Shown: piece after piece, positions 1-64,000 of the stretch
Numbering within the stretch: the stretch's first letter is position 1
How the letters are laid out: every line of letters starts with the position of its first letter
NCBI RefSeq assembly: GCF_900100955.1
Contig: NZ_FNCC01000006.1
Coordinates: forward strand, 372,001-436,000
Direction of reading: 5' to 3'
Origin: Lentzea fradiae
Lineage (GTDB): Bacteria > Actinomycetota > Actinomycetes > Mycobacteriales > Pseudonocardiaceae
Length of the DNA stretch: 64,000 bases
Position numbers and translations under genes: made by a program
The notes under the pieces: generated by a model
What the model saw: only the letters and a program-made list of their open reading frames with translations
What the model was told of the DNA's origin: nothing
Database searches by the model: none

Positions 1-33
1 CCGTCTGGCGGCAATCGGAAGGGTAGGAAGCTC

Positions 34-378
34 ATGGCCTTGGTGACCGAGAAGTTCGAGTTCACGAGGCCGCAGGTGCTCACCCTCTCAGCAGGCTCGC
101 TGCAGCTGTTGTTCGGCTGGCTCGACCTGTTCGGACTGGACCCGAACTACCACGTCATCCAGATCGGCGTCGGCGTGCTCGGCCTCGTCATGGCGTGGCG
201 CCTCCAGCATGCGCGCGTGTACGGGCTGTTGCTGCTGGTGGGTTTCGGGATGCTGGCCCTGTCGTCCGACGACGTCACGACCGAGGGTTTCCTCGCCGTC
301 CGCACCGCGTTGATCGGTCTCGTCATCCTGCTGGCCAGGCCGGCGAGGGAAGGCCGGTCGTGGTGGGCACGGCGCTGA
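34..378 (+). CDS. Small multi-pass membrane protein, unknown function
   Basis: The 114-residue product has about four hydrophobic stretches (roughly residues 14-34, 41-54, 61-76 and 84-101) and a basic C-terminus ending in several Arg, as expected for a small inner-membrane protein with a cytoplasmic tail. I recognise no catalytic motif; it resembles small actinobacterial DUF4383-type proteins only in size and layout. Its 3' end overlaps the convergent surE gene by 56 bp, an unusually long tail-to-tail overlap. The gene could start further upstream, but only 33 bases precede it in this window. Function is unknown. Confidence 0.55.
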   Translation: MALVTEKFEFTRPQVLTLSAGSLQLLFGWLDLFGLDPNYHVIQIGVGVLGLVMAWRLQHARVYGLLLLVGFGMLALSSDDVTTEGFLAVRTALIGLVILLARPAREGRSWWARR

Positions 379-1084
379 CCGACTGCAGCGCGGTGAGGGT
401 CGCGTAGCCCTCGTCCAGCAGCGCCGCGTCGGAGCCGGGGGTGGGGTCGTCCTCCGAGTAGACGTGGACCAGCTCCACCTCGTTGTCGCCCACGTCGTCC
501 ACCCGGCTCTGCACGGTGCCGAACCGGGCCAGGTCCGCCCAGCGCAGCCCGCGCACCTGCGGGACGTTCGGCACGTTCAGCGAGAGGACTGTCGCGGCGG
601 GCATGTCGAGCAGCGCGGGCAGGACGGCGCGCACGGCCACCGCCGCGTTGTCCCACAGCGGGTCGGGCGAGTCCAGTCCCACGTCGAGCGAGACCGCCAG
701 CGCCGAGACGTCGTTGACCTGGGCGGTCAGCGCCGCGCCGACGGTGCCGGAGTGCACGACCGCGCGGCCGACGTTGGCGCCGAGGTTCACTCCGGACAGC
801 ACGACGTCCGGCTTGCCGCCGAAGCCTCCCCGGCACGCGATCAGCGAGATCAGGCCCGGATGCGCGGCCACGGCGTACGCCTCGGCGTCCAGGCCGGGCA
901 ACGAGCGGCGTTCGCTGACCACGCGGCCGGTGTCCCCGACCGCCGCCACCGACGCGCTCGTGCCGCTGGCCTGCACGGACGGGGCGGCGACGACGACGTC
1001 GAGGCCGCAGTCCACGGCCGCGAGCGCCAGCGCGAGCAGGCCGGGTGAGTCGATTCCGTCGTCGTTCGTGATCAGCGCCCGCAT
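323..1084 (-). CDS. surE: 5'/3'-nucleotidase SurE
   Basis: SurE is a metal-dependent phosphatase that removes 5' or 3' phosphate from nucleoside monophosphates, generally acting in stress survival. The 253-residue product opens with the family's N-terminal metal site (ITNDDGIDSPGL, residues 5-16) and carries the SGVNLGANVG loop and following HSGTVGAA segment near residues 96-115. Length matches the usual 245-265. It lies 4 bp downstream of a PfkB-family kinase gene, so the two are probably co-transcribed. The C-terminal tail is low in complexity and overlaps a convergent small membrane-protein gene. Confidence 0.93.
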   Translation of the reverse strand: MRALITNDDGIDSPGLLALALAAVDCGLDVVVAAPSVQASGTSASVAAVGDTGRVVSERRSLPGLDAEAYAVAAHPGLISLIACRGGFGGKPDVVLSGVNLGANVGRAVVHSGTVGAALTAQVNDVSALAVSLDVGLDSPDPLWDNAAVAVRAVLPALLDMPAATVLSLNVPNVPQVRGLRWADLARFGTVQSRVDDVGDNEVELVHVYSEDDPTPGSDAALLDEGYATLTALQSVSAVPTTTGLPSPAWPAG

Positions 1085-1088
1085 CCGC

Positions 1089-1994
1089 TCATTCCTCGAT
1101 CGGCTCCAGTTCCACGCGCTTGCTCAGCTCGCGCACAGCGTCACCGCTGCCGCTGCCGAGGCCGTGACGGGTCACGTTCACCGCGCCCGCCGCGGCGCCG
1201 AGCTTCACCGCGTCCTCCAACGACATACCCAGTGCGAGGCCCGCTGAAATCCCCGCGGTCATGGAGTCGCCGGCGCCACGCGTGTCGACTGGCTCCAGCT
1301 TCGGCATCCGCACGAGGTAGAGCTGGCCCTCCAGCAGCGCGAGCGCCGGTTCGTCCGCGCGGGAGACGACGACGCCGTGCACGCACGACTCGGCGATCTC
1401 GCGGGCCTTCTCGATCAGTTTGGGCAGCTCCTCCTCGCCCAGTTCCTCGTGTGAGACCTTGACGACGTGCGGGCCGCCGCGGACGGCCTCGGCGAGCCGG
1501 TCGCCGGCCAGGTCCACGATCACCCGGCAGCCGTTGCTCGTCAGGTCGGAGGTGAGGCGGAAATACGTCTCGTGGGGCAGCACGCGGTCGTCGGAGGGGC
1601 CGCTGAGCACGGCGGTGCCCGCGCGGATGCCCTCGACCAGAGCGAGCTCGTAGACGTCGTCGAGCTCGTGCCGGGACAACGCGTCCGGCAGCATCTCGAC
1701 CATCTCGGAACGGCTGCCGTCACGGCGGTCGTGCACGTAGGCACCGTTGCGCGCGGCGACATCGCGTGCGCGCAGGTCCACGTGCTCGCCTTCCAGCAGC
1801 GTTTTCAGCACACGGCCGGTTTCGCCGCCGAACGTCGAGCACACGACGGCCTCGACGCCGAGAGCGGCGATCATCCGGGACTGCCAGAAACCCTGGCCGC
1901 CCGCGTGCAGGTGCACGTCGGGCTCACCGTCGAGGTCCTCGACGGTGACGGTCAACTGAGGGGACGGGGCAAACACGGCAACTCGGGCATCCAC
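1089..1994 (-). CDS. PfkB-family sugar kinase (phosphofructokinase-like)
   Basis: This is a ribokinase-fold (PfkB) kinase of 301 residues that would transfer phosphate from ATP to a sugar or sugar phosphate. The C-terminal signature DTRGAGDSMTAG (about residues 238-249) supplies the catalytic Asp and anion hole, and the N-terminal glycine-rich stretch HAGGQGFWQSRM matches the substrate-side motif of the 1-phosphofructokinase/tagatose-6-phosphate kinase branch. The start is GTG at 1994. It sits directly upstream of surE on the same strand. The true substrate cannot be read from sequence; a phosphosugar is more likely than adenosine or ribose. Confidence 0.85.
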   Translation of the reverse strand: MDARVAVFAPSPQLTVTVEDLDGEPDVHLHAGGQGFWQSRMIAALGVEAVVCSTFGGETGRVLKTLLEGEHVDLRARDVAARNGAYVHDRRDGSRSEMVEMLPDALSRHELDDVYELALVEGIRAGTAVLSGPSDDRVLPHETYFRLTSDLTSNGCRVIVDLAGDRLAEAVRGGPHVVKVSHEELGEEELPKLIEKAREIAESCVHGVVVSRADEPALALLEGQLYLVRMPKLEPVDTRGAGDSMTAGISAGLALGMSLEDAVKLGAAAGAVNVTRHGLGSGSGDAVRELSKRVELEPIEE

Positions 1995-2065
1995 GGCATT
2001 CTGTTACCCGAACGGGGCGGGCGTTATTCACCCACCCCGTTATCGAGGTCACGCCCCGGAGTCGC

Positions 2066-3793
2066 TCAGCAGACGCCGTCGTCGCGCCAGACACCCCACT
2101 GTCCGGTCGTGCCGGGCTCCTCGCCCTGCGTCCACCACTTCGCGGTCCACCGGTGGCCGCCGTGCGAGACGACGGTGCCGCCGGTGTAGACCTTCGACCG
2201 CTCCCACGCGGGCTGCGGGCACGGGACGGGCTGCTGGCCGCCGGTGTCCCACGGGACCTGCGCCGACCGGTAGAAGTTGATGCCCATCGTCGTCCAGCGC
2301 GGGGCCTGGTTGCCCAGCCGCACCTTGAACTGCTCCCAGTCGTGAGTCGACCACGGCGACCAGCCGAGCTCGGCGTGCCCGGCGAGCCGCGGGAACGCCA
2401 TGAACTCGATGTCCTGCGACGTCACCAGCGTCTCCGTCCACAGTGGAGCCTCGACGCCGAGGACGGCGGACTCCGGGACGCCGTTGAGGTGCGTGCCGGG
2501 GTTCCAGTTGTAGGCGTCCTGGACCTCGATGAGGCCCGCCCACGAAAGCCCCAGCGGCGTGCCGGCGTGGTACTTCTGGTCGATGTACGCCTTGTTCGCG
2601 GGCGACATGATGACCTTGTGGCCGCGCGCCGCCGCAGCCTGGACCACCGCGTTGGTCGTGGTGGTGCCCCAGTACTGCGGGATCGTCGCGGTGTCGCTCG
2701 TGGTCTTCACGAACTCGTGCCAGCCGAGCGCCGTCTTGCCGTACTTCTTCACGATCGGCAGGACGCGGTTCATGAACGTCTGGTAGTCCGCGTCGGGCGT
2801 CGAGTGCGCTTCGTCGCCGCCGATGTGGAAGTACGGGCCGGGGGTGAGCGCCGCGATCTCCCGCACCACGTCCTCGACGAACTGGTAGGTGATCTCCTTG
2901 CCGACGCACAGCGACGAGTAGCCGACCTCGATGTCCGTGCGCAGCGGCGGGGCCTGGCCGTCGCAGTTGAGCTCCGCGTACGAGGCGAGCGCCGCGTTGG
3001 TGTGGCCGGGCATGTCGATCTCGGGGATCACCGTGATCTTGCGGGCCGCCGCGTACCGCACGATCTCGCTGTACTGCGCCTTCGTGTAGTAGCCGCCGGG
3101 TCCGCCGCCGACCTGCGTGCTGCCGCCGTAGGTGGTCAGGCGCGGCCAGCTGTCGATCGCGATCCGCCAGCCCTGGTCGTCGCTCAGGTGCAGGTGGAAG
3201 TAGTTGATCTTGTACAGGGCCAGCTGGTCGATGTACCGCTTCACCGCCGCGACCGGGTGGAAGTGGCGGGCCACGTCGAGCATCGACGCGCGGTACGCGA
3301 ACCGCGGGTGGTCGACGACCTGCACACCCGGCACGGTCCACGGGCCGGGCTGCACGGTCTTGCTCTCCACGGCGGCAGGCAGCAGCTGCCGCAACGTCTG
3401 CACGCCCGCGAACAGGCCCTCGGTCGTGTTCGCACGCAGCACGACGGCGTTCGCGGCGACGTCGAGCTGGTAGCCCTGCTGCCCGACCGTGCCCGGCGCT
3501 CCGGACAGCAGCAACGAGATGCCGTCCGACGGCGTGCCGGTCGTCTCGGACACGGGCAGCGCGTAGCCGGTGGAGGGCCGCAGGACTCCGGCGAGGAACG
3601 CGCCGACGTCCTTCGCCGCCGGGGCCGTGTAGATCTTGGCCGACGCCGCCAGCGTGTGCGTGACACCGGCTCTGGCCTGCACCGACACCGGGGCGGGCAC
3701 CAGGCTCCGCAGCGGCTCCGCTGCTTGCGACTGCACGCTCACGGACAACGCCGCTGTGAGAGCGACGACCGCGGCGAGAACGCGAGTTCTCAC
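2066..3793 (-). CDS. Secreted beta-N-acetylhexosaminidase (GH20) with chitin-binding module
   Basis: The 575-residue protein should release terminal GlcNAc from chitin oligomers outside the cell. Residues 1-25 form a Sec signal peptide. A GH20b-like N-domain is followed by the (beta/alpha)8 catalytic domain with the hallmark GGDEAH, where Asp327-Glu328 is the catalytic pair, plus the HLHLSDDQGWR strand near 200-210. The last 50 residues (from about 524) have the AW..YxxGxxV...W.AKWWTQGEEPG pattern of a small CBM5/12 chitin-binding module. The GTG start has a strong GGAGG ribosome site. A DasR-like operator lies 70 bp upstream, which fits induction by GlcNAc. Confidence 0.93.
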   Translation of the reverse strand: MRTRVLAAVVALTAALSVSVQSQAAEPLRSLVPAPVSVQARAGVTHTLAASAKIYTAPAAKDVGAFLAGVLRPSTGYALPVSETTGTPSDGISLLLSGAPGTVGQQGYQLDVAANAVVLRANTTEGLFAGVQTLRQLLPAAVESKTVQPGPWTVPGVQVVDHPRFAYRASMLDVARHFHPVAAVKRYIDQLALYKINYFHLHLSDDQGWRIAIDSWPRLTTYGGSTQVGGGPGGYYTKAQYSEIVRYAAARKITVIPEIDMPGHTNAALASYAELNCDGQAPPLRTDIEVGYSSLCVGKEITYQFVEDVVREIAALTPGPYFHIGGDEAHSTPDADYQTFMNRVLPIVKKYGKTALGWHEFVKTTSDTATIPQYWGTTTTNAVVQAAAARGHKVIMSPANKAYIDQKYHAGTPLGLSWAGLIEVQDAYNWNPGTHLNGVPESAVLGVEAPLWTETLVTSQDIEFMAFPRLAGHAELGWSPWSTHDWEQFKVRLGNQAPRWTTMGINFYRSAQVPWDTGGQQPVPCPQPAWERSKVYTGGTVVSHGGHRWTAKWWTQGEEPGTTGQWGVWRDDGVC

Positions 3794-3862
3794 GACTCCT
3801 CCTCAACGAGTCGGGGGCGGCGGCCCTGCGTCCAGCGTGGTCACACCGCCTGGTGCCGTCAA

Positions 3863-3874
3863 TGGTCTGGGCCA
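3863..3874 (-). promoter_or_regulatory. DasR-like operator (dre) upstream of the GH20 gene
   Basis: The 12-base element TGGTCTGGGCCA differs at only two positions from the palindromic core TGGTCTAGACCA recognised by DasR, the GlcNAc-responsive GntR regulator of actinomycetes. It lies 70 bp upstream of a chitin-degradation gene and immediately before a possible -35 (TTGACG read on the minus strand, starting about 3864). Position, sequence and target function agree, but DasR binding is inferred. Confidence 0.6.
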
Positions 3875-3915
3875 ATTTCGCCCGACCGGGCACCTCCGCC
3901 GAGGTTCGGTTCCCC

Positions 3916-5004
3916 TCAGTACACGGGCAGGGCGAAGCTGTTCACGACGCTCGCGAACTCGTCGGTGGGCGCGCCGCCGTTCGCCTGGTTCTTCAGCGCC
4001 ATCTCCTGGTTCGCCGTCACGTACGGCCGCAGCACCTCCTCGTACCGCCGGAACCCGCCTGCCGGGTCCTTCGCCAGCTCGCCGGCGAGCACGTAGGCAC
4101 CGACCAGCGCCATGCTCGTGCCCTGCCCGGACAGCGGCGACCCGCAGTAGCCCGCGTCGCCGAGCAGCACGACGTTGCCGCTCGACCAGCTGTCCATCCG
4201 GATCTGGCTCATCGAGTCGAAGTGGAAGTCCGGCGCCTCCCACATGTGCTTCAGCGCGGTCGGCCACACCCAGCCCGCGCTCTCGAACTTCTCGGCCAGC
4301 AGCCGGCGCTGGGCGTCGGCGTCGCGGTGGTCGAACGCCGTCACGCCGGTGAAACCCATGTAGACACGGCATTCCGCGTTGTCACGGGCGCTCATGACGC
4401 CGCCGCCGATGACCTCGCCCTGCTGGAACGTCTGCCAGTGGTCGAGGCCGAGGAAGTTCGGCGCGGTGAAGACCGCGAGGTTCGTGCCGAGGTGGCTGAT
4501 GAACCGCTCCTCCGGCCCGAAGACGAGCCCGCGGACGTTGGAGTGCAGGCCGTCCGCGCCGACGATGACGTCGAAGTCGCGCGGAGCGGCGTTCTCGAAG
4601 GTGACGCGGGTGCCGTCGATCGACGTGATCGTGTCGTCGAACAGGTACTCGACGCCCTCGGTGACCTCGAAGAGCATCCGCACGAGGTCGTCGCGCAGCA
4701 GCTCGACGTCGGGGTTCGACAGGTCGCCACCGCTGAGGGTGTGCGTGGTGGAGCGGTGCAGCTCGTTGCCGTCGGCGTCGACGACGTTCATGCCGCGCAT
4801 GTTCGTGCCGCACGAGCGCAACCTGTCGCCGAGGCACATGCGCTCGACAACCTCCAGCGCGGGACCGCGCACGTCGATGGCCTGGCCGCCAGGCCGCGGG
4901 CCGCGGGCGCGCTCCACCACCGTGACGGCGAAACCGCGGCGGCGCAGCCAGTAGGCCAGCGCCGGGCCGCCGATGCTGGCGCCGGAGATCAGGACGTTCG
5001 TCAT
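3916..5004 (-). CDS. FAD-dependent aromatic-hydroxylase-type monooxygenase
   Basis: A class A flavoprotein monooxygenase of the PHBH/TetX type, 362 residues from the ATG at 5004, chosen because AGGGGGAAC lies just upstream and the dinucleotide-binding motif (SGASIGGP, residues 7-14) then sits at the N-terminus. The FAD/NADPH motif GADGLHSNVR and the flavin ribityl motif GDAGYCGSPLSGQG are present in order. Such enzymes hydroxylate aromatic or polyketide-like substrates, or inactivate antibiotics. There is no biosynthetic partner beside it, so detoxification or tailoring are both possible. Confidence 0.85.
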   Translation of the reverse strand: MTNVLISGASIGGPALAYWLRRRGFAVTVVERARGPRPGGQAIDVRGPALEVVERMCLGDRLRSCGTNMRGMNVVDADGNELHRSTTHTLSGGDLSNPDVELLRDDLVRMLFEVTEGVEYLFDDTITSIDGTRVTFENAAPRDFDVIVGADGLHSNVRGLVFGPEERFISHLGTNLAVFTAPNFLGLDHWQTFQQGEVIGGGVMSARDNAECRVYMGFTGVTAFDHRDADAQRRLLAEKFESAGWVWPTALKHMWEAPDFHFDSMSQIRMDSWSSGNVVLLGDAGYCGSPLSGQGTSMALVGAYVLAGELAKDPAGGFRRYEEVLRPYVTANQEMALKNQANGGAPTDEFASVVNSFALPVY

Positions 5005-5112
5005 GGTGTTCCCCCTGTGGGTCGGTGTGTGACCCACAAGGTGCCGGGCGGCGCTGACCACCGGCTGACCGTGCGCCGTCAGCGCCTGACAGCGCTCAGT
5101 GCTTGACGGCGC

Positions 5113-5931
5113 TCAGGGTTTGACGGCGACCCCCGCGAACGGGACCTCGTTGATCGCCGGGTTCGCCGCGAAGTCGCCCTCGCCGTCCGGCCGCCACGAC
5201 GGGCACCCGACGAGGCCGGGGTTCACCAGGTCGAACCCCTCGAAGTACGCCAGCACCTCGTCGTGGGTGCGCGGGAACGCCTGGTTCGCGCTGCTGCGCA
5301 CGTTGTACGCCTGCACGGCCTCGTCCATGCCGTCGGGCTTGGCCTCCGCCGACGCGTGCGACAGCGCGAGGAAGCTGCCGGGCGCCAACCGGTCGCGGTA
5401 CCGCGCCACGAGTCCCGCCGGGTCCCACTCGTCCGGGACGAAGTGCAGCACCAGCAGCATGAACAGGCCCACCGGCTGGTCGGGGTCGAGGAGCTTGCGC
5501 GCCGGGTCCGCGTCGAAGATCGCGTCCACGTCGCGCAGGTCCGCCTGCACCACGGCCGTGTTGCCGTTGCCCGCGAGGATGAGCTCGCTGTGCGCCACCG
5601 CGACCTCGTCGCGGTCGACGTAGACCACCCGGCAGTCGGGCGCCTCGGCCTGCACGATCTCGTGCAGGTTGCCGACGGTCGGGATGCCGGAGCCGATGTC
5701 GAGGAACTGCCGCACGCCGCTCTCGACCATGTGCAGCGCGGCCCTGCGCAAAAACGACCTGTTCAGCCGCGCGGCATCGCGGACGCCGGGCATGATCTGC
5801 AGGATCTTCTCCCCCAGCGCGCGGTCCGGGGCGAAGTTGTGGCCGCCTCCGAGCCAGTAGTCGTACACCCGTGCCGGTGACGGCACCGTCGTGTCCACAC
5901 CCGGCGGTACCCACCCGAGGTCGCTGCTCAC
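5113..5931 (-). CDS. SAM-dependent methyltransferase, DUF574/Methyltransf_19 family
   Basis: This 272-residue protein belongs to a large actinobacterial family of S-adenosylmethionine methyltransferases with unknown substrates. The start is taken as GTG at 5931 (product begins SSDLGWVPPGVD after the initiator), which gives the family's typical N-terminus and length; an upstream in-frame extension is Pro/Arg rich and unlikely to be coding. The motif ARVYDYWLGGGHNFA near residue 21 and the SAM-binding loop FLDIGSGIPTVGN near 75 are diagnostic. It is divergent from the secreted hydrolase gene at 6056 and shares a 124-bp upstream region with it. Confidence 0.88.
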   Translation of the reverse strand: MSSDLGWVPPGVDTTVPSPARVYDYWLGGGHNFAPDRALGEKILQIMPGVRDAARLNRSFLRRAALHMVESGVRQFLDIGSGIPTVGNLHEIVQAEAPDCRVVYVDRDEVAVAHSELILAGNGNTAVVQADLRDVDAIFDADPARKLLDPDQPVGLFMLLVLHFVPDEWDPAGLVARYRDRLAPGSFLALSHASAEAKPDGMDEAVQAYNVRSSANQAFPRTHDEVLAYFEGFDLVNPGLVGCPSWRPDGEGDFAANPAINEVPFAGVAVKP

Positions 5932-6055
5932 CGGGTGAGCGTATCCGTGCGTGCCAGGACGGTCGACCGGCGCACGCCTCCGTTCGTGTGCATCTGCTCG
6001 CCACCGCCGAGGCGCACCCCCTAGGTTGTTCGGGGTCGTTCGAGAAGGTGAACCC

Positions 6056-9894
<3,839 letters not shown>

Positions 9895-10363
9895 GGTGCG
9901 TTCCACCCCCTGGTCGAGGCCACCGTCCGCCGGAGCGGACCCGGCGATGCCATTAGACAAGACTGGTCCGATTCGCACGACTCGCAAGCCCCTTTTGGCC
10001 GACCCCGCACCACTGCACGCACACCCGCCCGTCACCACCGTCCCGCAGGGTGAGCAGCGGCTGGTCCAGCCGTGAAGGCGGCCACCCGGACGGAGCAGCA
10101 CGATGGTCTCAACCGAACAACCGGCTAATTTATGATCAATTTTCGGGCGATTTTCGATAACGCCGCCACCCGAGCCGATTGCCCGCGAAAGCGACCCTAA
10201 CCGAATCTCCTCCACCAGCCAAGCACTCGCTTGGAGCAATAGCGCGTCCCGACTTCACGGAATGCGCCCGCGCATTTCCCGCTGGCCCGTGTGATCGGGG
10301 TGGGGACGGCGTGGGGACGGCCCGTCCCACCCTCGGTGGCACCACCACCGAGGGGAGCCGGGG
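9895..10363. other. Intergenic region with an AT-rich block
   Basis: About 470 bases hold no ORF with convincing coding character. Bases 10120-10165 are strikingly AT-rich for this genome and contain ATTTTCG twice, 11 bases apart, which suggests promoter or regulator-binding DNA. A hairpin of 9-10 bp lies at 10329-10353 (CCTCGGTGG / CCACCGAGG) immediately before the ribosome site of the small ORF at 10364. Confidence 0.4.
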
Positions 10364-10459
10364 ATGCGCACCGCGAAGGACCGAGCAGCTCAGTACACCG
10401 CGTTCGCGTTGGTGGCGGCGGGAGTCACGGCGATGGTGCTGCTGGCGCTGTGGCTCTAG
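10364..10459 (+). CDS. Possible 31-residue single-span membrane peptide
   Basis: This short ORF encodes a peptide with a charged N-terminus (MRTAKDRAAQ) and one 18-residue hydrophobic segment ending in Trp-Leu, a typical single-span microprotein. It has a purine-rich ribosome site (GAGGGGAG) at good distance from the ATG. It overlaps the 3' end of the convergent AfsR-like gene by 35 bp. No family is recognised; a fortuitous ORF is possible in DNA this rich in GC. Confidence 0.4.
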   Translation: MRTAKDRAAQYTAFALVAAGVTAMVLLALWL

Positions 10460-13355
10460 CCAGAGCCGACTGCGCGAAGGCGATGCCACGGGGCTGGTGG
10501 CTGCTTCCGGCGGCCGCCACCGCCGCCTCGCCGTACCGGACGGCGGCCTCCCGGTCCCCGCTCGCCAGGTGCGCGAGGGAGAGCTGCGCGAGCAGCCGGT
10601 GCTCACTCCACCAGCGGCGCACCTTCACGAGCTCCAGGCACCGCCGCAGGTGACCGATCGCCGCGGCGGGACGGCCGTCCGCCTGGGCCGAGATCGACAG
10701 CGCCAGGTGCAGCGATATCTGCCCGACGTGGTCGCGCGCCCTCTCCATCGCCGCCAGCACCGCTTGGTCGTCCGGCAGGTTCGTGTAGCCCCTGCACAGG
10801 CTCGCCACCTCGCGCGCCAGTTCTCCCGCGGCGGCGAGGTCGCCCATCTCGTAACGCCAGTAGGCGAACTCGCCGAGGGCGAGCGCCTGCCCCCGCCGGT
10901 CACCGGACTCGCGGTAGGCGTCCAGCGACTTCTCCATGCACGCCAGGCACTCGTCGTCCTGGAAGGTGTCGAAGTGCACGTGCGCGATGTTGTGCAACGT
11001 CACCGCGACTTCGAGGATGTCGCCGTGGTCGGCCACCAGCGCGAGAGCCTCGCGCATGTGCGCGAGAGCCTGCTCGGGCCGCCCCAGCTCGGCGTGGTTG
11101 ATGCCGATGTTGTGCAGCGCGTTGGCCACCCCGGCCGGCGCGTCCACCTGCCGCATCAGCACGAGCCCGCGTTCGAAGTGCTCCATCGACTTGTCGTACT
11201 CGCGCCGCTCCCGCGCCATCATGCCGAGCAGGCCCAGCACCGACGCCTCACCGCCCAGGTCCCCGATCTGCGCCATGAGGCCGACCGCCTCGCGCAGATG
11301 CTCCTCGGCCTTCGGGTCGCCGTCGTCCATGTACGCGGCCCCCAGACCGCGCAACGCCTCCGCACGTGCCTTCAGGTCACCGAGAGCACGCGCGGCGGCC
11401 AGCGCGACGCTCTGCAGCTCGACTCGCTCACGACCGGACCCGTGCAGCAGCAGGTGGTGCGCGAAACGCTGGGGCAGCTGCCACGCGTGCCGGTAGTGGC
11501 CCTCGTACGCGGCGAGGTACACCGCCGCCTTCAGGTTCAGCCGCTCCGCCTCCTGCCACGCGAGCGCCTCGACCGTGGTGGCGAAGACCGGCCGGTCGAC
11601 CGGCTCGTAGGTGACGGCAGAGGGGAACCTCGGCCGCCCCGGGTCGATCCGGCGGGTGGAGTCCTCCGCACCGAGCAGGTAGTGGTCGAGGATCCGGGTG
11701 ATCGCCTCGGTCCTCTCCTCCGGCTCGACCGACGCCTTGGCGTGGTCGGCGAGCAGGTCGTGGAACCGGTAGCGGCCGTTTTCCTTCTGCTGCACCAGAT
11801 GCACGTCCAGCAGCTCGTCCAGCACCCGCTCGGCCTCCGCCCGCGTCGAGCCGATCACCGCGGCGGCCAGGTAAACGTCCCAGTCCTCCCCCGTGTGCAA
11901 CCCCAAGCGCCGGAACAACTTCCGCTGCTCACCCGTCAGCTGCTGATAGGACAACGCGAACGCGCCCGCGACACTCCGCTCCCCAGCCGCCAGCTCGGGC
12001 AGCCGCTGCTCGGTCAACCGACGGATGACGTCCCGCGCCGCCCAAGCGGGCCGTGTGCGCCACCGCGCACCCACAATTCGCACCGCCAGCGGCAGGTACC
12101 CGCACAGCCGCACGATCGCCCGGCGTTCCTCCACACTCCCCTTGTCGCCCACGATGTTCCCGAGCAGACCCAGTGCGTCCTCTTCGGACAGAACGTCCAA
12201 CGACACCGTGTGCGCGACATCAAGGTCGACCAGCCGCCGCCTGCTGGTCACGAGCACCAGCCCGGCACCAGGCAACAAGGGCCGGACCTGGGCGGCGCTG
12301 CCCGCGTTGTCGAGCACCACGAGCGCCTTCCGGTGCGCCATCTCCGCCCGCCACCGAGCAGCCCGCGCGTCCACCCCGTCCGGTATCTCCTGCGCCGGCA
12401 CGCCCAACGCCGTCAACAACTCCAGCAGCGCGTCGGACGGCGTCCGGGGCTCGACACCGGCCGTGTACGAATGCAGGTCCACGAACAGCTGGGCGTCTGG
12501 GAACCGTGCCGCCAACCGGTGCGCCGCACGCACGGCCAACGTCGTCTTGCCGATGCCCGCCATGCCGTCGATGGCCGTGATGGCAACACCTCCGGACGGC
12601 ACGGCCGCCAGGACATCTTCCAGATCTCCGGCTCGCCCGGCGAAGTCGGCGATGTCACCGGGCAGGTCGTTGCGCGCACGCGGCCGGTTGTCGGCGGTCA
12701 ACACCTGCCGATGCGCCAGCTGCAGGTCCTTGCCGGGATCAAGCCCCAGCTCATCCGCGAGCCGCCGCCGAACGTCCTCGTACGCCTGCAACGCCTCCGT
12801 CTGCCGGTCACACCGGTGCAGCGCGACCACGAGCTGCGCCCACATCCGCTCCCTGGTGGGATACCGCCCGGTGAGCGCACGCAGCTCCGCCACCAACTGC
12901 TCGTGCCGCCCGCAACGCAGATCCTCCTCGATCCGCGCCTCCAGCGTCGCGAGGTACTTCTCCGTCAACCCAGGCACGTGGTCGCGTTCCAGCGCGTCGC
13001 ACCCGATGTCCGAGAACGGCCGCCCGCGCCACAACGCCAACGCCTCACGCGGCGGCAGCGTCTCGAACCGATGAACGTCGACCTCCTCAGGCCGGACGTC
13101 CAACAGATACCCACCGGGCTTCGTCAGCACCAGCCCGGGCGCACCGAGGTCCTCCCGCAACCGCCCGACCGCCGTCTGCAACGCGTTTCGCGACCCACCG
13201 GCCAGCTCGACGAGCTCGTCCACCCCGACCACCTGCCCTGGCCGCATCAGCAGGGCCGCGAGCACGATCCGCCGCTTCCCCACCGGAACGAGCACCCGCC
13301 GCCCGCCGACCACCACCTCCAGCGGGCCGAGCAGGCAGAACGACCTCACCCCCAC
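10425..13355 (-). CDS. AfsR-like transcriptional regulator (OmpR-wHTH, BTAD, NB-ARC, TPR)
   Basis: A 976-residue SARP/AfsR-type STAND regulator. Residues 1-90 form an OmpR-like winged helix (NALQTAVGRLREDLG recognition region), about 95-225 the bacterial transcriptional activation domain, then an NTPase module with Walker A GMAGIGKTT near 264-272 and Walker B-like LVVLDN. The C-terminal 400 residues are tetratricopeptide repeats rich in Ala/Leu/Glu helices. Proteins of this design bind direct repeats near -35 boxes and switch on secondary metabolism or cognate clusters. Its ATG overlaps the upstream nitroreductase gene by 10 bp, so the two are likely co-transcribed. Target genes are unknown. 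Confidence 0.88.
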   Translation of the reverse strand: MGVRSFCLLGPLEVVVGGRRVLVPVGKRRIVLAALLMRPGQVVGVDELVELAGGSRNALQTAVGRLREDLGAPGLVLTKPGGYLLDVRPEEVDVHRFETLPPREALALWRGRPFSDIGCDALERDHVPGLTEKYLATLEARIEEDLRCGRHEQLVAELRALTGRYPTRERMWAQLVVALHRCDRQTEALQAYEDVRRRLADELGLDPGKDLQLAHRQVLTADNRPRARNDLPGDIADFAGRAGDLEDVLAAVPSGGVAITAIDGMAGIGKTTLAVRAAHRLAARFPDAQLFVDLHSYTAGVEPRTPSDALLELLTALGVPAQEIPDGVDARAARWRAEMAHRKALVVLDNAGSAAQVRPLLPGAGLVLVTSRRRLVDLDVAHTVSLDVLSEEDALGLLGNIVGDKGSVEERRAIVRLCGYLPLAVRIVGARWRTRPAWAARDVIRRLTEQRLPELAAGERSVAGAFALSYQQLTGEQRKLFRRLGLHTGEDWDVYLAAAVIGSTRAEAERVLDELLDVHLVQQKENGRYRFHDLLADHAKASVEPEERTEAITRILDHYLLGAEDSTRRIDPGRPRFPSAVTYEPVDRPVFATTVEALAWQEAERLNLKAAVYLAAYEGHYRHAWQLPQRFAHHLLLHGSGRERVELQSVALAAARALGDLKARAEALRGLGAAYMDDGDPKAEEHLREAVGLMAQIGDLGGEASVLGLLGMMARERREYDKSMEHFERGLVLMRQVDAPAGVANALHNIGINHAELGRPEQALAHMREALALVADHGDILEVAVTLHNIAHVHFDTFQDDECLACMEKSLDAYRESGDRRGQALALGEFAYWRYEMGDLAAAGELAREVASLCRGYTNLPDDQAVLAAMERARDHVGQISLHLALSISAQADGRPAAAIGHLRRCLELVKVRRWWSEHRLLAQLSLAHLASGDREAAVRYGEAAVAAAGSSHQPRGIAFAQSALARATAPAAPSP

Positions 13356-13933
13356 TGGCCCCAGTGCACAACCTCGTCGAAGGGCCGCCGCTGCCGGGTC
13401 CGAGGCGACGCCCCGTCCGACACCCCCGTCTCAGCGGGATGCCCGATGGCGATCACCCCGATCGGCGAGTAGCTCTCCGGCACCCCGAACTCCGCCCGGA
13501 TCGCAGGCCACTCGTCCCGGCTCGTCCCGAAGAACACGGCCCCCAGCCCCTCGTCCACCGCCGTCTGCAGGATCAGCAACGCGGCCATGCCCGTGTCGAT
13601 GTCCCAGTAGGGCACGGGCCAGTGGTTCTCGTCGCGGTCGGTCCACCCCTTGTCGGCCTGCGCATACCGGTCGAGGTACACGTCCTTGGCCGAGAACGGG
13701 ATGACGAGCACGGGCGCCTTCTTGACGTCCTCGTTGCTCCACCACTCGAACTTCGCGGCGAACCTCTGAACGTCCTCCCCCTGCAACACCAGGAACCCCT
13801 GCCCCTGCGAGAACCCGGCAGACGGCCCGCGCACGGCGTTCCGCATGATCCGCCGCACACTCTCCTCGGCGACCGGCTCGTCCGTGAACTTCCGGACCAT
13901 CCGCCGCCGCCGGACCACGTCCTGAAACTCCAT
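13346..13933 (-). CDS. Nitroreductase-family flavoprotein
   Basis: The 195-residue protein has the FMN-binding nitroreductase fold: an N-terminal RRRRMVRKFTDEPV arginine cluster for the FMN phosphate (residues 9-22), GPSAGFSQGQGF near 36-47, and the DTGMAALLILQTAVDEGLGA helix. The ATG at 13933 is preceded by GGAGGGGGAACG, which decides the start. Family members reduce nitro groups, quinones or flavins. It sits 70 bp downstream of the conservon genes and overlaps the AfsR-like gene, occupying the place where a conservon GTPase would normally be. Whether it belongs functionally to that operon is uncertain. Confidence 0.85.
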   Translation of the reverse strand: MEFQDVVRRRRMVRKFTDEPVAEESVRRIMRNAVRGPSAGFSQGQGFLVLQGEDVQRFAAKFEWWSNEDVKKAPVLVIPFSAKDVYLDRYAQADKGWTDRDENHWPVPYWDIDTGMAALLILQTAVDEGLGAVFFGTSRDEWPAIRAEFGVPESYSPIGVIAIGHPAETGVSDGASPRTRQRRPFDEVVHWGQWG

Positions 13934-14003
13934 CGTTCCCCCTCCAGGCTGTGATCCGACCGTAGCAGCGCACACCGACTCCGCAGGGCGCGCGAAACCG
14001 GCG

Positions 14004-14537
14004 CTAAAGCCGCCTCAGCCCGGCCAGCACCCGCTCCAGCAGCTCCCCGTCCGGCCGCTCGTCCCCGTAAGACGAAGCGGTCCGGTGCACGTCGATCAAC
14101 CCGTTGACCGCCATGTCCCCGAGCAGCACCTTGGTCACCCCCAGCGGCAACCCGCGCAGCGCCGCGATCTCCGCGACGGACCGGGGCGAGTGGCACAGGG
14201 CCAGCACGTCCTGGTGCTCTGGCCGGACCGCCGTGGACGAGCGGTCGTTGACCTGCACGAGCGACTCGATCTCGAGGTTGACCTCGGAGATCGTCCGGCC
14301 GCCGGTCCACGCGTACGCGCGCACGATCGACGAGGACGTCTCGACGGCGGGCTCGATCGACGGCAGCGGTGGCACCGGCTCGAACACCGCCGTGGCGTAC
14401 GGGTCCGGCTGCTCCTGCACCGGGTCGGGGGCGCGCTGGGGCTTCTTCCTGCCGCGCTTGCGGATGCGTTCGCTGTCGAAGCTGAAACCACTGATCAGGT
14501 CACCGAAGTTGACCTTCTCCCCTGGTTCGCCGCTCAT
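14004..14537 (-). CDS. DUF742 protein (conservon C component)
   Basis: The 177-residue protein has a basic, proline-rich N-terminal half and a C-terminal DUF742 winged-helix-like domain (from SIVRAYAWTGGRT near residue 70 to the RRL end), including the CHSPRSVAEIAALRGLPLGV segment. In cvn operons this component works with a sensor kinase, a roadblock protein and a small GTPase. It overlaps the roadblock gene by 4 bp (ATGA). The usual next gene, a Ras-like GTPase, is absent; 70 bp later a nitroreductase starts. Confidence 0.9.
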   Translation of the reverse strand: MSGEPGEKVNFGDLISGFSFDSERIRKRGRKKPQRAPDPVQEQPDPYATAVFEPVPPLPSIEPAVETSSSIVRAYAWTGGRTISEVNLEIESLVQVNDRSSTAVRPEHQDVLALCHSPRSVAEIAALRGLPLGVTKVLLGDMAVNGLIDVHRTASSYGDERPDGELLERVLAGLRRL

Positions 14538-14932
14538 GCCAGCTCGGCCCTCAGCTCCGGTGTGAGCAGCTGGCCCACCTGGCGGACGACCACGGTCATC
14601 TCGTAGGCGACCTGGGCGACGTCGCAGCCCTGTGACGCCAGCACCGCGAGGACGGAGCCGTCGCTGATCGACGACAGCAGCATGACGCCGCGTTCCATCT
14701 GCACGACGGTGCGCACGACGGCCTCGCCGGCGAAGCACTGGGACGCGGACTCGGCGAGCGAGACCACGCCCGCCACGATCGCCGCGAACTGCGTGGCGAC
14801 GTGGGACGAGAGCTTCGACGACGTGATCAGCACCAAGCCGTCGGCCGAGATCACGGTCGCGTGCTCGATGCCGGGCGTGCGTTCGGCGAAGTTGGTGACC
14901 AGCCAGCCGAACTGGTCCACCTGCGTGCTCAT
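14534..14932 (-). CDS. Roadblock/LC7-domain protein (conservon B component)
   Basis: A 132-residue roadblock/LC7 fold protein, normally acting as GTPase-activating or scaffolding partner in the membrane-associated conservon complex. The sequence shows the family's ATVISADGLVLITS strand near residues 25-38 and VVQMERGVMLLSSISDGSVL near 75-95. It is coupled by 4-bp overlaps to the kinase gene upstream and to the DUF742 gene downstream, so the three are made together. With no GTPase in the operon, its partner must be elsewhere in the genome or the complex works differently. Confidence 0.93.
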   Translation of the reverse strand: MSTQVDQFGWLVTNFAERTPGIEHATVISADGLVLITSSKLSSHVATQFAAIVAGVVSLAESASQCFAGEAVVRTVVQMERGVMLLSSISDGSVLAVLASQGCDVAQVAYEMTVVVRQVGQLLTPELRAELA

Positions 14933-16995
14933 CGACTCTCCTGGTGGTCGGGTTGCCCTCGCTGCACCCCGCTCTGGAACGCGTTGAGGAATCCTCGGGC
15001 GGACTCCGGTGTCTGCCGCGCGGTTGCCGGGGGACGCTTCGGTAGTGCTCCAGGCGGCCCCTGGAACCAGGATGCCTGATTTTCGATCGCTTCCCCGCGG
15101 AAAGACTCCCAGGACTCCTCGCGCCGTGGGGCCAGTTCGGCGGGAACCAACACGATCGCGCGAGTTCCCCTGCCCTGCTGAGCGTCCAGACGTACCACGA
15201 TCTGGTGGCGCGCGGCGAGCCTGCCGACGACGAAGAGTCCCATCTCGCGGAAGACCTGCACGTCCGCACCCTCGCCCGCGGCGGCGAGGCGTTCGTTCAC
15301 GACGCCCAGCGCCTCCTGGTCGATGCCGATGCCGTGGTCGACGACGTCGATCTGCACGATGTCGCCCGCCTCGATCTGGGCGCTGATCGACACCTGGGTG
15401 TGCGGTGGCGAGAACGCCGTGGCGTTGTCGAGCAGCTCGGCGAGCAGGCGGACGAGGTCGCTCGCGACGTAGCCGACGACCTCGGCGTTCGGCGCGGTGT
15501 GCACGGTCACCCGCTGGTACTGCTCGATCTCGGCGGCCGCCGCGCGCAGCACGTCGGTCAGCGGGATCGGCTTGTGGAAGCGGCGTGCCACGTCGCCGCC
15601 GGAGAGCACCATGAGGTTCTCGTTGTTGCGGCGCATGCGGGTGGCGAGGTGGTCGAGCTTGAAGAGGTTCGCGAGCTGGTCCGGGTCCTCCTCGTACTTC
15701 TCCAGCTCTTCCATCAGCTTGAGCTGGCGTTCGACGAGGCTTTGGCTGCGGCGCGAGAGGTTCACGAAGATGTTGCGCATGTTGGCGCGCATCCCGGCCT
15801 GTTCGAGGACCGAGCGCACGGCCTGCTGGTGCACCTCGTCGAACGCGCGGGCCACCTGGCCGAGCTCCTCGGTGGTGTGCACCGGCACCGGCTCGATCTG
15901 GGTGCTGCCCCTGCCGGTCTTGACCGTCTCCGGCAGCGTGTGCCAGGCGACGTCCAGGGCGGAGCGGCGCAGCTCGTTCAGCGAGTGCAGCAGGTAGCGG
16001 CCGACGACGAAGCCGACGGACGCGGCCAGGATCAGGCTGGCGAACAGGATGACCGCCGCGGCACCGGCGGCGTCGCTGGTCTCCTCGCGCAGGCGGTTCG
16101 CGGTGTCGCGCAGGTCGGACTGCATGCTGTCGATGACGGTGTCCAGCGCCGTGCCGACCGCACCGGACGCCTTGGTCCACTCCGGTGCCGAGATCGGCAG
16201 CTTGCCCGCTTTGCCCGCGTTCGCGCCGTCCGAGGGCGGGTGCAGCAGCGCCGCGGACAGCATCCTGCGCTGGGCCTCGATGTCCGGGCCGTTGAACTGC
16301 GTCCCGTAGTCGCTGAGCTGCTCGGGGGTCGCGAGCGCCGCGAACTCTCCCGCGATGTAGCCGAGCTTGACGTTCGACTCCAGCAGCGAGCGCACCTCGG
16401 CGGCGACGAGCGCGCCGCGGGTGAGGCCGGTCAGCACGACGGCCTGCTGGTAGTAGACCTGTTCCTGCACGTGCAGGACGTGGTGCAGGCCCATCGCCGT
16501 GCGCAGCAGCGCGGCGTCGCCGAACTCGCTCGCGAGCACCTCGTCGACGTCGAGCATCGAGTCGATCAGCTCGGTGTAGACCTTCACCACGGCGGGCGTG
16601 TCGTCGAACCGCTCGCGCAGCGCGGCCAGGTCGCCGACGCGGGCCTGGACGTCGGCCATGCGGGCGGTGACGACGTCGCTGAGCGCGGTCTTGGCGATCT
16701 GCTCGCGCAGCACCGCGCGGGCCTCGTCGGTGCGGCGGCCCTGGTCGGCCACCGCCTGCCGCTCGGCCTCCTCCGCCATGAGGCGGCGTTCGGCCTGCAC
16801 GCCGCCGATCACCGGGATGAGGGCGGAGCGGACCTTCACCTGCCGCTGCAGGGTCGCGTACGACTCGGCGCGCTCGATCTGCGACTGGATGACCACGACG
16901 CCGGCGCCCACCGCGATGAGGACCGGGACGATCAACACCGCGGCGAGCTTCACCGGCAGGCGCCAGTTGCGCCAGTTCAGGATGGTCTTCAGCAT
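14929..16995 (-). CDS. NIT-domain sensor histidine kinase (conservon A component)
   Basis: The 688-residue kinase has an N-terminal membrane anchor (about residues 14-36), a large extracytoplasmic nitrate/nitrite-sensing-like (NIT) helical domain to about residue 315, a second span, a HAMP linker and a cytoplasmic kinase module with NLSRRSQSLVERQL and the ATPase N-box ELLDNATAFSPP. The ATG at 16995 overlaps the stop codon of the 35-residue gene upstream by one base (TGATG), implying translational coupling. NIT kinases of conservons usually have no dedicated response regulator. Its linkage to an OFA-type transporter suggests the sensed ligand may be a small carboxylate or anion. Confidence 0.92.
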   Translation of the reverse strand: MLKTILNWRNWRLPVKLAAVLIVPVLIAVGAGVVVIQSQIERAESYATLQRQVKVRSALIPVIGGVQAERRLMAEEAERQAVADQGRRTDEARAVLREQIAKTALSDVVTARMADVQARVGDLAALRERFDDTPAVVKVYTELIDSMLDVDEVLASEFGDAALLRTAMGLHHVLHVQEQVYYQQAVVLTGLTRGALVAAEVRSLLESNVKLGYIAGEFAALATPEQLSDYGTQFNGPDIEAQRRMLSAALLHPPSDGANAGKAGKLPISAPEWTKASGAVGTALDTVIDSMQSDLRDTANRLREETSDAAGAAAVILFASLILAASVGFVVGRYLLHSLNELRRSALDVAWHTLPETVKTGRGSTQIEPVPVHTTEELGQVARAFDEVHQQAVRSVLEQAGMRANMRNIFVNLSRRSQSLVERQLKLMEELEKYEEDPDQLANLFKLDHLATRMRRNNENLMVLSGGDVARRFHKPIPLTDVLRAAAAEIEQYQRVTVHTAPNAEVVGYVASDLVRLLAELLDNATAFSPPHTQVSISAQIEAGDIVQIDVVDHGIGIDQEALGVVNERLAAAGEGADVQVFREMGLFVVGRLAARHQIVVRLDAQQGRGTRAIVLVPAELAPRREESWESFRGEAIENQASWFQGPPGALPKRPPATARQTPESARGFLNAFQSGVQRGQPDHQESR

Positions 16996-17102
16996 CAGAC
17001 GAAGAGCTTGGCCGCGTTCAGGAAGAGCCGGTACAGGCCGTAGGCGAGCGGAACGCCCACCCACAGCCACGCACCGATCAGCAACAAGCGCTGGGAGCTC
17101 AC
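16995..17102 (-). CDS. 35-residue MFS-transporter-associated membrane peptide
   Basis: This tiny gene encodes one membrane span: SSQRLLLIGAWLWVGVPLAY is followed by a short cationic tail. It begins with GTG overlapping the stop of the MFS transporter (GTGA) and ends by sharing one base with the kinase ATG, so it is locked between them by translational coupling on both sides. Similar short proteins are annotated beside oxalate/formate-type MFS carriers as small subunits. I infer that it assembles with the transporter; a link between transporter and kinase is possible. Confidence 0.75.
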   Translation of the reverse strand: MSSQRLLLIGAWLWVGVPLAYGLYRLFLNAAKLFV

Positions 17103-18505
17103 TTCTTCACCACGCTTTCCGAGTCCTGGGTGCCGGCCGCGCCCGCTCCGGCGCCGTCCTCGGCCGCGGGTTCGTGGAACCTCGGGTCGACCGGGCGGAT
17201 CAGCTCGTTCGCGACGAACCCGACGACCAGCAGCGAGATCATGATGTAGAACGACGTCGCGTACAAGTCCGGTCCGGTGCGCCCGGCGCTCTTGCCCGCG
17301 TCCGCGATGGCGTTGACGATCAGCGGGCCGAGCACGCCCGCCACCGACCAGGCGGTCAGCAGCCTGCCGTGGATGGCGCCGACCTGGTAGGTGCCGAACA
17401 GGTCGCGCAGGTAGGCGGGGACGGTCGCGAAGCCCGCGCCGTAGAACGACAGGATCACCATCGCGGCCACGACGAACAGCGGCGTGCTGGTCGAGCCGAC
17501 GGTCAGCAGCACCAGGTAGAGCAGGGCGCCGACGCCGAGGTAGACGCGGTAGATGTTCTTGCGGCCCACGACGTCCGAAGTGGACGACCAGACGAACCGG
17601 CCTGCCATGTTGGCGGCGGACAGCAGCGCCACGAACCCGGACGCGGCCGTCACGGTAATCGGTGTCGGCGATCCATCGAAGAAGCCGACCAGCATCGGCG
17701 ATGCCTTCTCCAGGATGCCGATGCCCGCGGTGACGTTGAAGCACAGCACGACCCACAGCAGCCAGAACTGCGGAGTCTTGATGGCGTTGTTCGCGGAGAC
17801 GTTGAACGCGACGGTGGCCTTGGGGCGGTCCTTGAGCAGTGCTTCCTTCTCCGCGGTGAACTCCGGGGAGGGCAGGCGGATCAGCAGCACGCCGAGGCTC
17901 ATGAAGACCGCGTAGACGAGGCCGTGCACCAGGAACGCCTGGCTGATGCCGGTGGTGGTCTCCTCGCCGAACGCCTTGAGCATCGAGATCGACCAGGGCG
18001 ACGCGATCAGCGCGCCGCCGCCGAAGCCCATGATCGCGATGCCGGTGGCCATGCCGGGGCGGTCGGGGAACCACTTGATCAGCGTGGAGACCGGGGAGAT
18101 GTAGCCGATGCCGAGGCCGATGCCGCCGATCAGGCCGTAGCCCACGACGACGACCCAGTACATCCCGGCCCAGACGCCGGCGGCGGAGATCAGCAGGCCG
18201 GAGCAGAAGGCCAGCAGGGACATCAGCATGGCCCAGCGCGGGCCGCGGCGTTCGACGGTCGTGCCGAGCACGGCGGCGGAGAGCCCGAGCATGACGATGC
18301 CGAGCTGGAAGGGCAGCGCGGACTGCGTTCCGGTGATGCCCAGGGACTTTTCCAGGGGCGTCTTGAAGACGCTCCAGGCGTATGCCTGGCCAATGGAGAG
18401 ATGAATCGCCAGTGCCGCGGGCGGAACGAGCCAGCGGTTCCATCCGGGAGGCGCGACCTGCCGTTCGCGCGCTAAGAACCCCACTTTATCCCCAACCGTC
18501 GCCAT
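17099..18505 (-). CDS. OFA-family (oxalate/formate antiporter-like) MFS transporter
   Basis: A 468-residue, 12-span major facilitator carrier. The N-terminus WNRWLVPPAALAIHLSIGQAYAWSVF and the loop WFPDRPGMATGIAIMGFGGGAL (with Arg/Asp of the family loop) are characteristic of the OxlT/OFA branch, which exchanges small mono- or dicarboxylates. The ATG at 18505 is chosen because conservation begins there; the longer reading adds a region with no membrane-protein character. It is the first gene of a coupled operon ending in a conservon. Actual substrate is unknown; oxalate, formate, lactate or pyruvate are candidates. Confidence 0.85.
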   Translation of the reverse strand: MATVGDKVGFLARERQVAPPGWNRWLVPPAALAIHLSIGQAYAWSVFKTPLEKSLGITGTQSALPFQLGIVMLGLSAAVLGTTVERRGPRWAMLMSLLAFCSGLLISAAGVWAGMYWVVVVGYGLIGGIGLGIGYISPVSTLIKWFPDRPGMATGIAIMGFGGGALIASPWSISMLKAFGEETTTGISQAFLVHGLVYAVFMSLGVLLIRLPSPEFTAEKEALLKDRPKATVAFNVSANNAIKTPQFWLLWVVLCFNVTAGIGILEKASPMLVGFFDGSPTPITVTAASGFVALLSAANMAGRFVWSSTSDVVGRKNIYRVYLGVGALLYLVLLTVGSTSTPLFVVAAMVILSFYGAGFATVPAYLRDLFGTYQVGAIHGRLLTAWSVAGVLGPLIVNAIADAGKSAGRTGPDLYATSFYIMISLLVVGFVANELIRPVDPRFHEPAAEDGAGAGAAGTQDSESVVKK

Positions 18506-18704
18506 AAACGCGGACCGAACGATCCTAGGCCAGCAGTACACATGCGACAACGGCCGGAACCTGTCGATCCTCGTTGCACAGCGCGCAACTGCCGGGCGTC
18601 CCCGCAGTACAACACCCGCGACAAACCATTTGAGACGAATGAAGATTGTTCTGGTCACCTCCCGCCGCGGTCCGGTTTCTCCCGTTTTCCGGCCCGCGGA
18701 CGCG

Positions 18705-18732
18705 TTGACTGCGCACGGTCGCCCGCTAGAGT
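18705..18732 (+). promoter_or_regulatory. Promoter of the DUF485-symporter operon
   Basis: TTGACT at 18705-18710 and TAGAGT at 18727-18732, separated by 16 bp, form a good housekeeping-type promoter 28 bp upstream of the ATG at 18760. An AGGGG ribosome site lies between. The remaining divergent region toward the MFS gene shows no other clear element. Confidence 0.55.
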
Positions 18733-18759
18733 GTTGCCGCACACGAGGGGTAGGGGCAC

Positions 18760-19176
18760 ATGACCAAGGCGATCCGGTCGCCTGGCGAAACGCTGCAGGA
18801 GTACCGGGAAATCCGGGGTTTCGCGTCGTTCGACGACCCCGCGACTTTGTCGTACGTCGATTCGAACGGCAAACCGAACTACGAGGCCATTCGGCAGACG
18901 GACGAATTCAGGGCGCTCCGGCGGCGGCTGACCACGTTCATCTTCCCGATGACCGCCCTATTCCTGACGTCCTACCTGACCTTCGTGCTGCTGTCGGCCT
19001 ACGCGAAAGACTTCGTCAGCACCAAGGTGATCGGCGTGGTCAACCTCGGCATCCTGCTGGGCCTGGGCCAGTTCGTGACTTCGATCATCATCACGCTCGG
19101 TTATTCCCGTTACGCAAAGCGACGACTGGACCCGCAGCGGAAATTGCTCGCCGAGAAGACGGGCGTCGAGGAGTAA
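18760..19176 (+). CDS. DUF485 membrane protein, symporter partner
   Basis: The 138-residue protein has a hydrophilic N-terminus (about 60 residues) and two membrane spans (about 62-84 and 93-115) separated by a short loop, the DUF485 layout. In bacteria such proteins are encoded immediately before acetate/monocarboxylate permeases of the sodium:solute symporter family and are thought to be accessory subunits (YjcH in Escherichia coli). Here the symporter gene begins 3 bp after its stop codon, which supports that role. Confidence 0.9.
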   Translation: MTKAIRSPGETLQEYREIRGFASFDDPATLSYVDSNGKPNYEAIRQTDEFRALRRRLTTFIFPMTALFLTSYLTFVLLSAYAKDFVSTKVIGVVNLGILLGLGQFVTSIIITLGYSRYAKRRLDPQRKLLAEKTGVEE

Positions 19177-19179
19177 GGC

Positions 19180-20772
19180 ATGCCCACCACCGGCAACCCG
19201 GTGCTGAACCTCAGCGTCTTCGCGGTGTTCGTCCTGATCACCCTGTACGTCGTCTACCGGGCCAGCAGCCGCAACGTGACGGCGTCGGACTACTACGCCG
19301 CCGGCGGCTCGTTCACCGGCGCGCAGAACGGCGTGGCGCTCTCCGGCGACTTCCTGTCCGCCGCGTCGTTCCTCGGCATCTCCGGCGGCATCGCGGCGCA
19401 CGGCTACGACGGCTTCCTGTACTCGGTCGGCTGGGTCGTCGCGTGGCTCGTCGGCCTGCTGCTGATCGCGGAGGGCCTGCGCAACACCGGCCGCTTCACC
19501 GTGGGCGACGTGCTGGCGTTCCGGATGCGGCAGCGTCCCGTCCGCGCGGCGGCGGCGAACGCGACGCTGGTGATCTCGTTCTTCTACATGATCGCGCAGA
19601 TGGCGGGCGCCGGCGGTCTGGTCGCGTTGCTGCTCGACGTGACCTCGAAGTGGGGCCAGGCGCTGCTGATCGCGCTGGTCGGCATGATCATGGTGGCCTA
19701 CGTGCTGATCGGCGGCATGAAGGGCACCACGTGGGTGCAGATCATCAAGGCCGTCCTGCTGCTGCTCTGCGTGACCACGATGACGGTCTTCCTGCTGGGC
19801 AAGTTCGGGCTGAGCCTGTCTGCGATCATGCAGCAGGCCGCCGAGAACAACGAGCTCGGCGCCGCCGTCCTCGACCCCGGCGCGAAGTACGGCTTCAGCG
19901 CGATGTCCAAACTGGACTTCGTCTCGCTGGCGCTGTCGCTCGTGCTGGGCATCGCGTCGCTGCCGCACGTGCTGATGCGCTTCTACACGGTGCCCAACGC
20001 CGTCGAGGCCCGCCGGTCGGTCGTGTGGGCGACCTGGACGATGGTCATCTTCTACCTGTGCACGCTGGTGATCGGCTTCGGCGCGATGGCGCTGGTCGGC
20101 ACCGACACGATCGCCGCGGCGCCGGGTGGCGAGAACTCCGCCGCGCCGCTGCTCGCGTTCCGCATCGGCGGCGCGGTCCTGCTGGGCATCGTGTCCGCGG
20201 TGGCGTTCGCGACGATCCTCGCGGTGGTCGCGGGTCTCACGCTGGCCGCGTCCGCCTCGTTCGCGCACGACGTCTACGCCAACGTCATCAAGCGCGGCGA
20301 CGCCGAGCCGCGCCGCGAGATCCGGGTGGCCCGGCTGACCGCCGTCGTCGTCGGCGCCCTGTCGATCATCGGCGGCATCGCGGCGAACGGGCAGAACGTC
20401 GCGTTCCTCGTGTCGCTGGCACTGGCGCTCGCGGCGTCGGCGAACCTGTCGACGATCCTGTACACGATCTTCTGGCGGCGCTTCAACACCGTCGGCACGC
20501 TGTGGAGCATCTACGGCGGCCTGGGCTCGTGCCTGGTGCTCATCCTCTTCTCGCCGGTGCTGTCCGGCTCGCGGACGTCGATCTTCCCGGACGTCGACTT
20601 CGCGTGGTTCCCGCTGGGCAACCCGGGCATCGTGTCGATCCCGTTCTCGTTCCTGTGCGGGTTCGTGGCGACGATCCTCTCCAAGCCGGACGCCGACAAG
20701 GCGGCGCTCGCGGCGGAGATGGAGGTCAGGGCCATCGCGGGCATCGGCGTCAAGGGCGGCACCGGCTCCTGA
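19180..20772 (+). CDS. Sodium:solute symporter, acetate/monocarboxylate type (ActP/MctC-like)
   Basis: A 530-residue, 13-span SSS-family symporter. Conserved features include SDYYAAGGSFTGAQNGVALSG (residues 30-50), where the sodium site begins, and the LPHVLMRFYTVPNAVEARRS segment near 265-284, which is typical of ActP/MctC-like carriers of acetate, propionate or pyruvate. It follows a DUF485 subunit gene in one operon and is closed by a strong convergent hairpin. The kind of monocarboxylate carried cannot be assigned. Confidence 0.9.
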   Translation: MPTTGNPVLNLSVFAVFVLITLYVVYRASSRNVTASDYYAAGGSFTGAQNGVALSGDFLSAASFLGISGGIAAHGYDGFLYSVGWVVAWLVGLLLIAEGLRNTGRFTVGDVLAFRMRQRPVRAAAANATLVISFFYMIAQMAGAGGLVALLLDVTSKWGQALLIALVGMIMVAYVLIGGMKGTTWVQIIKAVLLLLCVTTMTVFLLGKFGLSLSAIMQQAAENNELGAAVLDPGAKYGFSAMSKLDFVSLALSLVLGIASLPHVLMRFYTVPNAVEARRSVVWATWTMVIFYLCTLVIGFGAMALVGTDTIAAAPGGENSAAPLLAFRIGGAVLLGIVSAVAFATILAVVAGLTLAASASFAHDVYANVIKRGDAEPRREIRVARLTAVVVGALSIIGGIAANGQNVAFLVSLALALAASANLSTILYTIFWRRFNTVGTLWSIYGGLGSCLVLILFSPVLSGSRTSIFPDVDFAWFPLGNPGIVSIPFSFLCGFVATILSKPDADKAALAAEMEVRAIAGIGVKGGTGS

Positions 20773-20775
20773 ACA

Positions 20776-20806
20776 CCGGTGACCCGCGCTCGTGGCGGGT
20801 CACCGG
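20776..20806. terminator. Strong hairpin between convergent genes
   Basis: CCGGTGACCCGC at 20776-20787 pairs perfectly with GCGGGTCACCGG at 20795-20806 around a 7-base loop. There is no T-tract, so termination would rely on the stem alone, as is common in high-GC actinobacteria. It can serve both the symporter operon and the PAP2 gene. Confidence 0.65.
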
Positions 20807-20812
20807 CGCACG

Positions 20813-21298
20813 TCAGCGCAGCCGGGGCATCACCACCGTCGGCGCGTCGTCCGGGGTCCTGGACCGCTGCCACCGGTCCAGCAGCACGGCGATCCCCCAC
20901 GACACCAGCGCCCCGAGCGTCAGGCCCGCCAGCACGTCGTGCACGTAGTGGACGCCGACGATCACCCGCGACGAGGCCGCCAGCAGCGCGCAGACCGCGG
21001 CGATCCAGCCGTAGGTGCGGTGCAGGAACCAGATGGCCATCGCGGACGAGCCCGCGATCACCGAGTGGTTGCTGGGGAACGACCAGTCCCCGACCTCGGG
21101 GCACTCCGCGAGCGACGGCCGCGTCCTGCAGGGCCTGTCCTCCTGCACGACGAGCTTGACCACCTCGCTGACGCCGTAGGCCACCACCACGCCGCAACCG
21201 GCGAGAATCGCCCTCAGCCGGTGGCGGAACCACAACGCCAGGAACATCAACGCGAACACGAACAGCACGGCGTCGGTACCGATCACAAGCCAGGTCAC
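20813..21298 (-). CDS. PAP2-family membrane phosphatase
   Basis: The 161-residue protein has about five membrane spans and the three phosphatase signatures: KLVVQEDRP (motif 1), FPSNHS (motif 2, with catalytic His) and SRVIVGVHYVHDV (motif 3). Enzymes of this group dephosphorylate lipid phosphates such as undecaprenyl pyrophosphate or phosphatidate at the membrane. GTG at 21298 is chosen as the start, with GGACGG upstream, since the first span then lies at the N-terminus. Members with such short N-termini usually have unknown lipid substrates. Confidence 0.82.
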   Translation of the reverse strand: MTWLVIGTDAVLFVFALMFLALWFRHRLRAILAGCGVVVAYGVSEVVKLVVQEDRPCRTRPSLAECPEVGDWSFPSNHSVIAGSSAMAIWFLHRTYGWIAAVCALLAASSRVIVGVHYVHDVLAGLTLGALVSWGIAVLLDRWQRSRTPDDAPTVVMPRLR

Positions 21299-21416
21299 CC
21301 GTCCGAATTTAGCGAACCGCTCATCGGGGTGACTTCCGCCGTTGGTTTCCGTGACACCTCCACCCCGGCGGCGGGGCTCGGGTTTGCGTCCCCGGTCCGC
21401 CGGAAACCACGAGGGC

Positions 21417-21605
21417 ATGACCGAGCACCAGTTCACCACCCCGGAAGGCGGCGGCGAGCCCGTCGACGACGAACCGGACGCCGTCGCGGTCGAAGAGGCC
21501 GGTGGGCACGTCACCGCGCCCGAGGAGACCGCCATGCACGTCGAGGAGACCGAGGAGGGCGGTGGCCGCGTCGACCGGCCGGACGACGGGTACCTGACCC
21601 GCTGA
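21417..21605 (+). CDS. Small acidic hypothetical protein
   Basis: The 62-residue product is strongly acidic, with about one residue in three Asp or Glu and almost no hydrophobic core, so it is probably disordered. It begins TEHQFTTPEGGGEPVDDEPD after Met and has a GAGGG ribosome site. No domain is recognised. The downstream bases contain CCCGCTCGAGCGGG, a perfect 14-base palindrome (about 21675-21688), which might end the transcript. Low-complexity coding in high-GC DNA can be spurious, so this call is moderate. Confidence 0.45.
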   Translation: MTEHQFTTPEGGGEPVDDEPDAVAVEEAGGHVTAPEETAMHVEETEEGGGRVDRPDDGYLTR

Positions 21606-21766
21606 GACACCCGTCCGGGCGGCTCACGCCGAGTCACGCCAGGTCATCGCGAGATCGCTCGAATCCCGCTCGAGTCCCGCTCGAGCGGGCGTTCGTCTAG
21701 GACACAAGCTGACCTCAAGCGGTTCTAGAGTCCTGTGTGTCGGGACGAACGAGCGAAGGAAAAACG

Positions 21767-22294
21767 ATGACCACCACCGAGATCCTCACCGGCGCGACCC
21801 TCACCGGTGAGCGCGCGGTGCTGCTCGAGACCCTCCAGCAGCACCGCTTCCTCTTCACGTTCACCGCGCAGGGCCTGACCGACGAGCAGGCCGCGGCCAG
21901 CCCGACCGCCAGCGCCCTGAGCATCGGCGGGCTGATCAAGCACGTCACGTCGGTCGAGGAGAGCTGGGTCCGGTTCATCGAGCAGGGCACCTCGGCGATG
22001 GAGCCCGGTGCCGACGCGCACGAGACCCACGAGGCGAACTTCCGGATGGCGCCCGGCGAGACCCTGGACGGCCTGCTCGCCCGGTACGCCGAGGTCGCGG
22101 CCTACACCGACAAGCTCGTCGAGACCGTCGACCTCGACCTGGCGCACCCGCTGCCGTCCGCCCCGTGGTTCCCCGAGGGCAAGACGTGGTCGGCGCGGCG
22201 CGTGCTCGTGCACATCGTCGCCGAGACCGCGCAGCACGCGGGCCACGCGGACATCATCCGCGAGACGATCGACGGCCAGAAGACGATGGGCTGA
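21767..22294 (+). CDS. DinB/DUF664-family protein
   Basis: A 175-residue four-helix-bundle protein of the DinB superfamily (DUF664 branch). The three metal-binding His expected of the fold are visible in IGGLIKHVTSVEESW (about residue 60) and in VHIVAETAQHAGHADIIRE near the C-terminus. Family members include thiol-dependent transferases using bacillithiol or mycothiol and many of unknown role. The ATG at 21767 has GAAGGAAAAACG in front and is preferred over the ATG 30 bases upstream. Confidence 0.87.
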   Translation: MTTTEILTGATLTGERAVLLETLQQHRFLFTFTAQGLTDEQAAASPTASALSIGGLIKHVTSVEESWVRFIEQGTSAMEPGADAHETHEANFRMAPGETLDGLLARYAEVAAYTDKLVETVDLDLAHPLPSAPWFPEGKTWSARRVLVHIVAETAQHAGHADIIRETIDGQKTMG

Positions 22295-22310
22295 CGTGGT
22301 GGGCTGACCG

Positions 22311-23891
22311 TCAGGCCACCGGCGGGCTGAAGGTCGAGAGGAACTGGTCGCGGAAGTCGCTCATGCGCGACACCGGGGCCGTTCCTCCCGGCTTGAGCCC
22401 GTCGTCCCAGCGCCACGACCCCACCTGCTCCAGCACGGCGGGGTCCTTGGCCACGATGGTGATCGGCACGTCCCGCGACGCCCCCTCGCCGGTCACCATC
22501 TGCGCCGGCTGGTGGTCGCCGAGGAACACCAGGACGAGGTTCTCGTCGCCGTACCGCTCGACGTAGGAGACCACCGACTCCAGCGAGTACGAGATCGAGT
22601 GCGCGTAGTCGGCGCGCACCGCGGCCGGGTCGCGGCCGAAGATCGACTCCGGCGGGTCGTCCGAGGCGGGCATCGTCGCGTAGACCGACCCGTCGCCGAG
22701 CTCCTCCCAGTCGACGAAGTCCGGCGTGGGCGACCACGGCGCGTGCGAGGACACCATCGGGATCGCGGCCATCACCGGACCGTGCTGCTTCGCGCGTTCG
22801 TTGCGCTGGAACGACTCCAGCGTGAACTGGTCGGGTGTGGTCGCGTAGCCGAAGCGCGGACCTGCGTACCCGAGCTTCTGCGCGGGGTAGATCTCGTCGT
22901 AGTGGAAGAAGTCCCCTTCCGGCCACGCCTGCGTGATGCCGGGGACCACGCCGACCGAACGCCACGACGCCTCGCGGAACGCGCGCGGCAGCGACAGCCG
23001 GTCCGACGCCACGAGGTTGCGGTAGCGCTGCTGGTTGTCGATCCACAGCCCGGACAGCAGCGTCGCCTGCGCCATCCAGCTGCCACCACCGGCCGTCGGC
23101 GACGTCAGGAAAGCCGAGCGCGCCGAGTACCCGGCGGCGGTCAGGCGCGCGTCGCCGTCGGCGAGTTTCGCCGCCACGTCCGGCATGTCGAGCGCGGACT
23201 TGCCGTAGCTCTCGACGAACGTGAACACGACGTCCTTGCCCTGCAACGCCGACAGCAGCCCCGGGCGGTCGCGGAACGCGTCCACGGACGCCTCCGCGGC
23301 GAACGCCTCCTGGTCGTGCAGGCCGACCTTGACGCGCCGGGCGTGGTCGACGAGTGCCGTCGCGGCGGAGTCGGAGTAGACCGGAATCCCCGGCACCGCA
23401 AGCGAAACGCACAGCACGGCCGCCGCCGCGACCGCACGTGTCGTGACGGGGCGCCGTGCGGCGGCGACGGTGCTCAGCCGCACCACCGAAACCGTTGCCA
23501 GCCAGACGATCCCGGCCACCAGCACGACCGTGAGCGCCACGGCCAGCACGGAGGCGGCCCGGCCGAACGTCACGTCCACGAAGTCGAGTGCGGGCACCAG
23601 CAGCGGCCAGTCCAGCACGAGGTCGAACGGCCGGTACAGCACCACGTCGAACCCGATGTCCATGATCTTGACGACGGTGAACAGTCCCAGCGCGACACCG
23701 CCCGCGACGGCGGCGGGCCCGCGAACCCGGTCCGGCAGCAGCACGAGCACCATGACGCCGACGAGACCTTCGAGCGGCACCCGCAGGAACGCCTCGGGCG
23801 TGAACTTCTCCAGGTCGCTCGGCGCGATGAGCACGAACACCACGAACAGCCCTGCCAGCACGGTGGCCGTCCGGCGCAGCAACACCCTCAC
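22311..23891 (-). CDS. Sulfatase-like membrane enzyme (phosphoglycerol-transferase fold)
   Basis: The 526-residue protein has about five N-terminal membrane spans (to about residue 165) and an extracytoplasmic alkaline-phosphatase-fold domain. The segment VVFTFVESYGKSALD carries the metal-binding Glu and the nucleophile region, and FLGDHQPAQMV near the C-terminus gives the Asp-His metal pair. This layout matches lipoteichoic-acid-synthase-like and phosphoethanolamine-transferase-like enzymes. In actinobacteria the substrate is generally unknown; transfer of a phospho-alcohol to a glycan or lipid is a reasonable inference. Confidence 0.8.
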   Translation of the reverse strand: MRVLLRRTATVLAGLFVVFVLIAPSDLEKFTPEAFLRVPLEGLVGVMVLVLLPDRVRGPAAVAGGVALGLFTVVKIMDIGFDVVLYRPFDLVLDWPLLVPALDFVDVTFGRAASVLAVALTVVLVAGIVWLATVSVVRLSTVAAARRPVTTRAVAAAAVLCVSLAVPGIPVYSDSAATALVDHARRVKVGLHDQEAFAAEASVDAFRDRPGLLSALQGKDVVFTFVESYGKSALDMPDVAAKLADGDARLTAAGYSARSAFLTSPTAGGGSWMAQATLLSGLWIDNQQRYRNLVASDRLSLPRAFREASWRSVGVVPGITQAWPEGDFFHYDEIYPAQKLGYAGPRFGYATTPDQFTLESFQRNERAKQHGPVMAAIPMVSSHAPWSPTPDFVDWEELGDGSVYATMPASDDPPESIFGRDPAAVRADYAHSISYSLESVVSYVERYGDENLVLVFLGDHQPAQMVTGEGASRDVPITIVAKDPAVLEQVGSWRWDDGLKPGGTAPVSRMSDFRDQFLSTFSPPVA

Positions 23892-23956
23892 CGAGCTCCC
23901 CTTTCCCCTGACCTACGAGGTAAACGCGGCGCGGCACGCGGCCGGTTCAACTGCTC

Positions 23957-23962
23957 TACGAT
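23957..23962 (+). promoter_or_regulatory. -10 element for leaderless transcription of the RibD-C-like gene
   Basis: TACGAT lies six bases before the GTG at 23969. In actinobacteria a -10 at this distance places the transcript start at the start codon, which explains the lack of a ribosome-binding site here. Confidence 0.5.
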
Positions 23963-23968
23963 CGGTTC

Positions 23969-24634
23969 GTGACCCGCCCGCACGTTCTGCTCAGCGTCGC
24001 CGTCAGCCTCGACGGCCACATCGACGACCGCGGGACCGAGAGGTTTCCGCTGTCCAACGCCGAGGACTTCGACCACGTCGACCGGTTGCGAGCGGAGTCC
24101 GACGCGATCCTGGCCGGGGCGGAGACGTTGCGCCGCGACGACGCGCGACTGCTCGTGTACAGCGAGGAACGACGCGCACGCAGAATAGCCGAGGGAAAGC
24201 CCGAGTACCCTTTGCGGGTCACCGTCACCCGCAGCGGTGATCTCGACCCTGACCTGCGGTTCTGGCACTGCGGCGGCGAGCGGCTGGTCTACACGTGCAG
24301 CGAGCGGACCACTGTGGACCACCTCGCGGAGACGAAGCTCTTCCGCGGTTTCCCTGACGTCCTCGACGACCTGGGCGCACGCGGCATGAAAAGGCTCATG
24401 GTCGAGGGCGGCACGAGCATCCACACCGCGTTCCTCGAAGCCGGTCTCGCGGACGAGATCCGGATCGCGGTGGCGCCGATGCTGATCGGGCAGGCGGCGG
24501 CACCGCGGTTCGTGAACCCCGCCGAGTTCCCCGGTGGACCGGCACGCCGGTTCCACCTGGAGGAGGTCTCGAAGGTCGGGGACGTCGCCGTGCTGCGCTA
24601 CCTGCCGAAGGTCACTTCTTCTTCGCCACGGTGA
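23969..24634 (+). CDS. RibD C-terminal-type (dihydrofolate-reductase-fold) reductase
   Basis: The 221-residue protein has the RibD C-terminal/DHFR-like fold that reduces the ribosyl side chain of the GTP-derived pyrimidine in riboflavin synthesis, using NADPH. It shows SVAVSLDGHIDD (residues 9-20), the AILAGAETLRRDDARL helix (about 46-61) and the glycine-rich nucleotide loop MVEGGTSIHTAFL near 140-152. There is no deaminase half. It lies at the border of a cluster that includes GTP cyclohydrolase II, so it could act on the same pyrimidine intermediate. The family is broad, so this substrate is inference. Confidence 0.83.
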   Translation: MTRPHVLLSVAVSLDGHIDDRGTERFPLSNAEDFDHVDRLRAESDAILAGAETLRRDDARLLVYSEERRARRIAEGKPEYPLRVTVTRSGDLDPDLRFWHCGGERLVYTCSERTTVDHLAETKLFRGFPDVLDDLGARGMKRLMVEGGTSIHTAFLEAGLADEIRIAVAPMLIGQAAAPRFVNPAEFPGGPARRFHLEEVSKVGDVAVLRYLPKVTSSSPR

Positions 24635-25016
24635 GAGCACCGAGGATCTGCTCGCGGCGGTAGACCGCGATCACCAGCGCCCACACGACGTAGATCAGCG
24701 GCAGCTTCGCGTCGTCGAGACCGCCGTTGGTCACCAGGAAGACCTCGGTGAGCGCCGCGCCGGTCATGATGCCCGCGAGCGCGAGCGCCGCCAGGCCGCA
24801 GATGCGCGGGACGAGCAGTCCGACGGCGGTCGCGATCTCCAGCACGCCGGTGGCGTAGCGGAACCACTGACCGAGGCCGATGTCGTCGAACTTCGCGACG
24901 AACTGGTCGGTGAACAACGCGTAGCCGTTCATGAAGAACTGCCACGCGAGCACGATCTGCAAGATCCAGACGACGATGTTGCCGATCTTCGCCGCGGTCG
25001 AGGTCTGCTCAGACAT
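24612..25016 (-). CDS. DoxX-family membrane protein
   Basis: A 134-residue protein with four membrane spans, and the family-typical FFMNGYALFTDQF and ATGVLEIATAVGLLVP segments. DoxX-like proteins are accessory membrane proteins in redox or oxidative-stress contexts, generally of unknown activity. It overlaps the CDP-alcohol phosphotransferase gene by 8 bp and the convergent RibD-C-like gene by 23 bp, indicating co-expression with the former. Confidence 0.82.
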   Translation of the reverse strand: MSEQTSTAAKIGNIVVWILQIVLAWQFFMNGYALFTDQFVAKFDDIGLGQWFRYATGVLEIATAVGLLVPRICGLAALALAGIMTGAALTEVFLVTNGGLDDAKLPLIYVVWALVIAVYRREQILGALTVAKKK

Positions 25017-25743
25017 GGCGGGATTGTCCCACCGCGACCGCCGAGTTGTTCCACAACCAGAGCACGTCCCGCCCGAACGACCACACCAGGGACGCCAGGG
25101 CGAGACCCACGAGCGCCACCGCGAACGGCAGCAGCCCTGACGCCGCGACGACGAGGAAGATCCCCTGCACCGCCGCCACCGTCTTGCGCGCGTAGCTGGC
25201 CGGCAGCGGCGCGTTCAGCCAGCGCAGACGCCACGAGGCGGCCACGAACACATACCGCATCAGGCCGATCGCGAGCACCCACGGCCCCATCTGCACGGCG
25301 ACGTACGCGCTGAGCACCAGGATCAGGAACGCGTCGACCTCCATGTCGAACCGGGCGCCGAGCTGCGACGACGTACCCGTGCGGCGGGCGACCTGGCCGT
25401 CCACCCAGTCGAGCGACAGCGCGACGGCGGCGAGCGTCACGACCAGCCCGACCGGCACGTCCTCACCCGCCCGGTCGGCGACCAGCGCCGTCACCGCGCC
25501 GACCAGCAGGCCCCGCGCCAGCGTGACGCGGTCGGCGGGACCGAGCGAGCGGGTGCGGTGGCGCTGCATGCCGTAGCCGAGGAACGCCCACGTGGCGAAC
25601 CCGTAGGCGAGGCCGGCGGCCCAGCCGAGCGGCCCGAGGCCCGCGGTCGCCCCCACCACGGCCAGCAGGAGCACCTGCGCGACGGCCCAGGCTGCGGGCT
25701 CCCGTACGACGACGGGAGTCCTGGTGTGCTGAAGTGTGATCAT
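25009..25743 (-). CDS. CDP-alcohol phosphatidyltransferase-family enzyme
   Basis: This 244-residue membrane enzyme carries the full signature DG-x2-AR-x8-G-x3-D-x3-D (DWVDGQVARR then GARFDMEVD, about residues 113-138), so it should transfer a phospho-alcohol from CDP to an acceptor alcohol. About six membrane spans are visible. The ATG at 25743 has AGGGG upstream. It shares a 41-bp promoter region with the divergent alcohol dehydrogenase gene. Substrate could be an ordinary phospholipid head group such as inositol phosphate or glycerol phosphate, but its place in this cluster suggests a dedicated lipid-linked product. Confidence 0.88.
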   Translation of the reverse strand: MITLQHTRTPVVVREPAAWAVAQVLLLAVVGATAGLGPLGWAAGLAYGFATWAFLGYGMQRHRTRSLGPADRVTLARGLLVGAVTALVADRAGEDVPVGLVVTLAAVALSLDWVDGQVARRTGTSSQLGARFDMEVDAFLILVLSAYVAVQMGPWVLAIGLMRYVFVAASWRLRWLNAPLPASYARKTVAAVQGIFLVVAASGLLPFAVALVGLALASLVWSFGRDVLWLWNNSAVAVGQSRHV

Positions 25744-25755
25744 CAGGTGCCCCTA

Positions 25756-25766
25756 ACGAACTTCGT
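25756..25766. promoter_or_regulatory. Small palindrome between divergent genes
   Basis: ACGAACTTCGT is a perfect palindrome around a central C, lying midway between the CDP-alcohol transferase and the dehydrogenase starts. It may be a regulator site for both, though eleven bases is short enough to occur by chance. Confidence 0.3.
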
Positions 25767-25784
25767 GCGGCGGAGGTGTTGTGA

Positions 25785-26768
25785 GTGACACGTACGGCGA
25801 GTGCGTTCTGGCTCAATGAATCCGGAAGAGGTGAAGTCCGTCCGGCGGAGCTGGCGGAGCCCGGCCCGGGCGAGGTCGAGGTGCGCACGCTGTTCTCGGG
25901 GGTCAGCCGCGGCACGGAGACGCTCGTGCACCGCGGAGGTGTCCCGGAGAACCAGTACGCGGTGATGAGGGCTCCCTTCCAGGAGGGCGACTTCCCGTGG
26001 CCGGTGAAGTACGGGTACCTCAACGTGGGTGTCGTTGAACATGGCCCCGAACGACTGCGCGGGCGCACGGTGTTCTGCCTGTACCCGCACCAGACCCGTT
26101 ACGTGGTCCCGGAATCGGCCGTCACGCCCGTGCCGGACGCCGTTCCCGCCGCCCGCGCGGTGCTGGCGGGCACCGTCGAGACCGCGGTGAACGCGGTGTG
26201 GGACGCGCGGCCGTTGATCGGCGACCGGATCGCCGTCGTCGGCGGGGGCATGGTCGGGTCGAGCATCGCGGCGGTGCTGGCGACGTTCCCCGGCGCCCGC
26301 GTCGAGCTGGTGGACGCCGACCCGGCCCGTGAGGCGACCGCGCGGGCACTCGGCGTCGGTTTCGCCTTGCCGGGCAACGCTCTCGGCGACTGCGACCTCG
26401 TCTTCCACGCCAGCGCGACGGAAGCGGGCCTCACGACCGCGCTCGGCCTGCTCGCGCCGGAAGGGAGGGTCGTCGAGCTGAGCTGGTACGGGGACCGGAA
26501 GATCGCCGTGCCGCTGGGCGAGTTCTTCCACTCGAAGCGGCTGACGATCCGCAGCAGCCAGGTCGGCACCGTCGGCCGTCCCGACCGCTCCTACGCCGAA
26601 CGCATGGCGCTCGCGCTCGACCTGCTCGCCGACGCCAGGTTCGACGCGCTGGTCACCGGCAGCAGCCCGTTCGAGGAGCTGCCGGACGTGCTGCCGAAGC
26701 TGGCCGACGGCACGATTCCGGCGCTGTGTCACCGGATTGACTACGGTCTCGGTCATGTTCCCGAGTGA
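25785..26768 (+). CDS. Medium-chain zinc-type alcohol dehydrogenase-like protein
   Basis: The 327-residue protein is a medium-chain dehydrogenase/reductase: an N-terminal GroES-like half (SGVSRGTETLVHRG near 39-52) and a Rossmann half with IAVVGGGMVGSSIAAVLA near residue 148. The usual catalytic-zinc Cys at the start of the GroES half is replaced by Ser and the structural zinc Cys set is missing, so it may not use zinc in the ordinary way. GTG at 25785 has a GGAGG site. The gene precedes the creatininase-like gene, and similar dehydrogenases occur beside PTPS-like genes in other actinomycetes as I recall. Role in the cluster is unknown. Confidence 0.8.
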   Translation: MTRTASAFWLNESGRGEVRPAELAEPGPGEVEVRTLFSGVSRGTETLVHRGGVPENQYAVMRAPFQEGDFPWPVKYGYLNVGVVEHGPERLRGRTVFCLYPHQTRYVVPESAVTPVPDAVPAARAVLAGTVETAVNAVWDARPLIGDRIAVVGGGMVGSSIAAVLATFPGARVELVDADPAREATARALGVGFALPGNALGDCDLVFHASATEAGLTTALGLLAPEGRVVELSWYGDRKIAVPLGEFFHSKRLTIRSSQVGTVGRPDRSYAERMALALDLLADARFDALVTGSSPFEELPDVLPKLADGTIPALCHRIDYGLGHVPE

Positions 26769-27447
26769 CACGACCGTCGACGTCCGCGACCGGCGGGTGG
26801 CCGTGCTCCCGGTCGGCAGCACCGAGCAGCACGGCCCGCACCTGCCGCTCGCCACCGACTCGGTGATCGCGTGGACCATCGCGTCGGAGATCGCGGCGCG
26901 GTACCCGGTGCGGCTGCTGCCGCCGATCCAGTTCTCCTGCTCGCAGGAGCACGCGGACTGGGCGGGCACCGTCAGCATCACCGCCAGCACGCTCATCTCA
27001 GTGGTCACGGACATCGCGGCCTCCCTGCGGCGCACCGGAGTCACGGGCCTCGTGCTGGTGAACGGCCACGGCGGCAACTACGTCCTGCAGAACGTCGTGC
27101 AGGAGGGCGAAGGGCTGGCGCTGTTCCCCGGCCGCGACGACTGGGCGTTCGCGCGGGAGAAGGCCGGGATCGAGACCCCGGCTTTCAGCGACATGCACGC
27201 GGGCGAACTGGAGACGTCCGTCCTCCTGCACGCCCACCCCGACCTCCTCCGGCCCGGCTACGAGAGCTCCGACCACCTGGCGGAGGACCGCAGGCACATG
27301 CTCACCCTGGGGCTGGCCCCGTACACGTCCTCCGGCGTGGTCGGGCGTCCGTCCCTCGCGTCAGCGCGCAAGGGCGAGCTGCTGCTCGCGGGTCTGACCG
27401 AGTCCTTCGGGAACTACCTCGGCCTGTTCGACCTCGGCACGGCGTGA
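26755..27447 (+). CDS. Creatininase-family metal-dependent amidohydrolase
   Basis: The 230-residue product shows the family metal motifs in order: STEQHGPHLPLATD (about residues 22-35), VNGHGGN (about 101-107) and DMHAGELETS (about 143-152), giving the Glu/His/Asp ligands of a dinuclear metal site. Relatives include creatininase, mycofactocin MftE and the archaeal ArfB deformylase, which acts on the formamidopyrimidine produced from GTP. Since a GTP cyclohydrolase II gene is in the same cluster, an ArfB-like role is the most attractive inference. The ATG at 26755 follows TACGGT by seven bases, suggesting leaderless initiation, although it also overlaps the dehydrogenase gene by 14 bp. Confidence 0.85.
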   Translation: MFPSDTTVDVRDRRVAVLPVGSTEQHGPHLPLATDSVIAWTIASEIAARYPVRLLPPIQFSCSQEHADWAGTVSITASTLISVVTDIAASLRRTGVTGLVLVNGHGGNYVLQNVVQEGEGLALFPGRDDWAFAREKAGIETPAFSDMHAGELETSVLLHAHPDLLRPGYESSDHLAEDRRHMLTLGLAPYTSSGVVGRPSLASARKGELLLAGLTESFGNYLGLFDLGTA

Positions 27448-28323
27448 CAGGAACAGCACGACGGAACCGGGCAGCGCGGCGACCAGCGCCAGCACGCCGT
27501 AGACGACGCCGGTGGTGAAGCCCTGCTGGGCGCCGAACCCGGCGGCGCCGAACGCCACCGCGAGAAACGCCTCGCGCGGCCCGAACCCGCCGATGTTGAC
27601 CGGGATCGCCATGATCAGCAGCGCCAGCACCACGACCGGCGCGAGCTGCGCCACCGTCGCGTCCGCCCCGGCGGCGCGGGCCGCCACGACGAACATCGCC
27701 ACGTAGCCCGCGACCGCCGCCGCCGACAGCGCGACGAGCGCGGGCCAGGTCCGCAGCGACAGCAGGCGGATGCCGTCGGCGAGCGTGGCGACGAGGACGC
27801 GGCGCACCGGCCGGACGAACCAGCCGGCGACCAGCGCGGCGGCCAGTCCGGCGACGGCGAGCCCGGCCGTGGCGCCGTCCAGGCCGAGGTCCAGACCGGG
27901 AGCGGGGTAGGCGAGCAGCACCGCGAGGCCGATCCCGATGAGCACGACCTGCCCGGCGAACCGCTCGAAGAACACGGCGCGCACACCCCGTCCGACGTCA
28001 CCGGACTCGCGGCCGTGGTTGAGCGCGCGGTGCACGTCGCCGAGCACGCCCGCGGGCAGGACGGCGTTGATGAGCTGCGCCCGGTAGTAGTCGCTGATCG
28101 CGCCGCGCAGGCACAGCGTCAGGCCGAGGCGGCGGGCGACGATCACCCAGCGCCCGGCGCTGGCCACCGTCGTCACGAGCCCGATCGCGAGCGCGGCGGC
28201 GACGGAGTGCGCGTCGATCGCGCGCAGCCCGTCGACGAACGCCCCCGTGCCCAGGCGCAGGCCCAGGCCGACGAGGATCGCCGCCGCCAGCACGAGACGG
28301 AGCCACGGCCAGAACTTCTTCAT
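27361..28323 (-). CDS. Flippase-like membrane protein (LPG-synthase TM / UPF0104 family)
   Basis: The 320-residue protein has about eight membrane spans and the family motifs ISDYYRAQLINAVLPAGVLG (near residue 75) and IPVNIGGFGPREA near 255. This family covers the flippase half of MprF and many proteins linked to export of lipid-linked glycans. GTG at 28326 or ATG at 28323 can start it, both overlapping the methyltransferase stop. Its last 87 bp overlap the convergent creatininase gene, the longest tail overlap in the window. As the last gene of the PTPS-glycosyltransferase-methyltransferase operon, it may move the finished product across the membrane. Confidence 0.82.
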   Translation of the reverse strand: MKKFWPWLRLVLAAAILVGLGLRLGTGAFVDGLRAIDAHSVAAALAIGLVTTVASAGRWVIVARRLGLTLCLRGAISDYYRAQLINAVLPAGVLGDVHRALNHGRESGDVGRGVRAVFFERFAGQVVLIGIGLAVLLAYPAPGLDLGLDGATAGLAVAGLAAALVAGWFVRPVRRVLVATLADGIRLLSLRTWPALVALSAAAVAGYVAMFVVAARAAGADATVAQLAPVVVLALLIMAIPVNIGGFGPREAFLAVAFGAAGFGAQQGFTTGVVYGVLALVAALPGSVVLFLSRRAEVEQAEVVPEGLGQTREQQLALAR

Positions 28324-29102
28324 CACACAGCTCCCGGTATTGCCAGCAGGTCGACGTGGTGGACCACAGCGGACACCGTCGACCTGCGGCGCAGGTAGTC
28401 GGCGGCCTCGGTGGCGAGTGCGGGTTCCTGCTCCACTGCGGCGCCGACCCAGCCCTTCAGCCACTCGGCCTGCAGGGCGTCGCCGTGCGTGCGCCAAGGG
28501 CTCGGTGCCGTGTGGACCGTCGCACCCAAGGCGCGGAACGCCTCCTCCGCGACGGCCGGTGCGTCCGGCCCGAGGAGCCGCCGTCCGTCCACGACGCGGC
28601 GCTGGTGGGCGTTGAACGCGTCCTGGAAGGCGACGTCGAGCGGGTCGGCCGGGTCGAACTCGACCCGGCCGGCGACCGAGAGCGTGAACAAGGCGGGCAC
28701 ATGTGCTTCTACGGAGGCGGCGGCCAGAGCGTTCACCTCGTCCGCGGTGAGCAGGTCGAGCAACGCGGAGCAGGTGAGGAGGTCGGCGCCCGCGAGGTCG
28801 GCGGCACGCAGCGTCGTGAGGTCGCCCTCCCGCGTCTCGGCGGTGACGTTCTCGACGGCGTTCATGCCGGCCTCCGCCAGCGCGAGCAGCCGGGGGTCGC
28901 GGTCGTGCAGCACCCAGTGCTGCGCGCCGCCGAGTCTCCCGGCGAGCCATCGTCCCATCGATCCCGTTCCACACCCGAGGTCACGGATCGTCAGGGGGGT
29001 TCGGTTCACCAGAGTTTCGCGGACGATCTCCACGAGCCCGGCCGAGCGCGCTCGCGCGTCGGCGGTTTCCCGCAGTGCCAGCCATTCCGGGGCGAAGGTC
29101 AT
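28323..29102 (-). CDS. Class I SAM-dependent methyltransferase
   Basis: A 259-residue Rossmann-fold methyltransferase with the SAM loop IRDLGCGTGSMGRW (about residues 38-51), the acidic motif II at VLHDRDP, and LLTCSALLDLLT as motif IV. Start ATG at 29102 overlaps the upstream glycosyltransferase stop by 4 bp (ATGA), and its stop overlaps the flippase-like start. It would methylate an O or N atom of an unknown pathway intermediate. No close functional family is recognised. Confidence 0.83.
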   Translation of the reverse strand: MTFAPEWLALRETADARARSAGLVEIVRETLVNRTPLTIRDLGCGTGSMGRWLAGRLGGAQHWVLHDRDPRLLALAEAGMNAVENVTAETREGDLTTLRAADLAGADLLTCSALLDLLTADEVNALAAASVEAHVPALFTLSVAGRVEFDPADPLDVAFQDAFNAHQRRVVDGRRLLGPDAPAVAEEAFRALGATVHTAPSPWRTHGDALQAEWLKGWVGAAVEQEPALATEAADYLRRRSTVSAVVHHVDLLAIPGAV

Positions 29103-30070
29103 GGCGGCAGAGTAGCCAGCACCCTCCGCAGGTCCTCTGTGGACACGTCCCAAGTGGACAGAGAACGGCGTCGCGACCGGGCGCGGGCGCGCAGCTCGTC
29201 CCGGAACCGCTGGTCGTTGAACCAGCAGGTCAACGCGCCTTCCCAGGCGCTCACGTCACCCGATCGGACGAGCAGTCCGCCGTCCCCCAGCGCGTCCGGG
29301 ACAGCACTCGCGATCACCGGCAGACCGCGGGCGAGCGCCTCGGTGACGACCATGCCGTACGTCTCGGCGCGGGAGGCCAGCACGAACAGGTCCGCGCGGT
29401 CGTACGCGCTGGTCAGCGCCTCGCCGGTGAGCGGCCCGGTGAAGCTGACGCGCTCGTCGCGCGGCAGCTCGCGCAGGAACGGCCCGTGCGGGCCCACGCA
29501 GGTGAGCCGCCAGTCGGCTTCGACCTTCCGCAACGCGCTGATCAGCACGTCGTGGCCTTTGCGGGGTGTGACCGACGCGACGCAGAGCAGGTGGTGGACG
29601 CCGTCGGTCCCCGTCGCGAGCGGCGCCGGGTCGGTGCCGGGGACGACGACGTGGACCGCGGCGAGACCGTGCCGGATCCTGATGTCGCGGGCGGCCGCCG
29701 GGCTCGTCGCGACGACCGCGCTCGCGGCCCGCAGGACCTCGCGCTCGCAGCCGTCCAGGAACCGGGCGGTCGCCGGGTCGAGCCCCGTCTCGTCGGCGAG
29801 CGGCAGGTGCACGAGCACGACGAGCCGCAGGCGCCGGGCGTGCGGCACGACGACCTCCGGCACCCCGCAGGCGACGAGGCCGTCGACCAGGACGACCTCA
29901 CCGTCCGGGATGCCCGCAAGCGTTTGCTCCAGCGGTCCGGTGTCAGCGGGCCGCGGCCAGGTCCCGGCGACGAGCAGGTGGTCCATGCCCGCGCCGACGC
30001 GCAGGTCGTAGACGTTGCCTCCGCTGGGACCGGCCGGGTCGCCGACGTCAGCCGGAAGGACGAAGCGCAC
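29099..30070 (-). CDS. Family 4-type glycosyltransferase
   Basis: This 323-residue GT-B enzyme has the N-terminal [11 protein letters not shown] (near residue 16), which differs from the usual GG..xx..L, and the nucleotide-sugar-binding C-domain with [14 protein letters not shown] and the [18 protein letters not shown] motif (E-x7-E). GTG at 30070 is the start, giving 23 bp overlap with the PTPS-like gene. It would attach a sugar from an NDP donor to the cluster's product. Its position directly behind the PTPS-fold gene suggests a pterin-like or lipid acceptor, which is inference. Confidence 0.85.
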
Positions 30071-30458
30071 GTTCGTAGCTCGCCCACGCCACGTGGGACT
30101 CGTGGAGTGTGACGCTGATCCCATCGATGCCGTGCGCACCCTCGCCCAGGGCACCCTCGGAGATCTTCTCCGCGAGCTGGTCCGCGATGTGCTTCGCGAG
30201 CCACTCCGTCGAGGTGTTGATGCCCGCGAACTGCGGTTCTTCGTCGAGGTTGCGGTAGTTGAACGCCGCCAGGACCTTGTTCAGCTCCTGGGTCGCGAGT
30301 CCGATGTCGACGACGATGTTGTCCGAATCGAGCTCGGCACGTTTGAACGTCGCGTCCACCAGGAACGTTGCCCCATGCAGACGTTGTGCCGGACCGAAGA
30401 CCTCGCCGCGGAAACTGTGGGCGATCATGACGTGATCGCGGACGGTGATGCTGAACAG
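30048..30458 (-). CDS. PTPS/QueD-fold protein lacking zinc ligands; probable CTG start
   Basis: The protein has the T-fold of 6-pyruvoyltetrahydropterin synthase, 136 residues. Where active enzymes read F-x-AxHRL...HGHNY, this one reads [12 protein letters not shown] (residues 21-32): two zinc His are replaced by Gln25 and Ala30, leaving only His28. The STEWLAKH segment and the final [11 protein letters not shown] strand keep pterin-pocket features. The first ATG (30428) has no ribosome site, but CTG at 30458 has GGAGG five bases upstream and adds FSITVRDHV, which fits the first strand. It probably binds a pterin-like ligand without PTPS chemistry. I recall the same zinc loss in Streptomyces coelicolor SCO6650. 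Confidence 0.85.
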
Positions 30459-30500
30459 GATGACCTCCGCTGTGCGGTCGGGTTACGGTGCGAAGTCCGT

Positions 30501-30522
30501 CCGAGCGTAGCTGCACGCTCGG
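30501..30522 (+). promoter_or_regulatory. Inverted repeat in the ribA / PTPS-like divergent region
   Basis: CCGAGCGT at 30501-30508 and ACGCTCGG at 30515-30522 form a perfect 8-bp stem or dyad around six bases, 28 bp before the ribA ATG and 42 bp before the PTPS-like start. It may be an operator serving both genes or a leader hairpin. The sequence does not resemble the FMN riboswitch. Confidence 0.45.
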
Positions 30523-30550
30523 AAGGCACCTGGTGACGAGGGGACCGTAG

Positions 30551-31183
30551 ATGTTCGAAGATGCCTTCAACGAGGAAGACGTGGCGGAGTCCGACCTGGT
30601 GACTCGCAGAGGCACCTTCCGGGCAGTGGCGTTCCGCGCCGACGGCCACGAGCACATGGCCCTCGTCTACGGCAAGACGAAGCTGCGCGAGAACGTGCTG
30701 GTGCGCATCCACTCCGAGTGCATGACCGGCGACATCTTCGGCGCCATGCGGTGCGAGTGCGGCGAGCAGCTCGACGCGGCGCTGAACACCATCGTGCGTG
30801 AGGGCAACGGGATCCTCATCTACCTGAGAGGCCACGAGGGCCGCGGAATCGGTTTGGTGGCGAAGGTCCGCACGCACGTCCTGCAGGACGCCGGGATGGA
30901 CACGCTGGACTCCGCCACGTCCCTGGGGTTGCCCGTCGACGTGCGGGACTACACCCCCGCGGCGCGGGTGCTGAAGCACCTGCGGGTCCAGTCGGTCCGG
31001 CTGATGTCCAACAACCCCGACAAGATCGCGGCACTGGAGGACAACGGCATCACGGTCACCTCGCGCGTGCCGTTGCTGATGCCGCCGAACACGCACAACA
31101 TCGCGTACCTGACGGCCAAGCGCGACCGGCTCGGGCACGACCTCCCGCAGGTCGACTCGTTCACCCTGCCGCACGCCCGCTGA
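30551..31183 (+). CDS. ribA: GTP cyclohydrolase II
   Basis: The 210-residue enzyme opens the imidazole ring of GTP, releasing formate and pyrophosphate, to give the diaminopyrimidine ribotide that begins riboflavin synthesis. Zinc ligands Cys57, Cys68 and Cys70 are present in HSECMTGDIFGAMRCECG, followed by the catalytic LIYLRGHEGRGIGL (Tyr91) and the PLLMPPNTHNIAYL end. There is no RibB half and no other riboflavin gene nearby, so this is probably a pathway-specific copy. I recall that one S. coelicolor paralogue has Met for the catalytic Tyr and stops at a formamidopyrimidine; here the Tyr is kept. GAGGGG precedes the ATG. Confidence 0.93.
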   Translation: MFEDAFNEEDVAESDLVTRRGTFRAVAFRADGHEHMALVYGKTKLRENVLVRIHSECMTGDIFGAMRCECGEQLDAALNTIVREGNGILIYLRGHEGRGIGLVAKVRTHVLQDAGMDTLDSATSLGLPVDVRDYTPAARVLKHLRVQSVRLMSNNPDKIAALEDNGITVTSRVPLLMPPNTHNIAYLTAKRDRLGHDLPQVDSFTLPHAR

Positions 31184-31194
31184 CCGCCACTGCC

Positions 31195-31224
31195 GCACCG
31201 GGCCGCTGCGAGCCGGCCCGGTGC
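31195..31224. terminator. Bidirectional hairpin between ribA and an oxidoreductase gene
   Basis: GCACCGGGCCG at 31195-31205 pairs perfectly with CGGCCCGGTGC at 31214-31224 around an 8-base loop, 12 bp after the ribA stop and 12 bp before the convergent gene's end. It lacks a T-tract. Confidence 0.6.
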
Positions 31225-31235
31225 CGTCCCGGGGG

Positions 31236-32177
31236 TCAGACGGTGACGACGACCTTGCCGAGCGACCGTCGCGAGTGGACGTGCTCGATCGCGGCGACGC
31301 CCTCCGACAACGGGAACTCCCGCTCCACCGGCGGCTTCACCCGCCCCGCCTCGATCAGCACGCGCAGCTCCTCGAAGACGTCGGCGCGTTCGGTCGCCAG
31401 CAGCGGCACGTACTTCTGCGACACGAACAGGTTGAGCGCGAGCGCGACGAGCGTCCGTTCGACCCCGCCCGTCAGCTTTCCCCCGGTCTCGGCACCGACC
31501 ATGACGATCCTGCCCTTCGGGGTGGCCGCCCTGCGCAGCGTGGCCAGCGACCGACCGCCGCCGCAGTCCAGCACCACGTCGTAGGTGCCCGTGTAGTCGG
31601 CAACGGTGTAGTCCACGACCTCGTCGGCACCCAGCGACCGCACCAGGCCGACCTTGCCCGTGCTGCACACCCCGGTCACGTGTGCGCCGAGGGCCTTCGC
31701 GATCTGCACGCCGTACGAGCCGACACCGCCACCCGCGCCGAGGACCAGAACCCGTTGCCCCGGCTGGACACCGCGCAGCCCCTGCAGCGCGGTCCCGCCC
31801 GAGATCGGCACGGCCGCCGCCTCCGCGAACGAGACGTTGCCCGGCTTGCGCGCCAGCCGTGAGACACGGGCGACCGTGTACTCGGCGAACGCCCCGCTGC
31901 CGCACGTGCCGAACACCTCGTCGCCGACCGCGAACTCCGTGACGCCGGGACCGAGCGCCGTCACGACGCCGGCGACGTCACGTCCCGGGACCGGCGTTCC
32001 CGGACCGCGGAGCCCGACGGCCCGCACGAGGTAAGGCCGTCCGGCGAAGAGGTGCCACGTGCCCATGTCGACGCCCGCCGACCGCACCTCCAACAGAACC
32101 TCGCCCTTCCCGGGCACAGGCACGTCCAGTTCACCCAGCACCGCCGATCCGTATCTTCGTTGCACCACAGCCTTCAC
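31236..32177 (-). CDS. NAD(P)-dependent quinone-oxidoreductase-like MDR enzyme
   Basis: A 313-residue medium-chain dehydrogenase/reductase without zinc-binding Cys, thus of the quinone oxidoreductase type. Key features are the GRDVAGVVTALGPGV segment near residue 67, the cofactor loop VLVLGAGGGVGSYGVQIAKALGA near 142-164 and the VLDCGGG strand. It would reduce a quinone or enone with NADPH. Its ATG overlaps the upstream HTH gene by 4 bp, so it belongs to a three-gene operon with that regulator and a membrane protein. Confidence 0.87.
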   Translation of the reverse strand: MKAVVQRRYGSAVLGELDVPVPGKGEVLLEVRSAGVDMGTWHLFAGRPYLVRAVGLRGPGTPVPGRDVAGVVTALGPGVTEFAVGDEVFGTCGSGAFAEYTVARVSRLARKPGNVSFAEAAAVPISGGTALQGLRGVQPGQRVLVLGAGGGVGSYGVQIAKALGAHVTGVCSTGKVGLVRSLGADEVVDYTVADYTGTYDVVLDCGGGRSLATLRRAATPKGRIVMVGAETGGKLTGGVERTLVALALNLFVSQKYVPLLATERADVFEELRVLIEAGRVKPPVEREFPLSEGVAAIEHVHSRRSLGKVVVTV

Positions 32178-32395
32178 AAGTCCTCCTCCGGGTACTGGAA
32201 CACGTCTTCGAGCGGCACCGCGAACACACGCGCGATCTTGAACGCGACCTCCAGCGAGGGCGAGTACTTGCCCTGCTCGATGGCGATCAGCGTCTGGCGC
32301 GTCACCCCGATGGCCGACGCGAGATCGGCCTGCTTCATCTCGCCGTGCGCGAACCGCAGCGCGCGGATGGAGTTCGTGACCTTCGTGGGCTTCAC
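32174..32395 (-). CDS. Cro/CI-type helix-turn-helix regulator
   Basis: A 73-residue DNA-binding protein made almost entirely of an HTH_3 domain: MKQADLASAIGVTRQTLIAI is the helix-turn-helix (about residues 20-39) and SLEVAFKIARVFAVPLEDVF completes the fold. Such small regulators often accompany a membrane protein and repress their own operon. Its GTG overlaps the stop of the membrane-protein gene (GTGA). A dyad overlapping the operon promoter is a likely target. Confidence 0.9.
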   Translation of the reverse strand: MKPTKVTNSIRALRFAHGEMKQADLASAIGVTRQTLIAIEQGKYSPSLEVAFKIARVFAVPLEDVFQYPEEDL

Positions 32396-32814
32396 GGCAT
32401 CCCCTGCCGGTAGGCCGAGACCTTGGCCGCCGAGCCGAGCACCGCGGACAGCACGAAGCACAGGTAGAGCACGTTCGCGATCCAGAAGTGCGGCGCCTCG
32501 ACCATCGCGAGCACCAGCGCGCACACCCCGCCGATGGCGACGAACGACTGCCCGACGACGTCGCCGAACCGGCCGATCTCGCGGTCGCGCTCGTCGCTCT
32601 GCAGGCCGTCGTGGCGCGCGGCGATGCCGAACCAGATGCCCGACACGATGCCGGCGACGATGCCTAGCCCCATCGTCCACAGCATGGCGCCGATGTAGGG
32701 CACCTCGGCCAACGGCCGTCCGTCCACCTGGCTCAGGACGAGCACCGCGTACAGCGCGTACCCGATGATGGCGATCACACCCAAGGCCCACGCGCGCTTC
32801 TCTTCGAACGCCAC
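32392..32814 (-). CDS. Four-span membrane protein linked to an HTH regulator
   Basis: The 140-residue product has four membrane spans and a central cytoplasmic loop with the charged QSDERDREIGRFGD stretch, as in the DUF2178-like proteins commonly paired with small HTH regulators. GTG at 32814 is chosen because AGGAG lies seven bases upstream; an ATG at 32847 would extend it by 11 residues but has no ribosome site. The pair may sense a membrane condition or cell-surface stress. No catalytic residues are recognised. Confidence 0.7.
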   Translation of the reverse strand: MAFEEKRAWALGVIAIIGYALYAVLVLSQVDGRPLAEVPYIGAMLWTMGLGIVAGIVSGIWFGIAARHDGLQSDERDREIGRFGDVVGQSFVAIGGVCALVLAMVEAPHFWIANVLYLCFVLSAVLGSAAKVSAYRQGMP

Positions 32815-32827
32815 GTCACCGCTCCTG

Positions 32828-32880
32828 ATGTCAAAGAAACCTGACATCGCCAAGGTAAAACGAACCCGACACCGTGTCAA
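32828..32880 (-). promoter_or_regulatory. Promoter and dyad operator of the membrane-protein/HTH/MDR operon
   Basis: Read on the minus strand, TTGACA (32875-32880) and TACCTT (32852-32857) are separated by exactly 17 bp, a near-consensus promoter. Just downstream, ATGTCA (32828-32833) and TGACAT (32842-32847) form a perfect inverted repeat with an 8-bp spacer, covering about +5 to +25. A repressor bound here would block transcription, and the HTH protein of the operon is the obvious candidate. Confidence 0.65.
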
Positions 32881-32954
32881 ACATCTTTTACATGATCAGG
32901 TGACGGCCGGATGGCGGTCGACTACCTCCGTTCGGACCCGTTAGCGTGCGGCAC

Positions 32955-33809
32955 ATGCTTCGTCCGATCCTTCTCGTGTGCGCGCTCGCGCTCACGGCGT
33001 GCGGACACGCCGTGACGGGGGAGCCACCCGCGAACGCGAGGCAGCACACCCCGGCCGCGGCACCGCGCGTCGCCACGCCCGACCTCTGCCCCATGCCCGA
33101 CAGCGGGTTCGACTGCGAGTTCCAGAAGCGCATCAAGGCGGCACAGGCGTACGCCGAGACCAGGCCGGGCACCGTCGGCATCGTGCTGCGCGACCGCAAG
33201 ACCGGCGCGACCTGGCGCAACGACAGCGCGTCCGAGCTGACCTGGACGGCGTCGACGATCAAGCTCGCGATGGTCGTGAACCTCCTGGAACGCCACCGCA
33301 CCGGGAACATCCGGCTGAGCGCCCAGGACCGCAGGCTGATGACCGCCATGCTGCACAGCTCCGACGACGACGCGGCGGACACGCTCTGGAAGCGCTACGG
33401 CGGCGCGACGTTCAACGCGGCGTTCGCCAGGTACGGCATGACGGAGCTGGCCGCCCAAAGAGGATATTCGTCCACCTTCCCCTACTGGGGCTTCGAGAAG
33501 TGCACGGCGAACGACCTCGACCGCCTGATCAACTACGTGCTGGACGAGCTCCCCGCCGAGGACCGCGCGTACGTCGTCGGCCAGATGCGCGACGTCGGCC
33601 CCGAGCAGCAGTGGGGCGCCTGGGGACCCGACTCCGGCACGAAGAACGGCTGGTCGGAGGAGGACAGCGGCTGGGTGATGAACTCGGTCGGGTTCATCGG
33701 GCCGGACGAGCGGTACACGGTCGCGATCATGAACAACCTCAAGGGCGAGGGCGGCTACGACGAGGGCCGCGCCACGGACACGGAGATCACCCGCATCCTG
33801 TTCCGCTGA
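32955..33809 (+). CDS. Beta-lactamase-like serine hydrolase lipoprotein
   Basis: The 284-residue product is a lipoprotein (lipobox LTAC, Cys16) with a class A beta-lactamase/penicillin-binding fold. The active-site tetrad is STIK (Ser100 to Lys103), followed by SSDDDA in place of the SDN motif and by GTKNGW in place of KTG. These deviations make a true beta-lactamase doubtful; peptidoglycan binding or esterase activity is possible. A TAGCGT -10 lies seven bases before the ATG, suggesting leaderless transcription. The upstream GTG (32946) is less likely. Confidence 0.82.
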   Translation: MLRPILLVCALALTACGHAVTGEPPANARQHTPAAAPRVATPDLCPMPDSGFDCEFQKRIKAAQAYAETRPGTVGIVLRDRKTGATWRNDSASELTWTASTIKLAMVVNLLERHRTGNIRLSAQDRRLMTAMLHSSDDDAADTLWKRYGGATFNAAFARYGMTELAAQRGYSSTFPYWGFEKCTANDLDRLINYVLDELPAEDRAYVVGQMRDVGPEQQWGAWGPDSGTKNGWSEEDSGWVMNSVGFIGPDERYTVAIMNNLKGEGGYDEGRATDTEITRILFR

Positions 33810-33863
33810 CCGCCGGCGAGCCGGCGTCCCGGAGCCGGCCTGGAACCGAGGATTCGAGCACGA

Positions 33864-35087
33864 GTGACCTTCTCGGCGTCACTGGGCCCCGGCCACGTCG
33901 CCCGGCAGCTCTGCCGGCCGGGCGAGCACCTGGTCTGGGCGATGTACCGGACCACGTTCCACTACGCCGTGGACGGCCTCGACCACCTCGGCGCACCGAG
34001 CCGTTCCCTGCTCACCCGCGACGCCTCCGCGGTCATGCGCGAGGTAGGCGATGCCTCGGCGATCGGACGCGGAGTCGGCGCCTCGGCGGCCGGGCGTGGA
34101 GGCGGCGCGCTGTCGATGGTGCTCGGCGGCAGCGACGAGAACGACTCGAAGACTTCCGCCGATCACCTGGTCTTCGGCCCGTCCGGCGACGCACTCGCCC
34201 CGGCGGCCATGTCCCGGTTCGAACCGGGCAGGAAGCAGGACCGGCTGTGGGCGCTGACGTCCGAGCGCCTCGTCGTCGCCGAGCGCCAGCTCCCCCCGGC
34301 TGAGCAGGAGAGGTCGATCCTGGGTGCCGTCGTCGGTCTCGGCAAGGCGGTCAGCTTTGGCAAGGCGGTCGGCTTCAGCAAGGCGGTCGGCGGATTCCTG
34401 ACCGACCGCCGCCGGACGTACGGCGAGGGCGAACCGGTCACCGTGCCCGTCCACGACGTCGTGGCCGAGTTCCCGCGCACCTGCATCGCCGCGGCGGCAC
34501 CGGACCGCGTGACGCTCACCGACGGCTCGGGGTTCGAGTTCCTCCTCGGCACCCCCGCCCCGGTCTCGGACGAGGTGGTCGTCCGCGAGCTGACCAGGTT
34601 CTGGCTGCGCCCCGGCGAACACCTCGTGCTGGGCCTGCCCCCGATCGCCGGCCACGTGGGCGGCGTGGTCGGCGGCACCCTGCACGTCCCGTGGACCGCC
34701 GTCGGCGACACCCCCGCCCTGGAGCCGGCCGAAACGCGCTGGCTTTTGCCCGCACCACCGTCCCCACCGGACTGGATCGACGACCCGGCCCTCGGCTACT
34801 GGCTCGAGGCCCCCGACACGTCCTGCGCCGCCGTCCGCTTGGCGGACCACTTCGCGTCCAGCCGCGGCAACGCCCGGCTCGCCGTGAGCGACCAGCGCGT
34901 GGCCGTCGTCTACCCCAGCCACCTGCTCGCGACCAAGCCGTCCACCGTGTTCACGACGTTCGCGGAGATCCCGCGCACCGCCGTGCGGTCGATGGAGCAC
35001 GCCCGCGCCGGACTCAGCCTTCCGGCACGGCCGGTGGTGCGGCTGACGTTCGCGGACGGATCGGTGCTGACCCTGCGCCAACCGTGA
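33864..35087 (+). CDS. Hypothetical protein with internal 6-residue repeats
   Basis: The 407-residue product has no signal peptide and no domain I recognise. It appears to be built of several related beta-rich segments: phrases such as WALTSERLVVAERQ, ARLAVSDQRVAVVYP and VRLTFADGSVLTL recall PH-like or bacterial-PH-type strands, in which a protein variant tests a surface or lipid. Near residues 160-177 there are three copies of a hexapeptide (GKAVSF, GKAVGF, SKAVGG). The GTG start has a weak site. It lies behind the lipoprotein gene on the same strand with a 54-bp gap and could be co-transcribed. Confidence 0.65.
   Translation: MTFSASLGPGHVARQLCRPGEHLVWAMYRTTFHYAVDGLDHLGAPSRSLLTRDASAVMREVGDASAIGRGVGASAAGRGGGALSMVLGGSDENDSKTSADHLVFGPSGDALAPAAMSRFEPGRKQDRLWALTSERLVVAERQLPPAEQERSILGAVVGLGKAVSFGKAVGFSKAVGGFLTDRRRTYGEGEPVTVPVHDVVAEFPRTCIAAAAPDRVTLTDGSGFEFLLGTPAPVSDEVVVRELTRFWLRPGEHLVLGLPPIAGHVGGVVGGTLHVPWTAVGDTPALEPAETRWLLPAPPSPPDWIDDPALGYWLEAPDTSCAAVRLADHFASSRGNARLAVSDQRVAVVYPSHLLATKPSTVFTTFAEIPRTAVRSMEHARAGLSLPARPVVRLTFADGSVLTLRQP
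34341..34394 (+). repeat. Three tandem 18-bp repeats inside a coding region
   Basis: Three head-to-tail copies of an 18-base unit that begins GGCAAGGCGGTC (last copy AGCAAGGCGGTC) lie in frame in the 407-residue hypothetical gene. Being a multiple of three, copy-number change would keep the frame. Confidence 0.85.
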
Positions 35088-35093
35088 CCCGCC

Positions 35094-35150
35094 GCCAGCC
35101 CTGCCCCGCTGCCAGCCCTGCCCAGCCGTCAGCCCTGTCCTGCGGTCAGC
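35094..35150. repeat. Three tandem 17-bp repeats between genes
   Basis: The unit GCCAGCCCTGCCCNGCN recurs at 35094, 35111 and 35128, with a partial fourth copy at 35145 that includes the stop codon of the convergent MmcQ-like gene. The first two copies are almost identical and the third diverges. No hairpin-type terminator is seen here. Confidence 0.85.
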
Positions 35151-35493
35151 GCGCGAGGTCCGGCACTTGGGCGACGACGTCGTCCGGTGCCGACAACCGC
35201 CACGCCTCGAACACCAGCTCGCCCAGCTCATCCGCGTCGATGCCGTCCAGGTGCACGACGACCCAGCCGAACCCGCCCGCCGTGAACTGCACCTCGAACA
35301 CGTCGGGCCGCTCCGCCACGAGCGCCAGCTGCTCGGACAGCGTCTGCTTCAGCCCGACCGTCTGGGTGCGCGGCCAGAAGTAGCCGAACACCTTGCCCCG
35401 CACCCGGAACGTGTCGTACTGCTGTCCCGACGAGCGCTGCACCTCGGCGAGCGCGTCCACGATCCCGAAGAGCTGTCTGTCCGTCGTCGCCAT
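35146..35493 (-). CDS. MmcQ/YjbR-family protein
   Basis: A 115-residue single-domain protein with the MmcQ/YjbR fold (double-wing DNA-binding-like). Diagnostic phrases are FRVRGKVFGYFWPRTQTVGLK near residue 29 and the closing FGWVVVHLDGIDADELGELV. Family members are widespread and have no confirmed function. It stands alone, with its stop inside the tandem-repeat region. Confidence 0.87.
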   Translation of the reverse strand: MATTDRQLFGIVDALAEVQRSSGQQYDTFRVRGKVFGYFWPRTQTVGLKQTLSEQLALVAERPDVFEVQFTAGGFGWVVVHLDGIDADELGELVFEAWRLSAPDDVVAQVPDLAR

Positions 35494-35535
35494 AGCCGAA
35501 ACCCCCCAAAGCCGAAGGCACGCAGTATAAATCGG

Positions 35536-36084
35536 TCAATTCTCTGACGGCCTCCTCAGGTGTTCGGCGATCAACGCCGCGTGGGACAACGGTGTGCTCA
35601 GATCCTGGACGTCGCCGTTCGTCGTGTAGTCGAGCAGCACGACGTCCTCCGAGCGCGTCAGCTCACGCAGCTGCGCGACCTCGGCCTGCAACCGGTTCTC
35701 CAGAACCCAGCGGTAGGCCGGTAAGTAGATCTCCCGCCGGGCCGAGAGATAGCCGAGCAGCCGCTCCCCCGCCAGCCCCGCCCGGTGCCCGCGCACCGGA
35801 CCGAAACGACGCACCGTGCGCTTGAGACCCTTCATCGACGTGACGGCGAGCTTCGACCGGTCGACGTCGGCACCCTCGAAGACCTTCAGCGCCTGCCAAA
35901 GACCTTCCACGGACGCGCTCGTGACGCCGGGCGACAACGGCACCGGGATGTCGCCGTGCGGGTAGAACGGGCTGAACCGCACCCACGGGTCCGGGCCGCG
36001 GGAGGTCACGTCGACGACCACCGCGCCCGGACGTTGCACCTTGCGGCGCTTGCTCGCCACTTCGATCGGCATGGGTCCGAGCAT
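35536..36084 (-). CDS. Conserved hypothetical protein (NADAR/DUF6939-like)
   Basis: The 182-residue product contains FSPFYPHGDIPVPL (about residue 37) and SVEGLWQALKVFEGADVD (about 58-75), which together recall the NADAR/YbiA fold (FSNFYP ... TVEHYFQAQKF), a glycosidase of ADP-ribosylated or riboflavin-pathway molecules. The rest does not follow NADAR closely, so I call only a resemblance. Start at ATG 36084 is a choice among weakly supported sites (36072 is also possible). No operon partners. Confidence 0.6.
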   Translation of the reverse strand: MLGPMPIEVASKRRKVQRPGAVVVDVTSRGPDPWVRFSPFYPHGDIPVPLSPGVTSASVEGLWQALKVFEGADVDRSKLAVTSMKGLKRTVRRFGPVRGHRAGLAGERLLGYLSARREIYLPAYRWVLENRLQAEVAQLRELTRSEDVVLLDYTTNGDVQDLSTPLSHAALIAEHLRRPSEN

Positions 36085-36112
36085 GACAGGAGGGTCTGAC
36101 AATTTCGGAAGC

Positions 36113-37027
36113 TCAGCGGACGGCCTGAGCGGTTTCCGCCGCAGGCGCCGGGGCGCGGTTGCGCTGGGTCAGCACCACGCACACGAGCACGACGGCCGAT
36201 GTCGCGAGCGCGAGCCAGCCGACGGACTCGCCCAGGACGAGAGCCGACCACATCAGGGTCAGAACCGGTTGTGCCAGCTGGATTTGACCGATCTTCGCCA
36301 CCCCGCCCGCGGCCAGTCCGGCGTACCAGGCGAAGAAGCCCAGGAACATCGAGATCAGCGCCACGTAGGCGAAACTGAGCCAGACGACGCCCGTCGCACG
36401 CGAGAAGTCCGCTGTGTACAAGGAGATCGGGAGAGTCACCGGCAGTGAGACGACCAAGGCCCAGCACACGGTCCGCGCGCCGCCGAGCTCACGCGAGAGC
36501 GCGCCGCCTTCGGCGTAACCCAAGCCGCACAACACGACCGCGACCAGCAGGTAGACGTCGGCGAGGCTGAGCGAGCCGGAGAAACCACCGCCGGTCGCGA
36601 CGAACGCGAGGACCGCGAGCAGGCCCGCTCCGCTGGAGAGCCAGAACGCGAGCGGTGGACGTTCGGAGGCGCGCACGACCGCCCAGATCGCCGTGCACAT
36701 CGGGAGCACCGCGATCACCACGGCGCTGTGGGCCGAGGTCTGGGTGGTGAGAGCCAGAGAAGTGAAGAGCGGAAAACCGACCACGATGCCGACGGCGACG
36801 ACGACCAGGCGACGCAGCTGCGTTACCGACGGGAGCGGCGCGCGCGATAACGCGAGATATGCGATCGCCAGGACACCCGCGACGAGCGCCCGTCCGAACG
36901 CGACGAACCACGGGTCCAGTCCGGCTACTGCCAAACGAGTTGCCGGGAGCGAGAAGCTGAACCCCACCACGCCCAGCGCGCCGAGTGTTACCCCCGGCGG
37001 CACGATAACGTTACTCTTGGCCCTCAT
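36113..37027 (-). CDS. EamA-family drug/metabolite exporter
   Basis: The 304-residue protein has ten predicted spans in two EamA repeats (DMT superfamily), exporting amino acids or other metabolites. The second repeat shows the typical QLAQPVLTLMWSALVLGE segment. The ATG at 37027 shares two bases with the ATG of the divergent MocR-like gene. TATCCT lies five bases before the ATG, suggesting leaderless transcription from a promoter inside the MocR coding sequence. EamA genes next to MocR regulators are common, with the regulator controlling the exporter. Confidence 0.88.
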   Translation of the reverse strand: MRAKSNVIVPPGVTLGALGVVGFSFSLPATRLAVAGLDPWFVAFGRALVAGVLAIAYLALSRAPLPSVTQLRRLVVVAVGIVVGFPLFTSLALTTQTSAHSAVVIAVLPMCTAIWAVVRASERPPLAFWLSSGAGLLAVLAFVATGGGFSGSLSLADVYLLVAVVLCGLGYAEGGALSRELGGARTVCWALVVSLPVTLPISLYTADFSRATGVVWLSFAYVALISMFLGFFAWYAGLAAGGVAKIGQIQLAQPVLTLMWSALVLGESVGWLALATSAVVLVCVVLTQRNRAPAPAAETAQAVR

Positions 37028-37058
37028 GAACGAGGATAACGCAGCCGTCCGCGTTATC
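37004..37058. promoter_or_regulatory. GATAACG repeats around overlapping divergent starts
   Basis: GATAACG occurs at 37004-37010 and 37035-37041, and its complement CGTTATC at 37052-37058, flanking the start codons that overlap at 37025-37028. The copies are spaced 31 and 17 bases start to start. They also overlap the proposed -10 elements of both genes (TACTCT for the + strand at 37012-37017). The pattern fits a MocR-type regulator bound to direct and inverted sites. Confidence 0.6.
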
Positions 37059-38420
37059 GAGGACCTGAGAGCGACAGCACTCTCCGGGCACGTGGGCGAC
37101 CGGATGCCGTCGGTCCGCGAGCTGATGGCCCGGCACCGCGCGTCGCCCGCGACGGTCCAGCAGGCCATCCAGCGGGTCGCCGCCGAAGGGCTCGTGGAGG
37201 TGCGGCCGGGCCGGGGCAGCTACGTCGCCCCGCGCACGACCACGGCCTCGCACGACCTGTCGTGGCAGGCGGTCGCGCTCGGCGAAGGCCGTCCCGGCGA
37301 GGACCTGGTGGCGAACCTCGTCGCCGTGCCCAAGCCCGAAGCCATCCCGTTGACCAGCGGTTACCTCGACCCCGACCTGCAGCCGACCGACGCACTCGGA
37401 GCGGCGCTCAGCCGTGCCGCGCGGCGACCCGCGTCGTGGGGACGGGTGCCCGTCGAGGGCAGGGAGGAGCTGCGCGCGTGGTTCGCGAGGGAAGCGGGCG
37501 GCGAACTGCGCAGCGGCGACATGACGGTGTGCGCCGGAGCCCAGGAAGCCCTCGCGACGGTGTTCCGCGGCCTCGGCGACCGCGGTGACGCCGTGCTCGT
37601 CGAGTCACCCACCTACCTCGGCGCCATCGCCGCGGCACGCGACGCCGGGCTCAAGGTCGTCCCCGTGCCGGCGGACCAGGACGGCGTGCGGCCGGACCTG
37701 CTGCGGGCCGCGTTCGAGCGGACCGGCGCGAAGCTCTTCTACTGCCAGCCGCTGCACGCCAACCCGCACGGCGCCGTGCTGTCCGACGACCGCCGCGCCG
37801 AGGTGATGCGCATCGTCCGCGACGTCGGCGCGTTCCTCGTCGAGGACGACTGGGCGCGCGGCTTCACGATCGACGGCACCGCGCCGCCGACGCTCGCCGC
37901 ACAGGACACCGACGGCCACGTCGTCTACGTGCGCTCGCTGACGAAGGTGGCCGCGCCGGGGCTGCGCGTCGCCGTCATCGGCGCGCGGGGACCGGCGGGC
38001 ACGCGACTGAAGAACACCCGGTCGCGCCAGGACCTGTACGTCGCGGGGCCGTTGCAGGAGGCCGCGATCGACTTCGTGACCTCCCCGGTCTGGCGCCGCC
38101 ACCTGCGCACGCTCCAGCAGTCGTTGAGGTCCAGGCGGGACGCTCTGGCACGTGCGGTGGCCGAACACCTGCCAGAGCTCTCGGTCGCCAGGTCGTCCGG
38201 CGGCCTGCACCTGTGGGCTGAGCTGCCCGACGGCGTCGACGACCTGGAGCTCACGACAGCGGCCGCGGCGCGCGACGTGGTGGTGTTCCCGGGACGAGCT
38301 TGGTTCGCCGCTGAACCGCCGGGCAGTTTTCTCCGTTTGACCTACGGTGGCGCACCCGAGCACGTGCTCGCCGAGGGTGTCCGCCGGCTCGCGGACGCGA
38401 TGTCCGCCGTGCGGAGATGA
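37026..38420 (+). CDS. MocR-type regulator (GntR HTH fused to PLP aminotransferase domain)
   Basis: The 464-residue protein has an N-terminal GntR winged helix (MPSVRELMARHRASPATVQQ, about residues 26-45) and a fold-type I aminotransferase domain with the PLP-binding Lys in YVRSLTKVAAPGLRVAVIG near residue 305. MocR proteins respond to an amino-acid-like ligand and PLP. The gene is divergent from an EamA exporter with the two ATG codons overlapping, so each promoter must lie within the other gene. The GATAACG elements are its probable targets. Confidence 0.92.
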   Translation: MNEDNAAVRVIEDLRATALSGHVGDRMPSVRELMARHRASPATVQQAIQRVAAEGLVEVRPGRGSYVAPRTTTASHDLSWQAVALGEGRPGEDLVANLVAVPKPEAIPLTSGYLDPDLQPTDALGAALSRAARRPASWGRVPVEGREELRAWFAREAGGELRSGDMTVCAGAQEALATVFRGLGDRGDAVLVESPTYLGAIAAARDAGLKVVPVPADQDGVRPDLLRAAFERTGAKLFYCQPLHANPHGAVLSDDRRAEVMRIVRDVGAFLVEDDWARGFTIDGTAPPTLAAQDTDGHVVYVRSLTKVAAPGLRVAVIGARGPAGTRLKNTRSRQDLYVAGPLQEAAIDFVTSPVWRRHLRTLQQSLRSRRDALARAVAEHLPELSVARSSGGLHLWAELPDGVDDLELTTAAAARDVVVFPGRAWFAAEPPGSFLRLTYGGAPEHVLAEGVRRLADAMSAVRR

Positions 38421-38451
38421 CCGGCGCACGTGTCTTGCACGACTCAGTAAC

Positions 38452-38480
38452 TTGACTGATTCCAGAAAAGACGGCAGGGT
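38452..38480 (+). promoter_or_regulatory. furA promoter
   Basis: TTGACT (38452-38457), a 17-bp spacer and CAGGGT (38475-38480) precede the GTG by seven bases, matching leaderless transcription. The AT-rich GATTCCAGAAAAG inside the spacer is a likely FurA-binding sequence. Confidence 0.6.
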
Positions 38481-38487
38481 GGTTCTC

Positions 38488-38922
38488 GTGCCCACGGCTT
38501 CCGACTTCGAACGCATGCTGCGTGGAGCGTCACTGCGAGTGACAGCTCCGCGGATAGCGGTGCTGTCCGCCGTGCACGGCCATCCGCACGCCGACACGGA
38601 TTCGATCATCGGTGTCGTACGTCAGAACCTGGGTGCGGTCTCCCACCAGGCCGTCTACGACGTGCTCCGCGCGTTGACGGCAGCCGGCCTGCTGCGCCGC
38701 ATCGAACCCCAGGGCTCGGTCGCGCGCTACGAGGCGCGCGTCGGGGACAACCACCACCACGTTGTGTGCCGATCCTGCGGCTCGATCGCCGATGTCGACT
38801 GCACAGTCGGCCACGCACCGTGCTTGAACGCATCCGACGACCACGGCTTCGTCATCGACGAGGCCGAGGTCATCTACTGGGGCATCTGCCCCGAGTGCAC
38901 GAACGCCGCGAGTAGTTCCTGA
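38488..38922 (+). CDS. furA: Fur-family regulator FurA (peroxide/iron sensing)
   Basis: The 144-residue protein has the Fur winged helix (TAPRIAVLSAVHGHPHADTD) and the metal region with NHHHVVCRSCG and the second Cys pair CPEC near the C-terminus, giving zinc sites and the redox Cys. It is 18 bp upstream of katG, the standard furA-katG arrangement in which FurA represses the peroxidase. GTG at 38488 is favoured because the product then begins PTASDFERMLRGASLRVT, as in other actinobacterial FurA, and lies seven bases after a -10. Confidence 0.95.
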   Translation: MPTASDFERMLRGASLRVTAPRIAVLSAVHGHPHADTDSIIGVVRQNLGAVSHQAVYDVLRALTAAGLLRRIEPQGSVARYEARVGDNHHHVVCRSCGSIADVDCTVGHAPCLNASDDHGFVIDEAEVIYWGICPECTNAASSS

Positions 38923-41160
<2,238 letters not shown>

Positions 41161-41175
41161 TCCTCGCTGGTTGTT

Positions 41176-41220
41176 CGAGTGCCCCTGGACCGGGATTTCC
41201 GGTCCAGGGGCACTCGCCTT
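41176..41220 (+). terminator. Intrinsic terminator of furA-katG with 18-bp perfect stem
   Basis: Bases 41176-41193 pair perfectly with 41199-41216 (outer ends CGAGTGCCCC and GGGGCACTCG) around the 5-base loop GATTT, followed by CCTTTT. This is a textbook intrinsic terminator, rare in such GC-rich DNA. Confidence 0.93.
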
Positions 41221-41707
41221 TTGCGGGGAGTGCTCGGGCTTGTAGGGCTGGTCGAGGTAGCCAGGCTGGTCGAGGTGGCCGGGTTGAGCGGGTCGGGCGG
41301 GTTGGCCGGGTTCGCTGGTGAGATGGCGATGAGATCACCTCCGGTGTGGTTGAGGGTGGATGCGTCTCGGGCGGGTGTGCCCGGGGACGTGTGTCCGGGG
41401 TGGACGCGGCATTTGCGGCAGGTGTCCGGAGTGGACGTGGGGCTGGAGTGGCGCGGTGCTTTCGGGTGCGACACGTACCGGTGCGGGGTAGGCGGAACGC
41501 GTCTGGGGTGGGACGCGTCTGGGTCGGATGCGTCCGGGATGAGTGGATTTTTGGTGCGATGCCTCCCTTTCTGCCTCCGGCACTGGTGCTGCAGTGGCGG
41601 CGCGGCGGGTTGGTGGACGGTCTTGGGTGCGGCGGGCAAGGCGGCGGGTGCGGTGCGGAGAGGCGGGCGGCGGGGTGGGTGCGGTGGGGCGGCGGTGCTG
41701 GCTGGGG
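41221..41707. other. G/T-skewed noncoding region between katG and dedA
   Basis: About 490 bases with strong G over C and T over A bias on the given strand, with many near-repeats such as GGCTGGTCGAGGT (twice, about 41246 and 41269) and GACGCGTCTGGG/GATGCGTCCGGG. Open frames exist on both strands but encode only low-complexity Gly/Val/Arg or Pro/Thr/Ser-rich products with no ribosome site or domain. I consider it noncoding or decayed. Confidence 0.5.
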
Positions 41708-42349
41708 TCAGCGGTTGATGCGGGGCAGGACTTCTGTGGCTTCCGGGTCGCCTGCGGGGCGTTGGCGGAGCCTGGTCACCACGAAGAGGACGACGGCGAT
41801 GGCCACCGCTGCCAGGACCAGCTTCTGGAAGATGCCCGCGTAGTCCTCCACTCGGTGCCAGTTCTCGCCCAACGCGTAGCCCGCGCCGACGAACACCGTG
41901 TTCCAGATCAGGCTGCCTGCCGTGGTGAGTGCCAGGAACTTCGGGAAGTTCATGCGTTCCACGCCCGCGGGCAGCGAGATGAAGCTGCGGAACAGCGGCA
42001 CCATGCGGCCTAAGAACACCGCTTTCGTGCCGTGGCGGTGGAACCAGGCTTCGGTCTTGTCGAAGTCGGTGACGCGGACCAGCGGGATCTTGGCCACCAG
42101 CTTGCGAGTCCTGGTGCGGCCCAGGAGAAGGCCCGCGTAGTAGACGATGACGGCGCCCGCCACGGAGCCGGCCGTCGTCCAGAACAGGGCCTCCGGGAGG
42201 CTGAAGACGCCTTTGCTCGCGGAGAAACCCGCCAGTGGCAGCACCAGCTCGCTCGGGATCGGCGGGAACAGGTTGTCCAGGCCCACGACGATCGCGGCGC
42301 CCACGCCTCCCAGCGACTCCATCACGTCCACTGCCCACTCGGCCAGCAT
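41708..42349 (-). CDS. DedA/VTT-family membrane protein
   Basis: The 213-residue protein has about five spans and the family motifs VGLDNLFPPIPSELVLPLAGF (residues 22-42) and FLGRMVPLFRSFISLPAGVERM (about 111-132, with the conserved Arg and Gly). DedA proteins are undecaprenyl-phosphate or lipid scramblases needed for envelope homeostasis. A GGGGGAG site precedes the ATG. It diverges from the two-component system at 42534. Confidence 0.92.
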   Translation of the reverse strand: MLAEWAVDVMESLGGVGAAIVVGLDNLFPPIPSELVLPLAGFSASKGVFSLPEALFWTTAGSVAGAVIVYYAGLLLGRTRTRKLVAKIPLVRVTDFDKTEAWFHRHGTKAVFLGRMVPLFRSFISLPAGVERMNFPKFLALTTAGSLIWNTVFVGAGYALGENWHRVEDYAGIFQKLVLAAVAIAVVLFVVTRLRQRPAGDPEATEVLPRINR

Positions 42350-42440
42350 GTGTTCTCCCCCTCGGGTGGTTGGAATGTCGAGGTCAACGCTAGGAAGCGG
42401 GCAGGGGGCGGACCATGAGGTAAGCCGTCAGGATCGGTGG

Positions 42441-42498
42441 GGGAAACCGCATGACGCGATTGCGGGAAACCGCATTCGGGGATTGCGGGAAACCTCAA
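42441..42498 (+). repeat. Three direct repeats of GGGAAACCGCAT with 23-bp period
   Basis: Copies begin at 42441, 42464 and 42487 (the third is GGGAAACCTCAA), exactly 23 bp apart, so about two DNA turns. They end 23 bp before the -10 TACGGT (42521-42526) of the histidine kinase gene. Phased repeats in front of a kinase/LuxR-type regulator pair suggest an array of activator-binding sites. Confidence 0.7.
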
Positions 42499-42533
42499 TG
42501 CCGGGGTGTGGAGGGGTCGGTACGGTGGCTTTC

Positions 42534-43658
42534 GTGCAGCAGGACGAGCAGCTCAGTGCGGGGTCACTCGTCCGGGGGTGGTTCCGGACGCTCTACGGGG
42601 TGCTCATGGGATCCATGACCGCCCTGCCGGGGCTGGTGGCCGCGGTGCTGGGGCTCGGTGTCATGCGGATGACCGAGTTCGAGCTCGGGCGGATCGCGCG
42701 GTTCGGGCAGGGGGCGCACGCCGACCCGCTGACGGCGGGGAGGTGCCGGCGCTACCTCGGGGTGCGGTGGCTCGTGGGCGGGCTGGGCGCCGGGGTGGTG
42801 CTCATGCTGATGCTCTACCTCATGACGGCGTTGTCGATGGTCACGGCGTGGCTCTTCGACGGCAAGTGGGGGTTGGTCAGGGACGGCGACGTCGTCGACA
42901 CCCAGCTGATCCTGATCGCGGCTGTGCCGGGGACTCTGCTCATCTTCGTCGCGCTGGCGGGCGTGAGCGGGGTGGCGGTGCTCGACCGGTGGCTCGCGAC
43001 GACGATGCTCGGGCGGAGCCAGCAGACGTTGCTGCGGCAACGCGTCGCGGAGCTGACCAGCACGCGGGCCGAGGTCATCGAGGCGATCGACGACGAGCGG
43101 CGGCGGATCGAGCGCGACCTGCACGACGGTGTGCAGCAGCGGCTCGTCGCGCTCGGGATGATGATCGGCAGGGCGCGCCGGGCCAGGGACGACCAGCAGC
43201 TGCGGGAGCTGCTGCGGCAGGCGGCGGACACGGCCGGTGCGGCGATCGACGAGCTGCGCGAGGTCGCGACGCGGGTGTACCCCGCCGTGCTCGACGACTC
43301 GGGGCTGGACGCGGCGCTCGAGGTGCTGGCCGAGCGGGCGAGCGTGCGGGTCGAGGTGGCCAACGAGCTGCGGGGGTCGCCCGGCACCGCGCTGGAGACG
43401 GTGATCTACTTCGTGGTGTCCGAGGCCGTCACGAACGCGACGAAGCACGCCTCGCCGTCGGTCGTCGAGATCGCGGTGCGGACGGACGGGGACGAGATCG
43501 CGGTCGTGGTGTCGGACGACGGCGTGGGTGGCGCCGACCCGTCGGGCAGCGGCCTGTCGGGGCTCGCCAGGAGGGTCAAGGCGGTGGACGGCGACTTCGA
43601 GGTGACGAGCCCGCCCGGTGGGCCCACCAGGATCTCCGCGAGGGTGCCGTGCGCGTGA
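42534..43658 (+). CDS. Sensor histidine kinase, HisKA_3 (NarL-partner) type
   Basis: The 374-residue kinase has three or four N-terminal membrane spans, a dimerisation/phosphoacceptor helix RRIERDLHDGVQQRL (His near residue 200), and a HATPase with EAVTNATKHA and the DDGVGGADPSGSGL G-box. GTG at 42534 lies seven bases after TACGGT, supporting leaderless initiation; an ATG far upstream would read through noncoding DNA. It overlaps its response regulator gene by 10 bp. The stimulus is unknown; the membrane spans carry no large sensor domain. Confidence 0.9.
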   Translation: MQQDEQLSAGSLVRGWFRTLYGVLMGSMTALPGLVAAVLGLGVMRMTEFELGRIARFGQGAHADPLTAGRCRRYLGVRWLVGGLGAGVVLMLMLYLMTALSMVTAWLFDGKWGLVRDGDVVDTQLILIAAVPGTLLIFVALAGVSGVAVLDRWLATTMLGRSQQTLLRQRVAELTSTRAEVIEAIDDERRRIERDLHDGVQQRLVALGMMIGRARRARDDQQLRELLRQAADTAGAAIDELREVATRVYPAVLDDSGLDAALEVLAERASVRVEVANELRGSPGTALETVIYFVVSEAVTNATKHASPSVVEIAVRTDGDEIAVVVSDDGVGGADPSGSGLSGLARRVKAVDGDFEVTSPPGGPTRISARVPCA

Positions 43659-44293
43659 TCCTGGCCGAGGACTCGACGCTGCTGCGCGAGGGCCTCATCC
43701 GCCTGCTGGCCGAGGAGGGCCACGAGGTCGTGGCGGCCGTCGGCACCGCGCCGGAGCTGCTGAAGGCCACCGAGGAGCACCGACCGGACATCGTGGTCAC
43801 GGACGTGCGCATGCCGCCCGGCCATAAGGACGACGGCATGCGCGCCGCTCTGCAGATCCGGGAGTGCTGGCCGGAGGTGAGCGTCCTGGTGCTGTCGCAG
43901 TACCTGGAGAACCGCTACGCCACCGAGCTGATCACCGGTACCGGCGGCAAGGTCGGCTACCTGCTCAAGGACCGGGTGGCGCAGGTCGACGAGTTCCTGG
44001 AGGCGCTCGACCGGGTCGCGGCGGGTGGTGCCGCGTTCGACCCGGAGGTCGTGCGCAGGCTGCTCACCAGGACGTCGCACGTCGACCCGCTCGACACCCT
44101 GACGGCGCGCGAGAAGAACGTGCTCGAACTGATGGCGCAGGGCCTGACGAACACCCGCATCTCCGAGACCCTGCACGTGTCGCTGAGCTCCACGGAGAAG
44201 CACATCAACGCGATCTTCGACAAGCTCGGCCTGAGTGGCGAGGCCGGTCTGAGCAGGCGGGTGCTGGCCGTCGTGCGCTACCTGGGCAGCTGA
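43649..44293 (+). CDS. NarL/FixJ-family response regulator
   Basis: The 214-residue regulator has a receiver domain (acidic pocket ILAEDS, phospho-Asp in VTDVRMPP near residue 54, Lys in LLKDR) and a LuxR-type HTH (LTAREKNVLELMAQGLTNTR then VSLSSTEKHINAIFDKLG). GTG at 43649 has GAGGG upstream; GTG at 43655 is the alternative. It is the partner of the preceding kinase and may bind the phased repeats in front of that gene. Stop overlaps the next gene's ATG by one base. Confidence 0.92.
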   Translation: MRVILAEDSTLLREGLIRLLAEEGHEVVAAVGTAPELLKATEEHRPDIVVTDVRMPPGHKDDGMRAALQIRECWPEVSVLVLSQYLENRYATELITGTGGKVGYLLKDRVAQVDEFLEALDRVAAGGAAFDPEVVRRLLTRTSHVDPLDTLTAREKNVLELMAQGLTNTRISETLHVSLSSTEKHINAIFDKLGLSGEAGLSRRVLAVVRYLGS

Positions 44294-45138
44294 TGACCGG
44301 CGAGAGGAGAACCGAGAAGAAGACAACCGGCGAGAGGGCAGTCGGCGAGATGAAGACCGGCGAACTGCTCCGCACGCCCGGTGCGGTGCTCGCGCGTAGC
44401 ATGTGCAACGACGCCGTCGTGCTGCCGGGCGAGTGGGTGGCGCGGTTCCCCCGCCGCGACCTGGCCGAGGCGCGGCGGCGGACGCGGGCGCTCGACCGGA
44501 TCGGGCGGCTCGGGTTGCCGTTCGCGGTGCCGGAGGTCGTCGAGGACCGGCTGGAGCTGCCGCTGGGCGAGGCGCACGTCGTTCTCTCGTACGTGTCCGG
44601 CGAGCAGGCCGAGACGGCGAGCGACGACGCCGTCCGCGAGGTGCTGGACGCGCTGGCGTCGGTCGAACCGGACGACGAGCTCCGCGCCCTGCTCGACGAG
44701 CCGCTACGGCGCGCGGGCGGCGCGCAGGTCGCGGAGACGATCACGGAACTGGTGTTCCCGCTGCTCAGCGAGGACGAACGTGGCCAGGCCGCCGAGGTTC
44801 TGCGCCGGTTCGCGGACCTGCCGCGGGTGGCCGGGTTCGTGCACGGCGACCTGGCGCCGGTGAACCTCCGCTGGCACGGTGGCAGGGTCACCGGGGTCAT
44901 CGACTGGGACTTCGCCTGCGTCGGCGACCCCGCACTGGACGCGGCCGCGTTCGCGCACTACGGCTGGCCGCTGGTCGGGCGCGTCCGGCCGGAGTTGTAC
45001 GAACGGGCGCGCACGCACGCGGCGATGTTCCCGCTGACGGGCGCGGTGGCCGCGCTGCGGCAGGACCAGGACCCGGAGCGGTTCCTCGCCTGGTTCCGCC
45101 GCCGATGCGCGGTGCGCGAGCACCCTCCGTCGAGCTGA
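44293..45138 (+). CDS. Aminoglycoside-phosphotransferase-family kinase-like protein
   Basis: The 281-residue protein has an APH/choline-kinase fold: Brenner motif VHGDLAPVNLRW (about residue 183) and metal motif GVIDWDFACVGDP (about 199). Such enzymes phosphorylate aminoglycosides, macrolides, homoserine or other small alcohols. The N-terminal 25 residues are odd, repeating TGE/VGE phrases (encoded by ACCGGCGAG-like repeats), so the true start may be the ATG at 44350. It is translationally coupled (TGATG) to the two-component system, suggesting a role in a response such as drug resistance. Confidence 0.8.
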   Translation: MTGERRTEKKTTGERAVGEMKTGELLRTPGAVLARSMCNDAVVLPGEWVARFPRRDLAEARRRTRALDRIGRLGLPFAVPEVVEDRLELPLGEAHVVLSYVSGEQAETASDDAVREVLDALASVEPDDELRALLDEPLRRAGGAQVAETITELVFPLLSEDERGQAAEVLRRFADLPRVAGFVHGDLAPVNLRWHGGRVTGVIDWDFACVGDPALDAAAFAHYGWPLVGRVRPELYERARTHAAMFPLTGAVAALRQDQDPERFLAWFRRRCAVREHPPSS

Positions 45139-45211
45139 CCGGACGGCCCGATAGACCTGCGATGAATTCGAAGCGAGGCAAGGACTTCACTCGGACGGAC
45201 GAGTTGATCAT

Positions 45212-45217
45212 TATGAT
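45212..45217 (+). promoter_or_regulatory. -10 element TATGAT for leaderless transcription
   Basis: A perfect TATGAT lies six bases before the GTG at 45224, placing the transcript start at the codon. A convincing -35 is not evident. Confidence 0.6.
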
Positions 45218-45223
45218 GGTCGG

Positions 45224-46708
45224 GTGCCCTTGAGACGCCGACCGCTCGTGCTGCTCGCTGCGTTCGCACTCATCGGTGCGGTCACCGCGTGCACCAGCGA
45301 GATGGCCGAACCGGTGGGCCGACCCGCCACGCAGCTGCCGGCACCCACCGCCCAGACGGACACCCCTCCGCCGCGCGACCGGCTCAAGCTCACGGTCGAG
45401 AACGGCAGGGAGAGCCCCGGCACGGTGGTCACCGGCGTCGGTGACGCCGTCTACAACTACGCGCCCGCCGTGATGCTCGAGAACGGCAAGGTCCGCACGT
45501 GGTGGTGCAGCCAGATGGGCATCGCCCCGCCGAACGGTGACGACATCCTCTACAGCGAGGGCCCCGCCGTGGGCGGGCCGTTCACCACCGCGTACCCGGT
45601 GTTCTCCGGCAGCGGCGGCAGCTTCGACGCCATGCACACCTGTGACCCGTCGCTGGTCAAGATCGGCGACACGTACTACATGTACTACACGGGCGCGAGC
45701 AGGGACGACCACGCCAACGGCAGCTCTGCCGGTGTCGCGACCAGCAAGGACGGTCTGAACTGGACGCGGGCCAACGGTGGCCAGGCGATCCTCGGGTCGT
45801 CCGGCGACATCATCCGCGAGAACGTCTACGGCACCGGTCAGCAGTCGGCCATCTACCTCGACGGCTGGGTGTACCTGCTGTTCACGGACACCACCGGGTA
45901 CGCGGGTGCCGCCAACGGTGCCGGTCAGTACGTGCTGCGGTCCAGGGACCCGCTGTTCACCAAGGACATCGAGACGCTGAGCCCGCAGGGGTTCAAGCCC
46001 GTGCGGCAGACCAACGAGGCCCGCACGCGGTCGGTCGTCGAGGCGTTCAGCGCGGACTGGATGTGGATCAGCGCCGCCTCGGCGTTCGCGATCGCCCACT
46101 CCACCGCCGACGGCACCACCATCACGTTCTGGAACAAGGAGTTCACCCGCCACCCGTACGACCCGGTGGTCATCCCCGGCGTGTGGAAGGAAGGTCCGGG
46201 ACTGCTCCGCACGCCGGAGGGACACGCGCCCGTGCACGCGGGGGGCCCGTGCGACAAGGTGGCGATCGACGTCCTGCGCGCCACCTCGATGCACGAGTCC
46301 GGCGCGCCCACGAACATCCGCCACTTCGGCATCGACGCGCTGGGTCTCAACGGGTGCGCCACGCCGGAGGAGGCGGAGGTGCTCGACGGGTTCGCCGTGC
46401 CCTCCCCTGAACGCACCGCGGACGTCGTCGTCGACGGCAAGGTCGTGCGGTTCGAGCGGGGTTCGGCGGCGGCGAAGTACGCGCGCGGCGTGATCGGCTG
46501 GCGGCCGAAGATCGTCGACTCGTTCCAGGTGGCGGCGCGCGTCCCGGCGGCCGCGCCCGCGCTGGTCGGCCCGGACGGGCTGGCGGGTCTCCTGGTCGAC
46601 GACAAGCTGGTGGTCATCGGCTCGCTCGAGGTCGCGGAGTCCAACTCGTCCGAGGTCACCGTTGTGACGCGGGAGCAGTGGGACCGCTACGAGCGTCTGC
46701 TCGGCTGA
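45224..46708 (+). CDS. Secreted beta-propeller lipoprotein (GH43/GH62-like)
   Basis: The 494-residue product is a lipoprotein (lipobox VTAC, about residue 23) with repeated propeller strands. CDPSLVKIGDTYYMYYTGAS (about residues 140-159) is the blade motif of glycosidases such as GH43 and GH68-like families, and a possible general-acid Glu lies in the later RENVYGTGQQSAIYLDGWVYLLF region. The remainder, including the C-terminal domain after about residue 400, is not recognised. It could be a glycosidase or a glycan-binding protein. Its transcript appears to be leaderless. Confidence 0.7.
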   Translation: MPLRRRPLVLLAAFALIGAVTACTSEMAEPVGRPATQLPAPTAQTDTPPPRDRLKLTVENGRESPGTVVTGVGDAVYNYAPAVMLENGKVRTWWCSQMGIAPPNGDDILYSEGPAVGGPFTTAYPVFSGSGGSFDAMHTCDPSLVKIGDTYYMYYTGASRDDHANGSSAGVATSKDGLNWTRANGGQAILGSSGDIIRENVYGTGQQSAIYLDGWVYLLFTDTTGYAGAANGAGQYVLRSRDPLFTKDIETLSPQGFKPVRQTNEARTRSVVEAFSADWMWISAASAFAIAHSTADGTTITFWNKEFTRHPYDPVVIPGVWKEGPGLLRTPEGHAPVHAGGPCDKVAIDVLRATSMHESGAPTNIRHFGIDALGLNGCATPEEAEVLDGFAVPSPERTADVVVDGKVVRFERGSAAAKYARGVIGWRPKIVDSFQVAARVPAAAPALVGPDGLAGLLVDDKLVVIGSLEVAESNSSEVTVVTREQWDRYERLLG

Positions 46709-46713
46709 GCGAC

Positions 46714-46749
46714 GCCCGTCCCGCGGCCTCGGCAGCCGTGGGACCGGGC
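46714..46749 (+). terminator. Hairpin after the lipoprotein gene
   Basis: GCCCGTCCCGCGGC pairs with GCCGTGGGACCGGGC with one bulged base and a G-T pair around a 7-base loop. There is no T-tract. It lies between convergent genes and can end both. Confidence 0.55.
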
Positions 46750-46759
46750 GTGCGCGGAG

Positions 46760-47569
46760 CTACCCGGCGGGCGTCCGGCTGAGGAGCTCGGAGTAGAACG
46801 CGCGGAACGACCTGGCGGGCCTGCCGGTCACGTCCTCGACGGTCGTGGTGACCCGGTCCTCCGCGCCGTGGCTGATGGCCTCGTCGAGGCCGGCGAGCAG
46901 GGTGGCGAACTCCCGGGGCACGGTCTTCGCGAACCGCTCCGCGAGCTCGGCGGTGCCGATCGAGCGGTGCCGGACCACCCGGCCGGTGATCTCGGTGATG
47001 ATCGCGGCGGCGTCGGCGTAGCTCAGCGCTTCCGGCCCGGTGATCAGGTGGTCGGTGTTGTGGGGCACCGGGTCGGTGAGCGCCCGTGCGGCGACGGCGG
47101 CGATGTCGCCGGCGTCGATGAACGCGACGCGGCCGTCACCGGTGGCCGAGACGATCTCGCCGGCGCGCACGCCCTGCGCCACCTGGTGGTCGCCGGTGAA
47201 GTTCTGCATGAACCACGACGGGCGCAGCACGGCCCACTCCGGCATCGTGCGCACCAGGGAGGGGAGAGCGCCCATCTCCGTGGCGCTCTCCGGCACCGCG
47301 GACGAGCTCAGGAGGACGACCCGCCGCACGAGTCGCGCCCTCGCGAGGAACGACTCTACCACCGGCACGGGGTCCACGACCCCGACCGGAGGGATGAGGT
47401 AGACGCCGTGTACCCCGTCGAGTGCGCCGTCGAACGTCGCGGGGTCGTCCCAGTCGAACCGGACCTGGCCGGGGTGCCGGGGTGTCCTGGTGCCCGCGAC
47501 GGCGTCGGGCAGCATCCGGGCGAGACGGCTGCCGGTGGTGCCGGTGCCGCCGATGACCAGCACGCTCAT
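46760..47569 (-). CDS. NmrA-like NAD(P)-binding protein
   Basis: The 269-residue protein is an atypical short-chain dehydrogenase of the NmrA/HSCARG type. It has an N-terminal VIGGTGTTGSRLA nucleotide loop (residues 5-17), VLLSSSAVPES near 90 and VLRPSWFMQNF near 117, and no Ser-Tyr-Lys catalytic triad in the usual spacing. The ATG at 47569 overlaps the SnoaL-like gene by 4 bp and is preceded by AGGAG. Both genes are controlled by the divergent TetR gene. It may sense NADP(H) state or reduce a small carbonyl. Confidence 0.87.
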   Translation of the reverse strand: MSVLVIGGTGTTGSRLARMLPDAVAGTRTPRHPGQVRFDWDDPATFDGALDGVHGVYLIPPVGVVDPVPVVESFLARARLVRRVVLLSSSAVPESATEMGALPSLVRTMPEWAVLRPSWFMQNFTGDHQVAQGVRAGEIVSATGDGRVAFIDAGDIAAVAARALTDPVPHNTDHLITGPEALSYADAAAIITEITGRVVRHRSIGTAELAERFAKTVPREFATLLAGLDEAISHGAEDRVTTTVEDVTGRPARSFRAFYSELLSRTPAG

Positions 47570-47949
47570 GCCCACATCTCCTGCACGAACAGCGGGTTCC
47601 AGTAGTCGCGGTACGAGGTGATCTCACCGTCACGGGTTTCGAAGACCACGATGTAGGAGGCCCGGTACGGCTTGCCGGTGGCGACGACGACGCCCTCGGC
47701 GTCGAACTCGACGATCTGCACGTCCGGGTCGGCCGTCCGGTGCACGACCTGCTTCGGGAACGACCGGATGTCGAGCGTCTTCGGGTAGTCGCGCAGGTAG
47801 TCCTCGATCGCGGCGCGCCCTTCGAGCCGGGACGGCCAGCCGGGCGGGGCGAAGGGGAACTCCGCCACGCCGTCCTCGGCCCACAGGCCGGCGAAGCCGG
47901 TCATGTCCTTGTCGAGCAGCAGCTGCAACGCCTTCGGGATGAGGTCCAC
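47566..47949 (-). CDS. SnoaL/NTF2-like protein
   Basis: A 127-residue alpha+beta-barrel protein of the SnoaL type: the N-terminal helix LQLLLDKDMTGFAGLWAEDG followed by EGRAAIEDYLRDYPK and the C-terminal strands EITSYRDYWNPLF. This family includes cyclases, isomerases and many unassigned proteins. GTG at 47949 has GGAGG. It is the first gene of the two-gene operon divergent from tetR and must be controlled by the double operator in between. Confidence 0.87.
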   Translation of the reverse strand: MDLIPKALQLLLDKDMTGFAGLWAEDGVAEFPFAPPGWPSRLEGRAAIEDYLRDYPKTLDIRSFPKQVVHRTADPDVQIVEFDAEGVVVATGKPYRASYIVVFETRDGEITSYRDYWNPLFVQEMWA

Positions 47950-47969
47950 GGAAGTCCTCCGAACGAAAT

Positions 47970-48025
47970 GGACGAGACGGTCCCGTCCCGTCCATCACGT
48001 TAGGCGGGACGGGACCGTCTCGTCC
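47970..48025. promoter_or_regulatory. Double TetR operator: 21-bp perfect inverted repeat
   Basis: Bases 47970-47990 are the exact reverse complement of 48005-48025, separated by 14 bp. Each arm starts or ends with GGACGAGACGGTCC and is itself close to palindromic (GGAC...GTCC over 19 bases), so two TetR dimers could bind. The -10 TATGAT (48031-48036) follows six bases later and lies seven bases before the tetR ATG. Both directions of transcription would be controlled. Confidence 0.85.
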
Positions 48026-48043
48026 AGTCCTATGATGTGCGTC

Positions 48044-48631
48044 ATGACCAAGCGCACCCCGACCGGCGCCGCCGTCCTGCAGCCGCAGGTGACGAAGGCG
48101 ATCACCGAGGCGGTCCTCGACGAGCTCGCGCGCACCGGCTACGCGCGGTTGTCGATGGAGGCCGTCGCCAAGCGCGCGGAGGTCGGCAAGAGCGCCCTGT
48201 ACCGGCGCTGGCCGTCCAAACAGGACATGGTGCTCGCGGCGCTGTCGGAGTTCTCCGTGCCGCTGGCGGAGGTCGAGGACACCGGGTCGCTGCGCGGCGA
48301 CCTGCTCGCGACCGTGAAGGCGGTGCACGACTGGCTCACCCACCCGCGGTTCGCCACGATCCTGCCCGACCTCACCGCCGAGGCGGTGCGCAGCCCGGCG
48401 TTGTCCGAGGCCATCGCGAAGACCATCGGCGGGCCGCGCAGGGCACTCGGCGCCGTGACGCTGCGGCGGGCGATCGACCGGGGCGAGCTACCGCCCGACG
48501 TCGACTTCGAGATCGCGCTGGACCTGGTCGCGGCGCCGGTCTACTGGCGGCTGTCCGTCCGGCAGGTCGAGGTCGAGCCCGACTACCCGGAACGGCTCGT
48601 CGACCACCTGCTGCGCGCGCTTCAGTGCTGA
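48044..48631 (+). CDS. TetR/AcrR-family regulator
   Basis: The 195-residue protein has a TetR HTH (MEAVAKRAEVGKSALYRRW, about residues 37-55) and an all-helical ligand domain with the TetR_C_11-like RFATILPDLTAEAVRSP segment. ATG at 48044 lies seven bases after TATGAT, thus leaderless. It is divergent from the snoaL/nmrA-like operon and almost certainly represses it and itself through the 21-bp inverted repeat. The ligand is unknown; possible substrates of the enzyme pair are the natural candidates. Its 3' end overlaps the convergent OYE gene by 10 bp. Confidence 0.92.
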   Translation: MTKRTPTGAAVLQPQVTKAITEAVLDELARTGYARLSMEAVAKRAEVGKSALYRRWPSKQDMVLAALSEFSVPLAEVEDTGSLRGDLLATVKAVHDWLTHPRFATILPDLTAEAVRSPALSEAIAKTIGGPRRALGAVTLRRAIDRGELPPDVDFEIALDLVAAPVYWRLSVRQVEVEPDYPERLVDHLLRALQC

Positions 48632-49671
48632 TAGCTGGGGTAGTCGATGTAGCCGTGCGGTGTCTGGAACCACGTGTCGCGCTCGGTGCCGACGAGCGGC
48701 AGGCCGAGCCGGAACCGTTCGACGAGGTCGGGGTTGCCGAGGTACGCGCGGCCGTAGCTGATCAGGTCCGCACCGTTGGCGAGCCAGCGCTCCCCTTCCT
48801 CACGCGTGCTCTCGTCCGGCCCGATCTGGCCGCCGGGGTTGAGGATGAACGCGGTCGGCCACGTCTTGCGCAGCTCCATCAGAGCCTCGTCGTCCACAGT
48901 GGCCAGAACGTGGATGTAGGCGATGTCCGGCAACGCCTTCAGCAGCTCGCGGTAGAGCGTCGGCACGTTCTCCTCGACGATGCCCTGGATCTCGCCGCCG
49001 GGTGAGAGCCGGATGCCGACGCGCTCCGGTCCGATGGCGTCCGCCGCCGCCTCGACCGCCTCGACGGCGAACCGGATGCGCCCGGCGATCGAGCCGCCGT
49101 AGCCGTCGGTGCGCTGGTTGGCGCTGGAGGACAGGAACTGCTGGATCAGGTACCCGTTGGCACCGTGCAGCTCCACGCCGTCGAACCCGGCCTCGACGGC
49201 GTTGCGGGCCGCGTCCGCGAACGCCCTGACCTGGTCGGCGACCTCCGGCGTCGACAACGCGCGCGGCACCGGCGCCGGCACCATCCCGGCCGCGGTGAAC
49301 ACGTGGGTGTCGGCCGCGATCGCCGACGGCGCGACGGGCTGGTGGCCCGCGACGTCGGTGTGCCCGATGCGTCCGCCGTGCATGAGCTGGGCGAAGACGC
49401 GGCCGCCGTTGGCGTGCACGGCGTCGGTGACGACCCGCCAGGCCGCGACCTGTTCCGCGGAGTGCAGACCCGGCATGAAGGGTCCGGCCTGGCCGACGGC
49501 GTTCGGGTGCACGCCCTCGGTGACGATCAGGCCCGCGGTGGCGCGCTGGGCGTAGTAGGTGGCCATGTCCGCCGTCGGCGTGCTGCCCGCGGCCCGTGCG
49601 CGGGTCATCGGCGCCATGACGAGGCGGTTCGGCAGTGTCAGGTTTCCGAGCTGGTAGCTGGTGAGAAGCAT
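48622..49671 (-). CDS. Old yellow enzyme-family alkene reductase
   Basis: The 349-residue FMN enzyme reduces activated alkenes such as enones with NAD(P)H. Signature segments are NRLVMAPMTRARA (residues 15-27), VFAQLMHGGRIGH near 95, and VELHGANGYLIQQFLSSSANQR near 170-191, where His and Asn bind the substrate carbonyl. The FMN phosphate site LISYGRAYLGNPDL is near 305. It is divergent from a MerR gene, and TAGCGT lies six bases before its ATG with a dyad in the spacer region, so it is probably MerR-controlled. Confidence 0.95.
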   Translation of the reverse strand: MLLTSYQLGNLTLPNRLVMAPMTRARAAGSTPTADMATYYAQRATAGLIVTEGVHPNAVGQAGPFMPGLHSAEQVAAWRVVTDAVHANGGRVFAQLMHGGRIGHTDVAGHQPVAPSAIAADTHVFTAAGMVPAPVPRALSTPEVADQVRAFADAARNAVEAGFDGVELHGANGYLIQQFLSSSANQRTDGYGGSIAGRIRFAVEAVEAAADAIGPERVGIRLSPGGEIQGIVEENVPTLYRELLKALPDIAYIHVLATVDDEALMELRKTWPTAFILNPGGQIGPDESTREEGERWLANGADLISYGRAYLGNPDLVERFRLGLPLVGTERDTWFQTPHGYIDYPSYQH

Positions 49672-49687
49672 GGGGCTACGCTAGAAA

Positions 49688-49705
49688 CCTGACACTAACG
49701 TCAGG
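49688..49705. promoter_or_regulatory. MerR-type dyad between OYE and merR genes
   Basis: CCTGAC (49688-49693) and GTCAGG (49700-49705) form a perfect inverted repeat with 6-bp spacer, just upstream of the OYE -10 (TAGCGT on the minus strand, 49676-49681). A MerR-family dimer would bind this kind of dyad in a long promoter spacer. Confidence 0.6.
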
Positions 49706-49729
49706 GGTAGGTTTTGTGACGGGGGTCTC

Positions 49730-50158
49730 ATGCGGATCGGCGAGCTGTCGAAACGCACGTGCGTGAGCGTGCGCGCGTTGCGCTACTACGAGGAGCAGGG
49801 ACTTCTCGTTTCCGAACGCAGCGCGAGCGGCCAACGGCGGTACGGAGACGATGCGGTGGCTCGGGTGCAGTTCATCCAGCAGCTCTACGCCGCCGGCATC
49901 TCCAGTGCGTCGATCGCGGAGATGTTGCCCTGCATAGCGACGGGGGTGGCGTCGCCGGAGGTGCTGGCCAGGTTGCACGGCCACCGGGCGTCGGTGGTCA
50001 AGCAGATCGAGGACCTCCGGGCCACGCTCCGCCAGCTCGACCGGGTGATGGACGGCGCCACCAGGTCCGCCGAGTCGGGAACGCCTTGCCCGCCGCGGTA
50101 CCACGAGCAGGACGGCGCGCGTCCGATGGCCGAGGCGTCTGCCGGGAGCCGGGCATGA
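49730..50158 (+). CDS. MerR-family regulator
   Basis: The 142-residue protein has the N-terminal MerR wing-HTH (RIGELSKRTCVSVRALRYYEEQGLL, residues 2-26) and the dimerisation coiled coil (HRASVVKQIEDLRATLRQLDRV, about 84-105), with a short Cys-containing tail (TPCPPRYHEQDG). This layout fits redox or electrophile-sensing MerR proteins controlling oxidoreductases. It diverges from the OYE gene and overlaps the SelT/W/H-like gene by 4 bp. A single Cys in the HTH and another in the tail could sense thiol-reactive molecules. Confidence 0.93.
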   Translation: MRIGELSKRTCVSVRALRYYEEQGLLVSERSASGQRRYGDDAVARVQFIQQLYAAGISSASIAEMLPCIATGVASPEVLARLHGHRASVVKQIEDLRATLRQLDRVMDGATRSAESGTPCPPRYHEQDGARPMAEASAGSRA

Positions 50159-50439
50159 GGACACCGCGGCTGGAGATCGAGTACTGCACCCAGTGCCGCT
50201 GGCTGCTGCGCGCCGGGTGGACCGCGCAGGAGCTGCTGACCACGTTCACCACCGAGCTGGGCGAGGTCGCGCTGATCCCCGGCACCGGCGGCGTGTTCGA
50301 CGTGCGGCTGGACGGCGAGACGGTGTGGTCGCGCAAGGACCGGGACGGCTTTCCCGACCTGGCCGTGCTCAAGCAGCTGGTGCGCGACCGGGTCGCACCG
50401 GACCGGTCGCTCGGCCACTCCGACCGCAGGAACGCCTGA
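50155..50439 (+). CDS. SelT/SelW/SelH-family thioredoxin-fold protein
   Basis: The 94-residue protein has a CTQC redox motif at the N-terminus (EIEYCTQCRWLLRAGW, about residues 7-22) in the Rdx fold, with cysteine where eukaryotic homologues carry selenocysteine, followed by GEVALIPGTGGVFDV and the DLAVLKQLVRD helix. These are small thiol-redox proteins with uncertain partners. It is translationally coupled (ATGA) to the MerR gene, so it belongs to the same regulon as the divergent OYE gene. Confidence 0.88.
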   Translation: MRTPRLEIEYCTQCRWLLRAGWTAQELLTTFTTELGEVALIPGTGGVFDVRLDGETVWSRKDRDGFPDLAVLKQLVRDRVAPDRSLGHSDRRNA

Positions 50440-50513
50440 CCGGTCACCCATGACCATCGCCTGGCTCGCCCAAGGCGACGACCTGGCCGAGCTGCACCGG
50501 AGTGGACGGTGAG

Positions 50514-51467
50514 TCAGTCGGTGCTGATGAACCCCTTGGACACCATCCAGTCCCTGGCGACCACGCCCGCGTCCTTGCCATCCACGTCGACCTGACGGCA
50601 CAGCTCGATCATCTGGTCGTTGGTCAGCTCACGGCTGACGGTCTCCAGCGGGCCGCGCACGTTCGGGTGCCGCTCCAGGAACTCCGCCCGCACGGTCGGC
50701 GCCACGTTGTACTGCGGGAACGCCTTCTTGTCGTCGTCGAGGACGCGCAGCTTCTGCGCGGCGATCCGGCCGTCGGTCGTGAACACCTCGCCGACCGGGC
50801 ACGTGCCCCCGGCGATCGCGGAGTAGATCGTGCCGATGCCGAAGTTCTTCACCTCGGTGGTCGTCAGGCCGTACGTCCGCTGCGCCGCCGGGAACCCGTC
50901 CTGGCGGCTGGTGAACTCGGTCTCCAGGCAGAACACCGCCTGGTCGGGGTTCTGGACGAGGAACGCGGCCAGGTCGGACGTCGTCCGCAGACCGTGCTGC
51001 TCGCCGTACGCCTCGGTGACGGCGAACGCGTACTGGTCGTTCAGCGGGGAGTAGGCGAGCCACTCGACGCCGAACCGTTCGAGGTCCGCCTTCTTGACGG
51101 CGTCGTACTGCGCCTGCTCACCGCCGGTCACCGGGGTCTCGTTGCCCTGGTAGTTGATCCAGCCGGTGCCGGTGTACTCCCAGACGACGTCGATCTCGCC
51201 GTTGATCAGCGCCTGCCGGGCGGTCTGCGAGCCCTTCAGGTCGGTGAGGTCGATGATGTCCGCGCCCGCGGCCGACAGCGCCATCTCGGCCATGTAGCCG
51301 AGCAGGATGTTCTCGGTGAAGTCCTTGGACCCCACGGTGATCTCGACGCCCCGCAGCGACTCGTCCGGCTGGATCGAGCCGGGGAACACCTTGTACGGCA
51401 ACGCGGTGTTGAGGTCCAGGCCGCAGCCGGACAGCACCAGTGCCAGGACGAGCACGAGCCGTTTCAT
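50514..51467 (-). CDS. Osmoprotectant-type ABC transporter substrate-binding lipoprotein
   Basis: The 317-residue product is a lipoprotein (lipobox LSGC, Cys15) of the ProX/OpuCC group that captures glycine betaine, choline or related compounds. GVEITVGSKDFTENILLGYM (about residues 40-59) is the hallmark of the family, followed by ALINGEIDVVWEYTGTGW. It is the last gene of a four-gene operon and overlaps the permease gene by 4 bp. The ligand may differ, since the aromatic cage residues cannot be confirmed. Confidence 0.9.
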   Translation of the reverse strand: MKRLVLVLALVLSGCGLDLNTALPYKVFPGSIQPDESLRGVEITVGSKDFTENILLGYMAEMALSAAGADIIDLTDLKGSQTARQALINGEIDVVWEYTGTGWINYQGNETPVTGGEQAQYDAVKKADLERFGVEWLAYSPLNDQYAFAVTEAYGEQHGLRTTSDLAAFLVQNPDQAVFCLETEFTSRQDGFPAAQRTYGLTTTEVKNFGIGTIYSAIAGGTCPVGEVFTTDGRIAAQKLRVLDDDKKAFPQYNVAPTVRAEFLERHPNVRGPLETVSRELTNDQMIELCRQVDVDGKDAGVVARDWMVSKGFISTD

Positions 51468-52198
51468 CGCGTCCCCTCCGGGCCGAACCACCGTTCGAGC
51501 ACCGCCCCGACCCAGTCGACCAGCAGCGCGAGCGCCGCGGCCAGCACCGACCCGGTCACCAGCACCTTCATCAGGTTCAGCTTGTAGCCCGTGTCGATCA
51601 GCAGCCCGAACCCGCCCGCGTTGACGAACAGCCCGAACGTCGCCGTGCCCACCGCGAGCACCAGCGAGGTGCGCAGGCCGGCGAGGATCAGCGGGACCGC
51701 GAGCGGCAGCTCCACCCGCCACATCACCGCCGAGGACGACATGCCGATGCCGCGTCCCGCGTCCACAAGGGACGGATCGACCTGCTGCAAGCCCACGATC
51801 GTGTTGCGCAGCACCGGGAGCAGCGAGTAGAACGCGAGCGGCAGCGCGGCCACCCACAGCCCGCCCGACGCGCCGGTGACCAGGAACCACAGCACCAGCA
51901 CGCCGAGCGCGGGCGCTGCCTGGCCGACGTTCGCGACGGCGAGGAACGCCGGTGCGAGCCAGCGCGCCCACGGACGGGTCGCGACGATCCCGGCCGGAAC
52001 GGCGACCACCACGACGATCGCGGTCACCACGAGCGTCATGGCCAGGTGGTCGCGCAGCGCCGTCAGCAACGAGGACGCGTTCAGCGTGCCCTGCTCGGTC
52101 GCGGTCAGCTCGCCACCGAACACCCACGCCAGCACGCCGCCGACGATCAGCAGGACGAGGACGGGCTGCGCCCAGAAGCGGATCCGTTCCGCCGTCAT
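51464..52198 (-). CDS. Osmoprotectant-type ABC transporter permease (second)
   Basis: The 244-residue protein has about six spans and the ABC coupling segment VDAGRGIGMSSSAVMWRVELPLAVPLILAG as in ProW/OpuCB permeases. It lies between the ATPase and binding-protein genes, with 4-bp overlaps on each side. The operon has two permeases, the arrangement found in OpuC-type importers. Confidence 0.92.
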   Translation of the reverse strand: MTAERIRFWAQPVLVLLIVGGVLAWVFGGELTATEQGTLNASSLLTALRDHLAMTLVVTAIVVVVAVPAGIVATRPWARWLAPAFLAVANVGQAAPALGVLVLWFLVTGASGGLWVAALPLAFYSLLPVLRNTIVGLQQVDPSLVDAGRGIGMSSSAVMWRVELPLAVPLILAGLRTSLVLAVGTATFGLFVNAGGFGLLIDTGYKLNLMKVLVTGSVLAAALALLVDWVGAVLERWFGPEGTR

Positions 52199-53310
52199 GC
52201 GGTCGCCCGCAGCTGCTGGACGAACTCCGTCACCGTCGCGAGGTCGACCGTGCCGACGTACTCGCCCCTGCTCCCGGTGACGACCGCGCGGCCTCCCTCG
52301 GTGAGCATGGCCTCCAGGGCGTCGCGGAGCGTCGACTGCAACGACACGGAGTCCTGCACGGGGCTGCCGACGGAGGCGAGCGACGACGCGCGCCTCAGCT
52401 CGTTCTGGTGCACCCAGCGCACCGGCCTGTCACGGCGGTCGAGCACCAGCAGGAACTTCTCACCACGCAGATCCACAGTGGACGGGTCGGCGTCGGCCCG
52501 CGCGGTGACGGCCTGCCCCAGCTCGACGTCCCTGACCCTGGTCAGCGTCAGCGCCTTCAGCGACGCGCCCGCGCCGACGAACCCGGCCACCGTGTCGTCC
52601 GCCGGGTTGGTCAGGATCGCGTCCGGCGTGTCGTACTGCAGGATCGTCGACCTGTCGCCGAGCACCGCGATCTTGTCGCCGAGCTTCACGGCCTCGTCGA
52701 AGTCGTGGGTGACGAACACGATCGTCTTGTGCAGCTCGGACTGCAGCCGCAGCAGCTCGTCCTGGAGGTGGCCGCGGGTGATCGGGTCGACCGCGCCGAA
52801 CGGCTCGTCCATCAGCAGCACCGGCGGGTCCGCGGCGAGCGCCCGTGCGACGCCGACCCGTTGCTGCTGGCCGCCGGAGAGCTGGCGCGGGTAGCGGCCG
52901 GCGAACTCCGCCGGGTCGAGCCCGACGAGGTCCATCATCTCTTCGACCCTGTCCGCGATCCGCTTCTTGTCCCAGCCCAGCAGGCCGGGCACGATGCCGA
53001 TGCTCTGCGCCACGGTGAAGTGCGGGAACAGGCCCGCCTGCTGGATCGCGTAGCCGACGCGGCGGCGCAGCTCGTCCGGGTCGATCCGCAGCGCGTCCTC
53101 GCCGCCGATGGTGATCGTGCCGGACGTCGGCTCGATCAGCCGGTTGATCATCCGCATGGTCGTGGTCTTGCCGCACCCGGACGGGCCGACGAACACCACG
53201 ATCTCCCCGGCCGGCACCACCATCGAGAAGTCGTCGACCGCGGGCGCCTTCTGCCCGGGGAACCGCTTCGTGACGTGGTCCAGCCTGATCTCGATGCCTT
53301 CTTCAGCCAC
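52195..53310 (-). CDS. Osmoprotectant-type ABC transporter ATPase
   Basis: A 371-residue ATPase with Walker A GPSGCGKTTTM (about residues 36-46), signature LSGGQQQRVG, Walker B VLLMDEPFGAVDP and THDFDEAVKLGD. The C-terminal 120 residues correspond to the CBS-like domain region of OpuA/ProV-type ATPases (WVHQNELRRASSL), which gives ionic-strength sensing. GTG at 53310 overlaps the upstream permease gene by 8 bp. The longer reading from 53355 would extend into that gene and is not supported. Confidence 0.93.
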   Translation of the reverse strand: MAEEGIEIRLDHVTKRFPGQKAPAVDDFSMVVPAGEIVVFVGPSGCGKTTTMRMINRLIEPTSGTITIGGEDALRIDPDELRRRVGYAIQQAGLFPHFTVAQSIGIVPGLLGWDKKRIADRVEEMMDLVGLDPAEFAGRYPRQLSGGQQQRVGVARALAADPPVLLMDEPFGAVDPITRGHLQDELLRLQSELHKTIVFVTHDFDEAVKLGDKIAVLGDRSTILQYDTPDAILTNPADDTVAGFVGAGASLKALTLTRVRDVELGQAVTARADADPSTVDLRGEKFLLVLDRRDRPVRWVHQNELRRASSLASVGSPVQDSVSLQSTLRDALEAMLTEGGRAVVTGSRGEYVGTVDLATVTEFVQQLRATA

Positions 53311-53950
53311 GAACGCCCCTCGAGACGGTGAGACGGTTGACGAGCACGTAGACACCGTCGAGCAGCAGGGCGAGGACCACCACGCCGATCGTGCCGGTGA
53401 GGGCCTGGTTCATCGCGTTCGCGCTGCCCGCGTTGGCGAGACCGGAGAACACCTCGGACCCCAGGCCGGGTCCCTTCGCGTAGGCGGCGATCACCGCGAT
53501 GCCCATCAGCATCTGGGTGGCCACCCGCATCCCGGCGAGGATCGCGGGCCACGCGAGCCGCAGCTCCACGCGGGTGAGCACGCCGACGCGGCTCATGCCG
53601 ATGCCCCGTGCCGCGTCGCTCACCGCCGGGTCGACGCCCGCCAAACCTACGATCGTGTTACGAACTATCGGCAGCAGCGCGTAGAGCACCAGCGCGACCA
53701 CCGTCGTGTCGGCGCCGAGGCCGAACACCGGGATCAGCAACGCCAGCAGCGCGAACGACGGGATCGTCAGGATGGTGCTGGCCAGCGCCGTGGCCAGCGC
53801 GGACCCCACCGGGCTGCGGTAGACGGCGACCCCGATCGCCACACCGAGCACCGCCGCCAGCACCGTGCACTGGACGACAGCGCTGACGTGCAGGAACGCC
53901 TGCAACGACAACCGGTCCCAGCGATCGGTCACGTACTCGAGCACAGTCAT
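53303..53950 (-). CDS. Osmoprotectant-type ABC transporter permease (first)
   Basis: The 215-residue permease has five or six spans and the coupling segment VSDAARGIGMSRVGVLTRVELRLAWPAILAG. ATG at 53950 has GAGGAA just upstream. It is the first gene of the four-gene transporter operon and diverges from the NRPS operon, with 256 bp between. Two short inverted repeats (53981-53986 with 53998-54003, GTCCAC/GTGGAC) lie in this gap and may regulate either side. Confidence 0.9.
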   Translation of the reverse strand: MTVLEYVTDRWDRLSLQAFLHVSAVVQCTVLAAVLGVAIGVAVYRSPVGSALATALASTILTIPSFALLALLIPVFGLGADTTVVALVLYALLPIVRNTIVGLAGVDPAVSDAARGIGMSRVGVLTRVELRLAWPAILAGMRVATQMLMGIAVIAAYAKGPGLGSEVFSGLANAGSANAMNQALTGTIGVVVLALLLDGVYVLVNRLTVSRGVRG

Positions 53951-54206
53951 TTCCTCGTGGCCCCGCCCTCGAAGGTTGGCGTCCACCCAACACCACTGTG
54001 GACGGTCCGGCAACCTCTGCCCTCCGGCCCGCCCGTCTCAGGTGGCGGGAATCCGTTGCGGCTCAAGGCTGTTCTGGTAAACCTCCTCGGCTGGTCACCG
54101 GGTGGTCCGCTCCAGCGGGTTTCGAGCCACGACTCATACGTTCGTCACCAAACCGGAACGCCTTCGCACCTGCTCAAGCCCGCTGACCGCTTGGGGGATC
54201 TCTGAG

Positions 54207-57200
54207 ATGTCGCACGAAGCTGAAGTGGACGGTGGCTGCCTCCCCGACCTGCTGCGCAAGCAGGTCGAGGTACAACCCGATCGCACGGCCGTCGTCTTCG
54301 GTGAGGAGAGCATCACCTACGGCGAGCTCTTCGAGCAAAGCTCGGCACTCGCCACACACCTGCGCAGACTCGGCATCAGCGCGGACGACTGCGTCGGCAT
54401 GTTCGTGGAACCGTCCCTCGACCTCGTGGTCGGCGCCTGGGGCATCCTCTGCGCCGGCGGCGCCTACCTGCCGCTCAGCCCGGAGTACCCGGAAGAGCGA
54501 CTTCGGTACATGATCGAGGACTCCCGCACGAAGGTCGTCGTCACGCAGCGCGCCCTCAAGCAGCGGCTGGCCGAGCTCGCGCCCGCCACGACCCGGATCG
54601 TCACGCTCGACGACTGCGACGAGGCGTTCGACGACGGCTTCTCCCCCGCGCACGACAGCCTCGCGTACATCATCTACACCTCGGGCAGCACCGGCAGGCC
54701 CAAGGGCGTGATGATCGAGCACCGCAGCATCGTCAGCCAGATGCAGTGGCTGCACGACGCGCACGGCATCGACAGCACCAAGCGCGTGGTGCAGAAGACG
54801 CCGATGAGCTTCGACGCGGCGCAGTGGGAGATCCTGGCGCCCGCGGTCGGCAGCACCGTCGTGATGGGCCGTCCCGGCATCTACCGCGACCCGGAGATGC
54901 TGATCGAGACCATGCGCGAGCACGCCGTCACGACGCTGCAGTGCGTGCCGACGCTGTTGCAGGCGTTGATCGACACCGAGGAGCTGCACACCGTCACGTC
55001 GTTGCGGCAGGTCTTCAGCGGCGGCGAGGCGTTGTCCCGCACGCTCGCGCAGAGCTTCGTCGACACGATGCCCGGCACGGCGCTGATCAACGTCTACGGC
55101 CCCACCGAGACGACGATCAACTCCTCGTCGCACGTCGTCGACCCGGCCGAGCTGGCGGAGGCGCCGAAGTCGATCTCGATCGGCCTGCCCGTCGCGAACA
55201 CCACCTACCTGGTGCTCGACGCCAACCGCGACCCCGTCACGCCCGGCGAGATCGGCGAGCTGTACATCGGCGGCATCCAGGTCGCCCGCGGCTACCTGCA
55301 CCAGCCGGAGCTGACCGCGGAACGGTTCGTGGACGGCCTGTTCCGCACCGGCGACCTCGTGACGCAGAACCTCGACGGCACCGTGCAGTTCGCCGGACGT
55401 GCCGACAGCCAGGTGAAGCTGCGCGGCTACCGCGTCGAGCTGGACGAGATCCGGCTCGCGATCGAGACGCACGACTGGGTGCGCAACGCCGCGGTCATCG
55501 TGAAGTCCGACGAGCGCACCGGGTTCCAGAACCTGATCGCGTGCGTCGAGCTGAACCCCAAGGAAGCCGCCCTGATGGACCAGGGCAACGCGGGCGCGCA
55601 CCACCAGTCGAAGGCGAGCAGGCTGCAGGTCCGCGCGCAGCTGTCGAACCCCGGCGTGCGCGACGACGTCGGCGGCCGCGAGACGTTCGAGCTGCCCGGC
55701 GAGGAAGCCTCGTGCCTGCAACGGAAAGTCGTCTTCTCGCGCAAGTCGTACCGGTTCTACGAGGGCGGCCAGGTCACCGACGCCGACCTGGCGCGGCTGC
55801 TGGAGCGCAAGCCCGCCGGGGCGGGCACGAAGGACCCGGCGACCATCCGCTTCGCCGAGCTGGGCGAGATCCTGCGCTACTTCGGCGCGCACTTCAGCGA
55901 CCAGCGGCTGCTGCCGAAGTACGGCTACGCCTCACCGGGCTCGCTCTACGCGACCCAGCTGCACCTGGAGCTGCACCACATCGCGGGCCTGCCGGCCGGG
56001 CTGTACTACTACCACCCGCTGCGCCACCAGCTCGTGCTGATCTCGGCGGTGCCGGAAAGCTCGCAGCCGCTGGCGAAGCTGCACTTCATCGGGCGCAAGG
56101 CCGCGATCGAGGCGGTGTACCTCAACAACATCCGCGAAGTCCTGGAGATCGAGACCGGTCACATGGTCGGCCTCTTCGAGGAGGTTCTGCCGGGCTACGG
56201 GCTCGACGTCACGGCCTCCGCGCACACCCCGGAGACCAAGGACCTGCTGGACGTCTCCGACGAGGACTACTACCTCGGCACGTACGAGCTGTGCGCGTAC
56301 GACGGTGTCCGCGAGGACGACGTCGACATCTACGTGCAGACGCACCCCGGCCGCGTCACGAACCTGCCCGGCGGCCAGTACCGCTACGCCGACGGCGAGT
56401 TCGAGCGCGTGTCCGACGAACTGGTGCTGCGCAAGCACGTCATCGCGATCAACCAGGCCGTGTACGAGCGGGCGAGCTTCGGCGTCACCGCGGTCAGCCG
56501 CGCGCCGGAGACCTGGCGGCGGTACATCGACCTCGGCCGGACCATGCACCGGTTGTCCGCCAACGACGTCGACCTCGGCTTCATGTCGTCGGGCTACAGC
56601 TCCAAGTCGGACAACGACCTGCCGTCGGCCAAGCGCATCAACGGCATCCTCGCGGACATCGGCGAGGAGCCCGGCCCGTCGTACTTCTTCCTGGGCGGCA
56701 AGGTCTCCTACGAGCAGCGCCGCAGCCCCGGCATGAAGGAAGACGTCGTCCACATGAAGGGGCCGGCCGAGCTGATCCGCGACGACCTGGTCAACTTCCT
56801 GCCGGACTACATGATCCCCAACAAGGTCGTGGTGCTCGACCGGCTGCCGGTCACGGCCAACGGCAAGATCGACGTGAAGGCCCTGGAAGCGTCCGACAAG
56901 ACCGACGTGGACGACCAGGACCGCCCGTTCGTCGCCCCGCGCACCCTCACCGAGCGCCGCATCAGCGAGATGTGGAAGAAGCTGATGAAGCGCGAGACGG
57001 TCTCGACGCACGACGACTTCTTCGAGACCGGCGGCAACTCCCTGATCGCGGTGGGCCTGGTCAACCGCATCAACAAGGACTTCGGCACGGCCCTGCCGCT
57101 GCAGGTGCTCTTCGAGTCGCCGACGATCGAGCAGCTCGCCCGCCGGGTCGACGGCCTGCACGACGGACCTGTCTCGCGGCTGGTCCCGTTGCAGCCCAAC

Positions 57201-58070
57201 GGGGACGCGACGCCGGTGTTCTGCTGGCCGGGTCTCGGCGGCTACCCGATGAACCTGCGCACGCTGGCGAGCCGGTCGGAGCGGCCGTTCTACGGCGTGC
57301 AGGCGCACGGCATCAACGAGGGCGAGACGCCGTACCGCACCATCCGCGAGATGGCCGCCGCCGACATCGAGGCCATCAAGGAGGTGCAGCCGGAGGGCCC
57401 GTACACGCTGTGGGGCTACTCCTTCGGCTCGCGGGTCGCGTTCGAGACGGCCTACCAGCTCGAACAGGCGGGGCACGAGGTCGCGAACCTGTTCCTGATC
57501 GCACCCGGCTCGCCGAAGGTGCGGTCGGAGCGGGCGAGCGACGAGGCGTCCTACGACAACAGCGCGTTCGTCACGATCCTGTTCTCGGTGTTCGCGGGCA
57601 GCATCACGGACCCGAAGCTCGCCCGGTGCCTGGAGGTCGCGAAGGACGAGGACAGCTTCGCGGCGTTCATCAGCAGCGAGTTCCGCGACCTCGACAGCGA
57701 ACTGGTCCACCGGATCATCAAGATCGTCACGGAGACGTTCACGTTCAAGTACACGTTCAGCGAGCTGGCCGAGCGCACGATCTCGGCTCCCCTCACCATC
57801 TTCAAGGCCCAGGGCGACGACTACTCGTTCATCGAGGGCAGCGAGGGCTTCTCCGTCACCGAACCGGTCGTGGTCGAGCTGCGGGCCGACCACTACAGCC
57901 TGCTGCGCGAGCCCGACATCGACGAGCTGCTGGCGTCGATGGAACGGCGTGCGACCGTCCAGCAGGAGGTCTCCCGCATCCCGGTGCAGCTGTCGGAGCA
58001 GCAGATGTCCGAGCTGATCGCCGCCGTCACCAAGGCCGTCACCCTCGCCATCACGGCGAACCAGTCGTGA
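54207..58070 (+). CDS. indC: Single-module NRPS, indigoidine/minimycin synthetase type (A-Ox-T-TE)
   Basis: The 1287-residue enzyme has the full architecture of indigoidine synthetases (BpsA about 1280). An adenylation domain carries A3 YTSGSTGRPKG (about 157), A7 RTGDL (about 381) and A8 LRGYRVE (about 405). A flavin oxidase domain inserted after A8 begins SKASRLQVRAQLSNPGVRDD (about 468) and holds RKSYRFYEGG (about 512). A10 NGKIDVK (about 886), carrier site GGNSL (about 943) and thioesterase GYSFGS (about 1070) follow. It should activate L-glutamine, oxidise it and cyclise it to 5-amino-3H-pyridine-2,6-dione, the indigoidine unit, or an intermediate toward minimycin. GGGGGA precedes the ATG. 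Confidence 0.95.
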   Translation: MSHEAEVDGGCLPDLLRKQVEVQPDRTAVVFGEESITYGELFEQSSALATHLRRLGISADDCVGMFVEPSLDLVVGAWGILCAGGAYLPLSPEYPEERLRYMIEDSRTKVVVTQRALKQRLAELAPATTRIVTLDDCDEAFDDGFSPAHDSLAYIIYTSGSTGRPKGVMIEHRSIVSQMQWLHDAHGIDSTKRVVQKTPMSFDAAQWEILAPAVGSTVVMGRPGIYRDPEMLIETMREHAVTTLQCVPTLLQALIDTEELHTVTSLRQVFSGGEALSRTLAQSFVDTMPGTALINVYGPTETTINSSSHVVDPAELAEAPKSISIGLPVANTTYLVLDANRDPVTPGEIGELYIGGIQVARGYLHQPELTAERFVDGLFRTGDLVTQNLDGTVQFAGRADSQVKLRGYRVELDEIRLAIETHDWVRNAAVIVKSDERTGFQNLIACVELNPKEAALMDQGNAGAHHQSKASRLQVRAQLSNPGVRDDVGGRETFELPGEEASCLQRKVVFSRKSYRFYEGGQVTDADLARLLERKPAGAGTKDPATIRFAELGEILRYFGAHFSDQRLLPKYGYASPGSLYATQLHLELHHIAGLPAGLYYYHPLRHQLVLISAVPESSQPLAKLHFIGRKAAIEAVYLNNIREVLEIETGHMVGLFEEVLPGYGLDVTASAHTPETKDLLDVSDEDYYLGTYELCAYDGVREDDVDIYVQTHPGRVTNLPGGQYRYADGEFERVSDELVLRKHVIAINQAVYERASFGVTAVSRAPETWRRYIDLGRTMHRLSANDVDLGFMSSGYSSKSDNDLPSAKRINGILADIGEEPGPSYFFLGGKVSYEQRRSPGMKEDVVHMKGPAELIRDDLVNFLPDYMIPNKVVVLDRLPVTANGKIDVKALEASDKTDVDDQDRPFVAPRTLTERRISEMWKKLMKRETVSTHDDFFETGGNSLIAVGLVNRINKDFGTALPLQVLFESPTIEQLARRVDGLHDGPVSRLVPLQPNGDATPVFCWPGLGGYPMNLRTLASRSERPFYGVQAHGINEGETPYRTIREMAAADIEAIKEVQPEGPYTLWGYSFGSRVAFETAYQLEQAGHEVANLFLIAPGSPKVRSERASDEASYDNSAFVTILFSVFAGSITDPKLARCLEVAKDEDSFAAFISSEFRDLDSELVHRIIKIVTETFTFKYTFSELAERTISAPLTIFKAQGDDYSFIEGSEGFSVTEPVVVELRADHYSLLREPDIDELLASMERRATVQQEVSRIPVQLSEQQMSELIAAVTKAVTLAITANQS

Positions 58071-58080
58071 GGAGGCTCCC

Positions 58081-58305
58081 GTGCCACACGTGAACATCAA
58101 GCACTTCCCGAAACAGCTCACCGCGGAGGAGTCCGCGGAGCTGGTCGCGGGCGTCACCGCGGCGGTCACGAAGGCGTTCGGCTGCGACGAGGGCGTCGTC
58201 TCGATCGCCGTCGAGCCGGTGGCTCAGGAGGAGTGGCAGGACCGGGTCTACGGGCCGGAGATCGCCGACCGCAAGGACCTGCTGCACAAGACCCCGAGCT
58301 ACTGA
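58081..58305 (+). CDS. PptA-like tautomerase (4-oxalocrotonate tautomerase family)
   Basis: The 74-residue protein is a tautomerase of the 4-OT family. The catalytic N-terminal Pro (second codon, exposed after Met removal) is present in [13 protein letters not shown], and the length and the [12 protein letters not shown] strand match PptA/YdcE. It starts with GTG behind GGAGG and sits 10 bp after the NRPS gene. Tautomerases are not part of the indigoidine clusters I know, so it may act on the keto-enol or imine form of the pathway product. Its role is unknown. Confidence 0.9.
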
Positions 58306-58312
58306 GGCGCAG

Positions 58313-59233
58313 ATGAACATCCCCCTGGTGTACAGCGAGGAAGTGGCCGAGGCGATCACGGCCGGGCAACCGGTCGTGGCGCTGGAGTCCAACGTCATCA
58401 CGCACGGCCTCGACTACCCCGACAACGCCGAGACCGCGCGCCGGGTCGAGGACGCGGTCAGGGCGGGCGGGGCCGTGCCCGCGACCATCGGCATCGACAA
58501 CGGCAGGATCCTCGTCGGCCTCACCGAGGACGACATCGAGCGGTTCGCGACCACTCCGGGCATCCCGAAGGTCAGCAGCCGCGACCTGCCGATCGTGCTG
58601 GCCCGCGGCGGGATGGGCGCCACCACGGTCGCCTCGTCGGTGATCGCCGCCGAGCTGGCGGGGCTGAGGTTCTTCTCCTCGGCAGGGATCGGCGGCGTGC
58701 ACCGCGGTGCCGAACGCACGATGGACATCTCGTCGGACCTGGTGCAGTTCACCAGGTCCAAGGTCGCGGTCGTGTGCGCGGGGGCGAAGAACATCCTCGA
58801 CCTCGGGCTCACGATGGAGTTCCTGGAGACGCACTGCGTGCCGGTCGTGGCCTACCGGTCCGACGACTTCCCGGCGTTCTACTGCGTCTCCAGCGGGCTG
58901 CGCAGCCCGCACCGGATCGACGACGCCGCGGTGCTCGCGCGGGCCGTCGAGAACCACTGGGCGGTCGGCAACCCCGGCGCGTTCCTCGTCACCACCCCGA
59001 CCAGGCTCGCCGACGCCATCGACGGCGACGAGGTCGAGGCGGTGATCAACGAGGCCGTCGCACGGGCCGAACGCGAGGGCGTGAGCGGTCAGGCGATCAC
59101 GAAGTACCTGATGCGGGCGGTCGACAGGGCCACGGAAGGCCGTTCCGCCAAGGCCAACCAGGCCGTGCTGATCAGCACCGCCGAGGTCGCCGCGGAGCTG
59201 GCCGTCGCGCACGCGAAGGAGTTCTCCTCATGA
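58313..59233 (+). CDS. indA: Pseudouridine-5'-phosphate glycosidase-like protein (IndA/MinB)
   Basis: The 306-residue protein is a PsuG/IndA-type enzyme that makes or breaks the C-C bond between ribose 5-phosphate and a pyrimidine-like ring. Conserved regions are [16 protein letters not shown] (residues 22-37), [15 protein letters not shown] near 82, [20 protein letters not shown] (about 122-141) and GAKNILDLG with the catalytic Lys. In the minimycin pathway the homologue joins the ring to ribose 5-phosphate. It lies between the tautomerase and the phosphatase genes. Confidence 0.93.
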
Positions 59234-59892
59234 GCCGGTGCGTGGTCTTCGACCTGGACGGCACGCTCGTCGACACCCCGCGCGGGATCGTCACGACGTT
59301 CGCCGCCGTGTTCACCCAGCTCGACCTGCCCACGGCCGACTCCGGCACGATCCGCGGCACCATCGGGCTGCCGCTGCCCGCGGCGTTCGCGAAGGTGCTC
59401 GGCACCGCCGAGGACGACCCGGTGGTCGGGACGTGCGTCGAGCTGTACCAGTCGACGTTCCGCCGGATCGTGCTGCCGATGGCGACGCAGCTGGTCTTCG
59501 CCGGGGTGTACGACGGGCTGAGGACGTTGCGGGACAGCGGTTTCCTGCTGGCCGTCGCGACGAGCAAGTACATCCGCAACGCCGAGGCGCTGCTCACCGC
59601 CGCCGGGCTGCGCGAGGAGTTCTCGGTGGTGGTCGGCGCGGACCAGGTCTCGAAGCCCAAGCCCGACCCCGAGTCCGGCTTCCTGGTGCTGGAGAAGCTC
59701 GGCGTGGCCGCGGGCAACGCCGTGATGGTCGGCGACACGACGCACGACGTCCTGATGGCGCACGGTGCCGGGATGTCGTCGATCGCCGTCAGCTACGGCG
59801 TGCACAGCGTCGACCAGCTGCTCAACGCCAACCCCACCTGGCTCGTCGACTCGTTCGCAGGCGTCGTCGCCGCCGTGAAGGAGTGCTCGTGA
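59230..59892 (+). CDS. indB: HAD-family phosphatase (IndB/MinC-N type)
   Basis: The 220-residue protein has all HAD motifs: [11 protein letters not shown] (residues 5-15, nucleophile Asp), ATSK (motif II), KPKPDP (motif III) and [10 protein letters not shown] (motif IV). It would remove the 5'-phosphate from the C-nucleotide product. In the minimycin pathway, as I recall, MinC carries such a phosphatase as its N-terminal domain fused to another domain; here it is a stand-alone enzyme. ATGA overlaps with indA and GTGA with the next gene show tight coupling. Confidence 0.92.
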
Positions 59893-60548
59893 TCGAGGCG
59901 TACCTGGAGAAGAACGTCCACCTGTTGCCGCAGACCAACCAGCTGCGCGCGATGCACACGATCGTCCGCGACCGCAACGCCTCGCGTGAGGACTTCGTCT
60001 TCTACACCGAGCGGATCAACCGGCTGCTCGTCGAGGCGGGCCTGGACCTGCTGCCGTTCGAACCGCACGACGTCACCACCCCGGTCGGCGCGACCTACCA
60101 CGGTCTGAAGCCGGCCGGGCGGCTCGTCGGCGTCCCGGTCATCCGCGCGGGCGAGAGCATGGAGGCCGGGCTGCGCGCGGTCGTTCCCGCGGCCCGGATC
60201 GGCAAGATCCTCATCCAGCGGGACAAGGTCACCAAGCTCCCGAAGCTCTACTACGCCAACCTCCCCGACGACATCGCGTCACGGCACGTGCTGCTGCTCG
60301 ACCCGATGCTCGCCACCGGTGGCACGGCGAACGCGGCGATCCAGGTCCTCCTCGACCACGGCGTGCGGGAGGAGAACATCGTCTTCGTCACCTTCATCAC
60401 GGTGCCCGAGGGCGTCGAGGCGGTGTGCTCGCGCTTCCCTCTCGTGCGGATCGTGACGTCCGCGATCGAGGAACGGCTCAGCGAGGACGCGTTCATGCTC
60501 CCCGGGATCGGCGACTTCGGCGACCGGTTCTTCGGCACCGACGACTGA
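59889..60548 (+). CDS. upp: Uracil phosphoribosyltransferase (UPRT), probable self-protection enzyme
   Basis: A 219-residue UPRT that forms UMP from uracil and PRPP. The PRPP loop LLDPMLATGGTANAAI (about residues 136-151) and the uracil-binding MLPGIGDFGDRFFGT at the C-terminus are intact. The start is GTG at 59889, overlapping the phosphatase stop. A UPRT in this operon is not needed for pigment synthesis, but I recall MinD, a UPRT, being described as protecting a minimycin producer by raising UMP. That is the strongest hint toward a minimycin-like product. It could also be an ordinary salvage enzyme. Confidence 0.93.
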   Translation: MIEAYLEKNVHLLPQTNQLRAMHTIVRDRNASREDFVFYTERINRLLVEAGLDLLPFEPHDVTTPVGATYHGLKPAGRLVGVPVIRAGESMEAGLRAVVPAARIGKILIQRDKVTKLPKLYYANLPDDIASRHVLLLDPMLATGGTANAAIQVLLDHGVREENIVFVTFITVPEGVEAVCSRFPLVRIVTSAIEERLSEDAFMLPGIGDFGDRFFGTDD

Positions 60549-60561
60549 CGGGACGAAACCC

Positions 60562-61467
60562 ATGCGGGACAAGAGGTTGCTGACCGACTCCGCGATCACG
60601 GCGCTGGCGCCGATGATCTGGGGCAGCACGTACCTCGTCACCACCGAGCTGCTGCCGCCGGACCGGCCGCTGCTGGCCGCGGTGGTCCGCGCGTTGCCGG
60701 CGGGCCTGGTCCTGCTGCTGTTCGGACGGGTCCTGCCGCGGGGCTCCTGGTGGTGGCGCGCCCTCGTGCTGGGCACGCTCAACATCGGCGCGTTCTTCTT
60801 CCTGCTGTTCGTCTCCGCCTACCACCTGCCGGGCGGCGTGGCGGCGCTCGTCGGCTCGGTCCAGCCGGTGGTCACGCTGGTGCTGGCCGCGCTGGTGCTC
60901 GGTGACAGGATCCGGCTCCCGCACGTGCTCGCATGCGTCGCCGCCACCGCGGGCGTCGCGTTGCTGGTGCTGAAGGCGACAGCCCAGCTCGACCTCGTCG
61001 GTGTGCTCGCGGCGCTCGGCGGCGCGGTGAGCATGGCGTCCGGCATCGTCCTCACGAAGCGGTGGCGGCGGCCGGAGGGCGTGAGCGTCCTGCTGTTCAC
61101 CGGCTGGCAGCTCACCGCGGGCGGGCTGGTGCTGCTGCCCGCGCTGTTCCTGCTGGAGGGCCTGCCGGACACGATCACCGGCACCAACGCGCTGGGCTTC
61201 GGCTACCTGGTCGTGCTCGGCTCGCTGTTCGGCTACTCGGTCTGGTTCCGCGGCACCGAGCGGGTGCCCGCGATCGGGTTGTCGTTCCTGGGGTTCTGCA
61301 GCCCGATCGTGGCGACCGCGCTCGGCTTCGTGTTCCTCGGCCAGACCTTGTCGTTCCCGCAGTTCGCGGGCGCGGCGATCCTCATCGGGGCGATCGTGCT
61401 GGTGCAGCTCACCCCGGCGAAGGCACCGCCGCTGCCGGAACGGGAGCTTCAGCGCACGACGTCGTAG
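60562..61467 (+). CDS. EamA-family exporter of the C-nucleoside/indigoidine operon
   Basis: The 301-residue protein has ten predicted spans in two EamA repeats. The first repeat has APMIWGSTYLVTTELLPPDRP near residues 16-34, with the family Trp-Gly-Ser. It lies 13 bp after the UPRT gene on the same strand, so it is the last gene of the NRPS operon and probably exports the product, in the place of MinT. Its 3' end overlaps the convergent reductase gene by 19 bp. Confidence 0.87.
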   Translation: MRDKRLLTDSAITALAPMIWGSTYLVTTELLPPDRPLLAAVVRALPAGLVLLLFGRVLPRGSWWWRALVLGTLNIGAFFFLLFVSAYHLPGGVAALVGSVQPVVTLVLAALVLGDRIRLPHVLACVAATAGVALLVLKATAQLDLVGVLAALGGAVSMASGIVLTKRWRRPEGVSVLLFTGWQLTAGGLVLLPALFLLEGLPDTITGTNALGFGYLVVLGSLFGYSVWFRGTERVPAIGLSFLGFCSPIVATALGFVFLGQTLSFPQFAGAAILIGAIVLVQLTPAKAPPLPERELQRTTS

Positions 61468-62021
61468 ACGAGCTTCTGGATGCCGTTGGAGTAGGTCTCG
61501 CTCTCGACGACCTTCAGCAACTGCTTGTCCTTGTCGGTCTGGCTGAACAGCCGCTTGCCCGCGCCGAGCAGCACCGGGAACACCAGCAGGTGGTAGCGGT
61601 CGATCAGGCCCGCGTCGGACAGGTTGCGGTTCAACGTCGCGCTGCCGTGGATGGAGATCGGGCCGCCCTCGGTCTCCTTCACCGCGGCCACGTCGTCGAG
61701 CGACCGCAGGATGGTGATCTCACCCCAGTTGTCCACCAGCTGGTCCTCCTTGAGGGTGCTGGAGACGACGTACTTCGGCATGGCGTTGTACTGCGGGAAG
61801 TAGTCGAGCGTCGGCCACACCGGGGCGAACTGCTCGTAGCTGACGCGACCCATCATCATGGCCGCGGCCTCCTCCTGCTCACGGCCCTTGATCTCGTAAG
61901 CCGCCTCGTCGAACCGGATGTCGTTGAACGTCCAGCCGGAGCTGCGGTGGCCCGGCTCGCCACCGGGGGCCTCGACGACGCCGTCGAGCGAGACGAAGGC
62001 GGTGGCGATCAGGGTGCGCAT
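61449..62021 (-). CDS. Dihydrofolate-reductase-family protein (RibD-C-like)
   Basis: The 190-residue protein has the RibD C-terminal/DHFR-like fold: FVSLDGVVEAPG (residues 9-20), MMMGRVSYEQFAPVW near 55-69, and PISIHGSATLNRNL near 120 for NADPH binding. Family members (YyaP/YwjB-type) have no settled substrate. ATG at 62021 has GGAG just upstream. It is convergent with the EamA exporter, so it is probably not part of the NRPS operon. Confidence 0.85.
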   Translation of the reverse strand: MRTLIATAFVSLDGVVEAPGGEPGHRSSGWTFNDIRFDEAAYEIKGREQEEAAAMMMGRVSYEQFAPVWPTLDYFPQYNAMPKYVVSSTLKEDQLVDNWGEITILRSLDDVAAVKETEGGPISIHGSATLNRNLSDAGLIDRYHLLVFPVLLGAGKRLFSQTDKDKQLLKVVESETYSNGIQKLVYDVVR

Positions 62022-62214
62022 CTGGTTCTCCTCGGTGTCCGTACCTGCTGTCATCGATGCGTCGAACGGGAGGAACCCGGAATCGACATCGCGCGCGGAC
62101 GAATTCTGCGGCACGGTCCCGGCCGTCGCCGGACCGGTCAGGAATCGAGAAGCACGGCCCGCGTCCCCTCTCCTACCGTCGTCCTCGACGCCAGAACGAC
62201 CAGGAGGACGCAAG

Positions 62215-62436
62215 ATGAGCAGCAGCAAGGGAATCCGCCAGTTCCACCGCGTGGTGAGCATGGTCTTCATGGCCACCGTGGTCTTCACGGCGGTCGCGCT
62301 GACGGTGGACAGCTCGGTGGTGTGGGTGTCCTACATCCCGCTGCTGCCGCTGTTCCTCCTGATGGGAACCGGCGTGTACATGTGGTTCCTGCCGGCGATC
62401 GCCAAGCGCCGTGCGGCCCGCCGAGCCGTCGCCTAG
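62215..62436 (+). CDS. Small two-span membrane protein
   Basis: The 73-residue product has two membrane spans (about residues 13-30 and 37-56) with basic ends (AKRRAARRAVA). GGAGG lies eight bases before the ATG. No family is recognised. It lies downstream of a 190-bp gap from the reductase start, and its end overlaps the response regulator stop by four bases on the other strand. Confidence 0.6.
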   Translation: MSSSKGIRQFHRVVSMVFMATVVFTAVALTVDSSVVWVSYIPLLPLFLLMGTGVYMWFLPAIAKRRAARRAVA

Positions 62437-63031
62437 AGCCAGCCGCGGTCGCGAGCGGTGTTGGCCGCCTCCGACCGGTTCTTCGCGCCGAGCTTCGCCA
62501 TCGCCGTCGACAGGTAGTTGCGGACCGTGCCCTCGGCCAGGTGCAGCCGTGCCGCGATGTCGGCGTTGCTCGCACCGGTCGTGACCTCGCGCAACAGCTC
62601 GCGTTCGCGGGGCGTGAGCGGGTCGGCGCTGTCCCAGGCGGCCATCGCCAGCTCCGGCGCCACCACCCGCTCACCCGCGTGCACCCGCCGCAACGCCGAC
62701 ACCAGCTCGGCGATCGGGGCGTCCTTGAGCACGTACCCCGCCACCCCCGCGTCCATCGCGCGCCGCAGGTAGCCGCTGCGCGCGAACGTGGTGATGATCA
62801 GCACCCGCGTGCCGTCGCCCCGGCGGACGAGCTCCTGCGCGACGTCCAGACCGGACTTCCCCGGCATCTCGATGTCGGTCAGCAGCACGTCCGGCCGGTG
62901 CAGGGCGACGGCCGCGAGCGCCTCGTCGCCGTCACCCGCCGTCCCCACCACCGCGACGTCCGGCTGCAGGTCGAGGAGCTGGGCGAACGCGCCGCGCACC
63001 ATCGCCTGGTCCTCGGCGAGCACGACCCTGA

Positions 63032-63035
<4 letters not shown>
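62433..63035 (-). CDS. NarL-family response regulator
   Basis: The 200-residue regulator has a receiver domain (VVLAEDQ, phospho-Asp in LLTDIEMPG near residue 54, Lys in VLKDAP) and a LuxR-type HTH (LTPRERELLREVTTGASNAD then LAEGTVRNYLSTAMAKLG), the DesR/LiaR branch. Its GTG overlaps the kinase stop codon by four bases. It is the partner of the adjoining kinase, and its target genes are unknown. Confidence 0.93.

Positions 63036-64000
<965 letters not shown>

Follow-up and report, generated by a model that had tools for sequence, protein, structure and literature searches.

The six-gene operon considered here lies at positions 54207-61467 of the window, by which we mean the whole analysed stretch of 64,000 nucleotides from Lentzea fradiae. 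We find it somewhat probable that this operon is a minimal C-nucleoside pathway, which would branch off indigoidine formation and end before minimycin, and that its tautomerase (Tau) corresponds to a unit nested within the synthetase gene elsewhere.

Gene content and closest known systems

According to their open reading frames and to Pfam/NCBIfam, the six genes are co-directional and follow each other at distances of 10, 7, -4, -10 and 13 bp, in a host genome of 8.5 Mb:

54207..58070, + strand: minA/indC-type synthetase, A(Ox)-T-TE, 1287 aa (ORF, Pfam/NCBIfam, Lentzea orthologs)
57978..58067, + strand: C-terminal tail of MinA, residues 1258-1287, resembling the first strand and helix of Tau, putative truncated remnant (alignment with fused Tau, omega, predicted helix)
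58081..58305, + strand: stand-alone PptA/4-OT-type tautomerase, 74 aa, Pro1 after the start codon (Pfam/NCBIfam, alignment with YdcE)
58313..59233, + strand: IndA/MinB/YeiN-type C-glycosynthase, 306 aa (Pfam, alignment with YeiN)
59230..59892, + strand: HAD phosphatase, single domain, without DUF4243 (Pfam, motifs)
59883..60548, + strand: uracil phosphoribosyltransferase, UPRT (Pfam/NCBIfam)
60562..61467, + strand: predicted EamA/DMT-type exporter (Pfam/NCBIfam)

The sequence-only reading of this DNA had named the same six families at these positions, with overlaps or gaps of 13 bp or less, and was correct on both points. The synthetase, a gene of the BpsA/IndC type that characterizes indigoidine clusters, matched AMP-binding (1.5e-90), PP-binding and thioesterase models. 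A Pfam search of this protein gave no match to an oxidase (Ox) domain; such a domain is nevertheless probably present, because an insert of about 425 residues separates the A core from the A C-terminal piece and the similarity to related synthetases extends over nearly the full length. The tautomerase is a short unit with an N-terminal Pro1, as expected of the 4-OT/PptA group, and its activity is putative: it matched the Pfam Tautomerase model (5.3e-7), scored slightly below the cut-off of the PptA model (4e-22, 78.6 of 83 bits) and aligned with E. coli YdcE (6.3e-9) including Pro1. The remaining proteins matched Indigoidine_A (1.6e-108), HAD_2 (2.1e-36), UPRTase (8.1e-76) and EamA (6.8e-35). 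With 158.1 of 208.35 bits, the operon UPRT lies below the cut-off of the upp equivalog TIGR01091 and above that of PRK00129; a second strong UPRT match is located on contig C27 of the host genome (4.4e-65). The six-gene set is no chance neighbourhood, since NRPS orthologs are present in 13 other Lentzea genomes (85-92% identity, 90-92% in most) and the six-gene order is identical in Sphaerisporangium corydalis (L023).

No match to PF14027 (DUF4243) was obtained in the six operon proteins or in the search of the host genome. DUF4243 (OzmD) is a non-haem iron enzyme that converts the pyridine C-nucleoside into the oxazine. As a positive control, separate searches recovered PF14027 at E values of 1.8e-35 or better from every one of the 11 genomes that carry a DUF4243-type cluster. 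Among the other 28 genomes of these searches, eight gave short matches (1.6e-6 to 3.9e-5), a Shewanella genome (L048) gave one match with a stop inside (5.8e-19), and the rest gave none. Within Lentzea, one of 24 genomes (G037) contained PF14027, in a separate second cluster (L088) that also carries an NRPS with Tau, IndA, HAD and UPRT. As DUF4243 was undetected in the operon and in the genome, the known minimycin route is incomplete and the oxazine would not be formed in that way. The phosphatase had been singled out earlier for being a single domain; while HAD indeed stands alone, what matters most is the absence of DUF4243, to which oxazine formation is attributed. Similarly, of the suggestion that the operon specifies a minimycin variant or a route to both products, the relatedness to min stands, but minimycin itself is unlikely by the known route.

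The closest characterized system is the minABCDT cluster of Streptomyces hygroscopicus (PMC8724604), where MinA is said to include a Tau domain, MinB is the C-glycosynthase, MinC combines HAD with DUF4243, MinD is the UPRT and MinT the transporter. The Lentzea operon shares the A-Ox-T-TE synthetase (Ox as argued above), the Tau function, a catalytic MinB-type C-glycosynthase, the HAD phosphatase and UPRT; it differs in that HAD occurs without DUF4243 and that Tau has a gene to itself. The predicted EamA-type exporter is a candidate counterpart of MinT. Judged by its sequence, it is best read as a min variant without its oxidase. Two further systems are similar in part. The cluster SSHG_00311-00316 of S. 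albus J1074 (PMC3992020) also contains IndA-like and IndB-like proteins, a discrete 4-oxalocrotonate tautomerase, an IndC NRPS, a transporter and a phosphoribosyltransferase, but its gene order is different and its reported product is indigoidine. In the Leisingera igi operon (PMC5014874), the NRPS is likewise followed directly by a stand-alone tautomerase (homolog L083), whereas no IndA, HAD or UPRT is listed for it and the operon produces indigoidine.

UPRT, C-glycosynthase and the Lentzea operons

The key residues named for YeiN, Glu31 and Lys166 (PMC7722734), are both kept in the window IndA, where they align with Glu25 and Lys159. In 80 related loci, IndA was scored as catalytic if the residues aligned to these two were kept. 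UPRT was present in 40 of the 41 loci with a catalytic IndA (the exception being L074) and in none of the 39 loci without one (35 with no IndA, four with a dead copy), although, as the loci are mutually related and some are ended by contig ends, these counts do not represent 80 independent trials. A homology search gave no weaker UPRT matches in the 39 loci either. Among the 41 loci with catalytic IndA, a DUF4243 gene was called nearby in 11 and not in the other 30; for L048 and L074, cluster genes were taken from the homology search and DUF4243 status from the genome search only. The earlier argument that a UPRT would be pointless for a pigment alone is supported by this distribution, and so, together with the two kept catalytic residues, is the assignment of the operon to a C-nucleoside type related to min. 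The role reviewed for MinD is that a larger UMP pool out-competes the C-nucleotide (PMC8724604).

The same association can be followed within one genus. Fourteen Lentzea genomes, including that of the window, possess the NRPS ortholog at a threshold of at least 85% identity. The full IndA-HAD-UPRT-EamA set is found in six of them (the window, L005, L010, L026, L031 and L086), each time with a catalytic IndA. The remaining eight (L003, L004, L006, L007, L008, L032, L084 and L085) harbour reduced operons without UPRT and EamA, for which a search to E 1 gave best matches of 0.03 or worse. Six of these still contain an open IndA frame, 255-290 codons long and carrying in-frame deletions, and in all six Glu25 has been replaced by P, A or T and Lys159 by R or E; IndA is gone from L004, where HAD is kept, and from L032, where only NRPS and Tau are left. 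Among gene families found in at least three loci, UPRT and EamA were the only ones present beside none of six reduced operons, in a comparison with five of the six full operons (L086 being absent from the gene-family table). Omega of IndA is 0.17 in full and 0.49 in reduced operons, that of HAD 0.27 and 0.38, respectively; UPRT and EamA have values of 0.28 and 0.22. In the NRPS tree, the reduced operons form two groups; with support values of 52 and 60 for the nodes that decide this, the Lentzea pattern may reflect just one to three loss events.

The phosphatase does not follow this pattern. The motifs DLDGTLVD (nucleophile) and GDTTxD (acidic) are present in all 13 HAD-bearing Lentzea operons, with variation elsewhere in the protein (TNR for TSK in L004 and L085, a different PKPDP motif in L006 and L004), and seven of the eight operons in which the C-glycosynthase is dead or missing still have HAD with its nucleophile motif. 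The claim that a pigment pathway would have no use for a phosphatase is therefore not supported. HAD was rejected as specific to the nucleoside branch, since it persists without active IndA and its role thus extends beyond the nucleoside.

The tautomerase as a separate and as a putatively nested gene

The tautomerase had previously been taken for an addition to the pathway. It is none, because Tau is a domain of MinA in the review of the min cluster (PMC8724604) and tautomerases encoded separately next to indigoidine synthetases have been published, both for S. albus J1074 (PMC3992020) and, as IgiF, for Leisingera (PMC5014874); the distinction between fused and discrete forms has also been remarked on (PMC12766979). 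The window tautomerase is the Tau function of MinA carried as its own gene. It was rejected as an indicator of the nucleoside branch, being found in loci without IndA as well (for example L036, L037, L052 and L058). Two of the six full Lentzea operons (L005 and L086) have no Tau gene, and no further Tau was found in their genomes at E 1e-20, a threshold that a divergent copy would escape. From this, Tau seems dispensable in these two strains.

To compare fused copies, 113 sites were reduced by 26 duplicates to 87, of which 52 had an upstream frame open over 100 codons or more, and a MinA-homology filter left 42; Tau matches starting past Tau residue 12 or too close to the locus start were skipped, and L111 (GTG before Pro) failed the filter and was left out. 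In these 42 non-duplicate loci, the MinA frame continues into Tau without a stop, Tau being full-length in 39 (10 groups at 70% identity) and truncated in three (L044, L063 and L070). The codon before Pro1 in the 39 full-length copies is ATG in 21, GTG in 14, TTG in three and CTG in one (L017). Thus, ATG, GTG or TTG precedes Pro1 in 38 of 39 cases, as compared to 4.8% of codons in those ORFs. Among 55 columns occupied by M, V, L or I only, the start column has the top NTG share (97%), tied with one M/L column. Upstream pairing with the anti-Shine-Dalgarno core was also strong: the median energy was -8.2 kcal/mol at the nested starts versus -3.1 kcal/mol at 1764 internal NTG codons, with 29 of 39 versus 7.1% at or below -7 kcal/mol and 30 of 39 versus 13.9% at or below -6 kcal/mol. 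From the start codon and the Shine-Dalgarno pairing, the fused Tau appears to be a gene within a gene that is translated independently: it has a start codon and, in most cases, a ribosome-binding site of its own, and would give rise to a free Tau protein.

A published precedent for such an internal translation start is LmbN of the lincomycin cluster (PMC4351081), also a fused natural-product protein with one domain made free as well; it concerns other enzymes, and the free domain was seen there by Western blot, whereas the free Tau is deduced here from sequence. The arrangement in question, an in-frame start and a ribosome-binding site before the domain, was found in the fused homologs, Tau of the window being separate. 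Tautomerase chemistry uses an N-terminal proline, and the motif has been described as appended to indigoidine synthetase (PMC5818174); an internal start giving free Tau would reconcile this chemistry with a C-terminal fusion. No report of internal initiation of Tau was found in the literature searched, the primary min-cluster papers lying outside that search.

Alternatively, the start codon and Shine-Dalgarno sequence might be relics of fusion or by-products of conservation at the protein level, with no free Tau being made. The Pro1 region (PHVNIKHFP) is indeed conserved as protein. Furthermore, nine of the 39 nested starts score weaker than -6 kcal/mol (L093, L104, L106, L107, L108 and L017 at -3.4 to -4.1; L043, L099 and L130 at -5.8 to -5.9), and in the truncated L044 a strong Shine-Dalgarno sequence remains although the start codon is missing, so a relic can persist. 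Codon constancy inside one clade is weak evidence, since Val codons are often uniform within clades: in two clades taken singly, 18 of 28 and 17 of 34 Val columns were uniform in one codon or another, 1 of 28 and 4 of 34 being all GTG. Against this reading, Val before Pro1 is encoded by GTG in 14 of 14 loci, against 36% of Val codons in those ORFs, and Leu by TTG in three of four, against 3.1% of Leu codons, while not one of the eight columns that are Val in all 14 GTG loci is all GTG. The amino acids encoded by the Shine-Dalgarno stretch vary among the fused loci, and none of the three truncated Tau copies has a start codon. We therefore consider relics unlikely and favour a nested gene.

In all 14 Lentzea MinA orthologs, the C-terminus aligns with fused Tau and resembles its first strand and helix. 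Omega of this stub (25 codons) is 0.23, compared to 0.89 for the preceding linker and 0.22 for the remaining MinA, and the tail thus resembles a truncated Tau remnant under purifying selection. It is retained in L005 and L086, both without a Tau gene. AlphaFold modelled the TE with the tail at a mean pLDDT of 68.7, the tail being a predicted helix of moderate confidence (block means 78 and 72). As a guess, the stub might serve as a docking site for the tautomerase. In the second synthetase of the host genome (L087), the frame ends in a TGA, and Tau starts in phase 12 nt further on; L087 thus shows what would be an intermediate between fused and separate Tau. Its reading as a pseudogene was rejected, as the stop within the match is its own TGA before that Tau gene.

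Proposed pathway and alternative readings

In the pathway that we propose, MinA would oxidise and cyclise L-glutamine to a precursor, which we take to be aminopyridinedione. The free tautomerase would present, via its N-terminal proline, a tautomer usable by IndA, which would join the precursor to ribose 5-phosphate by means of Lys159 and Glu25. HAD would then take off the phosphate and EamA would export the nucleoside, while the extra UPRT, in line with its co-occurrence with catalytic IndA, would enlarge the pool of UMP, which would then outcompete the C-nucleotide. Because DUF4243 was undetected in the genome and the oxazine would remain unformed by the known route, the end product would be the aminopyridinedione C-riboside in its un-oxidised form (C10H14N2O6, 258.085). 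Indigoidine may be formed as well, from any unglycosylated precursor that escapes. Tau, which other clusters carry as an in-frame part of the minA 3' end, is here encoded by a gene of its own, and MinA retains only the conserved stub. Of these steps, oxidation and cyclisation of L-glutamine have been reviewed for MinA (PMC8724604). Among the points against the pathway are the retention of HAD without active IndA, the missing Tau of L005 and L086, the indigoidine obtained from the S. albus J1074 cluster, the possibly small number of Lentzea losses and the minimycin reported from S. lavendulae FRI-5, described next.

That the operon makes minimycin, with an unrelated oxidase encoded elsewhere standing in for DUF4243, appears improbable to us. 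S. lavendulae FRI-5 is a reported minimycin producer (PMC12093942), and no PF14027 was found in four genomes, other than FRI-5 itself, with a lavendulae-type cluster (the related L028, strain CCM 3239, and three others). From this, another oxidase may exist, and the 30 catalytic-IndA loci with no DUF4243 called nearby may mean that such a route is common. Yet in the neighbourhoods of five of the six full Lentzea operons, no oxidase family sets them apart, only UPRT and EamA doing so, and a replacement oxidase adjoining the operon, which was considered, found no support there; one encoded far away in the genome may exist. The UPRT also bears on whether this is simply an indigoidine operon in which IndA, HAD, UPRT and EamA just tune glutamine or ribose metabolism or pigment yield. 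It is missing from every locus without catalytic IndA, and in the six UPRT-bearing Lentzea operons IndA evolves at an omega of 0.17 with both catalytic residues kept. We consequently assign the indigoidine operon a low probability, even though Lentzea clusters have been labelled indigoidine by antiSMASH comparison (PMC9120177), the comparable gene set of S. albus J1074 turned blue on activation (PMC3992020), HAD is retained without active IndA, and the Leisingera operon has a tautomerase (PMC5014874), its homolog L083 being without annotated IndA or UPRT.

With the C-nucleoside pathway as the preferred reading, a broader proposal can be made more tentatively. Clusters without DUF4243, of which the Lentzea operon is the barest, might make undescribed, UPRT-guarded aminopyridinedione C-nucleosides, and Tau might be, family-wide, a nested gene yielding a free Pro1-active tautomerase, for which the fused copy or stub would act as a dock. 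If true, the nested tautomerase would explain how the C-terminal part of a synthetase can harbour the code for an enzyme that works through a free N-terminal proline. The Lentzea operons constitute a natural deletion series that ties self-protection to the C-glycosylation step. Labels such as 'indigoidine' or 'minimycin' that are assigned from overall similarity may fail to predict what a cluster makes; catalytic IndA together with UPRT and, separately, DUF4243 should predict it better.

A second synthetase and the reduced Lentzea operons

A second indigoidine-type synthetase, 57-58% identical, is encoded in the Lentzea fradiae genome (locus L087, G000:C18:317000-336000). It is followed in phase by a tautomerase gene of its own, which begins 12 nt past the synthetase stop.

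In six of the reduced Lentzea operons (L003, L006, L007, L008, L084 and L085), the catalytically dead IndA glycosynthase is still an open frame despite several in-frame deletions, and a conserved HAD phosphatase gene adjoins it. Translational coupling or a non-catalytic role may account for this retention.

DUF4243 genes

In loci with a separate DUF4243 oxygenase gene (L013, L021, L022, L024, L040 and L078), a pair of small genes separates HAD from DUF4243; in L013 this pair matches DMT_YdcZ exporters. The Shewanella genome that carries cluster L048 has a PF14027 (DUF4243) match (5.8e-19) with an internal stop codon at G1193:C3:104703-105428.

Loci with a PRAI-like gene

Among the 29 loci with catalytic IndA and uracil phosphoribosyltransferase (UPRT) lacking DUF4243, 19 contain near the synthetase gene a gene labelled PRAI-like from the scan of one family member:
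L009, L011, L012, L015-L019, L025, L027-L030, L035, L053, L061, L067, L070, L075

Some of these additionally contain PRPP synthetase, FMN reductase or a DJ-1/PfpI protein; in Microbispora the additional gene encodes a 636-aa protein (L012:15202-17112) for which Pfam returned no match. The loci with PRAI-like genes may produce further C-nucleosides.
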